Source: Bacteroidota bacterium (GTDB lineage Bacteria > Bacteroidota > Bacteroidia > UBA8524). From it: a stretch of 64,000 nucleotides of DNA. The position numbers were made by a program, and so were the translations under genes. The notes under the pieces are model-generated. The model saw nothing but the letters and a program-made list of their open reading frames with translations. It was not told the origin of the DNA and searched no databases. Each line of letters begins with the position of its first letter. The stretch's first letter is position 1. This document shows positions 1-64,000 of this stretch, piece by piece. Where the stretch lies: the NCBI GenBank assembly GCA_008933805.1, contig WBUH01000006.1:62001-126000 (forward strand). The letters are read 5' to 3'.

Positions 1-947
1 CCATTGTGGAGAAGCTGGCTGACTATAAATTACTGCTGGGAAATATCTCAACGGCAAAACAAATATTAAACACCGAAAAAGACGACGAGCTACGCGAAAT
101 GGCCAAAGAAGAACTTGCCACCCTTGAGGAGCAGCAAGAACCTTTGGAGGATGAAATTCGCTTGATGCTGATACCCAAAGACCCGCAGGACGATAAAAAT
201 GCGATGGTGGAAATACGTGGCGGTGCAGGCGGAGACGAAGCCGCAATTTTTGCAGGTGATTTGTTCCGTATGTACCAAAAATTTTGCGACAGCAAAGGCT
301 GGAAGATAGAGGTAATAGAGATGATGGACGGTACAGCGGGCGGTTACAGCAAAATTGTATTTAACGTATTGGGCGCAGGCGTTTACGGTATTTTGAAGTA
401 CGAAAGCGGTGTACACCGTGTGCAGCGCGTACCGGCTACCGAAACCCAAGGCCGTGTGCATACCTCGGCGGCATCTGTTGTGGTATTGCCTGAAGCCGAT
501 GATATTGACGTGGAATTGAAAGAAAGCGATATCCGCGTAGATACCTTCTGTTCATCAGGCCCCGGCGGTCAATCGGTAAACACTACCTATTCAGCCGTTC
601 GCCTTACCCACGTTCCTACGGGTATCGTAGCACAGTGCCAAGACGAAAAATCGCAGATTAAAAACAAAGAAAAGGCTATGAAGGTGCTTCGCGCCCGCCT
701 TTTTGAGTTGGAATATAATAAGTGGTTGGAAGAGGTGAGTAAAAAACGTAAAACAATGGTGAGCACGGGCGACCGTAGTGCCAAAGTTCGTACGTACAAT
801 TTCCCTCAAAGCCGTTTGACCGACCATCGTATCGGCCTTACTCTTTACAGCTTAGATGCTGTAATGGATGGCGAAATAGAAAACATTATCGACCAGCTTC
901 AGTTGGCCGAAAATGCCGAACGCCTTAAAGAAGGTATTGCGGCTTAA
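1..947 (+). CDS. prfA: Peptide chain release factor 1, 5' end outside window
   Basis: Class I release factor that reads UAA and UAG in the ribosomal A site and triggers hydrolysis of peptidyl-tRNA. About 315 residues are visible. The family usually has about 355-360, and the frame stays open to base 1, so the gene begins upstream; the GTG at position 6 is internal, not the start. The catalytic GGQ is present in the stretch SSGPGGQSVNTTYSAVRLTH. The preceding domain, with RGGAGGDEAAIFAGDLFRMY, is typical of RF1. The gene ends TAA at 945-947, followed by about 110 bp without a gene. The glutamine of GGQ is normally methylated by PrmC, which is not seen here. The assignment is secure; RF2 is unlikely because of the RF1-like N-terminal domain and the lack of a frameshift site in the visible part. 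Confidence 0.95.
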   Translation, partial: IVEKLADYKLLLGNISTAKQILNTEKDDELREMAKEELATLEEQQEPLEDEIRLMLIPKDPQDDKNAMVEIRGGAGGDEAAIFAGDLFRMYQKFCDSKGWKIEVIEMMDGTAGGYSKIVFNVLGAGVYGILKYESGVHRVQRVPATETQGRVHTSAASVVVLPEADDIDVELKESDIRVDTFCSSGPGGQSVNTTYSAVRLTHVPTGIVAQCQDEKSQIKNKEKAMKVLRARLFELEYNKWLEEVSKKRKTMVSTGDRSAKVRTYNFPQSRLTDHRIGLTLYSLDAVMDGEIENIIDQLQLAENAERLKEGIAA

Positions 948-1026
948 TTACACTGCGTTTTAAACGCTCCCTATTTTCTTCTGTTTACTTCTTGCTTGCA
1001 TAGGGTATTTATTGCCTTAAGTTTTT

Positions 1027-1034
1027 TATTTTTG
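1027..1034 (+). promoter_or_regulatory. Putative -7 box of the secreted TPR-like gene
   Basis: TATTTTTG matches the Bacteroidota -7 consensus TAnnTTTG. It lies 25 bp before the ATG at 1060. No convincing -33 TTTG is seen at the usual distance, so this rests on the -7 motif and position alone. Confidence 0.4.
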
Positions 1035-1059
1035 ATATACCCTAACCGTCGGCAAGCCT

Positions 1060-2793
1060 ATGAAAAACTGTACTAAAATTTTTAGCGTGCTATTTTTTGC
1101 TCTATTAGCACTAAACACCTTTGCTACTACCAACAACGAGGACATTTTTAAAAAAGCCCTCGACGAGTACGATAACGTACTAAGCCAAAACAAGAAAATA
1201 AAGGGGGAAGGTGACAAGGCTGACGACATAAGAAAAATAACCCGCGAGCAATACAAAGAACTAAAAATACTGATAGATAAGGCTATTGACCTTTTTGACC
1301 AGTACACCAGAATAGGCACCAACGATGCCTCGAAAAAAGCATCCCGGCATTACATATTGGTGCTAAAGAAATATGATTTTACGTATAAAAACGATTTAGG
1401 CGAGTTCCGCGATAACTTTAATAAAATCAGTTCGCTGGAAAGTGAAATGGCTACATTAAATGGCTATTATTATCCCTTGCGATATTCTGCCGGCAGCAAA
1501 AACTACATTATTGAAGCCGATAAAAAAACCTCGCTCGAAAAAGGCCTTTTGGTAGAATTTGCCGAAGTATGTACCAATCTTAGCAAAGGTGCTGAAACCA
1601 TTAAATACAGCAAAAAAGCATACCCCATGTACGATTATGGCGACTATAATCTTTGGTGGTGCGCCCATCTGTGGTATTTTTATGCCAACAAACTGGGCTA
1701 TACGGGCTATGAAATGGTAGAGCCCGCGGAAAAGATTATCTACGCAATGGGCGGGCTAAAACGCAGTGATATTAAAAAGATAAAAGACAGCGGTTGGGTA
1801 AATTATACCCAAGCCTATAGCAAACTAAATACCCTATTGGCCTCTAACCCTTCGCTTAGCCGCAGTGGTGAAGTATGGGCAAAGGCCGGAGAAAACTTTG
1901 AAAAGCTTGACGAGGAAAAATGGGCGCTGGAGTATTATGACAAAGCGTTGAAAGACGGCTACGGCGACCGCAGTTTTTTGCTGAAAATGATGGAGAAAGG
2001 CAAAAGCAAAAAGGATAAAACCCTGATAAAAACCGCAGCCACAATTTATGATACAAAGAACCTATACGGTTATGGTGTTTGCTATGACTATAAAACCATT
2101 GCCGATTATTTTGAAGCAGCCGATGAAACCACAAAAGCTAAAGAGCTGACGGATAAATACAATACCTGCCAAAAAGAGCAAACCAAGCAGCAACGCCGTG
2201 CTGAACGTGGCGCGCGCTTTTTTGTATCGTTTGCACCACTTCCGCTACTTTCGGGTAATATACAGGGCAGTGTACAAATTGGAGGCAAAAGGAAATTACA
2301 CGAGTTTGGCATCAGGCAGGTAAATGAACAAAAAGACAGAGGACTGGATATGTGGGGTATATCAAACAAAAACCCCGAGAATATGATTTGGAGCGGTATG
2401 TCGTATTATTATACCTACAAAAAAATGTCTGCCCGCGACCTTTACTTCGGGTTTCAGTTCCGCTATACCAACAAGGTGTACGAAACCCAAAACGCTACGG
2501 TAACTAATGCAAACAACAATAGTTATGTAGGGAATTTTCTATTCAACCCCACTGAAAAACGGTATGATTTTACCCTGAACTTTGGATATATGATGGTGGG
2601 CAAATACCTGCACTTTGAAATGTATTATGGTCTGGGTTTGGGATTTTCTACATTTGACGGCGGCCGCAATGAATGGAATAATGGCGCGTACAGGATAATC
2701 GACAATACTTTTTTATCAGAACGAAAAGAAACCCGAATAGGGTTTACGCCACGTATGGGCATGAAAGTGGGTCTTAATTTAATAAACAAATAG
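1060..2793 (+). CDS. Secreted TPR-like protein with C-terminal beta-barrel-like domain, unknown function
   Basis: 577 residues. An N-terminal signal peptide (MKNCTKIFSVLFFALLALNT...) has a likely cleavage after Ala-Thr near residue 23. Residues about 30-370 are helical and lysine-rich, with TPR-like spacing (for example WALEYYDKALKDGYGDRSF). A short linker rich in K, Q, R and E follows. From about residue 390 the sequence turns into alternating aromatic strands (FVSFAPLPLL, YYYTYKKMSARDLYFGFQF, YLHFEMYYGLGLGF, RMGMKVGLNLINK) like an outer membrane beta-barrel. This architecture suggests a periplasmic repeat domain tethered to the outer membrane. I do not recognise a named family. The next gene starts 2 bp after the stop, so the two are probably co-transcribed. 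Confidence 0.75.
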   Translation: MKNCTKIFSVLFFALLALNTFATTNNEDIFKKALDEYDNVLSQNKKIKGEGDKADDIRKITREQYKELKILIDKAIDLFDQYTRIGTNDASKKASRHYILVLKKYDFTYKNDLGEFRDNFNKISSLESEMATLNGYYYPLRYSAGSKNYIIEADKKTSLEKGLLVEFAEVCTNLSKGAETIKYSKKAYPMYDYGDYNLWWCAHLWYFYANKLGYTGYEMVEPAEKIIYAMGGLKRSDIKKIKDSGWVNYTQAYSKLNTLLASNPSLSRSGEVWAKAGENFEKLDEEKWALEYYDKALKDGYGDRSFLLKMMEKGKSKKDKTLIKTAATIYDTKNLYGYGVCYDYKTIADYFEAADETTKAKELTDKYNTCQKEQTKQQRRAERGARFFVSFAPLPLLSGNIQGSVQIGGKRKLHEFGIRQVNEQKDRGLDMWGISNKNPENMIWSGMSYYYTYKKMSARDLYFGFQFRYTNKVYETQNATVTNANNNSYVGNFLFNPTEKRYDFTLNFGYMMVGKYLHFEMYYGLGLGFSTFDGGRNEWNNGAYRIIDNTFLSERKETRIGFTPRMGMKVGLNLINK

Positions 2794-2795
2794 AA

Positions 2796-3290
2796 ATGCT
2801 TACCACTGACCACTATTACAATAATTACATCAATGTAGTAAAAGATTTTCCGCTGCCAATGGCACTACAACAAGGCCATGATCGGTACCGTGAATTGTTT
2901 GACGAACTTACCGAAGAACAATGGGGCCACAGGTATGCACCCGGTAAATGGAGCATTAAAGAGGTAGTGCAGCACGTTATTGATGCCGAACGGATATTTA
3001 CCTACCGCGCTCTTTGTTTTGCAAGAGGTGAGCAACAAAACCTGCCCCCGTTTGAAGAAGACGATTATGTTGCAAACAGCCGCGCCGATGCACGGACAGG
3101 AAAACAAATAGCCGAAGAGTTTTCATTAGTAAGACAAAGTACAATAGCTCTTTTCAGCAGCTTTGATGCCATAGCCCTTGTATCAGAAGGAGTGGCAAAC
3201 AGCACCCAAGTAAGTGTAACCGAGATAGGATATATACAAGCGGGGCACTCGCTGCACCACTTAAAAGTGATACGGGAAAGATATTTGTAA
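2796..3290 (+). CDS. DinB-family (four-helix, putative metal-binding) protein
   Basis: 164 residues with the DinB / YfiT-like fold pattern: WGHRYAPGKWSIKEVVQHVIDAERIFTYRAL near residues 43-73 and a late HSLHHLKVIRERYL. The spaced histidines (QHVIDAE in the middle, HSLHH at the end) match the metal site of this superfamily. Members include thiol-dependent S-transferases and many proteins of unknown role, so the substrate cannot be named. The ATG is 2 bp after the stop of the secreted TPR-like gene, suggesting one transcript that ends at the terminator at 3316-3350. Confidence 0.85.
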   Translation: MLTTDHYYNNYINVVKDFPLPMALQQGHDRYRELFDELTEEQWGHRYAPGKWSIKEVVQHVIDAERIFTYRALCFARGEQQNLPPFEEDDYVANSRADARTGKQIAEEFSLVRQSTIALFSSFDAIALVSEGVANSTQVSVTEIGYIQAGHSLHHLKVIRERYL

Positions 3291-3315
3291 GCCCAAAATT
3301 ACTTACATAAAACAA

Positions 3316-3350
3316 AAACGCCTTTGGCAAATGCCAAAGGCGTTTCTTTT
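3316..3350. terminator. Bidirectional Rho-independent terminator
   Basis: The 14-bp arms 3316-3329 and 3332-3345 are perfect reverse complements, starting AAACGCCTTTGG. A run of A precedes and a T-rich run (TTTCTTTT) follows. It lies between the convergent DinB-family gene and glyA and can stop transcription from both sides. Confidence 0.9.
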
Positions 3351-3367
3351 ATACAATCAGTATGCTG

Positions 3368-4654
3368 TTATGCATACAAAGGAAATCCTTGCATCATGGC
3401 GTTTACACGCTTGCGAACGTCGGCAATCACCGTTTCGTTGTCGTGGTTCATCAATACCTCGTCAATCAAATCCACCACTTTCTCTACGTCGCCTTCTTTC
3501 AAACCGCGGGTAGTAACCGCCGGTGAGCCTATGCGCATACCGCTGGTAACAAATGGTGATTTATCATCAAACGGCACCATGTTTTTGTTAATGGTAATAT
3601 CGGCTTTCACAAGGGTGTTCTCGGCCAATTTCCCGTTCAAATCCTTGCTGCGCAAGTCAATCAACATCATGTGGTTGTCAGTACCGCCTGAAATTACTTT
3701 ATAACCTTTAGCTACAAAAGCAGCAGCCATAGCGCGGGCGTTCTTAATCACCTGCTCGCAATAGGCTTTGTAATCATCGGTTAGCGCTTCGCCAAAAGCA
3801 ACTGCCTTAGCAGCAATCACGTGTTCCAATGGGCCGCCTTGCGTTCCGGGGAAAACTGCGCCGTCCAAAATGGCACTCATGGGTTTAATTTCACCTTTAG
3901 GCGTAGTCAATCCCCAAGGGTTATCAAAATCTTTACCCATCATAATCAAACCACCGCGAGGGCCGCGAAGGGTTTTGTGGGTAGTAGTAGTAACAATGTG
4001 GCAATGAGGTAGCGGGTTGTTCAAAAAGCCTTTCGCAATCAAACCGCTTGGGTGTGATATATCGGCCAGTAACAACGCTCCTACTTTATCTGCTATTTGG
4101 CGCAAACGGGCATAATCCCAATCGCGGCTGTACGATGAAGCACCGCAGATGATTAGTTTAGGCTGCTCGCGCTCGGCAATTCCTTCAATTTTATCAAAAT
4201 CAATACGTCCCGTAGCTTCTTCAACTCCGTAAAACGAGGGCTTGTATAGCTTACCTGAAAAGTTAACGGGTGAACCGTGTGTTAAGTGCCCGCCGTGAGA
4301 AAGGTCGAAACCCAAAATCTTATCACCGGGTTGCAAAACACCCAGCATTACAGCCGCATTGGCTTGCGCACCGCTATGGGGTTGCACGTTGGCCCACTCA
4401 GCACCAAACAATTGTTTAATGCGGTCTATCGCCAAATTTTCTACCTTATCCACTACCTCGCAACCGCCGTAATAGCGTTTGCCGGGCAAGCCTTCGGCAT
4501 ATTTATTAGTAAGCACGCTGCCCATGGCCTCCATCACCTGCTTGCTCACAAAATTTTCAGAAGCAATCAGTTCAATGCCATGTTCTTGGCGGTTCAATTC
4601 CTCATTAATAAGGTCAAAAATTACGTTATCGCGTTTCATTGCTTGTGTTGCCAT
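3368..4654 (-). CDS. glyA: Serine hydroxymethyltransferase
   Basis: PLP enzyme that converts serine and tetrahydrofolate to glycine and 5,10-methylene-tetrahydrofolate; the main source of one-carbon units. 428 residues, close to the usual 410-430. Family marks are [19 protein letters not shown] near the N-terminus, the active-site lysine in [17 protein letters not shown], and [17 protein letters not shown]. The ATG at 4654 gives the standard N-terminus ([16 protein letters not shown]). A promoter match lies directly upstream at 4661-4692. It stands alone on the minus strand and ends at the shared terminator. Assignment secure. Confidence 0.97.
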
Positions 4655-4660
4655 ACGGCT

Positions 4661-4692
4661 GCAAGATACAACCCTGTTTCAGCTTTGACAAA
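4661..4692 (-). promoter_or_regulatory. Putative glyA promoter
   Basis: On the minus strand TTTG (4692-4689) is followed after 20 bp by TATCTTGC (4668-4661), a near match to the Bacteroidota -33/-7 pair. The start codon follows 6 bp later, so the leader would be very short. Confidence 0.45.
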
Positions 4693-4761
4693 TTTTAGAA
4701 ATACATCAAAGCGTGAGTGAATTTGAGTATTAAAATAGAGTATATTGCTATCTAACGAACG

Positions 4762-4959
4762 TGAGTTCGGGATAATAAAATCGATTAAATTAACTGCTTG
4801 AGGGTGTGCGGAGGTAAGTCATTCCCATTTAAAATGGGAATCTGTGCGGCTGGCAGTCAATATTGCAGTCCCACCCGCAGATTCCCAACCAAGTTGGGAA
4901 TGACAACCCGCCGCACTCAATAGCCATGAAGTTAGCGAAGGTTCTTTATCCCGAACTCA
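4762..4959. repeat. Possible MITE-like inverted-repeat element
   Basis: A 14-bp sequence TGAGTTCGGGATAA at 4762-4775 recurs as its exact reverse complement at 4946-4959. Inside are nested palindromes: ATTCCCATTT/AAATGGGAAT around 4821-4841 and ATTCCCAAC/GTTGGGAAT around 4881-4901, with GAATCTGTGCGG opposite CCGCAGATTC between them. A sequence like the inner arms (CATTCCCAACTTGATTGGG) is found again near 25733. No open reading frame lies inside. It fills most of the 327-bp gap between glyA and the next gene. Confidence 0.5.
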
Positions 4960-4981
4960 TGTTAACGAAACAAATTGCCTT

Positions 4982-5605
4982 ATGAATAATGAAGAAGCAA
5001 AAAAATTTGTAACATCCGTTTTTGATAAAATAAAAAATGCTAAAACATTGGATGAAATTCAGAAAATCCCAAAGGAATTTAAGGAGTTGAAAGATCCAAA
5101 AAATAAATTTGACGAATCAAAATATCCTAAAATTAATTTTACTATCACAGAAAAAGAAATAGACTCGTTAAAAAAAATTGATGAAAAATATGTTTTACAG
5201 CCAAACGATCCAGTCTTGAAGCTATTGTATGCGATGGTTTGGAAACAAGGTGATTTAAAGAAAATTGACAGAATAATTGAGGGGATAAAGAATGAAAAAT
5301 CAAATATTGGCAATAGTGTAGTCTTTTATCAATTTGGGAAACACCTTGCAAACCCAAGTGCAGAGCCAATAATAGACCAGCACGTTATCAGAGCGTTTTC
5401 CGTATATGAAACAGACCAATCTGATGAGAAAACAATAAATAAATTACGTAAAAAAAAGACCTTAACAAGCAAAGATTCTACAAGTATCAGCAATTATAAA
5501 GAATGGCTGGAAAAACATATTCAAAAAGACCCTAAGGAGCAAAAAGAGTGTCTTTACTATATTGACAAAATACTTTTTTCGACGGGCAAGGCAATTAAAC
5601 TGTAA
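4982..5605 (+). CDS. AT-rich orphan protein, function unknown
   Basis: 207 residues, rich in Lys, Ile, Asn and Asp, and clearly more AT-rich than glyA and umuDC around it. No signal peptide or membrane segment. The middle has VFYQFGKHLANPSAEPIIDQHVIRAF; the 'P-I-x-D-x-H-V' pattern is faintly like the end of helix-hairpin-helix DNA glycosylases, but no HhH or catalytic aspartate could be placed, so this is only a hint. The ATG lies 22 bp after the right arm of the inverted repeat element at 4762-4959. Composition and position suggest acquired DNA. Coding is supported by length and by the lack of any better frame, but I do not recognise it. Confidence 0.6.
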   Translation: MNNEEAKKFVTSVFDKIKNAKTLDEIQKIPKEFKELKDPKNKFDESKYPKINFTITEKEIDSLKKIDEKYVLQPNDPVLKLLYAMVWKQGDLKKIDRIIEGIKNEKSNIGNSVVFYQFGKHLANPSAEPIIDQHVIRAFSVYETDQSDEKTINKLRKKKTLTSKDSTSISNYKEWLEKHIQKDPKEQKECLYYIDKILFSTGKAIKL

Positions 5606-5632
5606 AGTAACTCATGCTTTAGAGCATCCCAA

Positions 5633-5929
5633 TCAACCCTGTATCAGCAAACAAACGCTGTCTTCGTTTGCTTCCACCGCATGCAACAGCCCAACGGGTA
5701 TGCCCAATTGGCTAAATTTTTTCAGGGTAATATTCTCTTCGGCCACGCTGTAAGTAATCTCACCCTCAAGCACCAGCAAAGTAGTTGGCGTATTGGTTTT
5801 GTGTTCCTTCAACTTCATGCCTTTTTTAAACGCCAATACCAGCGTTTTGCAATTAGCATCGTTGTGTACAATTTTAGCCACGGGATGCGTGGCGTGTTCC
5901 AGTTCTTTCAATGCAGCTTCAATAACCAT
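5633..5929 (-). CDS. Small cupin-domain protein
   Basis: 98 residues from the ATG at 5929, which has AAGGG a few bases upstream; an in-frame TTG 24 bp earlier is a less likely start. A single cupin barrel: LAFKKGMKLKEHKTNTPTTL covers the first conserved motif and GIPVGLLHAVEANEDSVCLL the second. The first motif keeps one histidine (EHKT) and the second one (LLHAVEA), so a metal may or may not be bound. No operon partner: the gene is convergent with the AT-rich orphan and divergent from umuD. Ligand and reaction unknown. Confidence 0.8.
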   Translation of the reverse strand: MVIEAALKELEHATHPVAKIVHNDANCKTLVLAFKKGMKLKEHKTNTPTTLLVLEGEITYSVAEENITLKKFSQLGIPVGLLHAVEANEDSVCLLIQG

Positions 5930-6073
5930 AACCCTTATATTTATTACCCACAAAACTACCGGAAAATCAATCCCTTTACTATGAGTTGCATCAGTTTTAC
6001 GCAGAAACTTATTGCACTTTACACAATGCTTTGCTAATTTATACGGCGAGTACGTGTTTAAAAATTCAACTTT

Positions 6074-6499
6074 ATGAATGAAGTGTCGATTATAGCAAAG
6101 TTTGAGTCGGCAGAAGCTTTGCGCCTTGACTTTATCGACGGGCTTGCTGCGGGGTTTCCTTCGCCCGCCCGTGATTACATGGAGGAAAGTATTGATTTGA
6201 ATAAGGAGCTGATTAAAAACCCCAACTGGACGTTTATAGGCAGGGTAAAAGGCCAGTCGATGCGCGATGCGGGGATTTCACAAGGAGATTTGGTGGTGAT
6301 TGACCGCTCGTTGGATGCCGTGCACGGACGCATTGCCCTGTGCGCGCTGGATGGCGGGCTTACCATTAAACGCCTTCACAAAACGGCGGATGCCATGTAC
6401 CTGATGCCCGCCAACCCTGATTATAAGCCCATAAAAGTAAGCGAAGAGCAAAACTTTAGCGTGTGGGGTGTAGTAACGTATGTAGTGAAAAAGCTATGA
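6074..6499 (+). CDS. umuD: UmuD-like S24 autoprotease, subunit of DNA polymerase V
   Basis: 141 residues, the usual UmuD length. RecA filaments promote self-cleavage of this protein, and the shortened form joins UmuC in translesion synthesis. The likely cleavage bond is Ala26-Gly27 (LAAGFPSPA). The nucleophile is Ser62 in VKGQSMRDAG and the general base Lys99 in GGLTIKRL, at almost the same positions as Ser60 and Lys97 of the E. coli protein. Its stop overlaps the umuC ATG, so the pair is translationally coupled. SOS control is expected from the family, but I could not identify a LexA site upstream; Bacteroidota LexA sites differ from the E. coli one. Confidence 0.93.
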   Translation: MNEVSIIAKFESAEALRLDFIDGLAAGFPSPARDYMEESIDLNKELIKNPNWTFIGRVKGQSMRDAGISQGDLVVIDRSLDAVHGRIALCALDGGLTIKRLHKTADAMYLMPANPDYKPIKVSEEQNFSVWGVVTYVVKKL

Positions 6500-7776
6500 T
6501 AGCACTGGTAGATTGTAATAATTTTTATGCCTCGTGCGAGCGGGTGTTTCGCCCTGATTTGCTTGGAAAACCGATAGTGGTATTATCTAACAACGACGGC
6601 TGCGTGATAGCCCGCAGTGCCGAAGCCAAAGAACTGGAGGTGCCGATGGGCATCCCGGCCTACCAATTAGAGCCGATGATAAAACAGCACGGCATAGAGG
6701 TGTTTTCTTCTAACTATGCTTTGTACGGCGATATGTCGCGGCGGGTGATGGCTACCCTATCGATGTTTACCCCTGAAATTGAGGTGTACTCTATCGATGA
6801 GGCGTTTTTAAACCTCAACGGCCTTGATTTTGTTGATTTACCTGCCTATTCCGCAGAAATTGTAGAAAAAACAACGCGGTGCACGGGTATCCCTATTAGT
6901 ATTGGCGTGGGGCCTACTAAAACGCTGGCAAAAGTGGCCAACCGTCTTGCCAAAAAGAACCGCGCCAGCAAAGGAGCATTGGTAATCCCTGATAACGCTG
7001 ATGCCATAGCTGAGGCATTGCAAAAAGTACCCATCGGTGATGTATGGGGCATTGGCCGCAGTCATAAAAAGTTTTTGGAGAACCACGGGGTAGAAACAGC
7101 GTACGATTTTACCCAAAAGCCCCGCCAATGGGTAAGCCGAAACATGAAAGTGGTAGGCTTACGCACGTGGGAAGAATTGCGGGGAAATCCCTGCATCGGC
7201 ATGGAGCAGGAATTGGAAGAGAAACAGAACATTTGCACCTCGCGCAGTTTTGGTGAATTGCTGAATGATTACGCATTATTGGAAGAGGCAATCACCTTTT
7301 ATGCTACCGCCTGTGCTGCCAAACTGCGTGCACAAAACAGTTGCGCGGGTGCCGTGTATGTGTTTGCCTATACGCACCCCAACCGGCAAGATTTACCCCA
7401 ATACAAAGCCCGTATGTGGTATGCCTTGCCCACAGCCACCAACAGCACGTTGGAGATTGTGAAATATGCCTTACACTGCCTGCGCACGGTGTACAAACAG
7501 AAAGACCATTTGGGCCGACCTATTTATTACAAAAATGCCGGGGTAATCGTATCGGGTATTGTACCGATGAACGAAATACAGGGTAATATTTTTACCGCCC
7601 CGACGGACGAAAAACACCAGTTATTAATGGAGGCGGTTGACCGTATTAATAACCTTGTGGGCCGCGAAAAGATAACCCTTGCCACGCAAGGCAGCAGCAC
7701 CCGCTGGAAACTGCGTTGCGAAAAACTATCCAACCGCTACACCACCCGCTTAGACCAAGTGGTGGAGGTGGATTAA
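6496..7776 (+). CDS. umuC: UmuC-like Y-family DNA polymerase
   Basis: 426 residues from the ATG at 6496, which overlaps the umuD stop (ATGA); this start gives the classical MIALVDCNNFYASCERVF. The polymerase of the Pol V complex bypasses damaged bases with low fidelity. Catalytic acidic residues are visible in ALVDCNNFYASCE (Asp) and YSIDEAFLNL (Asp-Glu). The helix-hairpin-helix thumb region follows (IGDVWGIGRSHKKFLENHG), then the little-finger domain with CTSRSFGELL. No frameshift. An in-frame start 33 bp earlier lies wholly inside umuD and is unlikely. Confidence 0.95.
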   Translation: MIALVDCNNFYASCERVFRPDLLGKPIVVLSNNDGCVIARSAEAKELEVPMGIPAYQLEPMIKQHGIEVFSSNYALYGDMSRRVMATLSMFTPEIEVYSIDEAFLNLNGLDFVDLPAYSAEIVEKTTRCTGIPISIGVGPTKTLAKVANRLAKKNRASKGALVIPDNADAIAEALQKVPIGDVWGIGRSHKKFLENHGVETAYDFTQKPRQWVSRNMKVVGLRTWEELRGNPCIGMEQELEEKQNICTSRSFGELLNDYALLEEAITFYATACAAKLRAQNSCAGAVYVFAYTHPNRQDLPQYKARMWYALPTATNSTLEIVKYALHCLRTVYKQKDHLGRPIYYKNAGVIVSGIVPMNEIQGNIFTAPTDEKHQLLMEAVDRINNLVGREKITLATQGSSTRWKLRCEKLSNRYTTRLDQVVEVD

Positions 7777-7810
7777 TTTTTTTAACTTGCTCGAAATATA
7801 AAGAAGGGCT

Positions 7811-9193
7811 ATGAACGATAGTATTGTGGAGTTATTGCAACAAGCCGGGCAGTTAAAAACTGATTTAGACAATCTACGGCCTTTGGATAAAGAGCGGGAA
7901 GCTATTGTATTACAAAAATTACGATTGGATTGGAACTACCACTCTAACCACCTTGAAGGCAACTCATTAACGTTTGGCGAAACCAAAGCCTTGATATTGT
8001 TTGGAATTACTGCACAGGGAAAACCCTTGCAAGACCATATTGAAATTACGGGGCACGACGAAGCGATAAAATGGATTGAAGATGTGGTGAAAAAGCGGGA
8101 ACCGCTTACCGAAAGTTTTATCCGTCAACTACACACTCTTCTATTAAAAAAACCTTACAAAGTAGATGCCATAACAACCGACGGGCAGCCAACAAAAAAG
8201 CTAATAAAGGTGGGTGAATATAAAACCACACCCAACCATGTAGAAACAAAAACGGGAGAGATTTTTAGGTTTGCTTCGCCTGAAGAAACCCCGGCCAAAA
8301 TGTACGACTTGCTGGAGTGGTTTAAAAAAATGGAAGCCGATAAAGAAACCAACCCTATTTTGTTTGCGGCTGATTTTCATTACAAGTTTATACGCATACA
8401 CCCCTTTGACGACGGGAACGGACGTATGGCCCGTATGCTGATGAACTTTATTTTACTGCAATACGGCTACCCTCCTGTGATTGTGAGAACGGGAGAAAAA
8501 GCCCAATACATTGCAGCACTTGAACAAGCCGACGCGGATATTTTTGACCCTTTTATTGAATTTATTATAACCAACCAATTACGCAGCCTTGAAATAATGC
8601 TGAAAGGCGCGCGCGGCGAGAGCATCGAAGAACCGGATGATTTGGATAAGGAATTGGATCTATTAAAGCAAAAGTTGAATGCCAAAAAGAAAACTTTTGA
8701 AGAAATAGACACCTCATTTTTTATTAAAAACAACCTTAGCCCCTTAATTTTAGAAGCCTACAAGAATAGCTTAAAGTTTGAGCCTTTTTTTTCTATACGA
8801 ACTTTAAAAATTAGTTTAACCTTTAACAAGGAATTTCAAGATTATGGAGCAAAAAGATCTTTTAGTTTAAATTTGGTAGGCTCCTCAAATGAAATAATAG
8901 ATAAGAAAATATTGTTATTAAAACAAAAAATTGAAATTTTTGATATTAAAACTATCCACCATATAACCATAAAACTCTCGTTCAATGGTTTTTCACTGCC
9001 AAAAAAACTTCAAAAAGGATACTCGAAAAGCTGGAAACTCTCTTTTAAGGATAAACATTACAGCACTTATGAAGGAAGCAGGTTATTATATAGCGAAAGA
9101 CCACTTTATAATTCGTTAACTTCTCAAGAAATAGAAAAAATTATTTCTTCTTTTTCCATCGCGTTAAAGAATATTTTATCAAAAAATATTTGA
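7811..9193 (+). CDS. Fic-domain AMP-transferase with N-terminal self-inhibitory motif and atypical C-terminus
   Basis: 460 residues. Fic enzymes move a nucleotide part, usually AMP, onto a hydroxyl of a target protein. The catalytic loop HPFDDGNGR starts at His197. The inhibitory helix is N-terminal, SNHLEGN at residues 45-51, fitting (S/T)xxxE(G/N) with Glu49, so this is a class II Fic protein that holds itself inactive. A Fic_N-like region covers residues about 1-90. From about residue 295 (base 8695) the DNA becomes strongly AT-rich and the protein Lys/Phe/Ile/Ser-rich with strand-like stretches (FSIRTLKISLTFNKEF); I do not recognise this part. Target unknown. It stands alone 34 bp after umuC. 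Confidence 0.88.
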   Translation: MNDSIVELLQQAGQLKTDLDNLRPLDKEREAIVLQKLRLDWNYHSNHLEGNSLTFGETKALILFGITAQGKPLQDHIEITGHDEAIKWIEDVVKKREPLTESFIRQLHTLLLKKPYKVDAITTDGQPTKKLIKVGEYKTTPNHVETKTGEIFRFASPEETPAKMYDLLEWFKKMEADKETNPILFAADFHYKFIRIHPFDDGNGRMARMLMNFILLQYGYPPVIVRTGEKAQYIAALEQADADIFDPFIEFIITNQLRSLEIMLKGARGESIEEPDDLDKELDLLKQKLNAKKKTFEEIDTSFFIKNNLSPLILEAYKNSLKFEPFFSIRTLKISLTFNKEFQDYGAKRSFSLNLVGSSNEIIDKKILLLKQKIEIFDIKTIHHITIKLSFNGFSLPKKLQKGYSKSWKLSFKDKHYSTYEGSRLLYSERPLYNSLTSQEIEKIISSFSIALKNILSKNI

Positions 9194-9270
9194 GGGTGTC
9201 GTTTCGGCTTCTTTTGAAGAAAATATTATCCTAAAAATCAGCTTCTTACAGTCGTTTAAAAAAATTTCTC

Positions 9271-9303
9271 TTGACAGCAATCCTACTTTTTGCATTACCT
9301 TTG
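9271..9303 (+). promoter_or_regulatory. Promoter of the SAM-riboswitch methionine gene
   Basis: TTG at 9271-9273 (in CTTGACAGC), then 22 bp, then TACCTTTG at 9296-9303, an exact match to TAnnTTTG. Transcription would begin around 9310, just ahead of the riboswitch. Confidence 0.7.
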
Positions 9304-9324
9304 CACCAGTTCTTTAAACAACCG

Positions 9325-9427
9325 CTTATCCAGAAAGACTGAGGGAATGGCCCGATGAAGTCTTAGCAACCCTGTTGGCGACGGTCAACAAAAGGTGCTA
9401 ACTCCACCCCGAAAGGGGAAAGATAAG
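9325..9427 (+). ncRNA. SAM-I (S-box) riboswitch
   Basis: P1 is formed by CTTATC (9325-9330) and GATAAG (9422-9427). Between them lie the conserved core blocks GAGGGAATGGCCCGATGAAG, then CTTAGCAACC, a variable hairpin (TGTTGGCGACGGTCAACA), AAGGTGCTAACTCC, and the hairpin CCCCGAAAGGGG before AAAGATAAG. This is the S-box consensus in the right order. It binds S-adenosylmethionine and normally turns methionine genes off when SAM is plentiful. An intrinsic terminator follows 46 nt after P1. Confidence 0.95.
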
Positions 9428-9473
9428 TTAGTCGAGATAGACACATAACGTTTTCACGTGCAACGATATACAA

Positions 9474-9509
9474 AAATCTCTTCTGACTTTTCAGGAGGGA
9501 TTTTTTTTT
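9474..9509 (+). terminator. Intrinsic terminator, likely expression platform of the SAM riboswitch
   Basis: A 13-bp stem with G-U pairs (9474-9486 against 9491-9503) closes a 4-nt loop and is followed by a run ending at 9509, nine T in all. The upstream GAGAT at about 9434-9438 can pair with ATCTC in the left arm, a possible antiterminator. Its place right behind the aptamer fits transcription attenuation. Confidence 0.8.
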
Positions 9510-9632
9510 GCACTCTTATTTCGTGGTCGGCATAGCCGAACGGGAACTTAGAGTGCAATATGCCGACTTTCGTCGGCATCTCAATGCCAATACATTGTTG
9601 GCATCTCCAAAAAATCCTTTCTGAAAGTCCGC
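9510..9632. repeat. Cluster of small hairpins between riboswitch terminator and metB-like gene
   Basis: No gene here. GCACTCT (9510-9516) pairs with AGAGTGC (9550-9556); TGCCGAC/GTCGGCA pairs at 9561-9578; ATGCCAA/TTGGCAT pairs at 9584-9604. The last part, 9609-9630, is an imperfect reverse complement of the terminator 3' half (about 9484-9508). It looks like a palindromic repeat that landed in the leader and carries the coding start away from the riboswitch. Confidence 0.5.
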
Positions 9633-9712
9633 GCTTCATTGGCTGCTGCGCACCTCTCCTTCTGCCTAAGCGTTGTAACCCGTTTTTTTAACCCTTTTAA
9701 AACATTACAACC

Positions 9713-10885
9713 ATGCAAATTGAAACTCAAATTATCCAGCAATTACCCATAGACGAACTTACCGGAGCCGTTTCGGTGCCCATTTACCAAACCAGTACCT
9801 TTGTGCAAGAAGCACCCGGCGTACACAAAGGATTTGATTATGCCCGCAGCAACAACCCCACCCGCAAAGCGTTGGAAGATGCCCTTGCCCGATTGGAAGA
9901 AGGCGCGGCAGGTTTTGCCTTTGCCAGCGGGCTGGCGGCCATTGATGCCGTATTGAAACTGCTGCAAACCGGCGATGAAATACTGGCCGTAGATGACATT
10001 TACGGAGGTTCGTTCCGCATATTCACCCACATTTACCAAAAATTTGGGGTGAAGGTAACCTACACCGATGCTACGGATGCAGCCAATATTGCCAAAAACA
10101 TTACCCCCGCCACCCGTTTTGTGTGGATAGAAACCCCCACCAACCCCACGCTAAAAGTATCAGACATTGAAGCCATTGCACAAATAGCCCACGCCAACGG
10201 CTCATTGCTGGTGGTTGACAACACCTTTGCCTCGCCCGTGCTGCAAAAGCCGCTGTTGCTGGGTGCTGATATTGTGATACACAGTGCCACCAAGTATTTG
10301 GGCGGTCACAGCGATTTGATTGCCGGAGCCGTTATTACCAAAACCGATGAATTGGCCGAAAAAATTAAATTCATCCAAAATTCATCGGGGGGAATTTTAG
10401 GGCCTTTTGACTCATGGTTAGTTATTCGCGGGTTGGAAACATTGCCGTTGCGTGTTGAAAAGCATTGTACCAACGCCCAAAAAATAGCAGATTTTCTGGC
10501 CAATCACCCACAAGTGAAAAAGACATTTTATCCCGGTTTGCCTTCACATCCCAACCACGAAATAGCCAAAAAACAGCAAACCGGTTTTTTTGGCGGAGTA
10601 ATCTCCTTTGTGCTTGAAAACGACACCGTACAAGCTGCCGAAGCCTTTGTAACCAATACCCGCTACTTTAAACTGGCCGAAAGTTTGGGCGGAGTAAAAA
10701 GCCTTATTTGTCATCCCGCACAAATGACCCACAAATCAGTACCCGAAGCACAGCGTTTGTCGGCAGGTATTGCCTCATCGTTGATTCGTCTTTCGGTAGG
10801 CCTTGAAAATGCCGACGATTTAATTTCCGATTTAGAACAAGCATTTATCGCCGTAAAAAATATCGGACAACGGGCAACAGCATAA
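9713..10885 (+). CDS. metB: Cystathionine gamma-synthase/-lyase family PLP enzyme
   Basis: 390 residues of the Cys/Met metabolism PLP family, full length. The PLP lysine is in HSATKYLGGHSDLIAG. Other marks are YARSNNPTRKALEDALARLE, the glycine-rich FASGLAAIDAVL, and the C-terminal SLGGVKSLICHPAQMTHKS and IRLSVGLENADDLI. The family includes cystathionine gamma-synthase, cystathionine gamma-lyase, O-acetylhomoserine sulfhydrylase and methionine gamma-lyase, which cannot be separated safely by eye. The SAM riboswitch upstream argues for methionine synthesis, hence the metB name, given with moderate trust. The ATG at 9713 follows ACAACC. Homoserine dehydrogenase, which supplies the precursor, lies next. 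Confidence 0.85.
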   Translation: MQIETQIIQQLPIDELTGAVSVPIYQTSTFVQEAPGVHKGFDYARSNNPTRKALEDALARLEEGAAGFAFASGLAAIDAVLKLLQTGDEILAVDDIYGGSFRIFTHIYQKFGVKVTYTDATDAANIAKNITPATRFVWIETPTNPTLKVSDIEAIAQIAHANGSLLVVDNTFASPVLQKPLLLGADIVIHSATKYLGGHSDLIAGAVITKTDELAEKIKFIQNSSGGILGPFDSWLVIRGLETLPLRVEKHCTNAQKIADFLANHPQVKKTFYPGLPSHPNHEIAKKQQTGFFGGVISFVLENDTVQAAEAFVTNTRYFKLAESLGGVKSLICHPAQMTHKSVPEAQRLSAGIASSLIRLSVGLENADDLISDLEQAFIAVKNIGQRATA

Positions 10886-10929
10886 CACACCCTTCGACTG
10901 GCTCAGGGTAGTCGTGAGCCCCCGAGCTA

Positions 10930-11017
10930 CGTCATTGCGAGGTCTTCCGAAGCAATCCCAAAGAAACGATACAGAAAGATTGCTTCTAAAGCCGAAGACG
11001 TCTTTCTCGCAATGACG
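10930..11017. repeat. Palindromic dispersed repeat, copy 1
   Basis: Begins CGTCATTGCGAG and ends CTCGCAATGACG, which are reverse complements, with inner parts GAAGCAATCC and GATTGCTTC also pairing. About 88 bp, no reading frame. A second, diverged copy is at 12358-12439, so the homoserine dehydrogenase gene sits between two copies. Confidence 0.75.
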
Positions 11018-11061
11018 ATAATCCAAAAAATTAGTTTCAAACGATTAAAATTAGTAAACCC

Positions 11062-12300
11062 ATGACAAACAAAAGCACAATAAAATTAGGTGTATTTGGT
11101 TTTGGCTGCGTTGGCGGCGGATTGTATGAAGTACTGCACAAAACCGGAGGTATAAAAGCCCATATTGAAAAAATATGTGTGAAAAACAGGGACAAAAAGC
11201 GCAGCCTGCCCGAAGAGTTTTTTACATACGATAAAAACGATTTGTTATTTAACGATAACATTGATGTGATAGTTGAGTTGATAGACGACTCAGAGGCAGC
11301 CTTTGAAATTGTTTCAACAGCTTTGAAGAATGGGAAAGCGGTGGTAACTGCCAACAAAAAAATGATTGCAGAACATTTTGAAGAATTATTGCAATTACAG
11401 CAAGAATATAATGTGCCGTTGTTGTACGAAGGGGCTTGTTGCGCCAGCATTCCCATTATCCGTAATTTAGAAGAATATTACGACAACGATTTACTAACCG
11501 CGGTTGAAGGTATTTTTAACGGCTCTACCAATTACATTCTTACCAAAATATTTGATGAGAATTTAGATTTTGATACTGCACTAAAACAAGCGCAAGAAGC
11601 CGGTTTTGCTGAAAGCGACCCGCGTTTGGATGTGGAAGGTTTTGACCCTAAATACAAATTGGATATTATTCTTACCCATGCGTTTGGTGCCACCGTAAAC
11701 CCCATCGATATTTTTAATTACGGAATTACCCGCCTTTCGCCGTTTGATATACAGTATGCCCGTGAAAAAGGTTATCGTATTAAGCTGGTAGCGCAGTGCC
11801 GTAAAGCAGGCGATAAAATTGTAGCTACGGTGTTTCCTAAATTTATTACTCCTTCCGATAAATTATACACCATAAATAACGAGTACAACGGAATTGTGAT
11901 TGAGAGCATTTTTGCCGAAACTCAGTTTTTCAGCGGGAAAGGTGCAGGCGCTTACCCCACTGCTTCGGCGGTTCTGTCTGATATTTCAGCCCTTACATAT
12001 AATTACAAATACGAGTATAAAAAACTACTGCAAAATCCTGCTGCCCGTATTTCAAATGATTTTTTGGCAGAGGTATTTGTGCGTTTTTCTGACGGTAGCG
12101 GACTAAAACCCACAGATTTTGAAACGGTAAAAGAGTTCTACAGCAGCGGAAATAATAATTTTATTATCGGTGAAATTAATTACCAAACATTGGTAACCTC
12201 AAACTGGATTAAAAGTAACGAGGTGAGTGTAATTTTTACTGCATCGCCGTTAAAAGTTACCGACCCCGTTGAAGAGCTTGCAGCGTTGGCCGAGGCGTAG
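11062..12300 (+). CDS. hom: Homoserine dehydrogenase
   Basis: 412 residues. NAD(P)H-dependent reduction of aspartate semialdehyde to homoserine, the branch point to methionine and threonine. The Rossmann start is LGVFGFGCVGGGLYEVL. The catalytic domain has ANKKMIAEH, LYEGACCASIPIIRNL, GIFNGSTNYILTKI and ESDPRLDVEGFDPKYKLDI, the last a hallmark of the family. The C-terminal part (residues about 320-412) shows no clear ACT domain, so allosteric control by threonine cannot be inferred. It may be co-transcribed with the metB-like gene under the SAM riboswitch, although the 176-bp gap holds a palindromic repeat. Confidence 0.94.
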   Translation: MTNKSTIKLGVFGFGCVGGGLYEVLHKTGGIKAHIEKICVKNRDKKRSLPEEFFTYDKNDLLFNDNIDVIVELIDDSEAAFEIVSTALKNGKAVVTANKKMIAEHFEELLQLQQEYNVPLLYEGACCASIPIIRNLEEYYDNDLLTAVEGIFNGSTNYILTKIFDENLDFDTALKQAQEAGFAESDPRLDVEGFDPKYKLDIILTHAFGATVNPIDIFNYGITRLSPFDIQYAREKGYRIKLVAQCRKAGDKIVATVFPKFITPSDKLYTINNEYNGIVIESIFAETQFFSGKGAGAYPTASAVLSDISALTYNYKYEYKKLLQNPAARISNDFLAEVFVRFSDGSGLKPTDFETVKEFYSSGNNNFIIGEINYQTLVTSNWIKSNEVSVIFTASPLKVTDPVEELAALAEA

Positions 12301-12357
12301 GTTATATAAAAGGGTGAATGTGCCTGGGTGTTTTAGAGTGTGAAGAACGCTGTTGTC

Positions 12358-12439
12358 GTCATTACGAAGTCTCCAGAAGCAATCCGTAACATAAGCGAAA
12401 GATTACTTCGTAAGCCGGAGATGGCTTTCTCGTAATGAC
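12358..12439. repeat. Palindromic dispersed repeat, copy 2
   Basis: Begins GTCATTACGAAG and ends CTCGTAATGAC, with AGAAGCAATCC and GATTACTTCG inside. It resembles the copy at 10930-11017, with changes on both arms that keep most pairing. It occupies part of the 268-bp gap between hom and the Fe-S gene; nothing else is seen there beyond a weak TATTTTG before the next gene. Confidence 0.7.
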
Positions 12440-12568
12440 AGAACAAGGATTCTTCTATAATTAAATACATCCGGCACATTTTATTATTCTCACCATTACC
12501 GCAATGGGTTTGCAAGCGTGATGGTAGTACAGATATTTTGTATATTTAAGGTTTGAAACTGTTACTGT

Positions 12569-12994
12569 ATGGATCGCAAAATCACAAAAAAATATACTAA
12601 CGGTGAAGTTACCGTAGTATGGCAACCCGATAAGTGTATACACTCAACCCTTTGTTTTACCGGACTGCCGCAGGTGTTCAACCCGCGTGAGCGTCCGTGG
12701 GTGAAGCCTGAAGGGGCAGCCACCCAACAGATTATTGACCAAGTAAAGAAATGCCCGAGCGGTGCTTTGAGTTATTTTATGAATGATGAAGAAAACAAAG
12801 AAGAAGCACATCTTGAATCGGTAATTGAAGTGCTGTCTAACGGGCCATTGTTGATATACGGCACCCTTAAACTAAAAGACAAAAACGGCGAACAAACATT
12901 GGAGAATAAAACCACTGCTTTGTGCCGCTGCGGACAAAGCAGCAACAAACCATTTTGCGACGGTACACACGCGAAGGTAAATTTTCAAGGATAA
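12569..12994 (+). CDS. Two-domain Fe-S protein: divergent 4Fe-4S mono-cluster plus CDGSH domain
   Basis: 141 residues. The N-terminal half fits the Fer4_19 type: VWQPDKCIHSTLCFTGLPQVF (two cysteines), then VKKCPSGALSY with a third. The C-terminal half is a CDGSH iron-sulfur domain: CRCGQSSNKPFCDGTH near residues 117-132, whose three Cys and one His hold a 2Fe-2S cluster. No signal peptide, so cytoplasmic. It is probably a redox or Fe-S transfer protein; partners are unknown. The ATG at 12569 is the first in frame. No operon partner: lgt lies convergent behind a three-hairpin repeat. Confidence 0.88.
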   Translation: MDRKITKKYTNGEVTVVWQPDKCIHSTLCFTGLPQVFNPRERPWVKPEGAATQQIIDQVKKCPSGALSYFMNDEENKEEAHLESVIEVLSNGPLLIYGTLKLKDKNGEQTLENKTTALCRCGQSSNKPFCDGTHAKVNFQG

Positions 12995-13008
12995 ACAGAT
13001 TTTATTTC

Positions 13009-13104
13009 AACGGGTTGAAACCCGTTCCTGTTAAAATTACACGGCGAAGCAGGACTTAAGTCCTGCTTCGCCGTGTAATTTTATAGAGGTGGATTTTAAT
13101 CCGT
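13009..13104. repeat. Three-hairpin element, copy 1
   Basis: Three palindromes in a row. First AACGGGTTGAAACCCGTT at 13009-13026. Second, a perfect 52-bp palindrome at 13032-13083 centred on GGACTTAAGTCC. Third, a weaker GGATTTTAATCC at 13091-13102. The same order and core motifs recur at 47434-47533 with different stem sequences. The long palindrome lies between convergent genes and could also act as a terminator. Confidence 0.85.
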
Positions 13105-13112
13105 CGAGAAAA

Positions 13113-13916
13113 TCAGGCTTTGCTTTTCTTCCAAAGCTTCCAGTAAATATATCCTCCAACAGCCAAAATGATAATGGCTATAAACTGCGAGTGGGTAAGC
13201 AAGCCGTCAAACAAAAATCCGCGTGCCTCATCGCCCCTAAACTCTTCGGTGATGCTGCGTCCTACTCCGTAGATAAGGGCATACAACAATATTAATTGAC
13301 CATGGAATTGCTTGCGGTTGTGCAACCAAATAAGTAATAGGGTTATGCCTAACACCATGCCTGCATCGTACAGTTGTACCGGGTATAGCGGTTGACCAAG
13401 CGGCTCGGCAGCGCTTTTTGGGTGAGTAAACACCACGCCGTGTTCAGGGCTGCACACGGTACCGTGACAGCATCCGGCCATAAAACAGCCCAGCTTTCCA
13501 AAACCGTGTACCAATGTTCCGGCCACGGCTACAATATCAAACGTTTCTAAAACCGGTAATTTATTTCGTCTGAAAAACCAGATAAACGTAGGGACGGCAA
13601 AAATAAACGAGCCGTAAAACACAAAGCCGCCACCAAGGTTTTTAAACATTTTTGAAGGCTCTTTCAGGTATGTTCCTATGTCTTCAAAGTAAAAAAACAC
13701 CTTGCCGCCCACAAATACAGCAATAAAAGCCCAAATAAAAAGCTCACTGGTTTTGTCAAGATTCAGTCCCAGTTTCTTCCCACGCCACAAGCAATACAGG
13801 AAGCCCAATATCACCCCTACTAAAATCATAAAACCATAGCTGTAGATAACTATGTAAGGGCCGAAAAGGCCTTCTAAAAAACCGGGGGACTTAAATCGTA
13901 GTAACTCTGGGTACAT
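13113..13916 (-). CDS. lgt: Prolipoprotein diacylglyceryl transferase
   Basis: 267 residues with about seven membrane helices in the inner membrane. Lgt moves diacylglyceryl from phosphatidylglycerol onto the lipobox cysteine of prolipoproteins, the first step of lipoprotein maturation. The signature is VHGFGKLGCFMAGCCHGTVC, near residues 137-156. A late conserved patch is YALIYGVGRSITEEFRGDEARG. Several lipoproteins in this window (for example 21362-22366, 31696-32424 and 56059-57387) would be its substrates. The start at 13916 (MYPELLRFKSPGFLEGLFGPY) is supported by homology to the family N-terminus. mtnN lies 54 bp upstream in the same direction. Confidence 0.94.
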   Translation of the reverse strand: MYPELLRFKSPGFLEGLFGPYIVIYSYGFMILVGVILGFLYCLWRGKKLGLNLDKTSELFIWAFIAVFVGGKVFFYFEDIGTYLKEPSKMFKNLGGGFVFYGSFIFAVPTFIWFFRRNKLPVLETFDIVAVAGTLVHGFGKLGCFMAGCCHGTVCSPEHGVVFTHPKSAAEPLGQPLYPVQLYDAGMVLGITLLLIWLHNRKQFHGQLILLYALIYGVGRSITEEFRGDEARGFLFDGLLTHSQFIAIIILAVGGYIYWKLWKKSKA

Positions 13917-13970
13917 AGTGAGTGCTTTAAAAACGAAGATATTGTTTTTGGGCGAAAGATGCGGAAGCAG

Positions 13971-14717
13971 TTATGAAAACAACTGCCTCACAATAGCCGC
14001 AGAATAAGGCCCCGCCACTTGTGCAATAAATGCCGGAAAATCGATGTGCGAATTATCATCGGCAACATCCGATATGATACGGATAATATTGAATGGCAAT
14101 CCATACTCATGGCATACTTGTGCCACTGCTGCTCCCTCCATTTCAACACACAATACATCGGGCAAATGTTCTAACAACTCGGTTTTGTGTTGCGACAAGC
14201 TAAAAAACTTGTCGCCGCTGGCAATATCGCCCACACGCACCGTTGGAGCAGTAATTCCGTATTTGTTAAGCGTTTCTATGTTTAATGATGCTTCAAGTTG
14301 CTCAATGCTCAACAAGTTTTTCACCCGTTCAAACGCTTGTTCACGTTGAGTTTGGTTGGTTTCAAAATAGGTTTTCCCCAATAAAGGTATTTCAAATCGC
14401 TGCATTAACGGACGGGCATCCATATCGTGTTGGTACAACCGATGCCCTACCACTACATCACCGATAGACAATAAAGGGCTAACGGCTCCTGCCACCCCTG
14501 TAAACAGTAATTGTTTAACTTGGTATTGGTGAATAAGGTGCAGGGCGGTTGTGGCCGCAGCTACTTTACCCCACCGCGAAAAAACAACCACCGCCTCACG
14601 GCCAAACAACGTGCCGCTATAGTAAGTGCGCATTCCCGCATTATGTTGTTGCACACGCTGCATTTGCTCCACAAGCGAATCAATCTCTTCGGGCATAGCG
14701 CCCATAATACCTATCAT
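13971..14717 (-). CDS. mtnN: 5'-methylthioadenosine / S-adenosylhomocysteine nucleosidase
   Basis: 248 residues from the ATG at 14717, which gives the family N-terminus MIGIMGAMPEEIDSL. A start 30 bp earlier would place ten extra residues, part of them in a dispersed repeat, and is unlikely. The enzyme cleaves adenine from MTA and SAH, recycling methionine by-products. Visible marks: the acidic pair PEE near residue 10, TGVAGAVSPLLSIGDVVVG, VEMEGAAVAQVC for ribose binding, and ISDVADD with the catalytic Asp. Of related nucleosidases the futalosine type is an alternative, but the N-terminal motif is typical MTAN. Likely read with lgt downstream. Confidence 0.9.
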   Translation of the reverse strand: MIGIMGAMPEEIDSLVEQMQRVQQHNAGMRTYYSGTLFGREAVVVFSRWGKVAAATTALHLIHQYQVKQLLFTGVAGAVSPLLSIGDVVVGHRLYQHDMDARPLMQRFEIPLLGKTYFETNQTQREQAFERVKNLLSIEQLEASLNIETLNKYGITAPTVRVGDIASGDKFFSLSQHKTELLEHLPDVLCVEMEGAAVAQVCHEYGLPFNIIRIISDVADDNSHIDFPAFIAQVAGPYSAAIVRQLFS

Positions 14718-14744
14718 ACTGCGAAGATAACAGGTGTCTTGTTT

Positions 14745-14930
14745 CATCGGGAATAAATCCCGATGCTATTGATAGAGTGCTGGCACTTTATCAATAGCGG
14801 CAGGTCTGCGTACCTGTCGCTGAAAGACCCCTACCCGAAATATCCTTAGCCCGACGTTCCCAAAGTCGCCTTCCCCTGTAGGGGAAGGGAAAGTTAAAGC
14901 TGTTTGCAAAATAAATAGTAGGATGGGGTG
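14745..14930. repeat. Dispersed multi-hairpin repeat, copy A
   Basis: Begins with the palindrome ATCGGGAATAAATCCCGAT (14746-14764). A long hairpin follows with CTATTGATA/TATCAATAG arms and nested AGTGC/GCACT. Then come GCGGCAGGT/ACCTGTCGC and CCTTCCCC/GGGGAAGG. Copy E at 28201-28380 is nearly identical along about 180 bp; shorter copies begin at 25391, 25677 and 27914. No gene lies in 14748-15018. Confidence 0.85.
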
Positions 14931-15018
14931 AGTTAAAACTCTTTTCACTACCACCGCTAACCACCAAGAATAGAATCCCATTTACTTATTAAAGAGTTAT
15001 TTAATTAATAGGGTGCCC

Positions 15019-15052
15019 TTTGTTCATTTCAGCAAAAGGATTATTACATTTG
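15019..15052 (+). promoter_or_regulatory. Promoter of the TPR-CHAT gene
   Basis: TTTG at 15019-15022, 22 bp, then TACATTTG at 15045-15052: a full Bacteroidota -33/-7 pair. It ends 15 bp before the ATG at 15068. It overlaps, and so argues against, an in-frame start at 15020. Confidence 0.7.
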
Positions 15053-15067
15053 ATAACCTACACCGCC

Positions 15068-18000
15068 ATGAAAAAGCTCCTTTTTATCCTGTTTTTTTCA
15101 GTCTGTTTTGTTATAGCCAATGCGCAAGACAGCCTTAAATACCCGCTGGCAGATAAATATTACCAACTTTCAGAACAAGCTTTCACCGATGAAATTTATG
15201 ACACGGCGTGCAAATATGCCGACTTGCACCTTGAAGTAGAGCTCGGTTTTCAAGCCCCGCGAAGCAGCAAAGTGTTGGTTTCTTACATTACTAAAGCGTT
15301 TTGTGAGTTTAAGGACGGCAACTATAAACAGTCCATCGAAGTATATAACAAGGGCATCAAGTGGATGGATAAAAGTGGCTCGGCAAAGTTTGCCAAGTCG
15401 TTTTTTGATTTTATCGACTTGTGTTACACCATGATGGAGGCCAACGATAAGGTATATTTTGAATACTCAGACAAAGATTACCGTAAAACGTTTCTCTTTA
15501 GGGTAGATGAAGTCTTATGGCGAAAAGGAACAAAATTCAGGCTACGGATAAACGCGGGGTTAAATGACGGTTTGATAATGGGTGCAGTAGCATTCCCTAT
15601 TAGTGCCCCATTGCCTGATAGCGTCCCCGAGCGGTTATTTCAGTTGGGCAAAGGCGAAGTGGTGGATATTAGCCCGTGGAGTGCTGAGGTTGAGGTAGAC
15701 ATTTACGACTCAACCGACACCTATAATTGGGTGCAAGAAGGCGATATTATTGAAACCCGCATCTTTAGTAAGTTTAAAGAAGAAACCATCATTTACGAGC
15801 TGCTTTCAAAAGATGTTTCGTTCATAGATAACAACCGCGAACGGATGTTAAACCCCCGTTATATCATTCACTACGACAGTAAGGAGTTTAAAGAACTGTT
15901 GCTGTTATTGATGGCCGACCAAGTGTTTGATACCGAAGAATTTACCCGCGAGGGCGATATTTTTGTGAACCCTGCCGTAAAAGGCCAAAATCAAGGTAAA
16001 TCCATCCACGATTTGTTTTTAGACCCCGACACTTCTGACATTGAAGATTACTTGGAGTTTGTGGCCTACTTCCCGCGTAAATACATGGGCAAGGATTACA
16101 AAGCCAACGAAACGTATGCCACATGGTTGCTCAACAATTCGCCATCAACTCCTTATGTAATACTTGATAGCTTGTTGGTTGAAAACGACCCTTTGAGAAG
16201 AGTGCAGATTTTTGAATTTAACAAAAGCGACCTTACCGACGATTTTTATGAAAAATGGGCCGAAAAAGCCACTACCTATGCCGATAAGCAGGATTTTAAT
16301 TCAGCACTAAAAACCCTTGATTTGGTTTTTGAAGCCGGCAGTTTTTTTAATAACAAAAAAATAATGGTGCACGGCCTCTATAAAAAAGGCACCGTGCTTG
16401 GCGAGCAGAATATGTATGAGCAGGCTATTGCCAGCTACGATTCAGCTTCAAAACTATACCTGCTGCTTAAAGACACCATAGAACACATCCGCTCTATTTA
16501 TAAAATGGCTGATATTTATGGTGATTGGGCGCGCTATAAACAAGCCGAGCAATACTTTGATATCGCTCAACAAAAATTAAGCAAAAAGATAGGCAAAAAC
16601 GGCACTTATGAAGAGAATGAACTGTTGGCCTACATTCTTTGGGATAAAGGCTATAACGTGTCGCAAAGAGGCGATTACGATGGTGCTTTGAAGGCTTATG
16701 ATGAAGCCGAAAAAATATTAGACCGTATAGGCGGCTCAAAAACCGACAGGGCAACTATTTATCGCAACATGGCCTATGTGAGCAAGCAAAAAGGCTTGTA
16801 TCAGCAGGCAGTAGATAAATACAGCCAATCGATGCAGCTGTTCTTAGAAGCCGGAAACCAAAAGAAGTTTGCCACCCTTAACGATGATATTGCCGACACT
16901 TATTTTAAAATGGGCAAATACCGCGAGGCCATTGTTCATTACCAAAAAGCTTATGAAATTAAATTAGGGTTAGACGATAAATCGGGTGCCGGTTTCTCAA
17001 AATCAAACATCGGGCAGGCATATTGGAACCTGGGCACTTACGATACCGCTATTATGGCTCACCGCGAAGCAGTAAGCCTTAATACCGAAGCAAACGACAT
17101 TGTGGGCATTGCTTACTCGTATGAAAAAATCGGTGATTTGTGGAAGGAAAACGGAAACTTAGACAGTTCTGTGAGCTATTACTTCAAGGCTGAGGAAAAC
17201 TACATTGCCAACAACGATACTACCGATAAACTGGCCGCTTTGAAGGTGCTTTTCGGCGATTTGTACCTCAAAATGAAAAACTATGATTTGGCCATTTATT
17301 ACTACAAACGTGCGCAACAGATACACGCAAGCATACAAAACGATTTGGGAGTAGCCAATGGTAACTACAACATAGGGATGGCCTACTACAACATGAAATC
17401 GTATGTGCAGGCCAAAAACTACATGGGCAAAGCCAGCGTTACCTACACCAAAATTGAAGACAACGGGGGCATGATGAACACCCAGGTGTTGTTGGGTTTG
17501 ATTGCCTACGACAGCGAAGGAAACGGAGCTGAGGCCGAAAAGCTGCTGAACAATGGTCTTAACTATGCCAAAATAAGCAACAGCTATATAAACCTTGCGT
17601 GGGTATGGGAAAACCTAGGATATATAAACACACAACAAGGTAAGCTGGATAACGCCAAAGCCTATTATGATTTGGCCTTGGATGCCTACACCAAAGCCGA
17701 AAGTTACTCGGGTATCGGCGGGGTTAAATTGCGCATAGGCCGCTATTTTATTGAGAAAGGCGAATTTGCAAAAACCCGCCAGATATACTGGTCGGTGATA
17801 AACGATGCCCTAGAGCGTAAAAACTTTTATTTAGCTTCTGACGGATTTGTAGAGCTTGCCCACTATTACAACCTTGTGGGCGAGGCCGACAGTGCGAAAA
17901 GCCTTGCCTATCAATCGCTGGAGATTAACAAAACTCTTCGCAACGATTACATACAAGCCAGTGCCTACCTTATTTTGGGTAACACTTACAATGCCCTTAC

Positions 18001-20122
18001 CCAATACAACACCGCTATTGAGCATTACCGCACGGCAGATAGTATTTACCGCAGCATTGATGATGTGATAAACCAAGTGGTAGCCAAAAACAACATAGGC
18101 ACCATCTATTTTGCCCAAGGCGAATACTCAAGTGCTATCCGCATTTTTGGCTCGGTACTCGAAGATTTGAACCGCATAAAATACGAAGGGGATTTCTTGG
18201 TTTCTGCCTTATTGAACTTAGGTGAAACTTATTTGGAAGACGGCTTTTGGGCTGAAGCAGAACGCTGGACTAAGGAAGGGCTTGCAGTAGCTATTAAACA
18301 AAAAAACCGCCGACAAATAACCAGTGGAAACCTGTTACTGGGGCATCTATTCTTAAACATGAAGAAATACCCCGAAGCAAAATCACACCTGTTTAATTCG
18401 TATAAAGACTATTTGGAAATTGGTGAGAAAGACCGGATTTCAGAAGCCAATACCCTAATCGGTAAACTGTATGTTGAAACGGGTAAAAACGATTCGGCAA
18501 GGATATTTGTAAACAAAGCCATCGAGATTGCTACCCAAACAGGCAACAACTACTACCTGTGGGAGCCGTTGTACCTTTCATCTACCCTCTACATTAAAAA
18601 AGGAGACACCACAAACGCTGTTGCCGACCTTAAAAAATCAGTTGAGGTGGTTGAAGGCATTAAGCGCAACATTGCAGGCCGCAGCAACAAAATGGTGAGC
18701 TTTAGCAAGGCAAAAGATAAATACAAAATATACCTGAATTTGGTGGATTTGCTGGTATCTCAAAACGAGGTGAGCTTGGCCTTTTACTATCAGGAAAAAT
18801 CAAACATTGCGGGCTTAATGGAGCAAACAAGGGGTGATAACGGCCCCACCCGCACCAATGATTTGCTGGATACTGAAACCGAAACTACTGCCAAAGAGTT
18901 GGAGTTGAAAGTTGATGGATATTTAGCCGAACTGATAAAAGAACGCAGCAAACCCAAAGAAAAACAAAGCACCGAAAAAATTAAAAGCCTTGAGGGATTG
19001 TTGGACGTGAGCCAAACCAATTACAACACGTTTATCGACTCGGCAATGAAAACCACTGGTGATGACCATGCAAATTTTGCAAGCACCATAAATCCCCGCG
19101 ACCTTGACGACGCACGTAACAGCCTTCCCGATGGCGATGTGGTAATAGAATACCTGGTTACTGAAAATCAACTGATAATCTTTGTAGCCACTAACAACAC
19201 GTTGAATGCCCGTAGGGTAGCCGTAAAACAAGAAGAGCTTGAAAAAGCTGTGAAAGAGTTTTACTCGCAAATAAGCACCTCAAAAACTGACATCAAGCTT
19301 GTATCGACTAACAGTGATAAATTATACCAAATTTTTATCACCCCGATTACCGACCTTATTGAAGGCCAGCAACGTATTGCACTTGTTCCTACAGGCATTT
19401 TATACTCGCTACCTCTACAAGCACTGGGTAAGCTTGAAGACGGAAAAATGCAATACCTGATAACAAAATACGATATCACCTACATTAACAACACCAAGTT
19501 TATTTATCAGGCACAGCCCAACGGCGAAGTAATAGTAAAAGGTATCCTATGTTTTGGAAATGCCGACAATACGCTTAGTAATGCTGAAAAAGAGGTGAAT
19601 GAAATCTCAGCGTTATTCCCTTCAAAAACATTTGTACGCGACAGTGCCTCTGAAGACAAAGCCAAAACGCTGATGAACAGCTACACCATTGTGCACTTTG
19701 CAACCCATGGCCGCTTAGACCCTATAAAATTCGAAAACAGTTATTTAGTATTGGCTCCTAATATCCTTATGGGCGACGATGGTAAGTTTACCATGAATGA
19801 AATACGTGAGTTTAAAACACTAAGAGGCATCCGCTTAATGGTGCTTTCGGCGTGTGATATGGCAGCTAATGAAAACACCAAGGGCTGGATTAATACCCCT
19901 GCAAATGAATTTGTGATGAAGGGAGTTGGCTCTGTAGTGGCACCCCAGTGGAAAGTACACGATGAAGCCACCAGTGTATTGATGATTGGTTTTTATGAAA
20001 ATCTTAAAAACGGCATGGGTATTTCTGAATCACTTAAAACATCGCAAATAGCATTGGCGCAAAGTGCTAATTTCTCGCACCCGTATTACTGGGGAGCCTT
20101 TGAGGTTATAGGCAAATGGTAG
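15068..20122 (+). CDS. Giant secreted TPR-CHAT protein, putative caspase-like protease
   Basis: 1684 residues from the ATG at 15068. A signal peptide ends at Ala-Asn-Ala19 before Gln-Asp-Ser. After a region of about 380 residues without clear repeats, there are many tetratricopeptide repeats from about 410 to 1230 (for example AYDEAEKILDRIGGSKTDRA, YREAIVHYQKAYEIKLGLDD). A coiled linker holds KERSKPKEKQSTEK-type sequence. The C-terminal CHAT domain (about 1330-1684) has the caspase-type pair: His1547 in VHFATHGRL and Cys1596 in VLSACDMA, then GVGSVVAPQWKVHDEAT. In other CHAT proteins the TPR part senses a partner and the CHAT part cuts. The signal peptide places this one outside the cytoplasm. 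A histidine-kinase-like gene and a receiver gene follow. Confidence 0.9.
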   Translation: MKKLLFILFFSVCFVIANAQDSLKYPLADKYYQLSEQAFTDEIYDTACKYADLHLEVELGFQAPRSSKVLVSYITKAFCEFKDGNYKQSIEVYNKGIKWMDKSGSAKFAKSFFDFIDLCYTMMEANDKVYFEYSDKDYRKTFLFRVDEVLWRKGTKFRLRINAGLNDGLIMGAVAFPISAPLPDSVPERLFQLGKGEVVDISPWSAEVEVDIYDSTDTYNWVQEGDIIETRIFSKFKEETIIYELLSKDVSFIDNNRERMLNPRYIIHYDSKEFKELLLLLMADQVFDTEEFTREGDIFVNPAVKGQNQGKSIHDLFLDPDTSDIEDYLEFVAYFPRKYMGKDYKANETYATWLLNNSPSTPYVILDSLLVENDPLRRVQIFEFNKSDLTDDFYEKWAEKATTYADKQDFNSALKTLDLVFEAGSFFNNKKIMVHGLYKKGTVLGEQNMYEQAIASYDSASKLYLLLKDTIEHIRSIYKMADIYGDWARYKQAEQYFDIAQQKLSKKIGKNGTYEENELLAYILWDKGYNVSQRGDYDGALKAYDEAEKILDRIGGSKTDRATIYRNMAYVSKQKGLYQQAVDKYSQSMQLFLEAGNQKKFATLNDDIADTYFKMGKYREAIVHYQKAYEIKLGLDDKSGAGFSKSNIGQAYWNLGTYDTAIMAHREAVSLNTEANDIVGIAYSYEKIGDLWKENGNLDSSVSYYFKAEENYIANNDTTDKLAALKVLFGDLYLKMKNYDLAIYYYKRAQQIHASIQNDLGVANGNYNIGMAYYNMKSYVQAKNYMGKASVTYTKIEDNGGMMNTQVLLGLIAYDSEGNGAEAEKLLNNGLNYAKISNSYINLAWVWENLGYINTQQGKLDNAKAYYDLALDAYTKAESYSGIGGVKLRIGRYFIEKGEFAKTRQIYWSVINDALERKNFYLASDGFVELAHYYNLVGEADSAKSLAYQSLEINKTLRNDYIQASAYLILGNTYNALTQYNTAIEHYRTADSIYRSIDDVINQVVAKNNIGTIYFAQGEYSSAIRIFGSVLEDLNRIKYEGDFLVSALLNLGETYLEDGFWAEAERWTKEGLAVAIKQKNRRQITSGNLLLGHLFLNMKKYPEAKSHLFNSYKDYLEIGEKDRISEANTLIGKLYVETGKNDSARIFVNKAIEIATQTGNNYYLWEPLYLSSTLYIKKGDTTNAVADLKKSVEVVEGIKRNIAGRSNKMVSFSKAKDKYKIYLNLVDLLVSQNEVSLAFYYQEKSNIAGLMEQTRGDNGPTRTNDLLDTETETTAKELELKVDGYLAELIKERSKPKEKQSTEKIKSLEGLLDVSQTNYNTFIDSAMKTTGDDHANFASTINPRDLDDARNSLPDGDVVIEYLVTENQLIIFVATNNTLNARRVAVKQEELEKAVKEFYSQISTSKTDIKLVSTNSDKLYQIFITPITDLIEGQQRIALVPTGILYSLPLQALGKLEDGKMQYLITKYDITYINNTKFIYQAQPNGEVIVKGILCFGNADNTLSNAEKEVNEISALFPSKTFVRDSASEDKAKTLMNSYTIVHFATHGRLDPIKFENSYLVLAPNILMGDDGKFTMNEIREFKTLRGIRLMVLSACDMAANENTKGWINTPANEFVMKGVGSVVAPQWKVHDEATSVLMIGFYENLKNGMGISESLKTSQIALAQSANFSHPYYWGAFEVIGKW

Positions 20123-20197
20123 CCTTTAAGAAATATGTATTTTGTTTTATAATTTGTTGTACTTTGCGTAATAATATTATGCTGCTGTTTGTGCACA

Positions 20198-20953
20198 ATG
20201 GTAGTGACTGAAAAAGTACATACAACTATAAATTACACACTGCATCAACTGATACAACAAAACCCACAGCTAACAGGATTTGTTATAGAGGCGTTTGAGC
20301 TGCTGATGTATCAAAACGAGGAATTAAAAAAAATCGCCTCGAAATACTCGCACGATTTACGCTCGCCTGTTACCAACATCAACATGTTGTTGCAACTGTA
20401 TGATAAATCGGAAAACGATGGTGATAAACGTTTGTATGTAAACAAAATCTCTAATTCACTCGATAGGCTGCAAGACGGCTTTGAGCAACTCTCACACGAC
20501 AGAAAAATATCTTTAAAACGTATCAGTGAGCAAACCTTGGTGCAATTTGATAAGGTTTTTGCCGATATAAAACTTCAATTGCCTTCAAGTACTTCAGTTA
20601 TCACTGAGTTTGATGCCGGAAACGAAACCTGGGCGCACCCTCGTTATTTTTATAATGCATTTTGCCTGTTGTGTATGATTGCCAATGAGGAAGGAAGTAT
20701 TGCCGTGCAAACTAAAAAGGGCTGGGAAGGTTTACAATGTGTTATTACCTATCCGGCATTTATGAATTTGAACGGCGAGGCCAAAACCGACGATAAAGAA
20801 ACACAAAACGGCTCAACTGCTACACCAACAAATAGTTGGTTTTATTATTTTGCACAACTGTTCTTAGGTGCTACAGGTGCATCTTCGCATATAGAGGAAA
20901 ATGAGGGCGAAGGTGTAAGCAAAATAGTTATTTCATTTTCGCAAGCTAACTGA
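20198..20953 (+). CDS. Histidine-kinase-like dimerisation protein with no visible ATPase motifs
   Basis: 251 residues from the ATG at 20198 (a TTG 9 bp earlier is the alternative). No membrane segment, so cytoplasmic. The H-box is clear: ASKYSHDLRSPVTNINMLLQL near residues 53-73. The following helix hairpin (YVNKISNSLDRLQDGFEQLSHD) completes a dimerisation domain. The C-terminal half lies where the ATP-binding domain belongs, but no DxGxG or GxGLG motif is found, and the N-box region reads YFYNAFCLLCMIANEEG. So it may be a phosphotransfer protein or a pseudokinase. A TACTTTG at 20160-20166 may be its -7 box. The receiver gene starts 1 bp after its stop. Confidence 0.8.
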   Translation: MVVTEKVHTTINYTLHQLIQQNPQLTGFVIEAFELLMYQNEELKKIASKYSHDLRSPVTNINMLLQLYDKSENDGDKRLYVNKISNSLDRLQDGFEQLSHDRKISLKRISEQTLVQFDKVFADIKLQLPSSTSVITEFDAGNETWAHPRYFYNAFCLLCMIANEEGSIAVQTKKGWEGLQCVITYPAFMNLNGEAKTDDKETQNGSTATPTNSWFYYFAQLFLGATGASSHIEENEGEGVSKIVISFSQAN

Positions 20954-20954
20954 G

Positions 20955-21365
20955 ATGATAAAAAATATTTGGATTATTGACGATGACGAAATTTTTCAGT
21001 TTACGGCCCAGAAATACCTTGAACTAAAAAAAGCGGCTGATAAAGCTACTTCGTTTACAAACGGCCACGAGGCCATGAACCACCTGCAACAAATTGTTCA
21101 CGACCCTGATGATTTGCCGGATGTAATTTTACTAGACATTAATATGCCTGTTTTTGACGGCTGGCAGTTTATTAAAGAATTCAGCAGGGTACAAGAGGCT
21201 CTTAAAAAGAAGGTTTTGGTATTTCTTACCACTTCATCTATCGATCAAGCAGATTTTGAAAAAGCCCGCGAAATAAGCATCATAGCCGGCTACATTGTGA
21301 AGCCTTTGAACGAGGAAAAAATTAACGACATCTTAAGCCAATACAATGGCTTGCAAGCCGTTTAG
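20955..21365 (+). CDS. Single-domain response regulator (receiver only)
   Basis: 136 residues, a lone receiver domain. The acidic pocket is IIDDDEIFQF, the phospho-acceptor Asp is in DVILLDINMPVFDGW, and the switch residues are Thr/Ser in VFLTTSSIDQADFEKA and Lys in GYIVKPLNEEKI. There is no output domain, so it passes phosphate or binds a partner, as CheY-like proteins do. It starts 1 bp after the kinase-like gene and surely shares its transcript. Its stop overlaps by 3 bp the stop of the convergent lipoprotein gene. Confidence 0.93.
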   Translation: MIKNIWIIDDDEIFQFTAQKYLELKKAADKATSFTNGHEAMNHLQQIVHDPDDLPDVILLDINMPVFDGWQFIKEFSRVQEALKKKVLVFLTTSSIDQADFEKAREISIIAGYIVKPLNEEKINDILSQYNGLQAV

Positions 21366-22366
21366 TTTTCATCGGGCTGTATCGCCTTTTCTGCTTCCCT
21401 TTTTATTGTAGTTCCAATCTGGTCAACAATTTGGTTGCTATTGGTCATTATCAGTTTGTCAACAAACTTATCCTTACTGCTTTCCTTCACTTTAATCACA
21501 ATGTTATACAAGCCTCTGCTGTAGCATTCCCTAAAGTCACCTTCGTGGAAATAATAACCAAAGCTGCGCGGTACCACAAAGCTAAAGCCGTCAAGCTCTT
21601 CGCCGCGTAAGTTGTTATAATACTCGGCATAGCCTGCGTTCGATTTATTAATGGGCGCATTTCGCAAACTCAGGTAAAACTTGCCCAGCTCCATGTTGTT
21701 AAACAGGTTGCCTTGCTTGTTTACGTAGTTGGTAGTAAACGTGATTTCAAAATCAAGGTGCAGTTTCTCGTCCTCTTTCTTTTGATACAAAGTCCAAGGC
21801 ATATACCAGCGGCTGCTTGATACTTTGGCTTTGGCGTATCTAACCTCAATACTGTCAAGCCTAAGCTTAAAAAACGAATTATTAAAGATATCGTACACGC
21901 CCATGCTATCGGTTACTATTGAAAAACGAGCAACAATAGCCGTATCGGTTTTTCCTTCTTTATTTGTAAAAGTACGTACAAACGTAAAACCGCCAAACTG
22001 CATCCCGATGGGGTCAAACGCGCTTTTAATAGACAGCTGATCATAAAAAAACAAACCTGTTAAGCCGCTTTGATATTCGGCTGTATATTTTTTGTTCTCA
22101 TTGGCAATAAGCTGCTTTACCGCATTTGCCCCCAACGAAACTGCTTGGGTAACCAACCCCGCCGTGATAATACCACGGTCGCGGTCATTAGCTATACGGT
22201 TTGATACCGTAGGAATTTGCTGCTTTTCAAGTTGGGCATAGTTAATCACCTCACTCCGTTGGTCAATGGCCATTTTCACCTTCTCTTCTTTACTCTTATT
22301 AGAGAGTTTAGAAGTAGCACAACCTGCCAGCAGTATTGCACCAACTACTATGTATCCTGTTTTCAT
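21362..22366 (-). CDS. Lipoprotein of unknown function
   Basis: 334 residues. The signal ends in the lipobox ILLAGCATSK, with Cys15 as the lipid-modified residue. The mature part is mixed alpha/beta: strand-like stretches FTFVRTFTNKEGKTDTAIVARF and LHLDFEITFTTNYVNKQGN, and the end FVDKLIMTNSNQIVDQIGTTI. No enzyme motif. I do not recognise a family. It is convergent with the receiver gene and stands alone, so its expression may not be linked to the TPR-CHAT operon. Anchoring at the inner or outer membrane cannot be told. Confidence 0.8.
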   Translation of the reverse strand: MKTGYIVVGAILLAGCATSKLSNKSKEEKVKMAIDQRSEVINYAQLEKQQIPTVSNRIANDRDRGIITAGLVTQAVSLGANAVKQLIANENKKYTAEYQSGLTGLFFYDQLSIKSAFDPIGMQFGGFTFVRTFTNKEGKTDTAIVARFSIVTDSMGVYDIFNNSFFKLRLDSIEVRYAKAKVSSSRWYMPWTLYQKKEDEKLHLDFEITFTTNYVNKQGNLFNNMELGKFYLSLRNAPINKSNAGYAEYYNNLRGEELDGFSFVVPRSFGYYFHEGDFRECYSRGLYNIVIKVKESSKDKFVDKLIMTNSNQIVDQIGTTIKREAEKAIQPDEN

Positions 22367-22423
22367 ATCAATTCCTTTATTCGTTTATTATCTTACTCTT
22401 TTCAGCGTTTGTAAAACCACTTC

Positions 22424-22720
22424 AAACCTCCCTCAATCCCTCCTTACTTAAGTTGGGAAGCCCCGCATACAACCCTTGTAACGCCGCCCGTTTTTTACAA
22501 GGCTTGTGCCTTTGAGCTATTGGGTTTTGAGGACTGTCTCACTTTTGCACTATTTGACGAATCTCTCCAACCTCCCTCTGTCCCTCCTTGTCTAAGGAGG
22601 GAAGCCTTGCGCACAACCCTTGTAACGCCGCCCGAGTCTAAAAGCCTCGCTCGTGTGAACTATTGAGCCTTGCGGGCTGTTTCCCCTCCTGTTCTTAGGA
22701 GGGGATTAAGGGGGAGGTCA
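22424..22720. repeat. Two tandem copies of a dispersed repeat
   Basis: Copy R1 (22426-22532) runs from ACCTCCCTCAATCC through CTTGTAACGCCGCCCG to GAGCTATTGGGTTTTGAGG. Copy R2 (about 22570-22678) has the same order with changes (CTCCTTGTCTAAGGAGG hairpin, CTTGTAACGCCGCCCG, GAACTATTGAGCC). A further CCCCTCCT/AGGAGGGG hairpin follows at 22683-22704. A third copy is at 23107-23222, on the other side of the DUF559 gene. This fills the 360-bp gap; no gene is seen in it. Confidence 0.8.
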
Positions 22721-22726
22721 AAAAGG

Positions 22727-23095
22727 CTACAACTGCCTGAAACTTCCTTCAATTTCTTTCAATACGTTTGCTAAATCACTAAACACTCTCTCATTTTCAA
22801 ATCTTAAAACAGTATATCCAAGCTCTCTCAGTCTCAAATCCCGTTCATAATCCATTTGCCTATTAATGTAATTATTATGTATCTCCCCATCCAATTCTAT
22901 CACAACCTTTTCTTTCGAGCAATAAAAGTCAACAATATAATTTTCAATACTATGCTGGCGCCTAAATTTCTTGCCATCAAAACTGTGAGCCTTCAAAATA
23001 TTCCAAAACCTTATCTCTGCCGGTGTTGATCGTTTTCTTAACTCTCTTCTCCTTTCTAGTAAACACTCGCGGTTATGTACCCTGTTTCTATTCAT
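22727..23095 (-). CDS. DUF559-family, Vsr/restriction-fold nuclease-like protein
   Basis: 122 residues, full length for the family. The N-terminal part is RRELRKRSTPAEIRFWNIL. The core pattern of the PD-(D/E)xK-like fold follows: KFRRQHSIENYIVDFYCSKEKVVIELDGEIH, with Asp in VDFYC and Glu-x-Asp-Gly in IELDGE, then YERDLRLRELGYTVLRFENERVF. Members are linked to the very-short-patch repair endonuclease fold; nuclease activity has been assumed more than shown. The gene is boxed in by related direct repeats (R1/R2 left, R3 right), a hint that it moves with them. Confidence 0.88.
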   Translation of the reverse strand: MNRNRVHNRECLLERRRELRKRSTPAEIRFWNILKAHSFDGKKFRRQHSIENYIVDFYCSKEKVVIELDGEIHNNYINRQMDYERDLRLRELGYTVLRFENERVFSDLANVLKEIEGSFRQL

Positions 23096-23106
23096 AGTTA
23101 AATATT

Positions 23107-23222
23107 TTAAACCGCCCTCAATCCCTACTTATCGGAGGGAAGCCTCCGCACACAGCCCTTGTAACGCCGCCCTTTTTTTACAAGGCTTGTGCCTTTGAGC
23201 TATTGGGCTTTGAGGGATGTTC
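23107..23222. repeat. Dispersed repeat, copy R3
   Basis: Runs from CGCCCTCAATCCCTACTTAT through CTTGTAACGCCGCCC and CAAGGCTTGTGCCTTTGAGC to TTGGGCTTTGAGGGA. It is a direct, diverged copy of R1 at 22426-22532 and lies on the far side of the DUF559 gene. Confidence 0.8.
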
Positions 23223-23297
23223 TTCCGTTCTGAGCCTGCCGAAAGACAACTATTTATCCATTAACATCACACAAAGGTAAATACAGCACCAATTTAG

Positions 23298-23305
23298 TAA
23301 ATTTG
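23298..23305 (+). promoter_or_regulatory. Putative -7 box of uvrB
   Basis: TAAATTTG is an exact TAnnTTTG match, 24 bp before the chosen GTG start at 23330. No clear -33 element. Confidence 0.5.
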
Positions 23306-23329
23306 CACTTCTTTAAACTTTATCTCCCT

Positions 23330-25366
23330 GTGCAATTCCAACTTACTTCAGAATATATACCTACGGGCGACCAACCCACGGCCATAAAACAATTAGTAGA
23401 AGGCATTAATCGCGGCGACCGCGCCCAAACTCTTTTGGGGGTTACAGGCAGCGGTAAAACCTTTACCGTGGCCAATGTAATACAGCAAGTACAAAAGCCC
23501 ACGCTTATCATCAGTCACAACAAAACACTGGTAGCACAGTTATATGGTGAATTCAGACAGTTTTTCCCTGAAAACGCCGTTGAGTACTTTGTTTCGTACT
23601 ACGATTACTATCAGCCAGAAGCATTTATCCCCACCACCAATACCTACATTGAAAAAGACCTTAACATTAACGAAGAGATAGAAAAAATGCGGATAAAAAC
23701 CACCGCCTCTCTTCTTTCAGGTCGTAAAGATGTGATAGTGGTTGCATCAGTATCATGCATCTACGGTGCCGGTAATCCCTACGATATTATGCAAAGTGTG
23801 GTGCGGGTTGAAAAAGGCCAGAAAATATCGCGCAACACACTATTATACTCATTGGTAGACGCACTTTACTCACGCACCACGGCTGAGTTTAAGCGCGGAA
23901 CTTTTCGCGTTAAAGGCGATAACGTTGATATTTATGGTGCCTATACCGATGTGGCCTTTAGGGTAAGTTTCTTTGGCAACGAGGTGGAAGATATTTCGGT
24001 TTTTGACCCCACTACCGGGCAAACGCTTGAAAAACTGCCCAATATTGCCATTTATCCCGCCAACCTGTTTGTTACTCCAAAAGAGCGTCTGAATGCAGCC
24101 ATGCGCGTAATTCAAGACGATATGGTAGCACAAGTAGAGTATTTTAAAAGCATTGGCCGTGTATTGGAAGCTAAACGCTTGGAGGACAGGGTTACTTTTG
24201 ACCTTGAAATGATGCGTGAACTGGGCTATTGCAGCGGTATTGAGAACTACAGCCGCTATATGGACGGCCGTAAACCCGGCGACCGCCCGTTTTGTTTGAT
24301 TGATTACTTTCCCGATGATTTTTTATTGGTGATAGACGAAAGCCACGTAACCATGCCACAAGTTCGTGCAATGTACGGCGGCGACCGTTCGCGTAAAGTA
24401 AACTTGGTGGATTATGGTTTCCGTTTGCCTGCGGCATTGGATAACCGCCCGCTAAAGTTTGAAGAGTTTTATACAATGGTGCCCCAAACGGTGTATGTGA
24501 GCGCAACACCGGCTGATTTTGAGATACAGGAAAGCGAAGGGATTGTAGTAGAGCAAATTATACGCCCTACAGGCTTGCTTGACCCTGTGATTGAAGTACG
24601 CCCATGTGGCAACCAAGTGGACGATTTGCTTGACGAGGTGAATGAGCGTATTAAAATGGGCGACCGTATTTTGGTTACTACCCTTACCAAACGGATGGCG
24701 GAGGAGCTTACCAAATACATGACCCGATTGGGCATTAAATGCCGTTATATACACAGCGAGGTGAAAACCCTTGACCGAGTGGAGATATTGCGCGGCTTGC
24801 GTTTGGGTGAGTTTGACGTGTTGGTGGGTGTGAACTTGCTGCGCGAAGGACTGGACTTGCCCGAAGTTTCTTTAGTGGCAATTTTGGATGCGGATAAAGA
24901 AGGATTTTTGCGCAGTCAGCGCAGCTTAACGCAAACTATTGGGCGTGCTGCCCGTAACGAGCGCGGTAAGGTAATTATGTACGCCGATGTGATGACAGAC
25001 AGTCTTACCAGAACTATTGAAGAAACCGACCGCAGGCGCGAGAAGCAGATTGCGTATAACCAAGAACACGGTATTGTACCCAAAACGGTGCGCAAAAGCC
25101 GCGAGGAGATATTTAAACAAACCAGCGTGGCCGATGCCAAAACGGGTACTATGCAAAAGGCTTATGTAGAGGAGGAAGAAGTGAACATAGCCGCCGACCC
25201 TGTAGTACAATACATGACCAAGCCGCAGCTTGAGAAAGCCATTAAAGAAACCGAAGGAGCCATGCATAAAGCCGCCAAAGAGCTTGACTTTATGGAAGCG
25301 GCTCGCCTACGCGATGAGATGATGGGTTTGAAAAAACTAATGGAAGAACGCTACGGCAAGGATTAA
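23330..25366 (+). CDS. uvrB: Excinuclease ABC subunit B
   Basis: 678 residues from the GTG at 23330, which gives MQFQLTSEYIPTGDQPTAI, the usual UvrB N-terminus; a TTG 27 bp earlier overlaps the likely -7 box. UvrB is the damage-verifying helicase of nucleotide excision repair, acting between UvrA and UvrC. Walker A is GVTGSGKT, the beta-hairpin region is YYDYYQPEAFIPTTNTYIEK, and the DEAD-like box is LVIDESHVT. Late helicase motifs are LVGVNLLREGLDLPEV and QTIGRAARN. A C-terminal UVR domain for UvrC binding is present (LEKAIKETEGAMHKAAKELD). Assignment secure. Confidence 0.97.
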   Translation: MQFQLTSEYIPTGDQPTAIKQLVEGINRGDRAQTLLGVTGSGKTFTVANVIQQVQKPTLIISHNKTLVAQLYGEFRQFFPENAVEYFVSYYDYYQPEAFIPTTNTYIEKDLNINEEIEKMRIKTTASLLSGRKDVIVVASVSCIYGAGNPYDIMQSVVRVEKGQKISRNTLLYSLVDALYSRTTAEFKRGTFRVKGDNVDIYGAYTDVAFRVSFFGNEVEDISVFDPTTGQTLEKLPNIAIYPANLFVTPKERLNAAMRVIQDDMVAQVEYFKSIGRVLEAKRLEDRVTFDLEMMRELGYCSGIENYSRYMDGRKPGDRPFCLIDYFPDDFLLVIDESHVTMPQVRAMYGGDRSRKVNLVDYGFRLPAALDNRPLKFEEFYTMVPQTVYVSATPADFEIQESEGIVVEQIIRPTGLLDPVIEVRPCGNQVDDLLDEVNERIKMGDRILVTTLTKRMAEELTKYMTRLGIKCRYIHSEVKTLDRVEILRGLRLGEFDVLVGVNLLREGLDLPEVSLVAILDADKEGFLRSQRSLTQTIGRAARNERGKVIMYADVMTDSLTRTIEETDRRREKQIAYNQEHGIVPKTVRKSREEIFKQTSVADAKTGTMQKAYVEEEEVNIAADPVVQYMTKPQLEKAIKETEGAMHKAAKELDFMEAARLRDEMMGLKKLMEERYGKD

Positions 25367-25390
25367 TAATTGAACCTGACGATAAAAAAT

Positions 25391-25718
25391 CATCGGGAAT
25401 AATCCCGATGCTATGGATAGTAGGTTGGGTATTCTATCCATAGCGGCAGGTCTGCGTATCTGCCGCTGACTATTTGACCACCCCTAACCCCTCCTTACCC
25501 CTCGCACATACTTCGACAGGCTCAGTATTGATGCCTCGCTAAGGAGGGGAACAGCCGCACAGGCTCACCAACCTATCAAGAGCAACAGTTATTAAAACTC
25601 GTTCGTTGTTCAACGGCCATGCGCGTGGCTTCCCTCCTAGCTAAGGAGGACAGAGGGAGGTGTGTTTGCTTCTTAACATCGGGAATAAATCCCCATGCTA
25701 TGAATAGAGTGTTGAGGA
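25391..25718. repeat. Composite dispersed repeat, left copy (B and C)
   Basis: It starts with ATCGGGAATAATCCCGAT and the CTATGGATAG/CTATCCATAG and GCGGCAGGT hairpins. It continues with a roughly 190-bp block that runs ACCACCCCTAACCCCTCCTT, GGCTCAGTATTGATGCC, GGAGGGGAACAGCCGCAC, CAGTTATTAAAA, GGCTTCCCTCCT, GGGAGGTGTG. It ends with another CATCGGGAATAAATCC start at 25677. The same order is found at 27914-28240. The rest of the gap to 25825 holds related pieces (ATTCCCAACTTGATTGGG near 25735) and no gene. Confidence 0.8.
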
Positions 25719-25825
25719 CTGTCTGCACCCCGTCATTCCCAACTTGATTGGGAATCTCATTTTCCGACCCATCCCTATCCTACACACATACTCCGGCAAG
25801 CCCAGTATTGATGACTAACTAAAGA

Positions 25826-26233
25826 TTAACCAATCTCAAGTAATTCTATTTTTTCGCATTGCACTTTTAGATAGGCATCGTCATTAAATAAAAACACTAT
25901 ACAACAATTTATATCGAAGTGTTTTTCTTCAAGTAACCAGCTTAAATCATTGTCTTCAATCTCCTTATAACCAATTAATTCAATATCCTGAATACTCTTA
26001 GAAAAAAGACCCCTGCAGTCAAAATAAGAAATATTTAAAAAAGACATTCTAAAATTAAATGGACGTCCGTCTAAAAAACACTCTTCTGCTTTTTTGAAAC
26101 TGATGCTAATGGTTGACTGCCCATTTTTAGTATTCATTTCAAAATCAATCAAACTATAACAATTATGCACATCTAAGTAAAAATGATTACCCTCAAGGGC
26201 AACACCATTGTCTATAACAAAGTTCTTCTGCAT
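25826..26233 (-). CDS. AT-rich small protein, unknown, immunity-protein-like look
   Basis: 135 residues, no signal peptide, strongly acidic, mostly strand-forming: NHFYLDVHNCYSLIDFEM, STISISFKKAEECF, IEDNDLSWLLEEKHFDINCC. AT-rich compared with uvrB. Size, acidity and composition are like immunity or accessory proteins that often sit in variable regions, but I find no family motif and no toxin partner next to it. The ATG at 26233 is the first in frame. It lies between two copies of the composite repeat together with the two genes upstream. Confidence 0.6.
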   Translation of the reverse strand: MQKNFVIDNGVALEGNHFYLDVHNCYSLIDFEMNTKNGQSTISISFKKAEECFLDGRPFNFRMSFLNISYFDCRGLFSKSIQDIELIGYKEIEDNDLSWLLEEKHFDINCCIVFLFNDDAYLKVQCEKIELLEIG

Positions 26234-26322
26234 ATTATAAGTAGCTGGTAAAGTTTAGCCAATGTGTGTAACAGATCCCTTAGAAAAAGAGTCTCAAATT
26301 AGGTAAAATGATCACCCTAACC

Positions 26323-26832
26323 CTACAGCTTACTCCTCAGATAATCGGTAATATTCATAATTGCTTTCAAGCAAGAATCCTTAGTATCACACCCCAAAGG
26401 CTCAGGAATAGAAAACTCCTTAATTAAAACTCCATTTTTTTTATTTATAAATCTAAAAATTAACTCATTTCTTGTCACCCCGCACTTATGAATTCCGTAA
26501 TCACCTCCAGCTGCGTTAATTCTTTCAAGTCCTTCCAAAGTTAACTGATCGAAACTTTTGCTTAAATTACTGTCAAGTATCTCTGCCTTATTTATTGAAG
26601 ACGCATCATAAGTCATTATAGAATCTTGATTTTTTAGAAAGAACAAAGTGCCATTTAATCTGGAAAGACCATTAATCTGAATATTAATATTCTTTTCATA
26701 ACTATCATGATACACATCTATTTTATAAAAATAAACCACCACATTTACTTCATCCATTTTGCTCCGCTCTTTCAACGAACTTGAACAAGACAAAAAAGAA
26801 TATAATAACAATAAAAAAATAAATTGTTTCAT
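26323..26832 (-). CDS. AT-rich predicted lipoprotein, unknown
   Basis: 169 residues from the ATG at 26832, giving MKQFIFLLLLYSFLSCSSSL with a lipobox ending in Cys16; a start 24 bp earlier would add residues before the signal and overlap the neighbour. The mature part is FYKIDVYHDSYEKNINIQIN, then LEGLERINAAGGDYGIHKCG with a lone cysteine and CDTKDSCLKAIM with two more. It could be a small beta-rich envelope protein. No known family recognised. The membrane-protein gene ends about 20 bp upstream, so the two may share a transcript. Confidence 0.65.
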   Translation of the reverse strand: MKQFIFLLLLYSFLSCSSSLKERSKMDEVNVVVYFYKIDVYHDSYEKNINIQINGLSRLNGTLFFLKNQDSIMTYDASSINKAEILDSNLSKSFDQLTLEGLERINAAGGDYGIHKCGVTRNELIFRFINKKNGVLIKEFSIPEPLGCDTKDSCLKAIMNITDYLRSKL

Positions 26833-26852
26833 GCTTTGTAGTAGAAGAACTC

Positions 26853-27833
26853 TCACCCACCCTTCACTGCTTTAGGCCAAAAAGCACGGCCTATATCACC
26901 CATAGAGCGAATGTTTAGCGGAAATTCTAACGCCACGTGCAGCAGGCTCATGAATGACAGAATTAAAAACCCTGTTTTATAATCCATCATGCAAAGGGCA
27001 ACCACAAATACCCATATCCCTGTAATAAATGATAAACGCACTTTTGATACCTCGTGCCATTTAATAACCGAAGTTTTAGAAAACCAATTGAAATAATGGT
27101 AGGTGTATGCAAACGCTATCAAGCTCATTACCTTTAGCGGACCTTGCCCTACAAACACATCGCTAAGCTGAGTAAATGTGCCCCACCCGAAAGCCTTTAC
27201 CAGGGCTGCATTAAGTGTGGCTAATGGTAATATGTACAACTCCTTTGCCTTATCGCTTACTGCATAATGAGCGAAACTGTATTGGGGTAACATGATAAGC
27301 AGGATACAGCCGATAAAAACCAATACCGAAGCATACTCAGGCCACGTTTTGTTTTTCAAAGCGCCGCTCAATAAAAACAGACCGGTAAACACCAGTACAT
27401 GTATTATGGTAGGCAAAAACACTCCAAACAATATTACAAACGAGTAATTAGCTGCCAAGTCGAAATATACCGCCGCAAAAAACACCCCGAAAAAGTAGGC
27501 AAGATTCACCCAAAGCGATTTATGGCGTATCAGCCCGATGGCGTAGGCGAAAGCCCCCATTATAGCGGGTATCTGATACGGTACCATGCCCGATTTTTTA
27601 TCTATTGAGGGCAGCATTAATAATATTGCCAGCACTGCCAACACCGCTACATTCCATTTTGAGATGGAAAAGAAATTGCGTTTTTCTAACCAAGAAATCT
27701 CCGTTAAATAATGCAACGGACCCAAAACAATGATGGAGAACAAAAACAATTCAAACGGAAACAGTAATGCCAGCGCGGCGCTCAATACCATTAACCCGAT
27801 GTTTACATAACTTATTGTGGCGTTTGCCTTCAT
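26853..27833 (-). CDS. Polytopic membrane protein with histidines in membrane helices, unknown
   Basis: 326 residues with about eight to nine hydrophobic helices. Histidines lie at helix ends or within helices: FSIIVLGPLHYLTEISWLEK, GVFLPTIIHVLVFTGLF, FAYTYHYFNWFSKTSVIKWH and MSLLHVALEFPLN. Such a pattern is seen in membrane enzymes that hold metal with histidines, such as the Brp/Blh carotene dioxygenase group, but the diagnostic motifs of that group could not be lined up. Base composition is closer to the core genome than that of the two smaller genes after it. The ATG at 27833 gives MKANATISYVNIGLMVL. Confidence 0.75.
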   Translation of the reverse strand: MKANATISYVNIGLMVLSAALALLFPFELFLFSIIVLGPLHYLTEISWLEKRNFFSISKWNVAVLAVLAILLMLPSIDKKSGMVPYQIPAIMGAFAYAIGLIRHKSLWVNLAYFFGVFFAAVYFDLAANYSFVILFGVFLPTIIHVLVFTGLFLLSGALKNKTWPEYASVLVFIGCILLIMLPQYSFAHYAVSDKAKELYILPLATLNAALVKAFGWGTFTQLSDVFVGQGPLKVMSLIAFAYTYHYFNWFSKTSVIKWHEVSKVRLSFITGIWVFVVALCMMDYKTGFLILSFMSLLHVALEFPLNIRSMGDIGRAFWPKAVKGG

Positions 27834-27913
27834 CGTGGCAATTTAGTAAACAAACCCTAAAACAAAATAAACACCCGCTCCACAGCTCGGATATACAAAA
27901 GAACCCCAAAACT

Positions 27914-28380
27914 ATCGGGAATAAATTCCGATGCTATTGATAGAAAATTGAGTCCACTATCCATAGCAGCAGGTCTATGTACCTGTCGCTGAATATTGCC
28001 GACCACCCCTAACCCCTCCTTTTCCCACGCGCATACTTCGGCAGGCTCAGTATTGATGCCTTGGAAAGGAGGGGAACAGCCGCACATGCACACCAGCCCA
28101 ACAACAGCAGCAGTTATTAAAAATCGTTCGTGGTTCAAAGGACTGCGCGTGGCTTCCCTCCTTGCTAAGGAGGGACTGAGGGAGGTGTATTGCGCCAAAC
28201 CATCAGGAATAAATCCCGATGCTATTGATAGAGTGCTGGCACTTTATCCATAGCGGCAGGTCTGTGTACCTGTCGCAGACCCCATCCCGATTAATCATTA
28301 GCCCGACGTTCATAAAGTCACCTTCCCCTGTAGGGGAAGGGAAAGTTAAAGCTGTTTGCAATATAAACAGTAAGAAGGGG
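27914..28380. repeat. Composite dispersed repeat, right copy (D and E)
   Basis: Direct copy of the unit at 25391-25718: ATCGGGAATAAATTCCGAT and its hairpins (27914-27990), the roughly 190-bp CCACCCCTAACCCCTCCTT block (28001-28190), then CATCAGGAATAAATCCCGAT at 28201. From 28201 to 28380 it also matches copy A at 14745-14930 nearly in full, including CCTTCCCCTGTAGGGGAAGG. No gene is found in this 550-bp gap. Confidence 0.85.
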
Positions 28381-28382
28381 TA

Positions 28383-29030
28383 CTATCTGTCCAACCCTAA
28401 AAAACTTGTCAGCTTTTCATCATTGGGCACGTACACTCTTTCGTAAGCCACGGTTAATTTTTCCGTATCGCTGTTAGCAACAAACCCGTATTGTTCTTTC
28501 ACAAAAGGAGTAATGTCTTCAATCTTCTCAACCATCTCGGTACAAAAAGCCTTTAATATTGCTCCCTTCATGCCCAACTGTATCGCTCGGCGTTCCAGCG
28601 AATTTCCGTAAGGGTCATGGTCCGGATCCCATTGCAAGCGCACTTCAGTTGTAGCAAGGTGCTGTTTCCATTCTTCATGACTCGTATATATCCCTTGTTT
28701 GTATGAGGAATATGCTGCCTTTGACAGAATGTAGTCAAAGTCGGTTTGCTTAATCCAAATAGCCAGTACGTATTGCTGGTGTTCTTTTTGAGCCCAGCCG
28801 CAACGATACATCATCCATAAAAAATTGGGTTTAATCCAGCTCATACGGTTAAAGCTATAAGCCCCTCCGCCAAACTGTTGATTTTGTATAGCATAGTTTG
28901 CAATAAGAGGATTAAATGCCTGATAAACCACCACCATGTTGTTGGTTTGTTGGGCCAAGATGTGCTGCCCGTTTTGCGGAATGTTGTTTTGATAGGCAGG
29001 ATAGTTTTCTGTAATTAAATTCATCGTCAT
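28383..29030 (-). CDS. DUF4291 family protein
   Basis: 215 residues; an ATG 6 bp inside (29024, MNLITENYPAYQ) is an equally good start. Family marks: VVVYQAFNPLIANYAIQNQ, FGGGAYSFNRMSWIKPNFLWMMYRCGW and VRLQWDPDHDPYGNSLERRAIQLG. The family is found across bacteria and fungi and has no known function that I can name. It is soluble, with no signal peptide. It ends 2 bp after the right composite repeat. Divergent from the hydrolase gene. Confidence 0.85.
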   Translation of the reverse strand: MTMNLITENYPAYQNNIPQNGQHILAQQTNNMVVVYQAFNPLIANYAIQNQQFGGGAYSFNRMSWIKPNFLWMMYRCGWAQKEHQQYVLAIWIKQTDFDYILSKAAYSSYKQGIYTSHEEWKQHLATTEVRLQWDPDHDPYGNSLERRAIQLGMKGAILKAFCTEMVEKIEDITPFVKEQYGFVANSDTEKLTVAYERVYVPNDEKLTSFLGLDR

Positions 29031-29160
29031 ATTCTACTCTTTAATATACAAAAAAATCATCATAAAAACAATAGCCCTGTAGCTTACATGGCCTACTAAA
29101 TAAGAATCAATAGTTACTATTTTACAAAAGCTGAAACCGTAAAAACCCGTAAACTTGTGC

Positions 29161-29943
29161 ATGGAAAAAGTTTTCAGTACCCGCAGGGGGAGCGGACAAC
29201 CGTTGGTATTGGTTCACGGTTTTTGTGAAGATACCCGTATTTGGGAAACCATTGCCCCGCAATTAGCCAGTTTTTGCGAAGTGGTTTGTGTGGATTTACC
29301 GGGCTTTGGACAAACACCCTTGGCAGAAAACGCAAACCCTGAAACCATTGAGGACATGGCTGACCGCCTTGCCCATACATTACGTGCTGAAGGGCTTGAA
29401 AAAAGCATTGTTATCGGCCACTCATTGGGTGGTTATGTAACACTTGCAATGGCCGAACGTCATCCTGAGTTATTAAGCGGATTTGGTTTATTTCACTCAA
29501 CGGCATACGCCGATACCGACGAGAAGAAACAAAACCGTCTGAAACAAGCCGATTTTGTAACAAACAACGGAGTAGTACCTTTTGTAGAGGTATTAATTCC
29601 GGGGTTGTTTGCTAAAAGCCAACCACACGATGAGTTGCTGGTGCAAAGCCTTGCCATTGCTAAAGAGTGTAGCCCGCAAGGAATAATAAACGCTTTATTA
29701 GCTATGCGTCTGCGCCGCGAACGGCTGGATGTGCTGCAAAATGCCAAAATCCCCGTGTTGGTGATTGCCGGTGCAGAAGATGCTTTAATTCCTGCCGAGG
29801 TATCCAGCTACCAAGCCTCTTTGGTTGAGCGTTGCCAATTTACCTTGTTTGAAAAAAGCGGACACATGGGTCAACTGGAAGAACCTTTGAAAAGTATAGC
29901 AACCATTAAACAGTTTGTTGAGTTTTGCGCAATAGCAAAATAG
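29161..29943 (+). CDS. Alpha/beta hydrolase
   Basis: 260 residues from the ATG at 29161. Oxyanion strand LVLVHGFCEDTRIWE, nucleophile elbow VIGHSLGGYVTLA (Ser near residue 91), acid in VIAGAEDALIP and His in KSGHMGQLEEP complete the triad. The layout resembles the BioH/MenH/esterase group; substrate cannot be told from sequence alone. No signal peptide. A methyltransferase gene begins 17 bp after the stop, so they probably form an operon. Confidence 0.9.
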   Translation: MEKVFSTRRGSGQPLVLVHGFCEDTRIWETIAPQLASFCEVVCVDLPGFGQTPLAENANPETIEDMADRLAHTLRAEGLEKSIVIGHSLGGYVTLAMAERHPELLSGFGLFHSTAYADTDEKKQNRLKQADFVTNNGVVPFVEVLIPGLFAKSQPHDELLVQSLAIAKECSPQGIINALLAMRLRRERLDVLQNAKIPVLVIAGAEDALIPAEVSSYQASLVERCQFTLFEKSGHMGQLEEPLKSIATIKQFVEFCAIAK

Positions 29944-29960
29944 GTTTTAGAACAACGGCT

Positions 29961-30404
29961 ATGAGTAACAAACTATCTAAACGGCTTGTTGAAATTGTGG
30001 ATGCGTTGCCTTTGAAAGAGGGGATTAGAGTACTGGAAATTGGTTGCGGCCCCGGAGCAATGGCCCGTGAATTATCCAAACGAATAAAAAACGGTTATGT
30101 GCTTGCCATCGACCGCTCATCAAAGGCGATTGAACAGGCCGTTTCAAGCTCAACTGAAGAAATAAAAACAGGAAAGCTGCTTTTCAAACAAGTGGCCATC
30201 GAGTCGTTTGAACTTGACAGCAGTGAACCGCCGTTTGATATTGCTGTAGCTATAAGAGTGGGCGCACTGGATGGCAGACACCCCGAAATTGAAAAACAGT
30301 CCTTGCAAAAAATCGCTAAAGCCCTTTCTCCCCAAGGACGCTTGTTTATTGACGGTGGAAGTCCGCTAAAAGAGGTTTTGTTGGATGAGCATCGATCGTT
30401 ATAA
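29961..30404 (+). CDS. Class I SAM-dependent methyltransferase
   Basis: 147 residues from the ATG at 29961 (an in-frame TTG-type start lies inside the hydrolase gene). Motif I is VLEIGCGPGAMARELS, followed by the acidic loop VLAIDRSSKAIEQA and the post-I strand FDIAVAIRVGALDG. The chain is short: it ends just after the fifth strand (GRLFIDGGSPLKEVLL), so the family's last strands are reduced. Substrate unknown. Co-transcribed with the hydrolase. Confidence 0.85.
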   Translation: MSNKLSKRLVEIVDALPLKEGIRVLEIGCGPGAMARELSKRIKNGYVLAIDRSSKAIEQAVSSSTEEIKTGKLLFKQVAIESFELDSSEPPFDIAVAIRVGALDGRHPEIEKQSLQKIAKALSPQGRLFIDGGSPLKEVLLDEHRSL

Positions 30405-30505
30405 ATCAGCGTTGAAACTAAACAAGCTGGTTTAATTGGAATACATTGTATTATTTTGAGAAGCAAGAATTAAACGTGTTTAACCCCTAATAAATTATAT
30501 CTACA

Positions 30506-31135
30506 GTGATTGGCTCTTTCTTCGGACTCCGTAAACTTCAAGAAAAACGAAATAAACCTGAAACCTTTAAAAATTATAATGCCCTTAAAGGATCTGTAAA
30601 CAAACATTCGGGAAAAGAGGTCGAACTTGATTTAACTCCATTAAGCGATGAACAACAACGCGAAATACAGCATAAACTGTTGCTTCAAAAGAAAAAACAG
30701 AAATACACGGCTTTGTTATATGTAGTGATTGTATTGGCAGTTTTATCGAGCCTGGCGTGGTTCATTAACAATTATATGAGCTCAATAAAAGAGCGGGAAG
30801 CGGCACAAAAACTTGCAGAAGAAGAGCAAGAACAAGCTATTGAAACGCAGAAGCGAAAAGAAAACCATAAAATGTATTTAGTTTACGCTGAGGAGCATTT
30901 TGCAAAGAAAGAATACAAGAACAGCATATACCAGTATACGGAGGCCTTGAAAATAGATCCCGAAGACTCTGTTGCCATTATTGGGCTTACCCGGGCTTAT
31001 GTTTACTATTGTGTTGCGGAAAACGAAAACTGTACAGAAGCGGCCGAATTCGTCAGCAACATAAGCAAACACAGCTCAAACAAAACGCTGCAAAAAAATC
31101 TAAGTGATACCTTAACTCTTCGGTTAGTAAATTAA
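30506..31135 (+). CDS. Single-pass membrane protein with TPR-like C-terminus
   Basis: 209 residues from GTG at 30506; no ATG is available before the first hydrophobic part. A charged cytoplasmic N-terminus (residues 1-68) is followed by a membrane helix TALLYVVIVLAVLSSLAWFI, a Glu/Lys/Gln-rich coiled stretch (EEEQEQAIETQKRKEN) and a TPR-like pair (KMYLVYAEEHFAKKEYKNSI, TEALKIDPEDSVAIIGLTRA). It may scaffold an envelope complex. No family recognised and no clear operon partner; tsaE has its own promoter. Confidence 0.75.
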   Translation: MIGSFFGLRKLQEKRNKPETFKNYNALKGSVNKHSGKEVELDLTPLSDEQQREIQHKLLLQKKKQKYTALLYVVIVLAVLSSLAWFINNYMSSIKEREAAQKLAEEEQEQAIETQKRKENHKMYLVYAEEHFAKKEYKNSIYQYTEALKIDPEDSVAIIGLTRAYVYYCVAENENCTEAAEFVSNISKHSSNKTLQKNLSDTLTLRLVN

Positions 31136-31235
31136 AGCCGTTATTTTATTAAACGATTTCTTCACTATCTGTTCTTCCGCTTCCATTTTAAGCCGCCTAA
31201 CACGCGCAAAATTTTCCAAAACGCCCGCCAAATCT

Positions 31236-31243
31236 TACCTTTG
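31236..31243 (+). promoter_or_regulatory. Putative -7 box of tsaE
   Basis: TACCTTTG, an exact TAnnTTTG match, ends only 6 bp before the ATG at 31250. If the start site lies the usual distance downstream, the mRNA would begin at or next to the A of the start codon (leaderless). Confidence 0.55.
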
Positions 31244-31249
31244 ACCCAA

Positions 31250-31681
31250 ATGAAGTTTACTGCCCCAACAGAAACCGATTTGAAACCTGTGGTTGAACAC
31301 ATAGTTTCTCTAAGCAAAAAACACAAAGTGTTTGCGTTTATAGGTCATTTGGGTGCAGGAAAAACAACACTGATAAAACAATTTTGCCGTGCTTTGGGTG
31401 TAACCGGCACTGTTTCAAGCCCTACATTCAGTTTGGTAAATGAGTATGCAGGGACGGAAGAAACCATTTACCATTTTGATTTTTACCGACTGAATAGCCC
31501 CGACGAGGCTTATGGCATTGGTTTTGAAGAATACCTGTATAGCGACAGTATTTGCCTGATTGAGTGGCCTGAGATGGTTGACGGTTTGCTGCCCCCAACC
31601 TTTGTGCTGGTAAAAATTATTGTTTCAGCCACAGGTGAACGTGAGCTTGAAATTAATGAGGCCCGCACCTTAAATTTGTAA
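31250..31681 (+). CDS. tsaE: tRNA threonylcarbamoyladenosine biosynthesis ATPase
   Basis: 143 residues from the ATG at 31250; the TTG 9 bp earlier lies within the -7 box. TsaE is the small P-loop ATPase that works with TsaB and TsaD to make t6A37 on tRNAs that read ANN codons. Walker A is FIGHLGAGKTTLIKQF, then VSSPTFSLVNEY and YHFDFYRL, and CLIEWPEMVDGLLP, all hallmarks. A lipoprotein gene follows after 14 bp and may be read with it. Confidence 0.94.
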   Translation: MKFTAPTETDLKPVVEHIVSLSKKHKVFAFIGHLGAGKTTLIKQFCRALGVTGTVSSPTFSLVNEYAGTEETIYHFDFYRLNSPDEAYGIGFEEYLYSDSICLIEWPEMVDGLLPPTFVLVKIIVSATGERELEINEARTLNL

Positions 31682-31695
31682 CTAAACAATAGCGT

Positions 31696-32424
31696 ATGCG
31701 TATAAAAACTACTTTCTTTTCACTGCTTATCCTACTTGTTATTTCAAGCTGTGTGGGCACAAAGTTTACCTCTCCTAATTTTGATATAAAAACAGTTAAA
31801 CACCGCGTGATTGCAGTATTGCCGTTTGAAATGGTGTACACCGGAAAAATGCCTGATAACATGACCGCTGCTGATATTGAGAAAATACGGTATGCTGAAG
31901 CAATGGCATTTCAAAAAAGCTTGTACGACAATATTCTGCGTGAGTCGGGCGGTGGCAAAAAGGATGTGAAAATTGAAATACAGCCGATTGAGAAAACCAC
32001 CAAAATATTGCAAGACAGCGGACTAAACTATTTGGCTCTTAGCACCACCATGCCTGAGGTTTTGTGCAAAAAGCTGGGTGTTGATGCAGTGGTATATTCT
32101 AAAATTGAGAAAGAAAGGTTTTTATCGGATTTAGAGTCGTTTGGTATCTCTATTGCGCAAGATGTATTGGATAAAATCAGGCTGAACAATCCTACAATTG
32201 ACCAAGCCTTGCCAATGATGCCCGGTAATGTGGCTCGTACTTACAATATCAAAGCCGATTGCCAATTAAAAAACAGCGAAGACGGCTCTCTTTTGTGGAA
32301 ATATGCGATAGAAACCGATACCGATTGGCAAACTCCCGCTAATGAAGTGATAGGAATGCTAAACCGCCGTTTCTCTAAGAAATTCCCTTATCGCAACCGC
32401 CGTTACGAATACGGTAAATATTAA
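31696..32424 (+). CDS. Lipoprotein of unknown function
   Basis: 242 residues. The signal ends in LLILLVISSCVGTKFTSP with the lipobox Cys near residue 19. The mature part begins VIAVLPFEMVYTGKMPD and contains VDAVVYSKIEKERFLSDLES and SLLWKYAIETDTDW, a pattern like the TolB-N/CsgG-like 'LPF' fold of secretion-linked lipoproteins. That likeness is an inference from the VxVLPF strand and should be taken lightly. It starts 14 bp after tsaE. Confidence 0.8.
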   Translation: MRIKTTFFSLLILLVISSCVGTKFTSPNFDIKTVKHRVIAVLPFEMVYTGKMPDNMTAADIEKIRYAEAMAFQKSLYDNILRESGGGKKDVKIEIQPIEKTTKILQDSGLNYLALSTTMPEVLCKKLGVDAVVYSKIEKERFLSDLESFGISIAQDVLDKIRLNNPTIDQALPMMPGNVARTYNIKADCQLKNSEDGSLLWKYAIETDTDWQTPANEVIGMLNRRFSKKFPYRNRRYEYGKY

Positions 32425-32468
32425 GCAAAAAAATTGTAGTATCTTTATAGCCTGCACAAAGCAAGCCC

Positions 32469-33698
32469 ATGGCTGATATTATTAAATCTCCCTTTCATGA
32501 GCTGGCTAAACAAGCCAGCATGCAGCCGCAAGAACAACTGCTTGAGTTGAAAAAAGGCGACGAAAAGTTATACATAGGTATCCCGAAAGAAATTACCTAT
32601 CAGGAAAACCGTGTGCCACTTACTCCTGCTGCCGTGCAACTGTTGGTAAACAACGGGCACGACATTGTTATTGAATCTAACTGCGGAAAAAACGCCAATT
32701 TTTTTGACAAAGACTACAGCGATGCCGGTGCTAAGGTAGTATACAGCAAACAAGAGGTTTACAAAGCCGATATGGTGGTAAAGGTTGACCCCCCCACCAA
32801 AGAAGAAATTGATATGATGAAGAAAGACCAGCTTCTTATATCGGCATTGCAGCTTACCAACGTTTCTGAAACTTACCTGAAACAACTGATACAGAAAAAA
32901 GTTACGGCCATTGGCTTTGAATACCTGCGCGACCCGCAAGGAACGCTATCGGTAATACAAACCATGAGCGAAATTGCAGGCAGCACTTCTATTTTGGTAG
33001 GTGCTGAGTACATGAGCAATTCAGGCGGCGGTAAAGGCGAATTACTTGGCGGTGTGGCAGGTATTCCACCATCAGAAGTGGTGATTATAGGTGCCGGTAC
33101 TGTAGGCGAGTATGCTGCGCGTGCTGCCATAGGTTTGGGTGCTATTGTAAAAGTATTTGATAACTCTACCGCACGCTTGCGCAGGTTGCAAAACAACCTT
33201 AACCAACGGGTATATACCTCCATCATTGTTCCGAATATATTGGCAAAAGCCTTGCGCAGTGCCGATTTAGCAATCGGGTCCTTACGCCACGACGATGGCT
33301 CAAGCCCTACTATTGTTACTGAAGCAATGGTGAGCCAAATGAAGCCCAACAGTGTGATTGTAGATATTACCATTGACCACGGCGGCTGTTTTGAAACCAG
33401 TGAGGTTACCAACCATACCAATCCTATTTTCCGCAAGTACGACGTTATCCATTACTGCGTACCCAATATTACCTCGCGGGTATCGCGCACAGCAAGTTAT
33501 GCGCTTAGCAACATCCTTACCCCTATTTTGTTGGGTATTAGCGAATCGCACGGGCTGAAAAACTACCTGCAATGGGAAAACCAAGCCATGCGACAAGGCT
33601 TGTATATTTACAAAGGTGTGTTGGTAAAGGCCAGTCTTGGCGAGCGTTTTAAACTCCCCAGCAAGGATATTGATTTGCTGCTGGGCGCTAATTTTTAA
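32469..33698 (+). CDS. ald: Alanine dehydrogenase
   Basis: 409 residues. NAD-dependent oxidative deamination of alanine to pyruvate and ammonia, or the reverse. The N-terminal domain has YIGIPKEITYQENRVPLTPAAV (substrate lysine and arginine). The NAD domain has VVIIGAGTVGEYAARAAIGLG, then the acidic FDNSTARLRRL. VIVDITIDHGGCFETS and HYCVPNITSRVSRTASYALS are family marks. About 35 residues precede the usual start, a common feature in Bacteroidota. TATCTTTA upstream (about 32439-32446) is a one-mismatch -7 box. It could share a transcript with the Kir channel 32 bp downstream. Confidence 0.93.
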   Translation: MADIIKSPFHELAKQASMQPQEQLLELKKGDEKLYIGIPKEITYQENRVPLTPAAVQLLVNNGHDIVIESNCGKNANFFDKDYSDAGAKVVYSKQEVYKADMVVKVDPPTKEEIDMMKKDQLLISALQLTNVSETYLKQLIQKKVTAIGFEYLRDPQGTLSVIQTMSEIAGSTSILVGAEYMSNSGGGKGELLGGVAGIPPSEVVIIGAGTVGEYAARAAIGLGAIVKVFDNSTARLRRLQNNLNQRVYTSIIVPNILAKALRSADLAIGSLRHDDGSSPTIVTEAMVSQMKPNSVIVDITIDHGGCFETSEVTNHTNPIFRKYDVIHYCVPNITSRVSRTASYALSNILTPILLGISESHGLKNYLQWENQAMRQGLYIYKGVLVKASLGERFKLPSKDIDLLLGANF

Positions 33699-33730
33699 CT
33701 CCCTACCCTTTTAACGAAAAGTACTCTTTA

Positions 33731-34735
33731 ATGGCACGAAGAAGTAAAGACGACGACCCCCTTGAAGGCTCGCCACATGCTAATCGCACCAGTCAAAAAA
33801 CAAGGCAGGGAAGTGCAAACGACCCCGGTATAGGCCAATCTTTCAGTAAACGTGCCACCCAAAAAACAATCAACCCTGATGGGTCTTTCAATGTAAAACG
33901 CATAGGGTCAAACTCGTTTCTGATAGATATATACCACTACCTGCTGCAAATCACTTGGGGGCGGTTCATGCTCTTTTCCATGCTGTTCTATTTCAGCATG
34001 AATATATTGTTTGCAACCATCTATTTTTTAGTAGGTGTTGAGCATCTTAACGGTGCCAATACTGAAAGTACGGGACGCTCGTTCTTAAGTGCATTCTTTT
34101 TCAGTGCGCAAACATTTACTACCGTAGGCTATGGCGGAATATCGCCTAAAGGCGTTTTAACCAGTTTTGTTGCCGCCGGTGAGGCATTGGTAGGTTTAAT
34201 GAGTTTTGCAATCATTACGGGCTTGGTTTACGGTCGTTTTTCTCGGCCTACGGCCAAAATACAGTTTAGCAAAAAAACCTTGGTAAGTCCCTATGAAGAA
34301 GGGCGTGGCCTGATGTTTAGGATTGCCAATAAACGACGGAGCGAAATAATTGAATTGAGTGCTACGGTAATGATGGTTTCTACCGATAAAACGGGCACAG
34401 GATACAGCCGTAATTTTGACCGTTTAGAGCTTGAGGTGGACTCAATTAAGTTTCTACCTATGAACTGGACGATTGTGCACCCTATTGACGAAAAAAGCCC
34501 GCTTTTTGAGAAAGATAAGGATTGGTACGAAGACCACGATGTGGAGTTTTTAGTATTGATACAAGCCTTTGACGATACCTTTAGCCAAACCGTATATTCC
34601 CGCTACTCCTACAAATGGGATGAGGTAGTTTGGGGAGCAAAGTTTGTGAAACCTTTTTATGTGGATGATGAAGGAATGGTTGTGATGGACTTGAACAAGC
34701 TGGATGATTTTGATGATATAGTGCTTCCTCAATAG
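33731..34735 (+). CDS. Inward-rectifier type potassium channel (KirBac family)
   Basis: 334 residues. A polar N-terminus includes a slide-helix region (SFLIDIYHYLLQITWGRF). The first membrane helix is FMLFSMLFYFSMNILFATIYFLV. The pore helix and selectivity filter are AQTFTTVGYGGISPKG with Thr131-Val-Gly-Tyr-Gly135. The second helix is AGEALVGLMSFAIITGLVYG, and a C-terminal immunoglobulin-like domain has SPYEEGRGLMFRIANKR and LELEVDSIKFLPMNWTIVH. All parts of KirBac are present at the usual length. Membrane tetramer, K+ selective by family. Its stop touches the stop of the convergent ABC gene. Confidence 0.93.
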   Translation: MARRSKDDDPLEGSPHANRTSQKTRQGSANDPGIGQSFSKRATQKTINPDGSFNVKRIGSNSFLIDIYHYLLQITWGRFMLFSMLFYFSMNILFATIYFLVGVEHLNGANTESTGRSFLSAFFFSAQTFTTVGYGGISPKGVLTSFVAAGEALVGLMSFAIITGLVYGRFSRPTAKIQFSKKTLVSPYEEGRGLMFRIANKRRSEIIELSATVMMVSTDKTGTGYSRNFDRLELEVDSIKFLPMNWTIVHPIDEKSPLFEKDKDWYEDHDVEFLVLIQAFDDTFSQTVYSRYSYKWDEVVWGAKFVKPFYVDDEGMVVMDLNKLDDFDDIVLPQ

Positions 34736-35350
34736 TTATTGCACTACGTGTATCATCTCTTTACAAAAGCTGTATTCATGCGGCTGGTTGCTGGCTACCA
34801 ACACTAATCGCTGCGAGGTGTATTGCTCAACAAGGTTTAAATACCAGTCAATCCCTTTAGTATCAAAGTTTGTGCAGGGCTCGTCCAACATCAGCACAGG
34901 CACATCGCTAAACACAGCAAGAGCAATCTTTACCCGCTGTTTCATGCCCGATGAAAAAAACTTCAACTGTTTGTTTGCAGAGCTAACCAACCCGGTAATT
35001 TCAATAATCTCCTCAGGATGTTTAATAAACGCCTGCTTTTTCATCTTGAAATGAAAATCTACGGTTTCTTGAAGGGTAAACTCTTCTATTAGCTCTAAAA
35101 AGGGGGAGGCAATAACAAGGTGTCGGTATTTTTCATCCTCTTCAATAAGGCGACCGTCTTTGCTAAAGTTTATTTTGCCTTTAGAGATGGCCATATACCC
35201 CGCTATGCACTGCAACAGCGTTGATTTGCCCGACCCATTGGGCCCTAATACGGCATAGGCATTACCCGAAGTGAACGAGTGATTAAAATCCTTGAAAATC
35301 CAGTTACGGTTAAATTTCTTGCCGCAGTTTTCAAGTACTATTTCAAACAA
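34736..35350 (-). CDS. ABC transporter ATP-binding protein at the end of the lipid A operon
   Basis: 204 residues, a lone nucleotide-binding domain. Walker A AVLGPNGSGKSTLLQCIAGY, signature QLKFFSSGMKQRVKIALAV (SSGMKQ in place of LSGGQ), Walker B VPVLMLDEPCTNFD, and a late switch His near NQPHEYSF. The first motif region is ENCGKKFNRNWIFKDFNHSF. Its membrane partner is not in this window. It lies 5 bp after lpxA, so it belongs to the lipid A operon; a role in lipid or LPS export is a guess from context. Confidence 0.88.
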   Translation of the reverse strand: MFEIVLENCGKKFNRNWIFKDFNHSFTSGNAYAVLGPNGSGKSTLLQCIAGYMAISKGKINFSKDGRLIEEDEKYRHLVIASPFLELIEEFTLQETVDFHFKMKKQAFIKHPEEIIEITGLVSSANKQLKFFSSGMKQRVKIALAVFSDVPVLMLDEPCTNFDTKGIDWYLNLVEQYTSQRLVLVASNQPHEYSFCKEMIHVVQ

Positions 35351-35355
35351 GATGG

Positions 35356-36141
35356 TTAGCGGTTATAGTTATAGCCCTTCATGATACCGCGGTCAGAATC
35401 GCGGATAAAGCTGATAATTTCATCACGTTCTTTAGTAGCCGGCATTTCACCCTCAATAAAAGCCATTGCTTTTGAGTTGTTGTAGCCACGTAGATAGATG
35501 ATGCGGTAAATTTCCTGTATCTCGTTAATCTTTTCGGTAGTGAAACCGCGACGACGCAAGCCGATAGAGTTAATCCCTTCGTACGAAAGAGGCTCACGAG
35601 CTGCTTTGGTATAGGGAGGAACGTCTTTACGAACCAATGAACCACCTGAAATCATAGCGTGTTGACCGATGTTTACAAACTGGTGCACGGCTGAAAGTCC
35701 GCTAATAATGGCGTAATCGCCAATATTAATGTGTCCGGCCAATTGCACCGAGTTACCCAAAATTACGTTGTTACCAATATTACAATCGTGGGCTACGTGA
35801 ACGTAGGCCATTATCAGGCTGTTTTGGCCAATAACGGTTTTTCCGGCAGCTTCAGTACCCCTGTTAATAGTGGCACATTCGCGTATGGTGGTATTATCGC
35901 CTATGATTACAAGGCTCTCTTCGCCATGAAATTTTAAATCTTGAGGAATTGCTGAGATAACCGCTCCGGGGAAAATTTTACAGTTTTTTCCGATACGCGC
36001 ACCCTCCATAATGGTAACGTTGGGGCCTATCCACGTTCCCTCACCAATTTCTACATTCTTGTCAATGGTTACAAACGGGTCTATTACAACGTTATCGGCA
36101 ATTTTAGCCTGCGGGTTCACGTATGAAAGGGGCTGTATCAT
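35356..36141 (-). CDS. lpxA: UDP-N-acetylglucosamine acyltransferase
   Basis: 261 residues. First step of lipid A synthesis: transfer of a 3-hydroxyacyl chain from ACP to UDP-GlcNAc. The left-handed helix is built of hexapeptides (IGEGTWIGPNVTIMEGARIG). The catalytic His lies in YVHVAHDCNIGNN. The C-terminal helical part is INSIGLRRRGFTTEKINEIQ. In operon with lpxD and lpxC-fabZ upstream and an ABC ATPase downstream. Start MIQPLSYVNPQAKIADN is typical. Confidence 0.95.
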   Translation of the reverse strand: MIQPLSYVNPQAKIADNVVIDPFVTIDKNVEIGEGTWIGPNVTIMEGARIGKNCKIFPGAVISAIPQDLKFHGEESLVIIGDNTTIRECATINRGTEAAGKTVIGQNSLIMAYVHVAHDCNIGNNVILGNSVQLAGHINIGDYAIISGLSAVHQFVNIGQHAMISGGSLVRKDVPPYTKAAREPLSYEGINSIGLRRRGFTTEKINEIQEIYRIIYLRGYNNSKAMAFIEGEMPATKERDEIISFIRDSDRGIMKGYNYNR

Positions 36142-36231
36142 CAGGGCGTATAGTTATTGGGCAAATTAACGGGGTATTTATTGTTTTATCAAAATCTTAC
36201 CCACGAAAGCTTCATTTATTCGTATGAAACG

Positions 36232-37638
36232 TTAATTATTGAGGTTTTTGTCTTTCACAATCTGAGCCATCAATTCGGCTTCAGTTACCAACTTATCGCC
36301 AACGTATGCTTGTCCTTTCATCAGACAAAGCCCCCTGCGAACAGGAGCAATAAGATCAAGACGCATTACCAGTGTATCACCGGGCACTACTTTCTCTTTA
36401 AACTTCACGCTTTCTATCTTCACAAAGTAGGTGCTGTAGTTTTCAGGATCGGGCACACGGCTCAAAATCAAAACACCGCCTGCTTGCGCCATTGCTTCAA
36501 TTTGCAATACGCCGGGCATAATTGGGTTGCCGGGGAAATGCCCTTGGAAGTAATATTCGTCGCCGGTAACGTTTTTAACTGCCAACACATGGGTAGCGCT
36601 AATTTCCATTACCTTATCAACAAACAAGAAAGGGAATTTATGAGGCAAAAACCTTGTGATATCATTGATATCATACACGGGTTTTTTATTCGGGTCGTAA
36701 ACAGGAACACCCGCAAGGCTTTTCTTTTTCTTAATCAGTTGTTTGATTTTTTTACCAAAAGCAACGTTAGCGGCGTGTCCGGGACGTGCGGCCATAATTT
36801 GTGCTTTTAGCGGCATACCTATTAGGGCAAGGTCGCCAATCAAATCAAGCAGTTTGTGGCGCGCAGGCTCGTTTTGAAAACGTAGGTCAACGTTATTCAA
36901 AATACCTTCTTTCTTCACCTCAACTTTTGGCTTATTAAATAGTTGTGCAAGGTGGGCAAGTTCTTCTTCGCCTACATGCTTATCAACTATTACAATAGCG
37001 TTGCTAAGGTCGCCACCTTTAATAAGGTTTTGGCTCAACAACATTTCCAACTCGTGCAAAAAGCAAAAAGTACGGCTGCTGGCAACCTCTTTCCTAAACT
37101 CTTTAAGGCTGGTTACCGATGCGTGTTGGCTGCCCAATATAGGCGAGTTATAATCTACCATTACCGTTAGGCGGTAATCATCCACAGGCATGGCTATCAT
37201 TTCTACACCTTTGTCAGGCTCTAAAAACGATACGTTTTGCGGAAGGGTAAAATATTCACGTTCAGCTTCTTGTTGCTGTATACCTATTAATAATATCTCG
37301 TTTACGAAAATCTCGGCACTACCGTCTAAAATAGGAACTTCGGGACCGTCTAACTGCACAACGCAATTGTCAATTTCTAAACCGGCCAAAGCTGCCATAG
37401 CATGCTCAACGGTGGCTACACGAGCACCATTAAACTCAAGCGTAGTTCCGCGTGAAGTATCTACCACTAGGTCAACGTCAGCATCAATTATTGGTTGCTC
37501 AGGTAGGTCAACCCTTTGAAACTTAATACCGTGATTTTCAGGGGCTGGTAAAAAAGTCATGTTCACCATTTTGCCTGTATGCAGACCAATGCCAGACACC
37601 TTTACGGGACCCTTTATAGTAGTTTGTTTTTCGTTCAT
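36232..37638 (-). CDS. lpxC-fabZ: Bifunctional UDP-3-O-acyl-GlcNAc deacetylase / 3-hydroxyacyl-ACP dehydratase
   Basis: 468 residues, two enzymes in one chain, a gene fusion typical of Bacteroidota. Residues 1-300 are LpxC, the zinc deacetylase that commits the lipid A path: IKGPVKVSGIGLHTGK, VATVEHAMAALAGLEIDN (zinc His), and the late zinc/acid region KLLDLIGDLALIGMPL with RPGHAANVAF. Residues about 320-468 are FabZ: HKFPFLFVDKV, then the catalytic His367 in FQGHFPGNPIMPGVLQIE with Glu381 in the same strand-helix. FabZ serves fatty acid synthesis, so the fusion joins the acyl supply with the lipid A step. 90 bp before lpxA. Confidence 0.96.
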   Translation of the reverse strand: MNEKQTTIKGPVKVSGIGLHTGKMVNMTFLPAPENHGIKFQRVDLPEQPIIDADVDLVVDTSRGTTLEFNGARVATVEHAMAALAGLEIDNCVVQLDGPEVPILDGSAEIFVNEILLIGIQQQEAEREYFTLPQNVSFLEPDKGVEMIAMPVDDYRLTVMVDYNSPILGSQHASVTSLKEFRKEVASSRTFCFLHELEMLLSQNLIKGGDLSNAIVIVDKHVGEEELAHLAQLFNKPKVEVKKEGILNNVDLRFQNEPARHKLLDLIGDLALIGMPLKAQIMAARPGHAANVAFGKKIKQLIKKKKSLAGVPVYDPNKKPVYDINDITRFLPHKFPFLFVDKVMEISATHVLAVKNVTGDEYYFQGHFPGNPIMPGVLQIEAMAQAGGVLILSRVPDPENYSTYFVKIESVKFKEKVVPGDTLVMRLDLIAPVRRGLCLMKGQAYVGDKLVTEAELMAQIVKDKNLNN

Positions 37639-37721
37639 CGTTGTAATTTAATCAGTCGGCAACCGTATGGTTGTCAAAATGCGGGGCAAAGATAGCCCTT
37701 TTTTAATGCAGCCGCTTTAAA

Positions 37722-38771
37722 TTATTGTTTGCTTTCGTGCACGTCAAGTTGTGCAATAATCTTCTCAAGCTGGTTGATTTTCTTTTCTAAGTCGGGGAGG
37801 TTACGGAACATAACCTGCGATTTTAGCCAACCTTTCAAGTCAATAGCCGGAGACCCGTGCCATTGTTTATTTTTATCGGTAATGCTTTTGCCAATACCTG
37901 CTTGCGCGCCAAATTGTGAACCATCGGCTATTTGCAAGTGGCCGGCAAAACCAACCTGACCGGCTACCACGCAATATTTGCCTAGTTTGGTACTGCCCGA
38001 AATGCCTGTTTGCGCTGCTATGGCAGTGTTTTCGCCAATCTCAACGTTGTGGGCTATTTGTATAAGGTTATCAAGTTTTGCACCTTTTTTAATAATGGTG
38101 CTACCCATGGTTGCACGGTCTATTGAGCAGTTTGAGCCAATCTCAACGTTGTCCTCAATAATTACATTACCCGTTTGGGGTATTTTCATGTAAGTGCCGT
38201 CGCCTTGTGGTGCGTATCCAAACCCGTCAGACCCGATAACAGTGCCGGCATGCAGGGTGCAATTGGCGCCGATAACGCAGTATGAGTATATTTTTACGCC
38301 TGAAAACAGGATGGTGTTATCACCGATGTGCACATTATCTCCCACATAGGCATTGGGATATATTTTTACATTATCGCCAATGGTTACGTTTTTGCCTATG
38401 TATGCAAAGGCACCAATGTATGGGTTTGCACCAATTTTAGAATTTTCAGAAATGTAGCAAGGTTGCTCAATGCCCGATTTGTGTTGGTCGGGGTTAAAGT
38501 ATTTGCTCAAAACCTGCGTAAAAGCAATGTAGGGGTCGTCAACCTTAATCATGGTAACGGCAACCTCTTTTGCAGGCTTAAAATTTTTGTTGATTAAAAC
38601 GGCCGTAGCCTTAGTATCGTATAGATAGGCTTCGTACTTAGGATTTGCCAAAAAAGTTAAAGCCCCCTTTGTTCCCTGTTCAATCTTGCTCACTGTGAAA
38701 ATCTCGGCGCTTGCATCGCCTTCAATTTCACCACCGAACATCTCCCTTATTTCTTCTACGGTTATAACCAT
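37722..38771 (-). CDS. lpxD: UDP-3-O-(3-hydroxyacyl)glucosamine N-acyltransferase
   Basis: 349 residues. Third step of lipid A synthesis. An N-terminal uridine-binding domain (residues 1-100) precedes the hexapeptide helix: IGANPYIGAFAYIGKNVTIG, VIGSDGFGYAPQGDGTYMKI, and the catalytic His in IQIAHNVEIGENTAIAAQTG. A C-terminal helix ends in LEKKINQLEKIIAQLDVH. It lies between the HD gene and lpxC-fabZ with short gaps, consistent with one transcript. Confidence 0.95.
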   Translation of the reverse strand: MVITVEEIREMFGGEIEGDASAEIFTVSKIEQGTKGALTFLANPKYEAYLYDTKATAVLINKNFKPAKEVAVTMIKVDDPYIAFTQVLSKYFNPDQHKSGIEQPCYISENSKIGANPYIGAFAYIGKNVTIGDNVKIYPNAYVGDNVHIGDNTILFSGVKIYSYCVIGANCTLHAGTVIGSDGFGYAPQGDGTYMKIPQTGNVIIEDNVEIGSNCSIDRATMGSTIIKKGAKLDNLIQIAHNVEIGENTAIAAQTGISGSTKLGKYCVVAGQVGFAGHLQIADGSQFGAQAGIGKSITDKNKQWHGSPAIDLKGWLKSQVMFRNLPDLEKKINQLEKIIAQLDVHESKQ

Positions 38772-38805
38772 TGTGTGTGGGTGAAAATAATCAGCTAAAA
38801 TAATA

Positions 38806-40026
38806 CTATTTAGGATAACACAAATAAAATTTCTCTACGTCGCGACTCATTGATGAAATGCTGTAGTTATCACTCACCTTGCTCACGTCGTTCACTTCTC
38901 CGTTTTTCTGCAAAATATTAATACTTACTTGGGTGTCACTGTAGGCATTATTATGTACTGAACCTGAAAAAACGTAGTAGTTTATTTCGTTGTCTGTTAT
39001 TCCTTTATGTTGTTTAACTTCTTCTTTTACTTTATTAATCTCGTCAACGCTAAACGCAGTGTTCTGAAAAATAATTTTGGGCAACCTGCGGTTGATAAGA
39101 CTTTTTGAAAGGTATGAAAGTGTTTCATCAGGGTGCTGCATCCATACTTTTACCGATGCGGTAATATCAAAATCATCCAACAGCGCATATTGCTCTAAGT
39201 TATTTTTATCTGTAAAGAAGTTCTCGTTACTGATGTTTTGTGATAAGAAGTGGTTAAATGCTGGAGTTGCAAATAACTGCTCTCCTTTCATAACCAATTC
39301 CTTAGCTCGTTTTAGCAAAAGCAGCAATTGAATTTCAGCCGCAACCACCGTTTTGTGCAAATACACTTGCCAATACATAAGCCTGCGGGCTACCAAAAAC
39401 TTTTCAATAGAGTAAATGCCTTTTTCTTCTACCACCAAACTGCCGTTGGCCACGTTCAGCATTTTTATAATACGGTCGGCACCTATCACCCCTTCTGAAA
39501 CTCCGGTATAAAAACTGTCGCGCATCAGATAATCCATGCGGTCCATGTCTAACTGGCTGCTTACCAGTTGGTGCAAGAATCCTTTGTGGTAAGTGCCCTT
39601 AAACACCTCAATGGCAAGGGTAAGTTTGCCGTTAAACTCTTCATTCAATCGCTGCATAAACAGCAACGATATTTCTTCGTGGTGAACGCCCTTTACGATG
39701 GCTTCTTCAAGTGCGTGCGAAAAAGGCCCGTGGCCTATGTCGTGCAAAAGAATAGCGGCGCAGGTAGCCTCTGCTTCGGCATCGGTAATTTCTACGTCCT
39801 TAAATCTAAGATTTTCTATGGCCTCAAGAGTAAGCTTAAGGGCGCCTAAAGCGTGGTGGTAACGGGTGTGCAAGGCCCCGGGATATACCAAGTGGCTCAT
39901 GCCCAATTGTTTTATGCGGCGCAACCGCTGAAAGTACGGATGCTCAATTAAATCAAACAACCAACCGTAGGGTATGGTAAGAAAACCATACAAGGGGTCG
40001 TTTATTATCTTCTTTTTATTTGTCAT
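38806..40026 (-). CDS. HD-domain phosphohydrolase, first gene of the lipid A operon
   Basis: 406 residues from the ATG at 40026 (MTNKKKIINDPLYGF); a start 15 bp earlier would fall in the region of the likely transcription start. The HD motif is TCAAILLHDIGHGPFSHALEE, preceded by YPGALHTRYHHALGALKLT and followed by VSSQLDMDRMDYLMRDSFYTG, the layout of dGTPase-like and SAMHD1-like hydrolases. The C-terminal half is helical without known domain. Substrate unknown; it lies 34 bp ahead of lpxD and likely shares its promoter. Confidence 0.9.
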   Translation of the reverse strand: MTNKKKIINDPLYGFLTIPYGWLFDLIEHPYFQRLRRIKQLGMSHLVYPGALHTRYHHALGALKLTLEAIENLRFKDVEITDAEAEATCAAILLHDIGHGPFSHALEEAIVKGVHHEEISLLFMQRLNEEFNGKLTLAIEVFKGTYHKGFLHQLVSSQLDMDRMDYLMRDSFYTGVSEGVIGADRIIKMLNVANGSLVVEEKGIYSIEKFLVARRLMYWQVYLHKTVVAAEIQLLLLLKRAKELVMKGEQLFATPAFNHFLSQNISNENFFTDKNNLEQYALLDDFDITASVKVWMQHPDETLSYLSKSLINRRLPKIIFQNTAFSVDEINKVKEEVKQHKGITDNEINYYVFSGSVHNNAYSDTQVSINILQKNGEVNDVSKVSDNYSISSMSRDVEKFYLCYPK

Positions 40027-40038
40027 TAAAAGTAGCTG

Positions 40039-40046
40039 CAAAGCTA
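40039..40046 (-). promoter_or_regulatory. Putative -7 box of the lipid A operon
   Basis: On the minus strand TAGCTTTG (40046-40039) matches TAnnTTTG and ends 12 bp before the ATG at 40026. No clear -33 box. Confidence 0.5.
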
Positions 40047-40191
40047 CGCAAATGTGTATGCAAACGGTGGTTGTTTTTGCTTGGTAATGGTTTGTTAAAA
40101 AAAGTTAACTCCCGCCCAAAGCAGGCTTAGGCAGGAGTTACGATTATTTTTACTGATTAAATCACTACCGATGGTGTTTTGCTTGCTAAGT

Positions 40192-40410
40192 CTACTCGGT
40201 TTTGCCCTTAAACGCGGCATAAATTGCCATTGCGTGTCCGTGCCCCAAGCCAAAATCGGCTTTAAGCCATGCTACTATTTCTCCTGCTTTGGTACTTGGG
40301 TTCAATTCTCCTTCTTTCATAAAGCCTTTTTCTTCGGCTATTTTCTTAAAGTCGGCAGTGGTTTTACCTGTTTTGGCTTCAATATTATCAAGGTCTGCTT
40401 GAAACGACAT
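40192..40410 (-). CDS. DUF4287 small protein
   Basis: 72 residues: MSFQADLDNIEAKTGKTTAD, then EEKGFMKEGELNPSTKAGEI and LGHGHAMAIYAAF. The pattern is that of DUF4287, small helical proteins of unknown role that often sit with SRPBCC and DoxX genes, as here. It starts 8 bp after the SRPBCC gene stops, so they share a transcript. The 145 bp after it, towards the HD gene, contain nothing but its promoter. Confidence 0.85.
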   Translation of the reverse strand: MSFQADLDNIEAKTGKTTADFKKIAEEKGFMKEGELNPSTKAGEIVAWLKADFGLGHGHAMAIYAAFKGKTE

Positions 40411-40418
40411 AGCGGTTA

Positions 40419-40943
40419 TTAGTTTTCTAGTTTATCCTTTAATTGTTGCAGGCTGAATTCTAAATCCTTGCCCAGCAATTTCTCCATGTTCATAAACAGC
40501 AGCATAATATTCATAGGGTAATTCATTGAGCTTGACATTCCCCACGTTACTCTGGTTTCGTTCACTTCAACAGCCTCAGTTGTAAATGGGGTTTTTGCCA
40601 CTGCTGCAAACGGACGAATAAAAGTCACTTCAATATCCAGTTTCCTGTTTTCTACAATGCCTTTTATCTCTTGCTCACCTTCGCCCGCTTGTTTGTTCCC
40701 GTTCCAAGCATACACAAAACCCACAGTACCATCGGTACCTCTGTACTCCTTTTTCATGTTGGGGTCCATTTGCACCCATTTGCTAAACTGGTCTTGGTTT
40801 TTTATGTGTTTCAGGTAATCAAAAACAACATTCACGGGGCGGTTAATTAAAATGCTTCTCTCTATTGAGTAGCTTTTTTTGGTAAACAAGGCCAGCACAA
40901 AAGGCAGTGCTATTATGGCAACAATAATTATAACAATAGTCAT
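40419..40943 (-). CDS. SRPBCC-family (polyketide cyclase/START-like) protein with N-terminal membrane anchor
   Basis: 174 residues. An N-terminal hydrophobic helix (TIVIIIVAIIALPFVLALF) anchors a START-like barrel: YSIERSILINRPVNVVFDYLK, WVQMDPNMKKEYRG, EQEIKGIVENRKLDIEVTF and the long C-terminal helix LGKDLEFSLQQLKDKLEN. The family binds hydrophobic ligands. Ligand unknown. Middle gene of a four-gene row (VOC, DoxX, this, DUF4287). Confidence 0.85.
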   Translation of the reverse strand: MTIVIIIVAIIALPFVLALFTKKSYSIERSILINRPVNVVFDYLKHIKNQDQFSKWVQMDPNMKKEYRGTDGTVGFVYAWNGNKQAGEGEQEIKGIVENRKLDIEVTFIRPFAAVAKTPFTTEAVEVNETRVTWGMSSSMNYPMNIMLLFMNMEKLLGKDLEFSLQQLKDKLEN

Positions 40944-40980
40944 GGCAGTTAGTGTTTATTATAGAGTAATATACAATTAT

Positions 40981-41370
40981 TTACGCGCTTAAAAATTGTT
41001 TAATGTGCATTAGTCGTTTCCACAAAAAGTAAGGAATGAACATTACGCCTAAAGCAATAAGCGGGAAGGCTGTTTCGAAAAAACCGTCGCCCACAAACGC
41101 ACGTGATGCAAAAGCCCCGATAAAGTTGATGGTAATGCCTGCAAAGGCCCACTCTTTAAGGGTAATAAATTTGTTTTGCAACAAGGCAATAACCGCCAGC
41201 AGCTTTGCAAAACCGGCAATACTTAGCAAATACATAGGGTAGCCTAAATGTCTCATTACTTCTTGCCCTCCCTCTTGGCGGGTAATGCCGCCAATTGCAT
41301 CAAGCAGCAATAAAATTGCGAAAAAGATGGTAAACACCCAATACAGGGTTTTTGTTGTAGTTGTTTTCAT
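40981..41370 (-). CDS. DoxX-like membrane protein
   Basis: 129 residues with four membrane helices: TLYWVFTIFFAILLLLDAIG, YPMYLLSIAGFAKLLAVIAL, WAFAGITINFIGAFASRAF and TAFPLIALGVMFIPYFLW. Size and layout are those of the DoxX/DoxD-like family. Some members are linked to redox stress; function here is open. In a row with the VOC gene upstream and the SRPBCC gene downstream. Confidence 0.85.
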   Translation of the reverse strand: MKTTTTKTLYWVFTIFFAILLLLDAIGGITRQEGGQEVMRHLGYPMYLLSIAGFAKLLAVIALLQNKFITLKEWAFAGITINFIGAFASRAFVGDGFFETAFPLIALGVMFIPYFLWKRLMHIKQFLSA

Positions 41371-41388
41371 AGTTTTAAAAGTTTGTGA

Positions 41389-41817
41389 TTAATGTTGGGG
41401 GTTGCTATAATTCAGCATCCAAAAAATGCCGTATTTATCCTGCAGCATCCCAAAGTATGCTCCCCAAAATGTTTTATTAAGTGGCATTTCAACTCTGCCG
41501 TCTGCCGATAGTTTTGCAAACAATGTTTCTATCTCGGTTTCACTCTCGCCTTGTACACAAATATGAAAGTTGTTGCCAACGATAAATTTTTGCTCCATTA
41601 TTTCAAGCATATCCGTTGCCATTATCACCACGCCATTATTCATCTCCAGCGAAACGTGTATTAGTTTTTCCTGAGCCTCGGGGGGCATTTTCTCCCCTCC
41701 GGGCACATCTTTATAGCGCTGAAAGATGGTGAACTTGCCGCCGAATACCGATTTGTAAAAAGTCATGGCTTCTTCGGTATTGCCCATAAAATGCAGGTAA
41801 GGATTTGTGCTTAACAT
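41389..41817 (-). CDS. VOC-family (PhnB/glyoxalase-like) protein
   Basis: 142 residues from the ATG at 41817 (MLSTNPYLHFMGNTEEAMTF); a start 24 bp earlier only adds MPLQNNTN. This is the PhnB type of the vicinal-oxygen-chelate fold: TFYKSVFGGKFTIFQRYKDV, HVSLEMNNGVVIMATDM, FHICVQGESETEIETLFAKL and WGAYFGMLQDKYGIFWML. The usual PhnB ending is kept. No substrate can be given. First gene of the VOC-DoxX-SRPBCC-DUF4287 row, divergent from the AraC/DJ-1 regulator, which may control it. Confidence 0.88.
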   Translation of the reverse strand: MLSTNPYLHFMGNTEEAMTFYKSVFGGKFTIFQRYKDVPGGEKMPPEAQEKLIHVSLEMNNGVVIMATDMLEIMEQKFIVGNNFHICVQGESETEIETLFAKLSADGRVEMPLNKTFWGAYFGMLQDKYGIFWMLNYSNPQH

Positions 41818-41876
41818 ATTTGTGTTGTTTTGTAGAGGCAAAATTATTGGCTTAAAACCAAAGTTAGGGTGTGTAA

Positions 41877-42905
41877 ATGCGGCATTATAGGGTGGTTGAT
41901 TGCGTCAAAATTGCGGACTACTTTTGTAGCATTATTACGATAACCATATCCATATTAACCCTTAGAAATGCAGTGTTGGCCTCGGTGGCCGATGCCCGTT
42001 ATGTATTTAGCAAGGTAAACGACTTTTTAGCTGAGGCGGGTAAACCGCCTTTGTTTAAGGTGCAATTAGTAGGCCTTGCCAACGAAGTGAAGATTAACAA
42101 CGGGTTGTTTGTTGTGCAACCTGATTTGGTGCTGCATGAGGCCGGAATTAGCGACCTTATCATTATCCCTTCAATGTTGGGTGATATGATGAGCAGTACC
42201 CACATGAACAAAGAGTTTGCCCATTGGATTGCCCAACAATACAAGAACGGAGCGGAAGTGGCCAGCCTGTGTACAGGTGCTTTTTTGTTAGCATTTTCAG
42301 GGGTATTAAAGGGGCGACAATGTACCACGCACTGGCAATACGCCAATGAGCTGAAACACTATTACCCGACGGTTGAGGTAGTGGATGAAAAGGTAATTAC
42401 CGACCAAAACGGTCTATACTCAAGCGGGGGAAGTAATGCCTACTGGAATTTGCTGCTGCACTTGGTGGAGAAATACACCAACCGCGAGATTGCCATACGT
42501 ACGGCCAAGTATTTTGTGATTGATTTGGATAAGAACAACCAATCGCCGTTTATTATTTTTCAGGGATTGAAAGACCACGAGGACGAAGGCATTAAACACG
42601 TGCAAGAGTTTATTGAGCGTTCGTATCAGGAAAAATATACGGTGGATTTTTTGGCTGATAAATTCAGCATGAGCCGACGGACATTTGAACGCAGGTTTAA
42701 AAAAGCCACCCGCAATACGGTTACTGAATACATACAACGGGTAAAAATTGAGGGGGCCAAGAAACAACTGGAAATTGGCCGTAAATCAATTGCTGAAATA
42801 ATGCTGGATGTTGGCTACTCTGACGTGCAAGCCTTCCGTGAGGTTTTTAAGCGCATTACAGGCATGACCCCCAACGATTACCGGAATAAGTTTAACAACG
42901 GCTAG
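41877..42905 (+). CDS. DJ-1/PfpI-AraC transcription regulator (GlxA type)
   Basis: 342 residues from the ATG at 41877. An N-terminal DJ-1/PfpI-like domain is visible: PPLFKVQLVGLANEVKINNG, LIIIPSMLGDMMSS, then the nucleophile-elbow region VASLCTGAFLLAFSGVLKGR with Cys, and CTTHWQYANELKHYYPTV. A C-terminal AraC domain with two helix-turn-helix units follows: VDFLADKFSMSRRTFERRFK and AEIMLDVGYSDVQAFREVFK. The first beta strand (TITISILTL) starts at about residue 21, so the true start may be later than 41877: a -7 box match at 41919-41926 would leave only non-ATG codons (ATT, ACG, ATA). The start is open. It may control the divergent VOC-DoxX row. Confidence 0.85.
   Translation: MRHYRVVDCVKIADYFCSIITITISILTLRNAVLASVADARYVFSKVNDFLAEAGKPPLFKVQLVGLANEVKINNGLFVVQPDLVLHEAGISDLIIIPSMLGDMMSSTHMNKEFAHWIAQQYKNGAEVASLCTGAFLLAFSGVLKGRQCTTHWQYANELKHYYPTVEVVDEKVITDQNGLYSSGGSNAYWNLLLHLVEKYTNREIAIRTAKYFVIDLDKNNQSPFIIFQGLKDHEDEGIKHVQEFIERSYQEKYTVDFLADKFSMSRRTFERRFKKATRNTVTEYIQRVKIEGAKKQLEIGRKSIAEIMLDVGYSDVQAFREVFKRITGMTPNDYRNKFNNG
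41919..41926 (+). promoter_or_regulatory. Possible -7 box inside the 5' end of the DJ-1/AraC gene
   Basis: TACTTTTG matches TAnnTTTG. It lies 42 bp inside the ATG-started frame. If used, the RNA would begin near 41933 and have no ATG, GTG or TTG before the first beta strand. May be chance. Confidence 0.3.
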
Positions 42906-42933
42906 CTAATCCATTACAAAACTTAAACAGTAG

Positions 42934-42941
42934 TATCTTTG
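42934..42941 (+). promoter_or_regulatory. Putative -7 box of the four-helix membrane protein gene
   Basis: TATCTTTG is an exact TAnnTTTG match and ends 16 bp before the ATG at 42958. Confidence 0.5.
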
Positions 42942-42957
42942 CGTTATTGCAAAAAAC

Positions 42958-43359
42958 ATGAAGCGATTCATTTCTTTTAAAACAGCCGTTACTGCAACCG
43001 TAATTATTTTATTGCTGGTTACTTTGTTTAACCTTTTTATATTGCTTGGCGTAGCGCCATACACTATTGTTTGGGGCGGCCGGCTTGAAAGCCGTGAACA
43101 AATGGTAGTTTTTGAATTGGTTTCTATTCTGATTAACCTTTTTTGTTTGATTATAGTGCTGGTAAAAGCCCGTCGTTTCTTACCCCGCCTTGGCAAAACT
43201 GCCGACATTGTTGCTTGGCTGTTGCCGGTTATGTATTTCTTTGGCATACTGGGCAATGTTGCATCAACATCGGCAATTGAGCGCGCGCTGTTTGTGCCGG
43301 TTACTGTTGTATTGTTTGTTCTTACCCTTCGCATAGCTTTAGAGAAGAACAGCCAGTAA
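42958..43359 (+). CDS. Small four-helix membrane protein, unknown
   Basis: 133 residues with four predicted helices: TVIILLLVTLFNLFILLGV, VFELVSILINLFCLIIVLV, IVAWLLPVMYFFGILGNVA and LFVPVTVVLFVLTLRIAL. The sequence GNVASTSAIERALFVPVT recalls small membrane proteins seen widely in Bacteroidota. No function can be named. It has its own -7 box; an overlapping reverse-strand frame of 142 codons lacks such support and is rejected. Convergent with the hydrolase gene. Confidence 0.78.
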   Translation: MKRFISFKTAVTATVIILLLVTLFNLFILLGVAPYTIVWGGRLESREQMVVFELVSILINLFCLIIVLVKARRFLPRLGKTADIVAWLLPVMYFFGILGNVASTSAIERALFVPVTVVLFVLTLRIALEKNSQ

Positions 43360-43372
43360 GCAGCACTTTGTT

Positions 43373-44272
43373 TTATTTAGCCGGCAAAGGCTTGTCTAAA
43401 AAAGTCTCTATAATTTTTACGGTTCCCATATAAGTATTTGCACCGCTGCTAAGCGTGCACACCTCACCGATATACTCTCCGTGGCCGCCAGGAAATATTG
43501 CAATACTACCGTGCGGCAATAAGCGGTATAATGCTGCTGCGTGCTCAGGTGTTGCAACGTCGGCATCAGAAATCACTACCATCGTTGGGGCTTGTATGGT
43601 TTTTATAGCTTCGTCGGGTATATCTTCAAAACCAAGTACCCGGTCTACACATTTATAGTGCAGTTGTTTAAGATTGGCCGTATCGGGCGCTGCTTTTTTA
43701 TACGCCTCTTGTAATTCCACAGGCATCGGGCTTTGTTTGGCCTGTTTCATAAAATCCCAAAACTGCGGAAAAGTGCCGTCGCGACGGTATATGGCCGAAG
43801 CAACCACAGCTTTGCGCACCAACTTGGGGTGGCGGATAGCTATTTGAAGCGTAGTTGTTCCCCCGTTGCTAAAGCCAAAAAAGTCGGCATTATCAATTTT
43901 CAGGTATTGCAAAAGCGCGGCCACATCATCGGCATCTTGCTCAAAACTTAGCGGTCGGTCTATGTCTTCAGTATGTCCGTGGCTTTGCAGCTCCATGGCT
44001 ATTACTTTTCTAGTCTTCGCAAAACTGTCAATCACTCGCCCAAATGTACTTTCAATGGTAGAGCCGCCGCCGTGTATCAGTACCAGGGGTACACCTCCTT
44101 CGCCCCTTACTTCGTAATACATCTTAAATCCATTTAGCGGCGCATATCCGCTTACTACTGTATTTTCAGTTTTCATAGTTTCAATCATTGGTTTTGTTGT
44201 GTGTGTTGATTTGCATGCGACACACAGCAGCGTGAGTATCACCCACGCTATTTGCAGATAATTTGTTTTCAT
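43373..44272 (-). CDS. Lipoprotein-anchored alpha/beta hydrolase
   Basis: 299 residues. The signal ends in a lipobox, ILTLLCVACKSTHT (Cys near residue 20). The hydrolase core: LVLIHGGGSTIESTF, nucleophile elbow DFFGFSNGGTTTLQIA, acid in VVISDADVATPEHA and His in FPGGHGEYIG. It is an envelope-facing esterase-like enzyme by family; substrate unknown. Third gene of an operon with ArsR and AHSA1 genes (gaps 6 bp). Confidence 0.88.
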   Translation of the reverse strand: MKTNYLQIAWVILTLLCVACKSTHTTKPMIETMKTENTVVSGYAPLNGFKMYYEVRGEGGVPLVLIHGGGSTIESTFGRVIDSFAKTRKVIAMELQSHGHTEDIDRPLSFEQDADDVAALLQYLKIDNADFFGFSNGGTTTLQIAIRHPKLVRKAVVASAIYRRDGTFPQFWDFMKQAKQSPMPVELQEAYKKAAPDTANLKQLHYKCVDRVLGFEDIPDEAIKTIQAPTMVVISDADVATPEHAAALYRLLPHGSIAIFPGGHGEYIGEVCTLSSGANTYMGTVKIIETFLDKPLPAK

Positions 44273-44278
44273 AGTGTG

Positions 44279-44752
44279 TTAGTTATTTACGATGCGTAGG
44301 TTAAGACGCTCAAACATTTGCAGCCAGCTTGGGTATGCCCCTGTTTCTTTGGCCAATGCCTCGTTTACCGTTTGGGTCAGTACCATTTTTGTTTTACCGT
44401 TTTGTTCAGTAAACGTAACAGTAACAAGAGTTTCGGCAGGCCAATCGGGGTTCATGCCGGCACTTTGCGGGTCGGTTAAGTTGCCCTCTTCATCCGCTAC
44501 CGATAACGTATACACCAGTTTTTCAGGGTAAATGATTTCTTTATACATTCCCAAGGCCCAGCACTCGCCGTATTCCGGGTTATTTACACACGAGTGGAAA
44601 TATCCGCCCACCCGCACATCCAAGTGCTTAAACTGTATGGTACAATTATCAGGGGCGTGCCATTGGGGCAGCCACTCGGCGTCTGTCCACGCTTTAAAAA
44701 CCAATTCTCTTGGTGCATCAAAAAACTGTGTTATGCTAACTTCCTTTTCCAT
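44279..44752 (-). CDS. SRPBCC-family, AHSA1-like protein
   Basis: 157 residues: EVSITQFFDAPRELVFKAWT, AEWLPQWHAPDNCTIQFKHL, VRVGGYFHSCVNNPE, and the ending YPSWLQMFERLNLRIVNN. It is the AHSA1-like START fold, frequently paired with ArsR regulators, as here. Ligand unknown. Second gene of the operon with ArsR and the hydrolase; 6 bp after the ArsR gene. Confidence 0.9.
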   Translation of the reverse strand: MEKEVSITQFFDAPRELVFKAWTDAEWLPQWHAPDNCTIQFKHLDVRVGGYFHSCVNNPEYGECWALGMYKEIIYPEKLVYTLSVADEEGNLTDPQSAGMNPDWPAETLVTVTFTEQNGKTKMVLTQTVNEALAKETGAYPSWLQMFERLNLRIVNN

Positions 44753-44758
44753 CGTTTG

Positions 44759-45085
44759 TTATTGGTCTTTGTTTTGTACGGTTTGTAAAAACGTATCCAG
44801 CTTAGTAAACTTCTGTTTCCATAATTTGGTCGATTGTTCCACCCAATCCGTTACCTCCTCCAGCTTTTCCAGCTTTGCCTCACAATAGCGCTCCCTGCCG
44901 TGCTGCTTAATGTTTATTAAACCGCACTCGTTCAATATTTTTATGTGCAACGAAATGGCCTGCCGGCTCACATCAAACTTTTCGGCTATGGTGTTTAGGT
45001 TCAATGGCTCGCCGGCAATCATGTTAATAATTTGCCTGCGGGTAGGGTCGGCAATTGCCTGAAAAACATCTCTTCTGATTTCCAT
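44759..45085 (-). CDS. ArsR-family repressor
   Basis: 108 residues. Winged helix: FQAIADPTRRQIINMIAGEP, then the recognition region LNTIAEKFDVSRQAISLHIKIL, and the wing GLINIKQHGRERYCEAKLEK. The metal-binding CxC of classic ArsR is missing; this is the type found with AHSA1 proteins. First gene of the operon; a pair of 16-bp palindromes at 45096-45137 just upstream fits self-repression. Confidence 0.92.
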   Translation of the reverse strand: MEIRRDVFQAIADPTRRQIINMIAGEPLNLNTIAEKFDVSRQAISLHIKILNECGLINIKQHGRERYCEAKLEKLEEVTDWVEQSTKLWKQKFTKLDTFLQTVQNKDQ

Positions 45086-45095
45086 TACTCAATAT

Positions 45096-45137
45096 GCAAG
45101 TATCTGCTTGCAAATATATACGCAAGTATTTGCTTGC
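45096..45137 (-). promoter_or_regulatory. Putative ArsR operator pair around a -7 box
   Basis: GCAAGTATCTGCTTGC (45096-45111) and GCAAGTATTTGCTTGC (45122-45137) are two palindromes with 15 of 16 bases the same, 26 bp centre to centre. Between them, on the minus strand, lies TATATTTG (45118-45111), a full -7 match. The first site begins 10 bp before the ArsR ATG at 45085, so binding would block the start of transcription. Confidence 0.75.
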
Positions 45138-45204
45138 GCAATAAGAATTTTTCAAAAATCTAAAAGAGATGTTAAGGCGTTTGTTTTACCTTGTTTTAGC
45201 GTTG

Positions 45205-45726
45205 TCAGAGCGGTTTTTTCATCAAGATATCGGTTTGTTTATCATCGCCTAACCAAAACGGATGGCTGCCAAACGCTACAAATCCGTTCTTCTCATAAAA
45301 GCGAATAGCACGCGGGTTTTCCTCCCAAACCCCCAGCCAAATGTACTTACATTGCATTTTCAGCGCGCTGCTAACAGCAAAGTCAATAAGCAGTTGACCT
45401 GCAGCTTTACCATAAAAATCTTTAACTACATATATCCGCTCAATTTCAAGCGCATCACCGTCTTTAATGTCGGTTTGTGCTTGCCCAGTATTCAACTTCA
45501 AATACCCGACAACCCTTTCGTCAAGTTTAGCAAAATAAAAATCCGAATTATTGTTTTGTAGTTCTTTACTAAGAGCCTCCAAGCTAAAACTCTTATCCAG
45601 ATATTGATTCATGTACTCGGCATCGTTCGTTTCCCAAAATGCCTCAATAAACGTTTGCCGGCTGATGGTTTGCAATTGGGCAATATCTTGAATAGTGACT
45701 TTAACAGTTTCAAAAACGGGTGTCAT
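45205..45726 (-). CDS. GNAT-family N-acetyltransferase
   Basis: 173 residues. GNAT signs: VTIQDIAQLQTISRQTFIEAF, YFAKLDERVVGYLKLN, IERIYVVKDFYGKAAGQLLIDFAV (acetyl-CoA loop) and ENPRAIRFYEKNGFVAFG. Usual length. Acceptor unknown; the ordering recalls spermidine/peptide N-acetyltransferase-like proteins, but that is only family likeness. Divergent from the HEAT-like gene. Confidence 0.88.
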   Translation of the reverse strand: MTPVFETVKVTIQDIAQLQTISRQTFIEAFWETNDAEYMNQYLDKSFSLEALSKELQNNNSDFYFAKLDERVVGYLKLNTGQAQTDIKDGDALEIERIYVVKDFYGKAAGQLLIDFAVSSALKMQCKYIWLGVWEENPRAIRFYEKNGFVAFGSHPFWLGDDKQTDILMKKPL

Positions 45727-45768
45727 AGTGCCGAAAATTAGTACTTTGTAACACCAAATTGATATTAA

Positions 45769-46455
45769 ATGAAAGTAGATTGCTACGATTTTGAGTTGAC
45801 TGAAAGCATTGAGGAGAGAAAAAGCATAGAAACCCGTTATTTAACCAAAAAAACGATTGGCGAAAAACCGTTGCTGGACAAACTGATTGAGACGGCTTAC
45901 CACATCCAAAGCAGCAGGCAACTTACGGATGCCGACCTTGCCCTTTTTGAGGAGGCCCTGCAAAGAACAGACATTAGGGTAATGTGTCATTATTCGGGAA
46001 AGCTGATGTGTTCGCTATCGTTTTGCGATAACAGGGCAGGGGATTTGTTTTTGAAACTGAGCGAACACCGCTCTGCCACTGTGCGGAAAAACATCGTCCT
46101 TAATATGTTGTATGAACCTGTAAAACCTGTTATGGATGCTGTTTTAGAAAAGGGGTTGGAAGATAAAAGTGCAGTGGTGAGGCGAAAAACAGCCGATGTA
46201 ATAGGCCGTAATGATTTAGTGTACTTTGAAGAAAAGCTAAAGACTGCTATTGAAAAAGAAACCGACGAAAAATCTAAGAGTGAAATGGAGTTTTGTTTGT
46301 ATTGGTTAGTAAACGACTATGAACTAACAAAATACGAATGGGGCAACAGATATAGTCTTACTGTAAAGACTAAGACTGGAAGTATCGGTATATCAGTAGA
46401 TGAAGAAGAACTTGTGAATTTGGAAAGTATAGTTGCCGATTTAAAAACACGCTAA
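45769..46455 (+). CDS. HEAT-repeat-like protein, unknown
   Basis: 228 residues. The middle (about 55-190) has helical pairs like HEAT repeats (LFLKLSEHRSATVRKNIVLN, VLEKGLEDKSAVVRRKTADV). A C-terminal strand-like part (YSLTVKTKTGSIGISVDEEEL) follows. No enzyme motif. It starts 23 bp before a second helical-repeat gene, and the two may be read together. A TACTTTG lies about 20 bp before the ATG. Confidence 0.7.
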   Translation: MKVDCYDFELTESIEERKSIETRYLTKKTIGEKPLLDKLIETAYHIQSSRQLTDADLALFEEALQRTDIRVMCHYSGKLMCSLSFCDNRAGDLFLKLSEHRSATVRKNIVLNMLYEPVKPVMDAVLEKGLEDKSAVVRRKTADVIGRNDLVYFEEKLKTAIEKETDEKSKSEMEFCLYWLVNDYELTKYEWGNRYSLTVKTKTGSIGISVDEEELVNLESIVADLKTR

Positions 46456-46477
46456 TTTTTACCTAACAACATCCTCG

Positions 46478-47020
46478 GTGAAAGCGAATACACTATTCAT
46501 AAATACGCTCAAGCAATCACTGAAGTCAAGCACACTACAGCAACGGACGTTGTGGATTGCGCAAATTGTTGATGAGGAGATAGACATAAAAGAGCTTTGC
46601 GACCTGTTTTTGTACCAAGACCGAACCACCGCGTTGCGCTTTTCTTGGTTCTTGAGCGAAATCGGCATGTATAAATCAACAGCTCTGCTTGCTGTTTTGC
46701 CGTATTTGTTTGAACGCAGGAAACAAACCAGCATTAAGGATTTTACTTACTCGTTTGTTAAATATTGGCGAATTGCCGGTGTGCCTCAAGAGAACAAGGG
46801 GGATGCCATTAACCTGTTATTTGACTGGCTAATCGACCCAGCGACGAGTGTTTCGGTAAAAACGCACGCTATGGAGGTATTGTTTGGTTTAACCAAAGAG
46901 TTTCCCGACTTAAAGAATGAGTTAATTACCTGCATTGAAGACCAAGTGGACAAAACCAAGGTTTCGTTCGGGATTAAAGCAAAGGAGATTTTGAAGGCAT
47001 TGAAGAAAGACAGATACTGA
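46478..47020 (+). CDS. Helical-repeat protein, unknown
   Basis: 180 residues from GTG at 46478. All helix: LFINTLKQSLKSSTLQQRTL, ELCDLFLYQDRTTALRFSWF, KTHAMEVLFGLTKEFPDL. HEAT/ARM-like spacing. It follows another HEAT-like gene by 22 bp. No known domain can be assigned; related adaptor-type proteins bind other proteins. A VOC gene follows after 55 bp. Confidence 0.7.
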   Translation: MKANTLFINTLKQSLKSSTLQQRTLWIAQIVDEEIDIKELCDLFLYQDRTTALRFSWFLSEIGMYKSTALLAVLPYLFERRKQTSIKDFTYSFVKYWRIAGVPQENKGDAINLLFDWLIDPATSVSVKTHAMEVLFGLTKEFPDLKNELITCIEDQVDKTKVSFGIKAKEILKALKKDRY

Positions 47021-47075
47021 TTGATATGCCTCAACGATAAATCCCTTATATTTTCAAACTATTTACAACAAAACT

Positions 47076-47426
47076 ATGTTAACAGCTATTTGCCCTAAAC
47101 TGCCCATGCGCGATAAAAGCGCAACCAAAGCTTACTATTTAGACCGACTTGGCTTTGAAGAGTTGGGAGATTACGACGGCTACCTGATGGTTAAGAAAGA
47201 CTCGGTTGAAATTCACTTTTTTGAGTTTAAAGACCTTAATCCTGCTGAAAACTACGGGCAGGTTTATATACGATTGGATAACATTAGTGCCTTTTACCAA
47301 ACGTTGCTGGATGAAAAAGTCCGCATACACCCAAACGGCCTTTTACAAGTGAAACCTTGGGGGCAAAAGGAGTTTGCGTTACTTGATCCGGACAATAATT
47401 TATTGACTTTTGGGGAACCGTTGTAA
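47076..47426 (+). CDS. VOC-family (glyoxalase/bleomycin-resistance type) protein
   Basis: 116 residues with one VOC fold: AICPKLPMRDKSATKAYYLDRL, EIHFFEFKDLNPAENYGQVYI, and WGQKEFALLDPDNNLLTFGE, which matches the ending of bleomycin-binding proteins. The short acidic mid part matches the size of bleomycin resistance proteins (about 120 residues), but resistance cannot be stated. Last of a three-gene row on the plus strand; a three-hairpin element follows. Confidence 0.85.
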   Translation: MLTAICPKLPMRDKSATKAYYLDRLGFEELGDYDGYLMVKKDSVEIHFFEFKDLNPAENYGQVYIRLDNISAFYQTLLDEKVRIHPNGLLQVKPWGQKEFALLDPDNNLLTFGEPL

Positions 47427-47433
47427 AATTTCA

Positions 47434-47533
47434 AATAGGGTTGAAACCCTATTCTGTCGAAATTACGGTTTGCGAACGGACTTAAGTCCGTTCGCAAACC
47501 GTAATTATAAAAGCCACGGATTTAAATCCGTGG
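47434..47533. repeat. Three-hairpin element, copy 2
   Basis: AATAGGGTTGAAACCCTATT at 47434-47453, a perfect 46-bp palindrome at 47461-47506 centred on GGACTTAAGTCC, and CCACGGATTTAAATCCGTGG at 47514-47533. It has the same order and cores (GGGTTGAAACCC, GGACTTAAGTCC, GGATTTAAATCC) as 13009-13104, with different outer stem sequence in each hairpin. Confidence 0.88.
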
Positions 47534-47566
47534 TAAAAAGTCAGACATTATGAGGCGACAACCTTA

Positions 47567-47630
47567 AAACAAAAAAGCCATCCCGAACTGAGATGGCTTT
47601 GATTTTTGCTCCCCGAGCTGGACTCTAACC
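47567..47630 (-). repeat. Duplicated 3' end of tRNA-Asn with its terminator (attR-like)
   Basis: 64 bp that match 48472-48535 with only two differences (both G to T). It contains the terminator hairpin AAAGCCATC/GATGGCTTT and the last 23 bases of tRNA-Asn (T-arm and acceptor), then departs. A direct repeat 905 bp apart; the segment between holds the toxin-antitoxin genes. Confidence 0.88.
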
Positions 47631-47653
47631 GTCCCAAATAAATTCGGTACTGA

Positions 47654-48247
47654 TTAAACTAATATATCGGGTAATAATTTTTCTAAATACTTTGGCAACG
47701 TTTTAGGTAGGATTAATTGCCCGTTTTCAATTGAAAAAACATAGCTTGGTTCGGAACCATAAACGGATGTATCAAACAAATCAATAGAATCAAAAAACTT
47801 GTAGTTCAAGTTTAAGTTGTAAAAACCTTCATAGTACCTTTTTTCGATTTCATAATCAGGCACAAAGTGCCCGCCATTTTGAACCCTTATAGCAACCCTC
47901 CTTTTCGCCTCCTCAATTGAGTTTAATGAAAAAAACACCATCCGAAGTTCATAGCCATTGTCTTTAAAAAGTTTTGGCCAATGTAAAGGAGTATGGTTAA
48001 AATTAGTTTCGTAACAAAAATCCTTATTTGCTAAAATAGCGTTCTTTATCTGATTTTCTAATTCTTCAAAAGCCATATTATGAGCCATCGTCTCGCGCAG
48101 TTCAGACTCAATAATTCCTTCATAAAACTTCAGAAAGTGCAAGTCATAATCAAAGGGAACAAGACCGGAGGGAGAAAGTAATTTTGAAAAGGAAGATTTC
48201 CCGGCACCGTTGCATCCGGCAATTACCAACAAAACGGGTTTAGGCAT
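47654..48247 (-). CDS. Zeta-like kinase toxin (P-loop)
   Basis: 197 residues from the ATG at 48247, which overlaps the small gene before it; the TTG 18 bp earlier is an unlikely start. Walker A is LLVIAGCNGAGKSSFSKLL at residues 6-24 (Lys17). The zeta-type core follows: FDYDLHFLKFYEG, FCYETNFNHTPLHWPKLFK, VFFSLNSIEEAKRRVAIRVQNGGHFVPDYEIEKRYYEGF, where the last is the conserved GGH-x-P patch. Zeta toxins phosphorylate UDP-N-acetyl sugars and stop wall synthesis; kinase specificity here is unproven. AT-rich, between two copies of the tRNA-Asn 3' end. Confidence 0.82.
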   Translation of the reverse strand: MPKPVLLVIAGCNGAGKSSFSKLLSPSGLVPFDYDLHFLKFYEGIIESELRETMAHNMAFEELENQIKNAILANKDFCYETNFNHTPLHWPKLFKDNGYELRMVFFSLNSIEEAKRRVAIRVQNGGHFVPDYEIEKRYYEGFYNLNLNYKFFDSIDLFDTSVYGSEPSYVFSIENGQLILPKTLPKYLEKLLPDILV

Positions 48248-48401
48248 TATTAAATTGAGGGGCAATTTTTGGCTTAATCAATTTGCCGGATTGGATATTT
48301 TTCTCGTAAACCTCAATTTGCCTCTTTATTTCGGGCATAGCCTCTTCCATCCTTTTAAGATAAGAATCAACTCGCTTATTAACCTTTAGAGACATTTTCA
48401 T
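48240..48401 (-). CDS. Small putative antitoxin, 53 residues
   Basis: A frame too short to stand out on its own, read here from the minus strand: it begins MKMSLKVNKRVDSYLKRMEE and ends APQFNNA. Start ATG at 48401, or a second in-frame ATG at 48395. Basic and helical, with charged pairs (Lys/Glu/Arg). Its stop overlaps the toxin ATG by 8 bp, so the two are translated together. A strong -7 box (48406-48413) lies just before. This is the layout of an antitoxin-toxin pair, antitoxin first. It is not clearly like epsilon antitoxins (which are about 90 residues). Confidence 0.7.
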   Translation of the reverse strand: MKMSLKVNKRVDSYLKRMEEAMPEIKRQIEVYEKNIQSGKLIKPKIAPQFNNA

Positions 48402-48405
48402 ATTA

Positions 48406-48413
48406 CAAATTTA
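48406..48413 (-). promoter_or_regulatory. Promoter -7 box of the toxin-antitoxin pair
   Basis: TAAATTTG (48413-48406 on the minus strand) matches TAnnTTTG exactly and ends 4 bp before the ATG at 48401, so the RNA would start at about the first codon (leaderless). If it starts a little later, the second ATG at 48395 would be used. Confidence 0.55.
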
Positions 48414-48471
48414 CGAAACTTATGTTACTATACACAGGCAATAGATGTTTCTTGGCTACCTAAACCAACAT

Positions 48472-48505
48472 AAACAAAAAAGCCATCCCGAACTGAGATG
48501 GCTTT
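48472..48505 (-). terminator. Terminator of tRNA-Asn
   Basis: AAAGCCATC (48479-48487) pairs with GATGGCTTT (48497-48505) with a 9-nt loop; on the minus strand a T-run follows. It lies right after the tRNA 3' end and is part of the duplicated segment. Confidence 0.85.
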
Positions 48506-48510
48506 GATTT

Positions 48511-48587
48511 TGGCTCCCCGAGCTGGACTCGAACCAGCGACCCCCTGATTAACAGTCAGGTGCTCTAACCGGCTGAGCTATCGAGGA
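48511..48587 (-). tRNA. tRNA-Asn (GTT)
   Basis: 77 nt including an encoded CCA (48513-48511). The acceptor pair TCCTCGA/TCGGGGA, D-arm AGCTCAGCCGGTTAGAGC, anticodon stem with loop CTGTTAATC (anticodon GTT), and T-arm GCTGGTTCGAGTCCAGC are all present. The last 23 bases also occur as a partial copy at 47608-47630. Confidence 0.96.
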
Positions 48588-48724
48588 ATTTTTTGTTTAA
48601 CGCTCCTTGCCAGCCTTTGGCTTATCAAGGTTTGTTACCGGTTGTCCTTTCAAAAAAGGACTGCAATGATAGGATTTAAGATTTAAAAACGCAATATTTG
48701 CATAAAAAATTTTTAAAAAATCTG

Positions 48725-49657
48725 ATGAGTTTACTTGTAATCGGCTCAGTAGCATTTGATGCCATCGAAACGCCATTTGGCAAAACCGACAAAATTATTG
48801 GTGGTGCGGCTACCTATATCAGCCTTAGTGCTTCCTATTTTACCAAAGATGTTAACTTAGTGGCCGTGGTGGGCGAAGATTTTCCCAAAACTGATATTGC
48901 GATGATGCAACAACACGGTATTAATACTGACGGTTTGCAGATTAAGCAAGGCGAGAAATCGTTTTTTTGGAGCGGAAAGTACCACAACGACATGAACAGC
49001 CGCGATACGCTGGTTACTGAGTTGAACGTATTGGGTGATTTTGACCCTATTATTCCTGAAAGCTACCAAAACTGTGAGTTTTTGATGTTGGGTAACCTTA
49101 CCCCAAAGGTGCAGGAAACGGTAATTAACCGTTTGGCAAAACGTCCTCGATTGATTGTTATGGACACTATGAACTTTTGGATGCAGATTGCAATGGATGA
49201 TTTGCGCCAAACGTTGAAAATGGTGGACGTATTGACTATTAACGACGAAGAAGCCCGCGAACTTTCAGGCGAATACTCGTTAGTGAAAGCTGCAAAAAAG
49301 ATAATGGCGATGGGCCCTCAGTTTTTGATTATCAAAAAAGGAGAGCACGGTGCCTTATTGTTCCACCAAAACGAAGTGTTTTTTGCCCCTGCATTGCCGC
49401 TTGAAGATGTTTTTGACCCAACAGGTGCAGGCGATACCTTTGCGGGTGGTTTTATCGGTTATTTAAGCCAAACTGAAGACGTGAGCTTTGAGAACATGAA
49501 ACGCGCTATTATTTATGCTTCAGCGATGGCTTCTTTCTGCGTAGAGAAGTTCGGAACTGAACGTTTGGTAAACCTTAGCCAAAAAGAGATTAACGACCGC
49601 GTACAGCAATTTAAAAACCTGTCTCAATTTGATATTGAGCTGGTTGAAACTGCGTAA
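48725..49657 (+). CDS. PfkB-family sugar kinase
   Basis: 310 residues from the ATG at 48725 (MSLLVIGSVAFDAIETPFGK); an upstream in-frame start would add a stretch of Lys, Phe, Leu and Asn. Ribokinase-like fold: IIGGAATYISLSASYFTKDV (substrate glycines), LIVMDTMNFWMQIAMDDL, IIKKGEHGALLF, and the ATP/catalytic patch FDPTGAGDTFAGGFIGYL with the base Asp. Family enzymes add phosphate to sugars or nucleosides; the substrate is not clear. Ends at a strong terminator. Confidence 0.92.
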   Translation: MSLLVIGSVAFDAIETPFGKTDKIIGGAATYISLSASYFTKDVNLVAVVGEDFPKTDIAMMQQHGINTDGLQIKQGEKSFFWSGKYHNDMNSRDTLVTELNVLGDFDPIIPESYQNCEFLMLGNLTPKVQETVINRLAKRPRLIVMDTMNFWMQIAMDDLRQTLKMVDVLTINDEEARELSGEYSLVKAAKKIMAMGPQFLIIKKGEHGALLFHQNEVFFAPALPLEDVFDPTGAGDTFAGGFIGYLSQTEDVSFENMKRAIIYASAMASFCVEKFGTERLVNLSQKEINDRVQQFKNLSQFDIELVETA

Positions 49658-49680
49658 GCTGTACCGGCTATAAAACATAA

Positions 49681-49718
49681 AATCCCCCGAAAGAGTACTT
49701 TCGGGGGATTTTTATTTT
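49681..49718 (+). terminator. Rho-independent terminator after the PfkB gene
   Basis: 13-bp perfect stem: AATCCCCCGAAAG (49681-49693) with CTTTCGGGGGATT (49698-49710), loop AGTA, then TTTATTTT. Works for both this gene and the convergent M1 peptidase gene. Confidence 0.92.
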
Positions 49719-49740
49719 AGGCCAATGCTAGCCCTAAGCG

Positions 49741-52200
49741 TTAATCTACTATCCCCAATTGTTTTACCAGTTCAGCCTTTTTGCCGGTTTGAGGGGCAAG
49801 GCTTAAAAAGAATTTCGCGTTGGCCTTGTTTTGCGACTGCTTGATGAAAAACTCAAGCGTGCTATATGCAGGGCCTGCCAAACGGCTGTTTTGAGCAGCA
49901 GCGGCATCTAAAAGATTGTTAAACACGTTTTGATTAAACAGGTTCAGGCGTTTCAAAGCTTCAAACGCATTCAACCTTGTACGGAATTCATACCCCGGCC
50001 CGGCAAATGCTGTTAATTGCATCCAGTATTCGGGTTTGGCAGTGGCCACCATGCTGCCCGCAGCTTCAAGCCATTTAATGCGCATGGCATTGTTCATCCC
50101 CAAAACATCTTTAGTTGCCTCTAAAAAGCGTTCTCGCAAATCGGGATAGTCTTTGCACAATTTGTCAAAAACTGTTTCAATCACCACGTACGATGAGTCT
50201 TTTAGCAACGCCTCCACCTCAAACAATAACTCAAAAGGCACTTTGTTCATGGCGCTAACGGTTGCTTTGCGCACATTAACGTTTGCATCTTTTAATGCTT
50301 TTACAATGTGTTTGGGGCTTGCAGTATCGTTTGCCAACTGGGCAGCAGCTTCAGCACGGAGACCGTAAAAAGCAGCCTCGTCTATTACCTTATGCAGCAA
50401 CGCACGTTTCTTTTCAATATCGGTAGTCTTCAGCTCAAGCAACGCCAAATAGCGGTCAATAGGCTCATTTGCTCCCAGTGCTTGTCGTTCCAACTCGTTG
50501 TAAGAACGCGTATAGGTAAGATTTTTCAGCACCTTGTTACCCGCATCAAACACCACAAAAGCCACCTCGTCGTTATTGGCATTGGGTATGTCAAACGTTT
50601 CGTCTTCTTTCTCTACCCAAACACGTTGGCGGGTATGGGTGCCGTTTTGGTAATACACTTCAATATCAAAGTGCATTTTAAACAAACCAATCACATCGGT
50701 TTGGCGGTGTATTTGTTTCACGTGAACGCGGGTAGTACGTCGTCCGTTTCCACCCTCAAGTTTCAAATCTTCCCACTTCACGCTGTAGTGGGGTTCTCCG
50801 CCTTTGTATAACCATTGCTCAAAAAACCACGAGGGCGAAAGTCCTAAAACGTCTTGTATTGCTTGGTATAAATCGTTGGTTTCAACGTTTTTATAGGCGT
50901 GTTTGGTTAAGTAATGGTTTAAGGCACGGTTAAAATCAGCTTCACCTAGCTCGTCTTTCAACATCCCGATAATTACAGAGCCTTTGGGGTACATCCTTGC
51001 TGAACCACCCATTGAGTGACGTACCGGATAGCTGTCTTTTTTGCCGGCATCCAACGCCCTGTCCATTTCACTTTTCAACGCCCATTGGTAAGGGGCTACG
51101 CCTTCTTCACGAAGCACCCATAGTTTTGGGTAATAGGTAGCGTAACTTTCGTGCAACCACATTTCGCTGTGGCTGCGGTGGGTGATATAATCGCCGAACC
51201 ACTGGTGGGTGAGCTCGTGGCAGTTTACACCTACATAGTTACGGTCTAAGAAAGCTCGGTTATCTACATAAAAGAAATCGCCAAAGATGGTGGCCGTGGT
51301 GTTTTCCATTGCACCGTACAAAAAGTCTTGCACCATAATCTCGGCATAGCTTTCCCAAGGATAAGGGATGCCGGTTTCTTTTTCCAGCAAGTCAAACATC
51401 TTTTCGGTATAGCGGTAGGTAGGTTCTACCCACTCTTTCAAATCAGGATAGTACCAAAAGTAAAGAGGTGTTCCCCTTGATGTTTTACTTTGACGGATTT
51501 CATACTCACCAATACCTAACATTAACAGGTAACCTGCATGGGGCTTAGTCATAGCATAATGCCACGTTTTAGTGTTATTCCCGTTGTCTTTTTCAGTCAG
51601 TTTGTTTCCGTTCGAAAGCACTTTGTATTTCTTATCAAACGTCACAACGGTCTCGGTAATAAACTTATCGTTGGCATCGTCGTACATGGGTATCCAGTGG
51701 CGGTTGTCTATGCCCTGTCCTTGTGTCCATACTTGCCTGCGTATTCTCCACGGGTTAGTATTAGTAGGGTCTTCGGGTTGGTCCCAACCAATAAAATAAA
51801 TACCGCGTTTTGGAGTTGCTTCGTACACAAACACCAAGTCGTAGGCTTTATTGTCTTTGCTGTATGCTAAAGCGGGGCTTGGGAAAACGGTAACACCGTC
51901 GCTATTGGTAGTAAACTTAACGTCCTTACCGTTCAGTTGTGCCGATTGTATTTTTATTCCTGGCGCATCAAAAAAGATAGAATCAACCACGCTGCGTAAC
52001 GGGATAAAAGTATGGGTAACCTTGCCTTTTACCAGTTTTTTCTCAGGTTCAAAAGACACTTCTACCTTCATGCGAGTAATATCAACGGGATGCTCACGGG
52101 GTGCCAGCTTATCATCGTGGGGGTGGCACACAAAATCTTGCTGTGCGCTTGCGGCCGTAACGACAAACAGGGTGAAAAACGAGAGTACTATTTTCTTCAT
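49741..52200 (-). CDS. Secreted M1-family aminopeptidase
   Basis: 819 residues. Signal peptide MKKIVLSFFTLFVVTAASA before Gln-Gln. The exopeptidase motif YGAMENTTATIF precedes the zinc site: His328-Glu329-x-x-His332 in CHELTHQWFGD and Glu351 in WLHESYATYY, 18 residues after, exactly as in M1 enzymes. The C-terminal part (residues 600-819) is helical, HEAT-like. It removes N-terminal amino acids from peptides and would act in the periplasm or outside. Stands alone between convergent genes. Confidence 0.95.
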   Translation of the reverse strand: MKKIVLSFFTLFVVTAASAQQDFVCHPHDDKLAPREHPVDITRMKVEVSFEPEKKLVKGKVTHTFIPLRSVVDSIFFDAPGIKIQSAQLNGKDVKFTTNSDGVTVFPSPALAYSKDNKAYDLVFVYEATPKRGIYFIGWDQPEDPTNTNPWRIRRQVWTQGQGIDNRHWIPMYDDANDKFITETVVTFDKKYKVLSNGNKLTEKDNGNNTKTWHYAMTKPHAGYLLMLGIGEYEIRQSKTSRGTPLYFWYYPDLKEWVEPTYRYTEKMFDLLEKETGIPYPWESYAEIMVQDFLYGAMENTTATIFGDFFYVDNRAFLDRNYVGVNCHELTHQWFGDYITHRSHSEMWLHESYATYYPKLWVLREEGVAPYQWALKSEMDRALDAGKKDSYPVRHSMGGSARMYPKGSVIIGMLKDELGEADFNRALNHYLTKHAYKNVETNDLYQAIQDVLGLSPSWFFEQWLYKGGEPHYSVKWEDLKLEGGNGRRTTRVHVKQIHRQTDVIGLFKMHFDIEVYYQNGTHTRQRVWVEKEDETFDIPNANNDEVAFVVFDAGNKVLKNLTYTRSYNELERQALGANEPIDRYLALLELKTTDIEKKRALLHKVIDEAAFYGLRAEAAAQLANDTASPKHIVKALKDANVNVRKATVSAMNKVPFELLFEVEALLKDSSYVVIETVFDKLCKDYPDLRERFLEATKDVLGMNNAMRIKWLEAAGSMVATAKPEYWMQLTAFAGPGYEFRTRLNAFEALKRLNLFNQNVFNNLLDAAAAQNSRLAGPAYSTLEFFIKQSQNKANAKFFLSLAPQTGKKAELVKQLGIVD

Positions 52201-52433
52201 GCTGTTATGATTGTGTAATCGACAAAAATATGAATTTGACGTACCCCTTCCTAACTATTTGCAAGGGGTGTGTTTACCCTCTTCCTAAATCTCTGTTTTG
52301 TCTCAATTTTTTCTTCCCTTTGGCGTGAAAGAGGGCTGACAAACCATCAGGTAAGGGTTTGGGGCAAGCTCAAAACCTCTGCCTTTTACTTTTGGGCGAT
52401 GGGAGGCATTAAACTTTTTTGTAATTTGTCGGT

Positions 52434-53840
52434 ATGAAAAAATGGCTGCTGTTTTGGGTTTTTATTTGTTTATTCAGCTTTTCGTGGGCAAAAGAAGCCT
52501 ACAACATAAAAGTTAAAATTAACGGATTTCCTTCGGGCTCAATAAAGCTTGCCTATTACTATGGCGATAAGCAATACATTAAACAAGAAGGAATTACAGA
52601 CGATAAAGGCCAAATTGTTTTTAAAGGCGATACAGCCCTGCCAACAGGTGTGTATATCGTTTTCTTAGAAAACGAAACCTACTTTGAGATTTTGGTAGAA
52701 GAGCAGTTTTTCTCAGTAGAGGCAGACTATGTTGCCGACAAAACACTCTCAGTAGCTAAATATACAGAGACACTAAAGGCAGAGAAATCACCACAAAACA
52801 GCCGCCTGTTTGCCTATAACTTGTTTATCAAACAAAAACGGGAAGAGACTGAACCCTTAAACAAGCTGAAAGAGATTTACCTGAAAGACCCTGCCAAAAA
52901 AGCCGATGCGGATGATATTGACAAAAAGCTGGTTTTAATAGATGCGGAAGTAGAAACCTATCAAAACAAGATAATAGCGGATTTTAAGGGTAAGATGATT
53001 TCAAAACTTCTTTTGGCTTCCCGCAGGCCTACTATCCCGGAAACAATAACGGATGACAATGAAAGGTTCTACTATTACCGTGCTCGTTTTTGGGATGACT
53101 TTGACTTTAATTTTCCGGGGCTTATTTACACACCTATTTATCATCAGCGCATAAAAGAATACATGGATAACCTAACGGTATCTCATTACGATTCGGCATT
53201 TGTATCTGCCGACCTCATAATACAGTTGGGAAAAAACAACCGCGAATTCTTTAAGTATAACGTCACTTGGTTTTTAAACTACTACGCAGCCTCCAAAACC
53301 GTTTGCTTTGATGCCGTGTATGTAAAGCTGGCAAAAAAATACTACGAAACAGGCTTGGCTGATTGGGTAGAGGCCGAAAACAAAAAAAAGATAATTGATA
53401 ATGTTAATATGCTTTCGCCGTGTTTATGCGGTAAAAAGGCGGCCGATATAAAGGCCAAAACCGAAACGTATGCCACCCCTTCGATGTATAACGTGAAGGC
53501 AAAATATACGGTGCTGCTATTTTGGGAATCGGATTGCGGCCATTGCAAGCGGGAGGTGAAGGAAATGAAAAACGTTTACGCTACTTATAAAGATAGTGGT
53601 ATGATGGTGTACTCAGTAGAGGTGGGCTTGGATAAAGAAAAGTGGCAAAAATACAGTGCCGACGAGGGCATTACTTGGATAAACCTTCACCATAGCGACA
53701 TAAGTAGCGATGTAAGAGCTGATTTTGATGTAAGAACAACCCCTGTTATTATAGTGTTGAATGAGAATAAAACCATTTTGTACAAAAAGATTGATGTACA
53801 AAACCTTGAGAAGATTCTTAAAGCTAAGTTAACACCATGA
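52434..53840 (+). CDS. Secreted thioredoxin-like (TlpA/DUF4369 type) protein
   Basis: 468 residues. Signal peptide MKKWLLFWVFICLFSFSWA. The N-terminal DUF4369-like domain has NGFPSGSIKLAYYYGDKQYI and GQIVFKGDTALPTGVYIVFL; a helical middle (DUF5106-like) follows. The C-terminal thioredoxin fold has WESDCGHCKREVKEMKNVY (Cys-Gly-His-Cys) and VRTTPVIIVLNENKTIL with the cis-proline. Such proteins reduce or oxidise cysteines in the periplasm. Its last 4 bases overlap the next gene (ATGA). Confidence 0.92.
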   Translation: MKKWLLFWVFICLFSFSWAKEAYNIKVKINGFPSGSIKLAYYYGDKQYIKQEGITDDKGQIVFKGDTALPTGVYIVFLENETYFEILVEEQFFSVEADYVADKTLSVAKYTETLKAEKSPQNSRLFAYNLFIKQKREETEPLNKLKEIYLKDPAKKADADDIDKKLVLIDAEVETYQNKIIADFKGKMISKLLLASRRPTIPETITDDNERFYYYRARFWDDFDFNFPGLIYTPIYHQRIKEYMDNLTVSHYDSAFVSADLIIQLGKNNREFFKYNVTWFLNYYAASKTVCFDAVYVKLAKKYYETGLADWVEAENKKKIIDNVNMLSPCLCGKKAADIKAKTETYATPSMYNVKAKYTVLLFWESDCGHCKREVKEMKNVYATYKDSGMMVYSVEVGLDKEKWQKYSADEGITWINLHHSDISSDVRADFDVRTTPVIIVLNENKTILYKKIDVQNLEKILKAKLTP

Positions 53841-54307
53841 AAAAGCTGTTTTTAACCGTTGTATCGCTGTTTATTTTGGCTGCAGCCAATGCCCAAGATT
53901 CTACAGCGTTGAGTAAAGGAATAATGCAAGCCCTGCAAAGCGGCGACATTGAAGACCTGAAAAAGCTAGTCGCCTCACCCGAGGTTTACAAAGCCTTGTA
54001 TGCCGAAGCAAAAACCCTTACTGATGAACAGATAAAGGAAAAAACCAGCGGCAACGAAAAACTGAAAAGTGATTTTGAATCGTTGCTGGGCAAAGCAAAG
54101 GAGAAGAAAATCGACCTTAAACAACTGCACTATGATAGTTTGCATACCGAAAACCCTTGGGGCAGCGATGAAGCTCCATGGGCAATGAGTATTTACATGA
54201 GCATCAACAACAAAACAGTTGAGTTGGCAGTTTCTGCCTTGCGTTACAACGGCAATTGGTACTTTATGGAGTTTTTAACCACTACCAACGTTTTCAAAGA
54301 GTTTTAG
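53837..54307 (+). CDS. Small secreted protein, unknown, coupled to the thioredoxin-like gene
   Basis: 156 residues. Signal peptide MKKLFLTVVSLFILAAANA before Gln-Asp-Ser. The mature part is helical at first (IMQALQSGDIEDLKKLVASP) and ends in strands (GSDEAPWAMSIYMSINNKTV, LRYNGNWYFMEFLTT), close to a small DUF4878/NTF2-like fold in pattern. It overlaps the gene before it by 4 bp. The stop overlaps the panC stop. Confidence 0.78.
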   Translation: MKKLFLTVVSLFILAAANAQDSTALSKGIMQALQSGDIEDLKKLVASPEVYKALYAEAKTLTDEQIKEKTSGNEKLKSDFESLLGKAKEKKIDLKQLHYDSLHTENPWGSDEAPWAMSIYMSINNKTVELAVSALRYNGNWYFMEFLTTTNVFKEF

Positions 54308-55149
54308 GCAATCTCCATATTATCGATAAGGCGCACAGCACCCACCTGAACGGCGGTTAACGCCACTACTTTTTGACCCGTTTTGTATTCAACCAGCGGG
54401 GCAAGGGTTTCACCGTCCGCCAGTTCAAAATATTCAACCTCAGCTCCGGGAATTTTTGCCAGCCTCTCCCCTCCTACTTTTTCAATCTCAACGGCTTCCA
54501 GCTTGCTAAGGTGTTCTTTTGCCCACACCAACACCCTGTATATTTCGGCAGCATTCTCTCTTTCCTCATCCGTCAACCTCAAATTCCGTGAGCTCATAGC
54601 CAATCCGCTTTCTTCACGCACAGTCGGTACGGCAACTATCTCAACAGGCACATTCAGTTGTTTCACCATCGTTTTCACCACCAACACCTGCTGATAATCC
54701 TTTTGCCCAAAGTACGCTTTGTGGGGTGCTACCGCATCAAACAGCTTTTTAACAATAGTTGCTACACCGTTAAAGTGGCCAGGGCGGTGTTCACCCTCCA
54801 GTCGTTTATCAATACCCAATAAATCTACGTTTAGCAGGCCCTCGTCTTTTCCGTACATCTCGTCGGCATTGGGATAAAAAAGCACATTGCAGCCGCTCTT
54901 TTCAAGCAGCAAAATGTCTTTTTCAATCAGGCGGGGATACTTTTTAAGGTCTTCGGGGTTATTAAACTGCGTAGGGTTAACAAAAATGCTGCATACTGAA
55001 ACATCATTTTCTTCGTTAGCCTTTCTGATTAATGTAAGATGCCCCTCGTGCAAAGCACCCATGGTAGGAACAAAGCCAATACTGCTGCCTTTTTGCGCGA
55101 TAGCGGTTAAAAATTTATTGATTTGAGATATTTTAGTAAAGATAATCAC
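54304..55149 (-). CDS. panC: Pantothenate synthetase
   Basis: 281 residues. Joins pantoate and beta-alanine with ATP to give pantothenate, the precursor of coenzyme A. Start region GFVPTMGALHEGHLTLI with the HxGH motif; IFVNPTQFNNPEDLKKYPR; GQKDYQQVLVVKTMVKQLN; and SGLAMSSRNLRLT (KMSKS-like). Full length. Divergent from the starch-synthase-like gene, the order usual in Bacteroidota. Confidence 0.96.
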   Translation of the reverse strand: MIIFTKISQINKFLTAIAQKGSSIGFVPTMGALHEGHLTLIRKANEENDVSVCSIFVNPTQFNNPEDLKKYPRLIEKDILLLEKSGCNVLFYPNADEMYGKDEGLLNVDLLGIDKRLEGEHRPGHFNGVATIVKKLFDAVAPHKAYFGQKDYQQVLVVKTMVKQLNVPVEIVAVPTVREESGLAMSSRNLRLTDEERENAAEIYRVLVWAKEHLSKLEAVEIEKVGGERLAKIPGAEVEYFELADGETLAPLVEYKTGQKVVALTAVQVGAVRLIDNMEIA

Positions 55150-55207
55150 GCACTTACAGCTATTAACATCATTTTGTGGAAAATTGGCAATATTGGATTA
55201 TTTTAAG

Positions 55208-55215
55208 TAACTTTG
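55208..55215 (+). promoter_or_regulatory. Putative promoter of the starch-synthase-like gene
   Basis: TAACTTTG matches TAnnTTTG. TTGG at 55184-55187 is 20 bp upstream as a possible -33. The ATG is at 55237. Confidence 0.55.
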
Positions 55216-55236
55216 CAAACACATTTTTACTGCAAT

Positions 55237-56055
55237 ATGGGAAGAAAAAAAGTTCTGTTCGTTTCATCAGAAATGAGCCCTTTTCTGACAAGCACATCAT
55301 CAGTCTCAGAAATTGCACGCCTGCTTCCACAAGCCATTCAAGAAAAAGACAACGAAATTAGGGTTCTTGTCCCTCGTTTTGGCTTGATTAATGAGCGCCG
55401 CAACCGCTTGCACGAGGTAGTACGCCTCTCGGGCATCAACATCACCATCGACGATAACGACAACCCGTTGATTATCAAGGTAGCTTCACTACCCGATGCC
55501 AAAATGCAAGTGTATTTTCTAGACAACGAAGAGTACTTTCACCGCAAAGCGCTTTATCATAACGAGGAAAACCAGTTTTTCCCTGATAACGATGAGCGCA
55601 CCATCTTTTTTTGCAAAGGTGCACTTGAAACCGTTAAAAAATTAGGTTGGGCACCCGACATTATTCACTGCCAAGGCTGGATGACCAGTCTTATCCCTCT
55701 TTACCTGAAAACCATTTACAAAAACGAGCCTGTATTTAAAAACTCAAAAGTTATTTACAGCATTTTTGAAAAAGAGTTTCAGGAAAACCTAGGCGAAGAT
55801 TTCGCCCGCAAAGCTAGCCTTAACAATATTGAACCTGAGCAAATGGCCTGTTATGATAACGGCTCTTGCAACGGCCTATACCTTGGTGCCATTACACACG
55901 CGGACGCTGTAGTTAGGGCCGGAGGAAATATTGACCCAGAGGTGGAAAGCACCATTAGTAAGTTGGAGCGCCCCGTGCTAACCCACGACGACGACCAACA
56001 ATATGCAGACAATTATTTACGTTTCTACGACGAAATATTATCAAGTAACAATTAA
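55237..56055 (+). CDS. Starch/glycogen synthase N-domain-like protein
   Basis: 272 residues from the ATG at 55237. It begins like glycogen synthase (KKVLFVSSEMSPFLTSTSSV) and has PDIIHCQGWMTSLIPLYLKT and YSIFEKEFQENLGEDF. But the KxGGL motif that binds ADP-glucose is changed to a run of Thr/Ser, and the whole C-terminal glycosyltransferase half is missing, so synthase action is unlikely. This shape, next to panC and DUF4270, is standard in Bacteroidota. Real role unknown. The DUF4270 gene begins 3 bp after its stop. Confidence 0.85.
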   Translation: MGRKKVLFVSSEMSPFLTSTSSVSEIARLLPQAIQEKDNEIRVLVPRFGLINERRNRLHEVVRLSGINITIDDNDNPLIIKVASLPDAKMQVYFLDNEEYFHRKALYHNEENQFFPDNDERTIFFCKGALETVKKLGWAPDIIHCQGWMTSLIPLYLKTIYKNEPVFKNSKVIYSIFEKEFQENLGEDFARKASLNNIEPEQMACYDNGSCNGLYLGAITHADAVVRAGGNIDPEVESTISKLERPVLTHDDDQQYADNYLRFYDEILSSNN

Positions 56056-56058
56056 CAC

Positions 56059-57387
56059 TTGAAAAAAACAGGATTTTATTGGGGGGTGGCGGCGCTCATC
56101 TGCGCCACCACCCTTTTTTCGTGCAAAAGCGACGATGAAAAATTAGGGCTTAATACGGGAACCAGCCCAGAGGTAATGGTTATTGATACCTTTACGCTTT
56201 TTACGCGCACCTTACCCGAAGATTCATTTGCCACCAGCAATCTTTCGTTGCAAATTTTGGGAGCACTTAACAGCACTGTGTACGGAAAATCTACCGCCGG
56301 CATTGCTGTAAACTTCACGCTTCCTTCATCAAGCAACTTTACGTTTCCGGCAGGCAGCACTATCGACTCTGTGTTTATAGTGATGTCTTATTCAGGCGAG
56401 GATAATTTTCAAGGTAACCCAAACACCCCCATCACCCTTAATGCTTACGAGGTGAGCGAGGTTTTGAGCCCAGACTCTCAATACTATTCGCGACGAAATA
56501 TTTCTTATAATCCTGCTCCCATCGGCACACTTTCTACCAAGTTAAATGTTAAAGACAGTGTGAGCATTACTTTTAACGGAACTACAACCAAAGAAGGGCC
56601 TCAACTGCGTTTGAAGTTGAACAATGCTTCTTTTGGAACTAAAATTATAAACGGTGCGGCTGCAAACTTTGCTACCAATACCGCTTTTCAAGACTTTATC
56701 AGGGGAATACGAGTAGAGGCTGATAACAGCACATTGCCGCAAGACGACGGTGCTGCTGCTTATATGAACCTTACTTCGGGCATCTCGGGCATACGTGTGT
56801 ACTACAACGATACCCAGCAGGTGTTGTTCCCTATAAATAAAGACAACTCAGCATTTGCCAACTTATTTAACCATAACTTTGCAGGTACTAGTGCCCAAAC
56901 ACAGTTTACCGTGGGCGCTAATTACGACGAGTGTTACTTGCAATCGATGGCAGGAACCCGTGTTTTAATACAAATTCCGGGGCTTGATAATTTTGCAAAA
57001 GACAGCAGGTATGCGATTGTTGGAGCAAATTTAACCGTTTCGTCAAATGCGTTAGGAATTGGCGCGGGTTTTGATGCACCAACACGACTGTTGTTACTAT
57101 TTAGAGACTCAACCGATGAAGTATCGCTGGTAGCAGATGCAATTAGTGAGGCAGATTTGTTTGACGGAAAATACAATAGCGACAGGCAGCAGTACACCTT
57201 TAATATCCCTAGACACCTGCAATACGTGGTAAACGAAAACCGCAACCACGGTATAAACTATAACAAGGGTTTTTATTTGAGGATACCTTCAGATAATCCT
57301 ATTACCGCAGGCCATCTTACACTGGATACCCGCAAGGGTATTGAGAGGGGCATAAAGCTAAGGCTGCATGTAATAAAAGTACGATAA
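56059..57387 (+). CDS. DUF4270 lipoprotein
   Basis: 442 residues from TTG at 56059; no ATG fits before the signal peptide (FYWGVAALICATTLFSCKSD, lipobox Cys near residue 22). The mature part is strand-rich, with MVIDTFTLFTRTLPEDSFAT, LNSTVYGKSTAGIAVNFTL, LDNFAKDSRYAIVGANLTV and GFYLRIPSDNPITAGHLTL (near the end), as in DUF4270 proteins. Envelope lipoprotein of unknown job. In operon after the starch-synthase-like gene; DAHP synthase starts at the next base. Confidence 0.88.
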   Translation: MKKTGFYWGVAALICATTLFSCKSDDEKLGLNTGTSPEVMVIDTFTLFTRTLPEDSFATSNLSLQILGALNSTVYGKSTAGIAVNFTLPSSSNFTFPAGSTIDSVFIVMSYSGEDNFQGNPNTPITLNAYEVSEVLSPDSQYYSRRNISYNPAPIGTLSTKLNVKDSVSITFNGTTTKEGPQLRLKLNNASFGTKIINGAAANFATNTAFQDFIRGIRVEADNSTLPQDDGAAAYMNLTSGISGIRVYYNDTQQVLFPINKDNSAFANLFNHNFAGTSAQTQFTVGANYDECYLQSMAGTRVLIQIPGLDNFAKDSRYAIVGANLTVSSNALGIGAGFDAPTRLLLLFRDSTDEVSLVADAISEADLFDGKYNSDRQQYTFNIPRHLQYVVNENRNHGINYNKGFYLRIPSDNPITAGHLTLDTRKGIERGIKLRLHVIKVR

Positions 57388-58434
57388 GTGTTAGTAGAAT
57401 TAAGCAATCATTTGGCAGAAGGCTGCCCAACCGTTGAAGACTTTTTGAAGGCAGAAGGGCTTGCATACCACTTTGCACCCATCCCTTCAAACCCTGTGTA
57501 TGTTATTGTTTCATACATAAACGATACACAGATACAATACTTGCAAAGCCTTAAAACGGTTTCAAAAATCACCCAAATAGGTACTTCTTACCAGCTTGCC
57601 AGCCGCAAATGGAAAAAGAACTCTACGGTGGTTAAAACCGGTTCGCTTGAAATTGGCGGAGAATACCCCGTGCTGATAGCCGGACCGTGCGCCGTTGAAA
57701 GCGAGCAGCAGTTGTATGATATCGCTTCGTTTCTTTCAAAAAACGGAGTTAAATTTTTGCGCGGCGGAGCGTACAAACCCCGCACCTCGCCCTACTCTTT
57801 TCAGGGAATGAAAAAACAAGGGCTTGAGTTGTTGCGCAAAGTTGCCAATGAGTTTGATATGAAAGTTGTTACTGAAGTATTGGACTACTCATTGCTTGAC
57901 GAGGTGTTGGAATACGCCGATATTTTGCAAGTAGGGACACGTAATATGCACAACTACCAGTTTTTGAATGGGCTGGGCAAAGTTGATAAGCCCGTTTTAT
58001 TAAAACGCGGCTTAAGTGCTACTATTGAGGAGTGGCTACTTGCAGCCGAACACATATTGCTTGGCGGTAACGAAAAAGTAATATTGTGTGAGCGCGGAAT
58101 ACGTACATTTGAAACAGCAACGAGGAATACATTAGACCTATCGGCTGTGGCACTGGTTAAAGAGCTATCGCACCTGCCGGTGATTGTTGACCCAAGCCAG
58201 GGAACGGGGCTTTCAAAACTTATCGCACCAATGTCGGTAGCAGCGATTGCTGTTGGCAGTGACGGTTTGATGATTGAAACCCACAACGACCCTGACAATG
58301 CACTATCAGACGGACACCAATCGGTAAACTTCGCACAGTTTGAAGAATTACTTCATCAACTGCGAAATATTAGCCGCTTAAATAACCGTCCTTTTGATTT
58401 TGAAATGCAAACTGTAAATTTACGCTCTCGTTAA
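57388..58434 (+). CDS. aroF: 3-deoxy-7-phosphoheptulonate (DAHP) synthase
   Basis: 348 residues from GTG at 57388, directly after the TAA of the DUF4270 gene. First step of the shikimate path: erythrose 4-phosphate plus phosphoenolpyruvate to DAHP. Residues 1-85 form a small ferredoxin-like regulatory domain (PIPSNPVYVIVSYINDTQIQ). The barrel is of the KDO8P-synthase-like type: VLIAGPCAVESEQQ, FLRGGAYKPRTSPYSFQG, LQVGTRNMHNYQFL, KPVLLKRGLSATIEEWLLA and VIVDPSQGTG. The catalytic Cys is in AGPCAVE. Control by aromatic acids through the N-domain is likely by family. Confidence 0.94.
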   Translation: MLVELSNHLAEGCPTVEDFLKAEGLAYHFAPIPSNPVYVIVSYINDTQIQYLQSLKTVSKITQIGTSYQLASRKWKKNSTVVKTGSLEIGGEYPVLIAGPCAVESEQQLYDIASFLSKNGVKFLRGGAYKPRTSPYSFQGMKKQGLELLRKVANEFDMKVVTEVLDYSLLDEVLEYADILQVGTRNMHNYQFLNGLGKVDKPVLLKRGLSATIEEWLLAAEHILLGGNEKVILCERGIRTFETATRNTLDLSAVALVKELSHLPVIVDPSQGTGLSKLIAPMSVAAIAVGSDGLMIETHNDPDNALSDGHQSVNFAQFEELLHQLRNISRLNNRPFDFEMQTVNLRSR

Positions 58435-58485
58435 ACAAGGGCGTTTATAAGCACCTTAAATCGTTTTTTTTAATTCGTTATTTTT

Positions 58486-60324
58486 ATGTGTGGTATTGTT
58501 GGTTACATAGGTCCCAGAGAGGCCTATCCTATCCTTATTAAAGGACTAAAGCGCTTAGAGTACAGGGGCTACGACAGCTCAGGCGTAGCGCTGCTTAATC
58601 ACGACCTTAAAATTTTTAAGAAAAAGGGGAAGGTTAGTGAACTTGAAGAAACTGTAAAGAACGAAGACATTACGGGTAACATTGGTATAGGTCATACTCG
58701 CTGGGCCACACACGGCGAGCCTAATGATGTTAATGCCCACCCGCACGTTTCGCAAAGGGGTAACATGGCCATTATTCATAATGGCATTATCGAGAACTAT
58801 TCTTCACTGAAAAAAGAACTGATGTCTCGCGGACATGAGTTTAAAAGCGAGACTGATACTGAGGTGCTAATACACCTTATTGAAGAAATACAACAAAAAA
58901 CGGATTGTGCTTTTGAGGAAGCTGTTCGCCTTGGACTTAGCGAAGTGGTTGGGGCCTACGCTATAGTTATTGTGAACAAAGACGAGCCTAATTTTTTGAT
59001 TGGTGCACGCAAAGGCAGCCCGATGGTATTGGGTATTGGCGATAACGAACACTTTATTGCTTCTGATGCCGCGCCTTTGATTGAATACACCAAAAACGTT
59101 ATTTACCTGAACGATGGTGAGATTGCCATTATTAAAAACAATGAGCTAACGATAAAAACCATCGATAATGCGGTGAAAACCCCTTACATACAAGAGCTTG
59201 AGATGAATCTTGAGCAAATTGAAAAAGGCGGTTACGACCACTTTATGATTAAAGAAATTTACGAGCAACCCCGCTCTATCCGCGATAGTTTCCGCGGACG
59301 CATAAGCGTTTCTGACAACAGCATACATATGGCCGGTGTAACCGAGTACATGGATAAGCTGGTGAATTTGAAGCGTATTATAATTGTGGGCTGCGGCACA
59401 TCATGGATTGCCGGTATTGTGGGCGAGTATTTGTTTGAAGAAATTGCCCGCATTCCTGTTGAGGTTGAATATGCCTCAGAATTCCGCTACCGTAATCCTA
59501 TTGTAGGCGAAGGTGATTTTGTAATTGCTGTATCTCAATCGGGCGAAACAGCCGACACGTTGGCTGCAATTGAACTAGCCAAGTCTCGCGGAGCAACCAT
59601 TTTTGGTATTTGCAACGTGGTAGGCTCATCAATTCCCCGTACTACTGATGCAGGAGCCTATACACACGCCGGCCCTGAAATTGGGGTGGCATCAACCAAA
59701 GCATTTACTGCACAGGTTACAGCACTAGCCCTTATAGCATTGGCCGTTGCAAAACGCAAAGGCACTATCAGCGAGGAAAACTTCCGTAAAATCTCGTTTG
59801 AGATGGAAACTATTCCTGATAAAATCCAGCAAATACTTGACAATACCGCTGCACAGATTAAATACATTGCCGGTGAGTTTAAAGACGCTAAAAACTTCTT
59901 ATACCTAGGCCGTGGATTTGGTTTCCCTGTAGCTCTTGAAGGTGCGCTTAAACTAAAAGAAATATCGTACATACACGCCGAAGGCTACCCTGCTGCTGAA
60001 ATGAAGCACGGACCGATTGCGTTGATTGACGAAGAAATGCCGGTGGTAGTAATTGCTACACAACACAGCAACTACGAAAAAGTAGTGAGCAACATACAAG
60101 AGGTGAAAGCCCGTAAAGGCCGTGTAATTGCTATTGCAACCGAAGGAGACGACCACATAAAAACAATGGCCGACCATGTGATTTACATCCCTGATTGCCA
60201 AGAGTATTTCCTTCCCTTGTTAGCTATTGTTCCGTTACAGCTGTTGGCATACAACATTGCCGTAATGCTTGAACGCAACGTTGACCAACCCCGTAACCTT
60301 GCAAAATCGGTAACGGTAGAGTAA
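58486..60324 (+). CDS. glmS: Glucosamine-6-phosphate synthase (isomerising)
   Basis: 612 residues. Makes glucosamine 6-phosphate from fructose 6-phosphate and glutamine, feeding UDP-GlcNAc for wall and lipid A, so it supplies the lpxA substrate. The N-terminal nucleophile is Cys2 in MCGIVGYIGPREAYP, with GHTRWATHGEPND, HNGIIENY and SDTD-type binding. Two SIS domains follow, with GCGTSWIAGIVGEYLFEE, SQSGETADTLAAI, SSIPRTTDAGAYTHAGPEIG and SVTVE at the end. No ribozyme of the glmS type was found upstream. A strong hairpin follows the stop. Confidence 0.97.
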   Translation: MCGIVGYIGPREAYPILIKGLKRLEYRGYDSSGVALLNHDLKIFKKKGKVSELEETVKNEDITGNIGIGHTRWATHGEPNDVNAHPHVSQRGNMAIIHNGIIENYSSLKKELMSRGHEFKSETDTEVLIHLIEEIQQKTDCAFEEAVRLGLSEVVGAYAIVIVNKDEPNFLIGARKGSPMVLGIGDNEHFIASDAAPLIEYTKNVIYLNDGEIAIIKNNELTIKTIDNAVKTPYIQELEMNLEQIEKGGYDHFMIKEIYEQPRSIRDSFRGRISVSDNSIHMAGVTEYMDKLVNLKRIIIVGCGTSWIAGIVGEYLFEEIARIPVEVEYASEFRYRNPIVGEGDFVIAVSQSGETADTLAAIELAKSRGATIFGICNVVGSSIPRTTDAGAYTHAGPEIGVASTKAFTAQVTALALIALAVAKRKGTISEENFRKISFEMETIPDKIQQILDNTAAQIKYIAGEFKDAKNFLYLGRGFGFPVALEGALKLKEISYIHAEGYPAAEMKHGPIALIDEEMPVVVIATQHSNYEKVVSNIQEVKARKGRVIAIATEGDDHIKTMADHVIYIPDCQEYFLPLLAIVPLQLLAYNIAVMLERNVDQPRNLAKSVTVE

Positions 60325-60346
60325 TAGATAAACTTATTTGACCCTG

Positions 60347-60381
60347 AATGCCGTTGTAATTGTATAAATTACAACGGCATT
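60347..60381 (+). terminator. Hairpin after glmS, probable terminator
   Basis: Perfect 15-bp stem: AATGCCGTTGTAATT (60347-60361) and its reverse complement (60367-60381), loop of 5. The tail ATAGTTTT is only weakly T-rich. The next gene starts 8 bp after the stem, so the hairpin also lies at its 5' end. Confidence 0.6.
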
Positions 60382-60389
60382 ATAGTTTT

Positions 60390-61838
60390 ATGAAGTTAAA
60401 GGCTCTTTTATCATACCTGATATTCTTAGTAACCATAACCGGTTTATCCCAATCGTTTAATCCCGATAAAAAATTTGCTGCAAGGCAACTTGTGCAAGAC
60501 TTTGACTATATGTCAACCGCTCTTGAGAAGGCACACCCCGGGTTATATTGGCACGTTGACACAAATAAATTTGACGACTGGAAAGAAACTATTAGAGAAA
60601 CCATACTTCGCAGTGACTCATTAACTGAAACCGAGTTCTTACGAAAAGCAGTGTTGCTTACTTTTCCAATCGGCTGCTCGCATACTTCGATAGATTTTTC
60701 CGAAGCCCATGAAAACTGGTGGCAGCAAAACGCCCTTTTACTTCCTTTTAACCTATTTGAAGCCGACGGAAAATACTATGTGTACCAAAATTATAGTGAT
60801 AATGCCATCTTAGATTTTGGGACAGAAATACTGGAAATCGATGGAGTCCCAATCAGCAAGATTTTTGAGCAAATATCCCTTGCCATCCCTACTGACGGCG
60901 GTAATTTATCGCGCATAAAAAACGTCCTCAAAACAGGGTTTTATTATTACTACTCGTTTGCCATTAAAGAAAGCGCGGCACAATATGAAGTTACCTGCTT
61001 GCAAAAAAGCAAAGAGGAAGCCGATATCACTATCGTAAAGGGCATTACTAAAACACAATTAGATACTAAACGGAATGCTTTAAACAAAAAACTACCTCCC
61101 ATTGAATGCTCTGTTAACAAGGAGCTAAATACGGTGGTGCTAACCATACGCAGCTTTCGTAAAGATTTGATGGACAATGCCGGGATTGATTACAACAGGT
61201 TTTTAGATAGCTTTTTTGTACTAAGCAGAGTTCATGAATACAAAAACCTTGTGATAGACTTACGCAACAACGCCGGCGGCCTCAGTGAGTATGGCGCGAA
61301 TCTTCTCTCTTACCTATCGCCTAAACTTTTTGTGTATTGTAAAAACCAGTGGCTTACATCGGATACGTTGTTTGATTTTATTAACTACAACATTCCCGAA
61401 ACTTTTCAGGGCTTCCCCAAGGGAGTTGTAAAAGAAGACGGGGGCTATAAATGGAAAAACCACAGTGTATTGGGCGTGCAGGAAAGCAGCTCCAATTATT
61501 TTAAGGGCAACGTGTTTTTTATTACCAACGGCAAATGCGCTTCTACCAGCACAGAGGTACTCTCTGCTGTGCGTACTTACAAACTGGGAACTATTGTGGG
61601 CGAAGAGGCAGGCGGAAGCTATAAAGGAAACACAAGCGGCGTAACGGGAACGGTTATTCTACCTATCACAAAAGCCATCGTTACCATTCCAATGGTTAGG
61701 TATGAGATGCCCATAGACAAGCAAAACACAAAAGGATTGCGCCCTGACTTCGTCATCAAGCCTGCTATTGACGACTGGCTTAACAACAGGGATGCAGAAA
61801 TGGATTTTGTTTTGGAGTTAATCCGTAACAAGAAATAG
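60390..61838 (+). CDS. Secreted S41-family peptidase
   Basis: 482 residues from the ATG at 60390. Signal peptide MKLKALLSYLIFLVTITGLS. The protease core: NLVIDLRNNAGGLSEYGANL, then FFITNGKCASTSTEVLSAVR where Ser in the CASTSTE run is the nucleophile, and GTIVGEEAGGSYKGNTSG. No classic PDZ domain is visible in the first half (residues 130-280), although FGTEILEIDGVPISKIFE looks like its binding loop. Periplasmic or exported. Ends 5 bp before the short duplicate of the methyltransferase end. Confidence 0.9.
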   Translation: MKLKALLSYLIFLVTITGLSQSFNPDKKFAARQLVQDFDYMSTALEKAHPGLYWHVDTNKFDDWKETIRETILRSDSLTETEFLRKAVLLTFPIGCSHTSIDFSEAHENWWQQNALLLPFNLFEADGKYYVYQNYSDNAILDFGTEILEIDGVPISKIFEQISLAIPTDGGNLSRIKNVLKTGFYYYYSFAIKESAAQYEVTCLQKSKEEADITIVKGITKTQLDTKRNALNKKLPPIECSVNKELNTVVLTIRSFRKDLMDNAGIDYNRFLDSFFVLSRVHEYKNLVIDLRNNAGGLSEYGANLLSYLSPKLFVYCKNQWLTSDTLFDFINYNIPETFQGFPKGVVKEDGGYKWKNHSVLGVQESSSNYFKGNVFFITNGKCASTSTEVLSAVRTYKLGTIVGEEAGGSYKGNTSGVTGTVILPITKAIVTIPMVRYEMPIDKQNTKGLRPDFVIKPAIDDWLNNRDAEMDFVLELIRNKK

Positions 61839-61843
61839 TTATT

Positions 61844-61901
61844 TCTTCTTCCAGCTATAAAGTATAGAAACCCCTACAGGGAATTTTGAGAAACGAAGCC
61901 A
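61844..61901 (-). repeat. Partial copy of a methyltransferase gene end
   Basis: 58 bp that match 63335-63392 at all but two bases. On the minus strand it reads WLRFSKFPVGVSILYSWKK, the last residues of the methyltransferase that is intact at 63330 onwards, then a stop. Between the copies lie a GNAT and an AraC gene. About 1491 bp apart, direct. Confidence 0.88.
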
Positions 61902-61931
61902 AAATATTTATTATGGTCTGTATATAGTTCT

Positions 61932-62399
61932 TTAATTAAGCCTTTTCCAAAAAACAACCTTGTCCTCACCATCAAGGTAAAAATCCCTAATGACAGCTTC
62001 GCGCTTGTAACCACATATGTCGTAAAACTTCCTTGTTAATTCAAACTCAGGTAAGCCGGACGTCTCAACCAACAAAATACGATTACCATGTGAGTTGAGC
62101 AGGTGCTCAACATAACTCATTAGTTTTCTGCCTATACCTTTCCCTTGAAAATCTTTATGAACAGCAATCAAATAAAGATTATATGTGCCTACAGTAAGCC
62201 TTTCGGGGGCACAATAAGCAACAGCAATGGGTTTATTATTGTAAAGTTGTGTTAACCAAATATCCTGTGTTTCAGGGTTAGAAAAATAATCAGAAACCAT
62301 ACCTTCGAGCAAATCGGGAGGAAAAAGTCCACTTGTAGCTATTACATTCTTAAGGTCATCTAAATCGCTCTTATTTATTGCTCTGATGTTGTCTGACAT
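61932..62399 (-). CDS. GNAT-family N-acetyltransferase
   Basis: 155 residues. KSDLDDLKNVIATSGLFPPD, WLTQLYNNKPIAVAYCAPER, NLYLIAVHKDFQGKGIGRKL (acetyl-CoA loop QGKGIGRKLM) and ELTRKFYDICGYKREAVI. Standard GNAT length and order. Acceptor unknown. Co-directed with the AraC gene 32 bp upstream; both are cargo between the duplicated methyltransferase ends. Confidence 0.9.
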   Translation of the reverse strand: MSDNIRAINKSDLDDLKNVIATSGLFPPDLLEGMVSDYFSNPETQDIWLTQLYNNKPIAVAYCAPERLTVGTYNLYLIAVHKDFQGKGIGRKLMSYVEHLLNSHGNRILLVETSGLPEFELTRKFYDICGYKREAVIRDFYLDGEDKVVFWKRLN

Positions 62400-62431
62400 T
62401 TTTCTTAGTGTTTATTAATGGTAGAGCAAAG

Positions 62432-63178
62432 CTATGATGGATTAACGGGCAATACTTGTACGGTTCTGCTATTGTATGCTTTTGAGGGTTTAATGCCTAA
62501 CATACTTTTGAAACTTTTACTAAAATGAGGTTGATCGTAGAACCCGCTATTAATTAGTGCATAAAATAAATCCTCTTTATTGTTTAAATGCTCCTTTATG
62601 GCTGATTTCAACTTGACCCAAACAAGGTATTTTTTTAATGAAATGCCGACATTAGTTTTAAAAAGATGAGAAAGTCTGCTCTCTGAAAGATTAGTAACAG
62701 ATTGCAGCTTTTTTATTGTTATGCTGTGTTCGTAAGTATTGGTATTTAAAAAATCAATAACTGTCCTTATACGGCGGTCATATTCCGTTGCAAAACTTCC
62801 CTTCATCGTTTGTTGTAAAATTACATCAATGGTTTTGTGCGCTTTTTCGTACAATGATTCAATGAAGAAACCATTTTTCAAGTCAATTTTTGCAAAAGTT
62901 AAGCAGTCATTTATCTGTTTATTATGATGTTCAAACATAAATACTTTTAGCCCACAATTTTTTGCACAAAGTCTGTGCTTTTGATTAGCTCCAATAATTG
63001 CAAACTTTAAGTTTGAAAAACCCTCTAGGCCGTTCCATAAGGTAAATGTCCCATATTTAGCAATGATAACTTCAATCGCGGGGTGTTTGTGATATTCTGT
63101 CTCAACATCATCTTCAAACTCAAAGAAATAGAGCCCTTTGTTGGTATCAAACTCTTTGACTATCATTGTTTTTACCAT
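62432..63178 (-). CDS. AraC-family transcription regulator
   Basis: 248 residues from ATG at 63178; an ATG 12 bp later (63166) is possible. The N-terminal cupin-like sensor is FFEFEDDVETEYHKHPAIEV, GTFTLWNGLEGFSNLKFAII and ANQKHRLCAKNCGLKVFMFE. The C-terminal domain has two HTH units: ITIKKLQSVTNLSESRLSHL and ALINSGFYDQPHFSKSFKSM. AT-rich relative to glmS. It may control itself and the GNAT gene after it. Its -7 box match is at 63195-63202. Confidence 0.9.
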   Translation of the reverse strand: MVKTMIVKEFDTNKGLYFFEFEDDVETEYHKHPAIEVIIAKYGTFTLWNGLEGFSNLKFAIIGANQKHRLCAKNCGLKVFMFEHHNKQINDCLTFAKIDLKNGFFIESLYEKAHKTIDVILQQTMKGSFATEYDRRIRTVIDFLNTNTYEHSITIKKLQSVTNLSESRLSHLFKTNVGISLKKYLVWVKLKSAIKEHLNNKEDLFYALINSGFYDQPHFSKSFKSMLGIKPSKAYNSRTVQVLPVNPS

Positions 63179-63194
63179 CTAACGGAACAATTAG

Positions 63195-63202
63195 CAAAAG
63201 TA
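63195..63202 (-). promoter_or_regulatory. Putative -7 box of the AraC gene
   Basis: TACTTTTG on the minus strand (63202-63195) matches TAnnTTTG; 16 bp before the ATG at 63178. Confidence 0.5.
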
Positions 63203-63329
63203 AACTACACTTTGTGTAATACCCTTATTCATTTTTTAAAACGACAACGAACATAAGCACTGAGTGTTTATTTGACAGCCAGCATTCATTATCAAGTAAT
63301 GCGTATAGCTATCAACAAAAAGAAGGCAC

Positions 63330-64000
63330 TTAACTCTTCTTCCAGCTATACAGTATAGAAACCCCTACAGGAAATTTTGAGAAACGAAGCCAGCTTAGTT
63401 CAATCCTGAAAAATGCTGCCAATAGTTTATTGGTAAAACCGTTGTTGAACACCCCGAAATCTGATCCTGAGTTGTTTTTTGTGCTACGCTTGGGCAATAG
63501 TTTTGAAAGCACCCTGAACACAAAAATGGGAGGAAACAGCAGCGAGTTGAAATAACTTGAAAATCGCTCTGAGCCGTCGGTATCTTTTTCAAACAAGGCT
63601 CTTACACCACTCATCTTATAGCGACGGAAGTGATGGTTCACCTCGTCGTGTTGGCTCCAAAGCACCATCAGCGCAGGAACGGTAATAAACAAATCTCCGC
63701 CGGGTTTGCACACGCGCTTCATTTCGCGTACGGCCAGCGTATCATCCTCTACGTGTTCAATCACATCAAACGCACACACCAAATCATATTCGCCGGCACC
63801 AAACGGCAGCTCAAGTACTGAACCGTTAATCACCTCCTTATTCAACTCTTCACGCAAAAAGGCACAACAATCCGCATCATATTCCAGCGAGGTAACCTCA
63901 CCAAACTTTGCCAGCATATCACTGGTAGCACCCGTTGCCACCCCAACGTTCAAAATTTTAAGCGGGCTGCCTTTATATATATTCCTGCGAACATAATCCT
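63330..64000 (-). CDS. Class I SAM-dependent methyltransferase, 5' end outside window
   Basis: At least 223 residues; the frame stays open to base 64000, so the TTG at 63953 is internal. Motif I is ILNVGVATGATSDMLAKFGE, unusual in having VATGAT where most have GxGxG. The acidic loop is VTSLEYDADCCAFLREELN, and FDVIEHVEDDTLAVREMKRV and PGGDLFITVPALMVLWSQHD follow, as in bacterial methyltransferases near glycan or ubiquinone genes. The C-terminal part is hydrophobic and aromatic (SLLFPPIFVFRVLSKLL). The last 58 bp are duplicated at 61844-61901. Substrate unknown. Confidence 0.88.
   Translation of the reverse strand, partial: DYVRRNIYKGSPLKILNVGVATGATSDMLAKFGEVTSLEYDADCCAFLREELNKEVINGSVLELPFGAGEYDLVCAFDVIEHVEDDTLAVREMKRVCKPGGDLFITVPALMVLWSQHDEVNHHFRRYKMSGVRALFEKDTDGSERFSSYFNSLLFPPIFVFRVLSKLLPKRSTKNNSGSDFGVFNNGFTNKLLAAFFRIELSWLRFSKFPVGVSILYSWKKS
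63335..63392 (-). repeat. Direct repeat copy within the intact methyltransferase 3' end
   Basis: 58 bp matching 61844-61901 with two changes. It lies inside the coding end of the methyltransferase (FSKFPVGVSILYSWKKS). Confidence 0.85.

Follow-up and report, generated by a model that had tools for sequence, protein, structure and literature searches.

P0001 belongs to an unnamed family of exported TPR-CHAT proteins that is widespread rather than a one-off, and it is best explained, with moderate confidence, as an exported and normally latent cysteine endopeptidase (CHAT, caspase-like, clan CD) of an envelope caspase-like module. The gene lies in a window of 64,000 nucleotides, i.e., the whole stretch of DNA analyzed here (positions 62,001 to 126,000 of contig WBUH01000006.1 from a Bacteroidota bacterium), and is followed by a kinase-like gene, P0002, and a receiver gene, P0003 (Table 1). 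TPR-CHAT proteases are best known intracellularly, within CRISPR complexes. The existence of a branch that is exported, keeps its active site invariant, exchanges CHAT for C14 peptidases and recurrently has caspase and CHASE2/FecR neighbours suggests that regulated caspase-like proteolysis takes place in the envelope.

Table 1. Features of the P0001-P0003 region, in coordinates of the window.
Feature	Coordinates	Strand	Basis
P0001, exported TPR-CHAT protein, 1684 aa (ATG 15068 to stop 20122)	15068..20122	+	ORF and Pfam; full-length orthologs
P0001 signal peptide, residues 1-19	15068..15124	+	Sequence and hydropathy; full-length orthologs start alike
P0001 N-module, residues about 20-370	15125..16177	+	Common to CHAT and C14 proteins; no Pfam family
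P0001 TPR array, residues about 430-1260	16355..18847	+	Pfam TPR_12 and related models
P0001 CHAT domain, residues 1417-1682	19316..20113	+	Pfam E 7.5e-52; model matches Csx29 and separase
P0001 catalytic His1547 codon	19706..19708	+	Invariant in 23/23 rows; aligns with H585 of Craspase TPR-CHAT
P0001 catalytic Cys1596 codon	19853..19855	+	Invariant in 23/23 rows; aligns with C627 of Craspase TPR-CHAT
P0002, degenerate histidine-kinase-like, 251 aa (His52 codon 20351-20353)	20198..20953	+	Pfam, homolog searches, alignment
P0003, stand-alone receiver, 136 aa (Asp61 codon 21135-21137)	20955..21365	+	Pfam; relatives' cassettes

The architecture that an earlier note on this DNA had described for P0001, namely 1684 residues with a signal peptide, many TPRs and a C-terminal CHAT domain carrying His1547 and Cys1596, was confirmed throughout by the open reading frame, Pfam and hydropathy. 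As read from the sequence, the N-terminus is MKKLLFILFFSVCFVIANA followed by Gln20, with two Lys, a hydrophobic core, AxA before Gln20 and no lipobox; a Kyte-Doolittle scan placed the best hydrophobic stretch of the protein at residues 1-19, with none other close. Taking into consideration that a lipobox is missing and that no T9SS tail was seen, the CHAT domain ending the protein, the location of P0001 is probably periplasmic. Most of the protein is TPR (TPR_12, E 1.1e-59, 13 stretches by Pfam), and the CHAT domain (PF12770) scores 177 bits against a curated cut-off of 24; a His/Cys dyad, with His1547 within HFATHG and Cys1596 within LSACDM, an association with TPRs and a modelled caspase/separase-like fold likewise place P0001 in PF12770. 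The absence of a CRISPR locus, also claimed earlier, was borne out, with no gRAMP/Cas7-11 or CRISPR partner for P0001 among the ORFs of the window and no CRISPR or defence partner identified by PADLOC on P0001, P0002 and P0003, where the TPR match was generic. Elsewhere in the window, the plus strand carries a gene for a Fic-like protein with a HPFDDGNGRMARML motif (7811-9193) and what looks like a UmuD/UmuC-type polymerase pair (6074-7776), both judged from sequence only.

Homologs were sought with residues 20-411 of P0001 (P0004) as a query against 295 genomes of the class, which identified full-length homologs; the N-module, a conserved module at residues 20-370 that the earlier note had overlooked, was found in 6 of these 295 genomes, that of the window counted. 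A profile of the region identified members in other classes of the phylum, and further members were found in a scan of approximately 85,000 genomes. The hosts are Bacteroidales, Chitinophagaceae, Ignavibacteriaceae, Rhodothermia and one MAG labelled Gemmatimonadetes, i.e., mostly Bacteroidota in the broad sense. Once contigs found twice were removed, the 23 aligned CHAT rows represented 20 distinct genes, P0001 and 19 others, which have in common the order export signal, N-module, TPRs and CHAT; the N-module was recognized in all 20, and an export signal is also present at the start of the full-length orthologs. P0001 shows 25-30% identity to the full-length orthologs (25-29%, over most of their length, for the six first aligned) and forms a long branch in the N-module tree. 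Cyanobacterial TPR-CHAT matches (L120 onward) fall outside the N-module and are not in the family set. The genome of the window has one CHAT gene and three C14 genes. In four genomes of the same taxonomic family, no full-length match to the TPR-CHAT protein and no P0002 were found, and in an empty-site comparison the flanks of lgt and uvrB were not syntenic in same-family genomes. Two further observations concern individual loci: in a MAG labelled Chitinophaga pinensis, the TPR-CHAT ortholog (L116:8545-13666) appears to be split into several frames, which may reflect either a pseudogene or faulty assembly, and paired TPR-CHAT genes, one long with the N-module and the other of about 816-820 aa, are found at L098:8663-16744 and L100:5457-14382.

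The N-module matches no Pfam family, weak TPR matches aside. Its model (pLDDT 90, pTM 0.86) consists of TPR-like helices, a beta-rich domain and then a helical domain, and it matched no PDB fold at E<=0.001; the top matches, a mix of flavohaemoglobin/siderophore-interacting barrels and TPRs, all fell short of this threshold and were not usable.

The earlier note had held that homologs without the His/Cys pair would count against its proposal, and the pair is kept in all 20 distinct genes (23 of 23 aligned rows); two residues after the Cys, P0001 has Met and most orthologs have Thr. A C-terminal profile built from 20 sequences and run against solved structures identified Craspase TPR-CHAT (E 2.4e-11), Csx29 and DdvA in the PDB, and the CHAT region as a single sequence gave no match there by phmmer. 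In the alignment, His1547 falls on H585 and Cys1596 on C627 of Craspase TPR-CHAT (numbers counted from the printed alignment), the published catalytic residues of gRAMP TPR-CHAT, in which proteolysis is lost when C627 is replaced by Ala or Ser (PMC9729208). For the CHAT region, the AlphaFold model (pLDDT 83), least certain in a loop right after the Cys (pLDDT <50 at local residues 337-343), matched Csx29 (Foldseek E 1.4e-15) and also separase and the gingipains.

Further analysis of the N-module identified three genomes in which the same module is joined to a C-terminal Peptidase_C14 caspase instead of CHAT (L052, L055 and L056; Pfam E 5.2e-21, 1.2e-24 and 9.2e-22, respectively), with the caspase-type motifs FAGHG and DVC[FY]GG intact. 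These C14 proteins form one group (support 95/94) inside an otherwise CHAT-bearing set, which is compatible with a single CHAT/C14 exchange in a tree of uncertain rooting in which P0001 is a long branch. Moreover, the C14 locus L052 and the CHAT locus L101 have three further genes in common, in the same order and at 38-53% identity, i.e., a C14-DUF4384 gene (41%), a gene that in L101 encodes a trypsin-like protease (53%) and a gene of approximately 150 aa (38%); the N-module gene of L101 has the opposite orientation to that of L052. Because C14 caspases whose GHG/C motifs are intact are found on the same N-module, a clan CD peptidase would be the retained output, and the plainest reading is that such a peptidase is what the N-module scaffold delivers.

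Among the neighbours of N-module proteins, C14-DUF4384 genes recur (L052, L101, L112, L114 and L097, the last on the same contig as L117), and in L097 this gene and the N-module gene overlap by 4 bases. In Ignavibacteriaceae and related loci (L098-L100, L102, L111 and L113), the neighbours are a shorter second TPR-CHAT, FecR (in L098 by Pfam) and CHASE2 (in L100 by Pfam and in L102, L111 and L113 by similarity). Two of the three C14 genes in the genome of the window are on the contig of P0001, about 80 kb away, in a run (L196:8537-16042) that encodes a C14-DUF4384 protein, CHASE2, an exported protein of 313 aa that has no Pfam match ("FecR-like") and a C14-TPR protein; the C14-DUF4384 protein matches the L097 neighbour at E 6e-98. 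This genome thus has a C14/CHASE2 set resembling the neighbours of the orthologs, unlinked to P0001, a resemblance recognized only post hoc. P0001 likely associates with the exported C14-DUF4384 caspase and with membrane or envelope proteins of the CHASE2 (and FecR-like) kind. These recurrent neighbours provide concrete candidate partners, and the pseudokinase/receiver pair is dropped as a misleading one.

In the mechanism that we propose, the TPR array and the N-module would keep the protease latent, and the TPR/N-module region would bind a partner or substrate in the envelope. This contact would shift the CHAT active site to its competent form, as in Craspase TPR-CHAT and separase, and activated P0001 would then cleave an envelope protein. 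The latency step is modelled on Craspase TPR-CHAT, whose catalytic residues are approximately 7 Angstrom apart in the inactive form and approximately 3 Angstrom apart in the active form (PMC9729208). A broader and considerably more tentative proposal is that exported N-module/TPR scaffolds with interchangeable CHAT and C14 domains could act in one pathway with an exported C14-DUF4384 caspase and a CHASE2 membrane receptor, possibly an extracytoplasmic proteolytic cascade of Bacteroidota and allied phyla.

The kinase-like and receiver genes that were described as starting 75 bp after P0001 were confirmed by ORFs and Pfam, and the statement that none of the three genes spans the membrane also held, as a Kyte-Doolittle scan found no transmembrane segment in P0002 or P0003. 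P0003 has a receiver domain (Pfam E 5.6e-16), and P0002 matches HisKA (E 2e-7) with no match to HATPase_c. When P0002 was aligned with nine full kinases, the H-box SHDLRSPV with His52 was found to be kept and the N, G1, F and G2 boxes to be missing, a loss that had previously been overlooked; P0002 is therefore not expected to bind ATP in the manner of a kinase. P0002 may pass phosphate like Spo0B or ChpT, whose sequence pattern (DHp helices with a degenerate ATPase domain) it fits, the ChpT match being weak (E 0.013). No homologs of P0002 beyond generic kinases were found in 60 related genomes (four of the same family), and none were found in plasmids or in a scan of species genomes that reaches close relatives only; relatives of P0003 were present in 31 of the 60 genomes. 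At least five other receivers in the genome of the window are located directly behind full kinases of 492-975 aa (L085, L086, L087, L089 and L092), the arrangement of a kinase with a stand-alone receiver also occurs in relatives (L093-L096), and none of these cassettes has a TPR-CHAT gene beside it. P0002 and P0003 are like such Bacteroidota cassettes, from which P0002 differs in its missing boxes, and they look like a decayed copy of one. On the minus strand, a gene for a putative 334-aa lipoprotein without a Pfam match (21362-22366) is convergent with the receiver gene, the two ends overlapping by 4 bases.

The earlier note had proposed an exported envelope protease or sensor that reports to, or is set by, this adjacent relay. 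The exported TPR-CHAT protein with its intact and conserved His/Cys dyad stands, but the relay wiring is not supported, as a kinase or receiver gene comes next in none of the 20 distinct homologous N-module loci whose downstream gene is visible. Conservation of the three-gene order in other Bacteroidota had been put forward as a test of the link, which fails it because the trio is preserved in none of these loci. A conserved TPR-CHAT/kinase/receiver operon is rejected on the basis of these loci and of P0002 having no homolog found elsewhere; in addition, no kinases were detected in the flanks of N-module loci by a five-sequence kinase profile, which remote kinases may escape. The partial exception comes from two Bacteroidales MAGs that are closely related, in which a receiver-PAS gene that runs off the contig end is divergent from TPR-CHAT (L101:1-643 and L104:1-961). 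This exception would fit an operon assembled recently in the lineage, in which the exported protease is set or read by the pseudokinase, through phosphotransfer, and by the receiver, as would the common strand, a 75-bp gap between P0001 and P0002 with no terminator-like site (scan of 20000-21500), the single base separating P0002 from P0003, and the retention of His52 and Asp61. Such an operon is nevertheless improbable given the gene order in 0 of 20 loci, the existence of kinase-receiver cassettes without TPR-CHAT, the lack of a membrane-spanning link between P0001 and the relay, and the absence of P0002 homologs. Promoter-like sites in 20000-21500 were no more frequent than expected by chance (5 vs 4.3). 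P0002 and P0003 are judged to be a lineage-specific neighbour, at most co-transcribed with P0001, and not a part of a conserved system.

Alongside this relay model, the most likely alternative to a latent protease is a non-catalytic exported scaffold or sensor, in which CHAT binds peptides and the TPR superhelix works as a periplasmic signalling input. This model is consistent with the predominance of TPRs in P0001, the CHAT domain of the transmembrane anti-sigma factor DdvA, and the signalling-type genes (FecR and CHASE2) that neighbour the gene in relatives; however, both catalytic residues are invariant in 20 distinct genes at 25-30% identity and CHAT is exchanged for C14 caspases with intact motifs, and a purely non-catalytic role is rather unlikely. 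CHAT and caspase domains are also frequent effectors of defence systems (PMC10907252), and this, together with the patchy distribution of the N-module (6 of 295 class genomes), could suggest an exported protease that serves antagonism or self-killing, or a component of a defence located in the envelope, similar to the caspase effectors of those systems. Such a function has a low probability, as the family is exported, no defence-family match was obtained except a generic TPR model, and no immunity gene or phage-related neighbour was seen. A latent envelope protease remains our preferred reading of P0001.

TPR-CHAT proteins at membranes are already known, from HetF (PMC8406250) and, by PDB entries, DdvA, so the cytoplasmic location that the earlier note gave for the studied TPR-CHAT proteases holds for Craspase TPR-CHAT but is incomplete. 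No description of an exported TPR-CHAT branch with the N-module, its C14 counterpart and these neighbours was found in the literature searched, which covered few subscription journals, nor was a CHAT domain found there together with CHASE2 or with CHASE2 and FecR; a survey from 2012 covered bacterial caspases that probably have signal peptides (PMC3501461). HetF, a cyanobacterial membrane protein (PMC8406250), resembles P0001 in combining CHAT with TPRs at the envelope, but has an N-terminal CHAT (aa 1-555), one transmembrane segment and a role in the divisome. DdvA (8rot/8rw5) is likewise membrane-linked and has a CHAT domain (fold match E 4.2e-12), whereas it is an anti-sigma factor with a transmembrane segment and P0001 has only a signal peptide. 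The P0001 model has the same peptidase fold as separase and gingipains, with no detectable full-length relation. Gingipains are exported by a Bacteroidota species. The bacterial caspases and orthocaspases of Peptidase_C14 belong to a different Pfam family of the same clan and P0001 itself has CHAT, but three C14 proteins carry the same N-module. Craspase TPR-CHAT/Csx29, the best PDB match by both profile and fold, has TPRs followed by CHAT and an aligned dyad, as P0001 does; it is, however, much shorter, cytoplasmic and bound to gRAMP/Cas7-11, whereas P0001 has no CRISPR partner and carries an export signal and the N-module.
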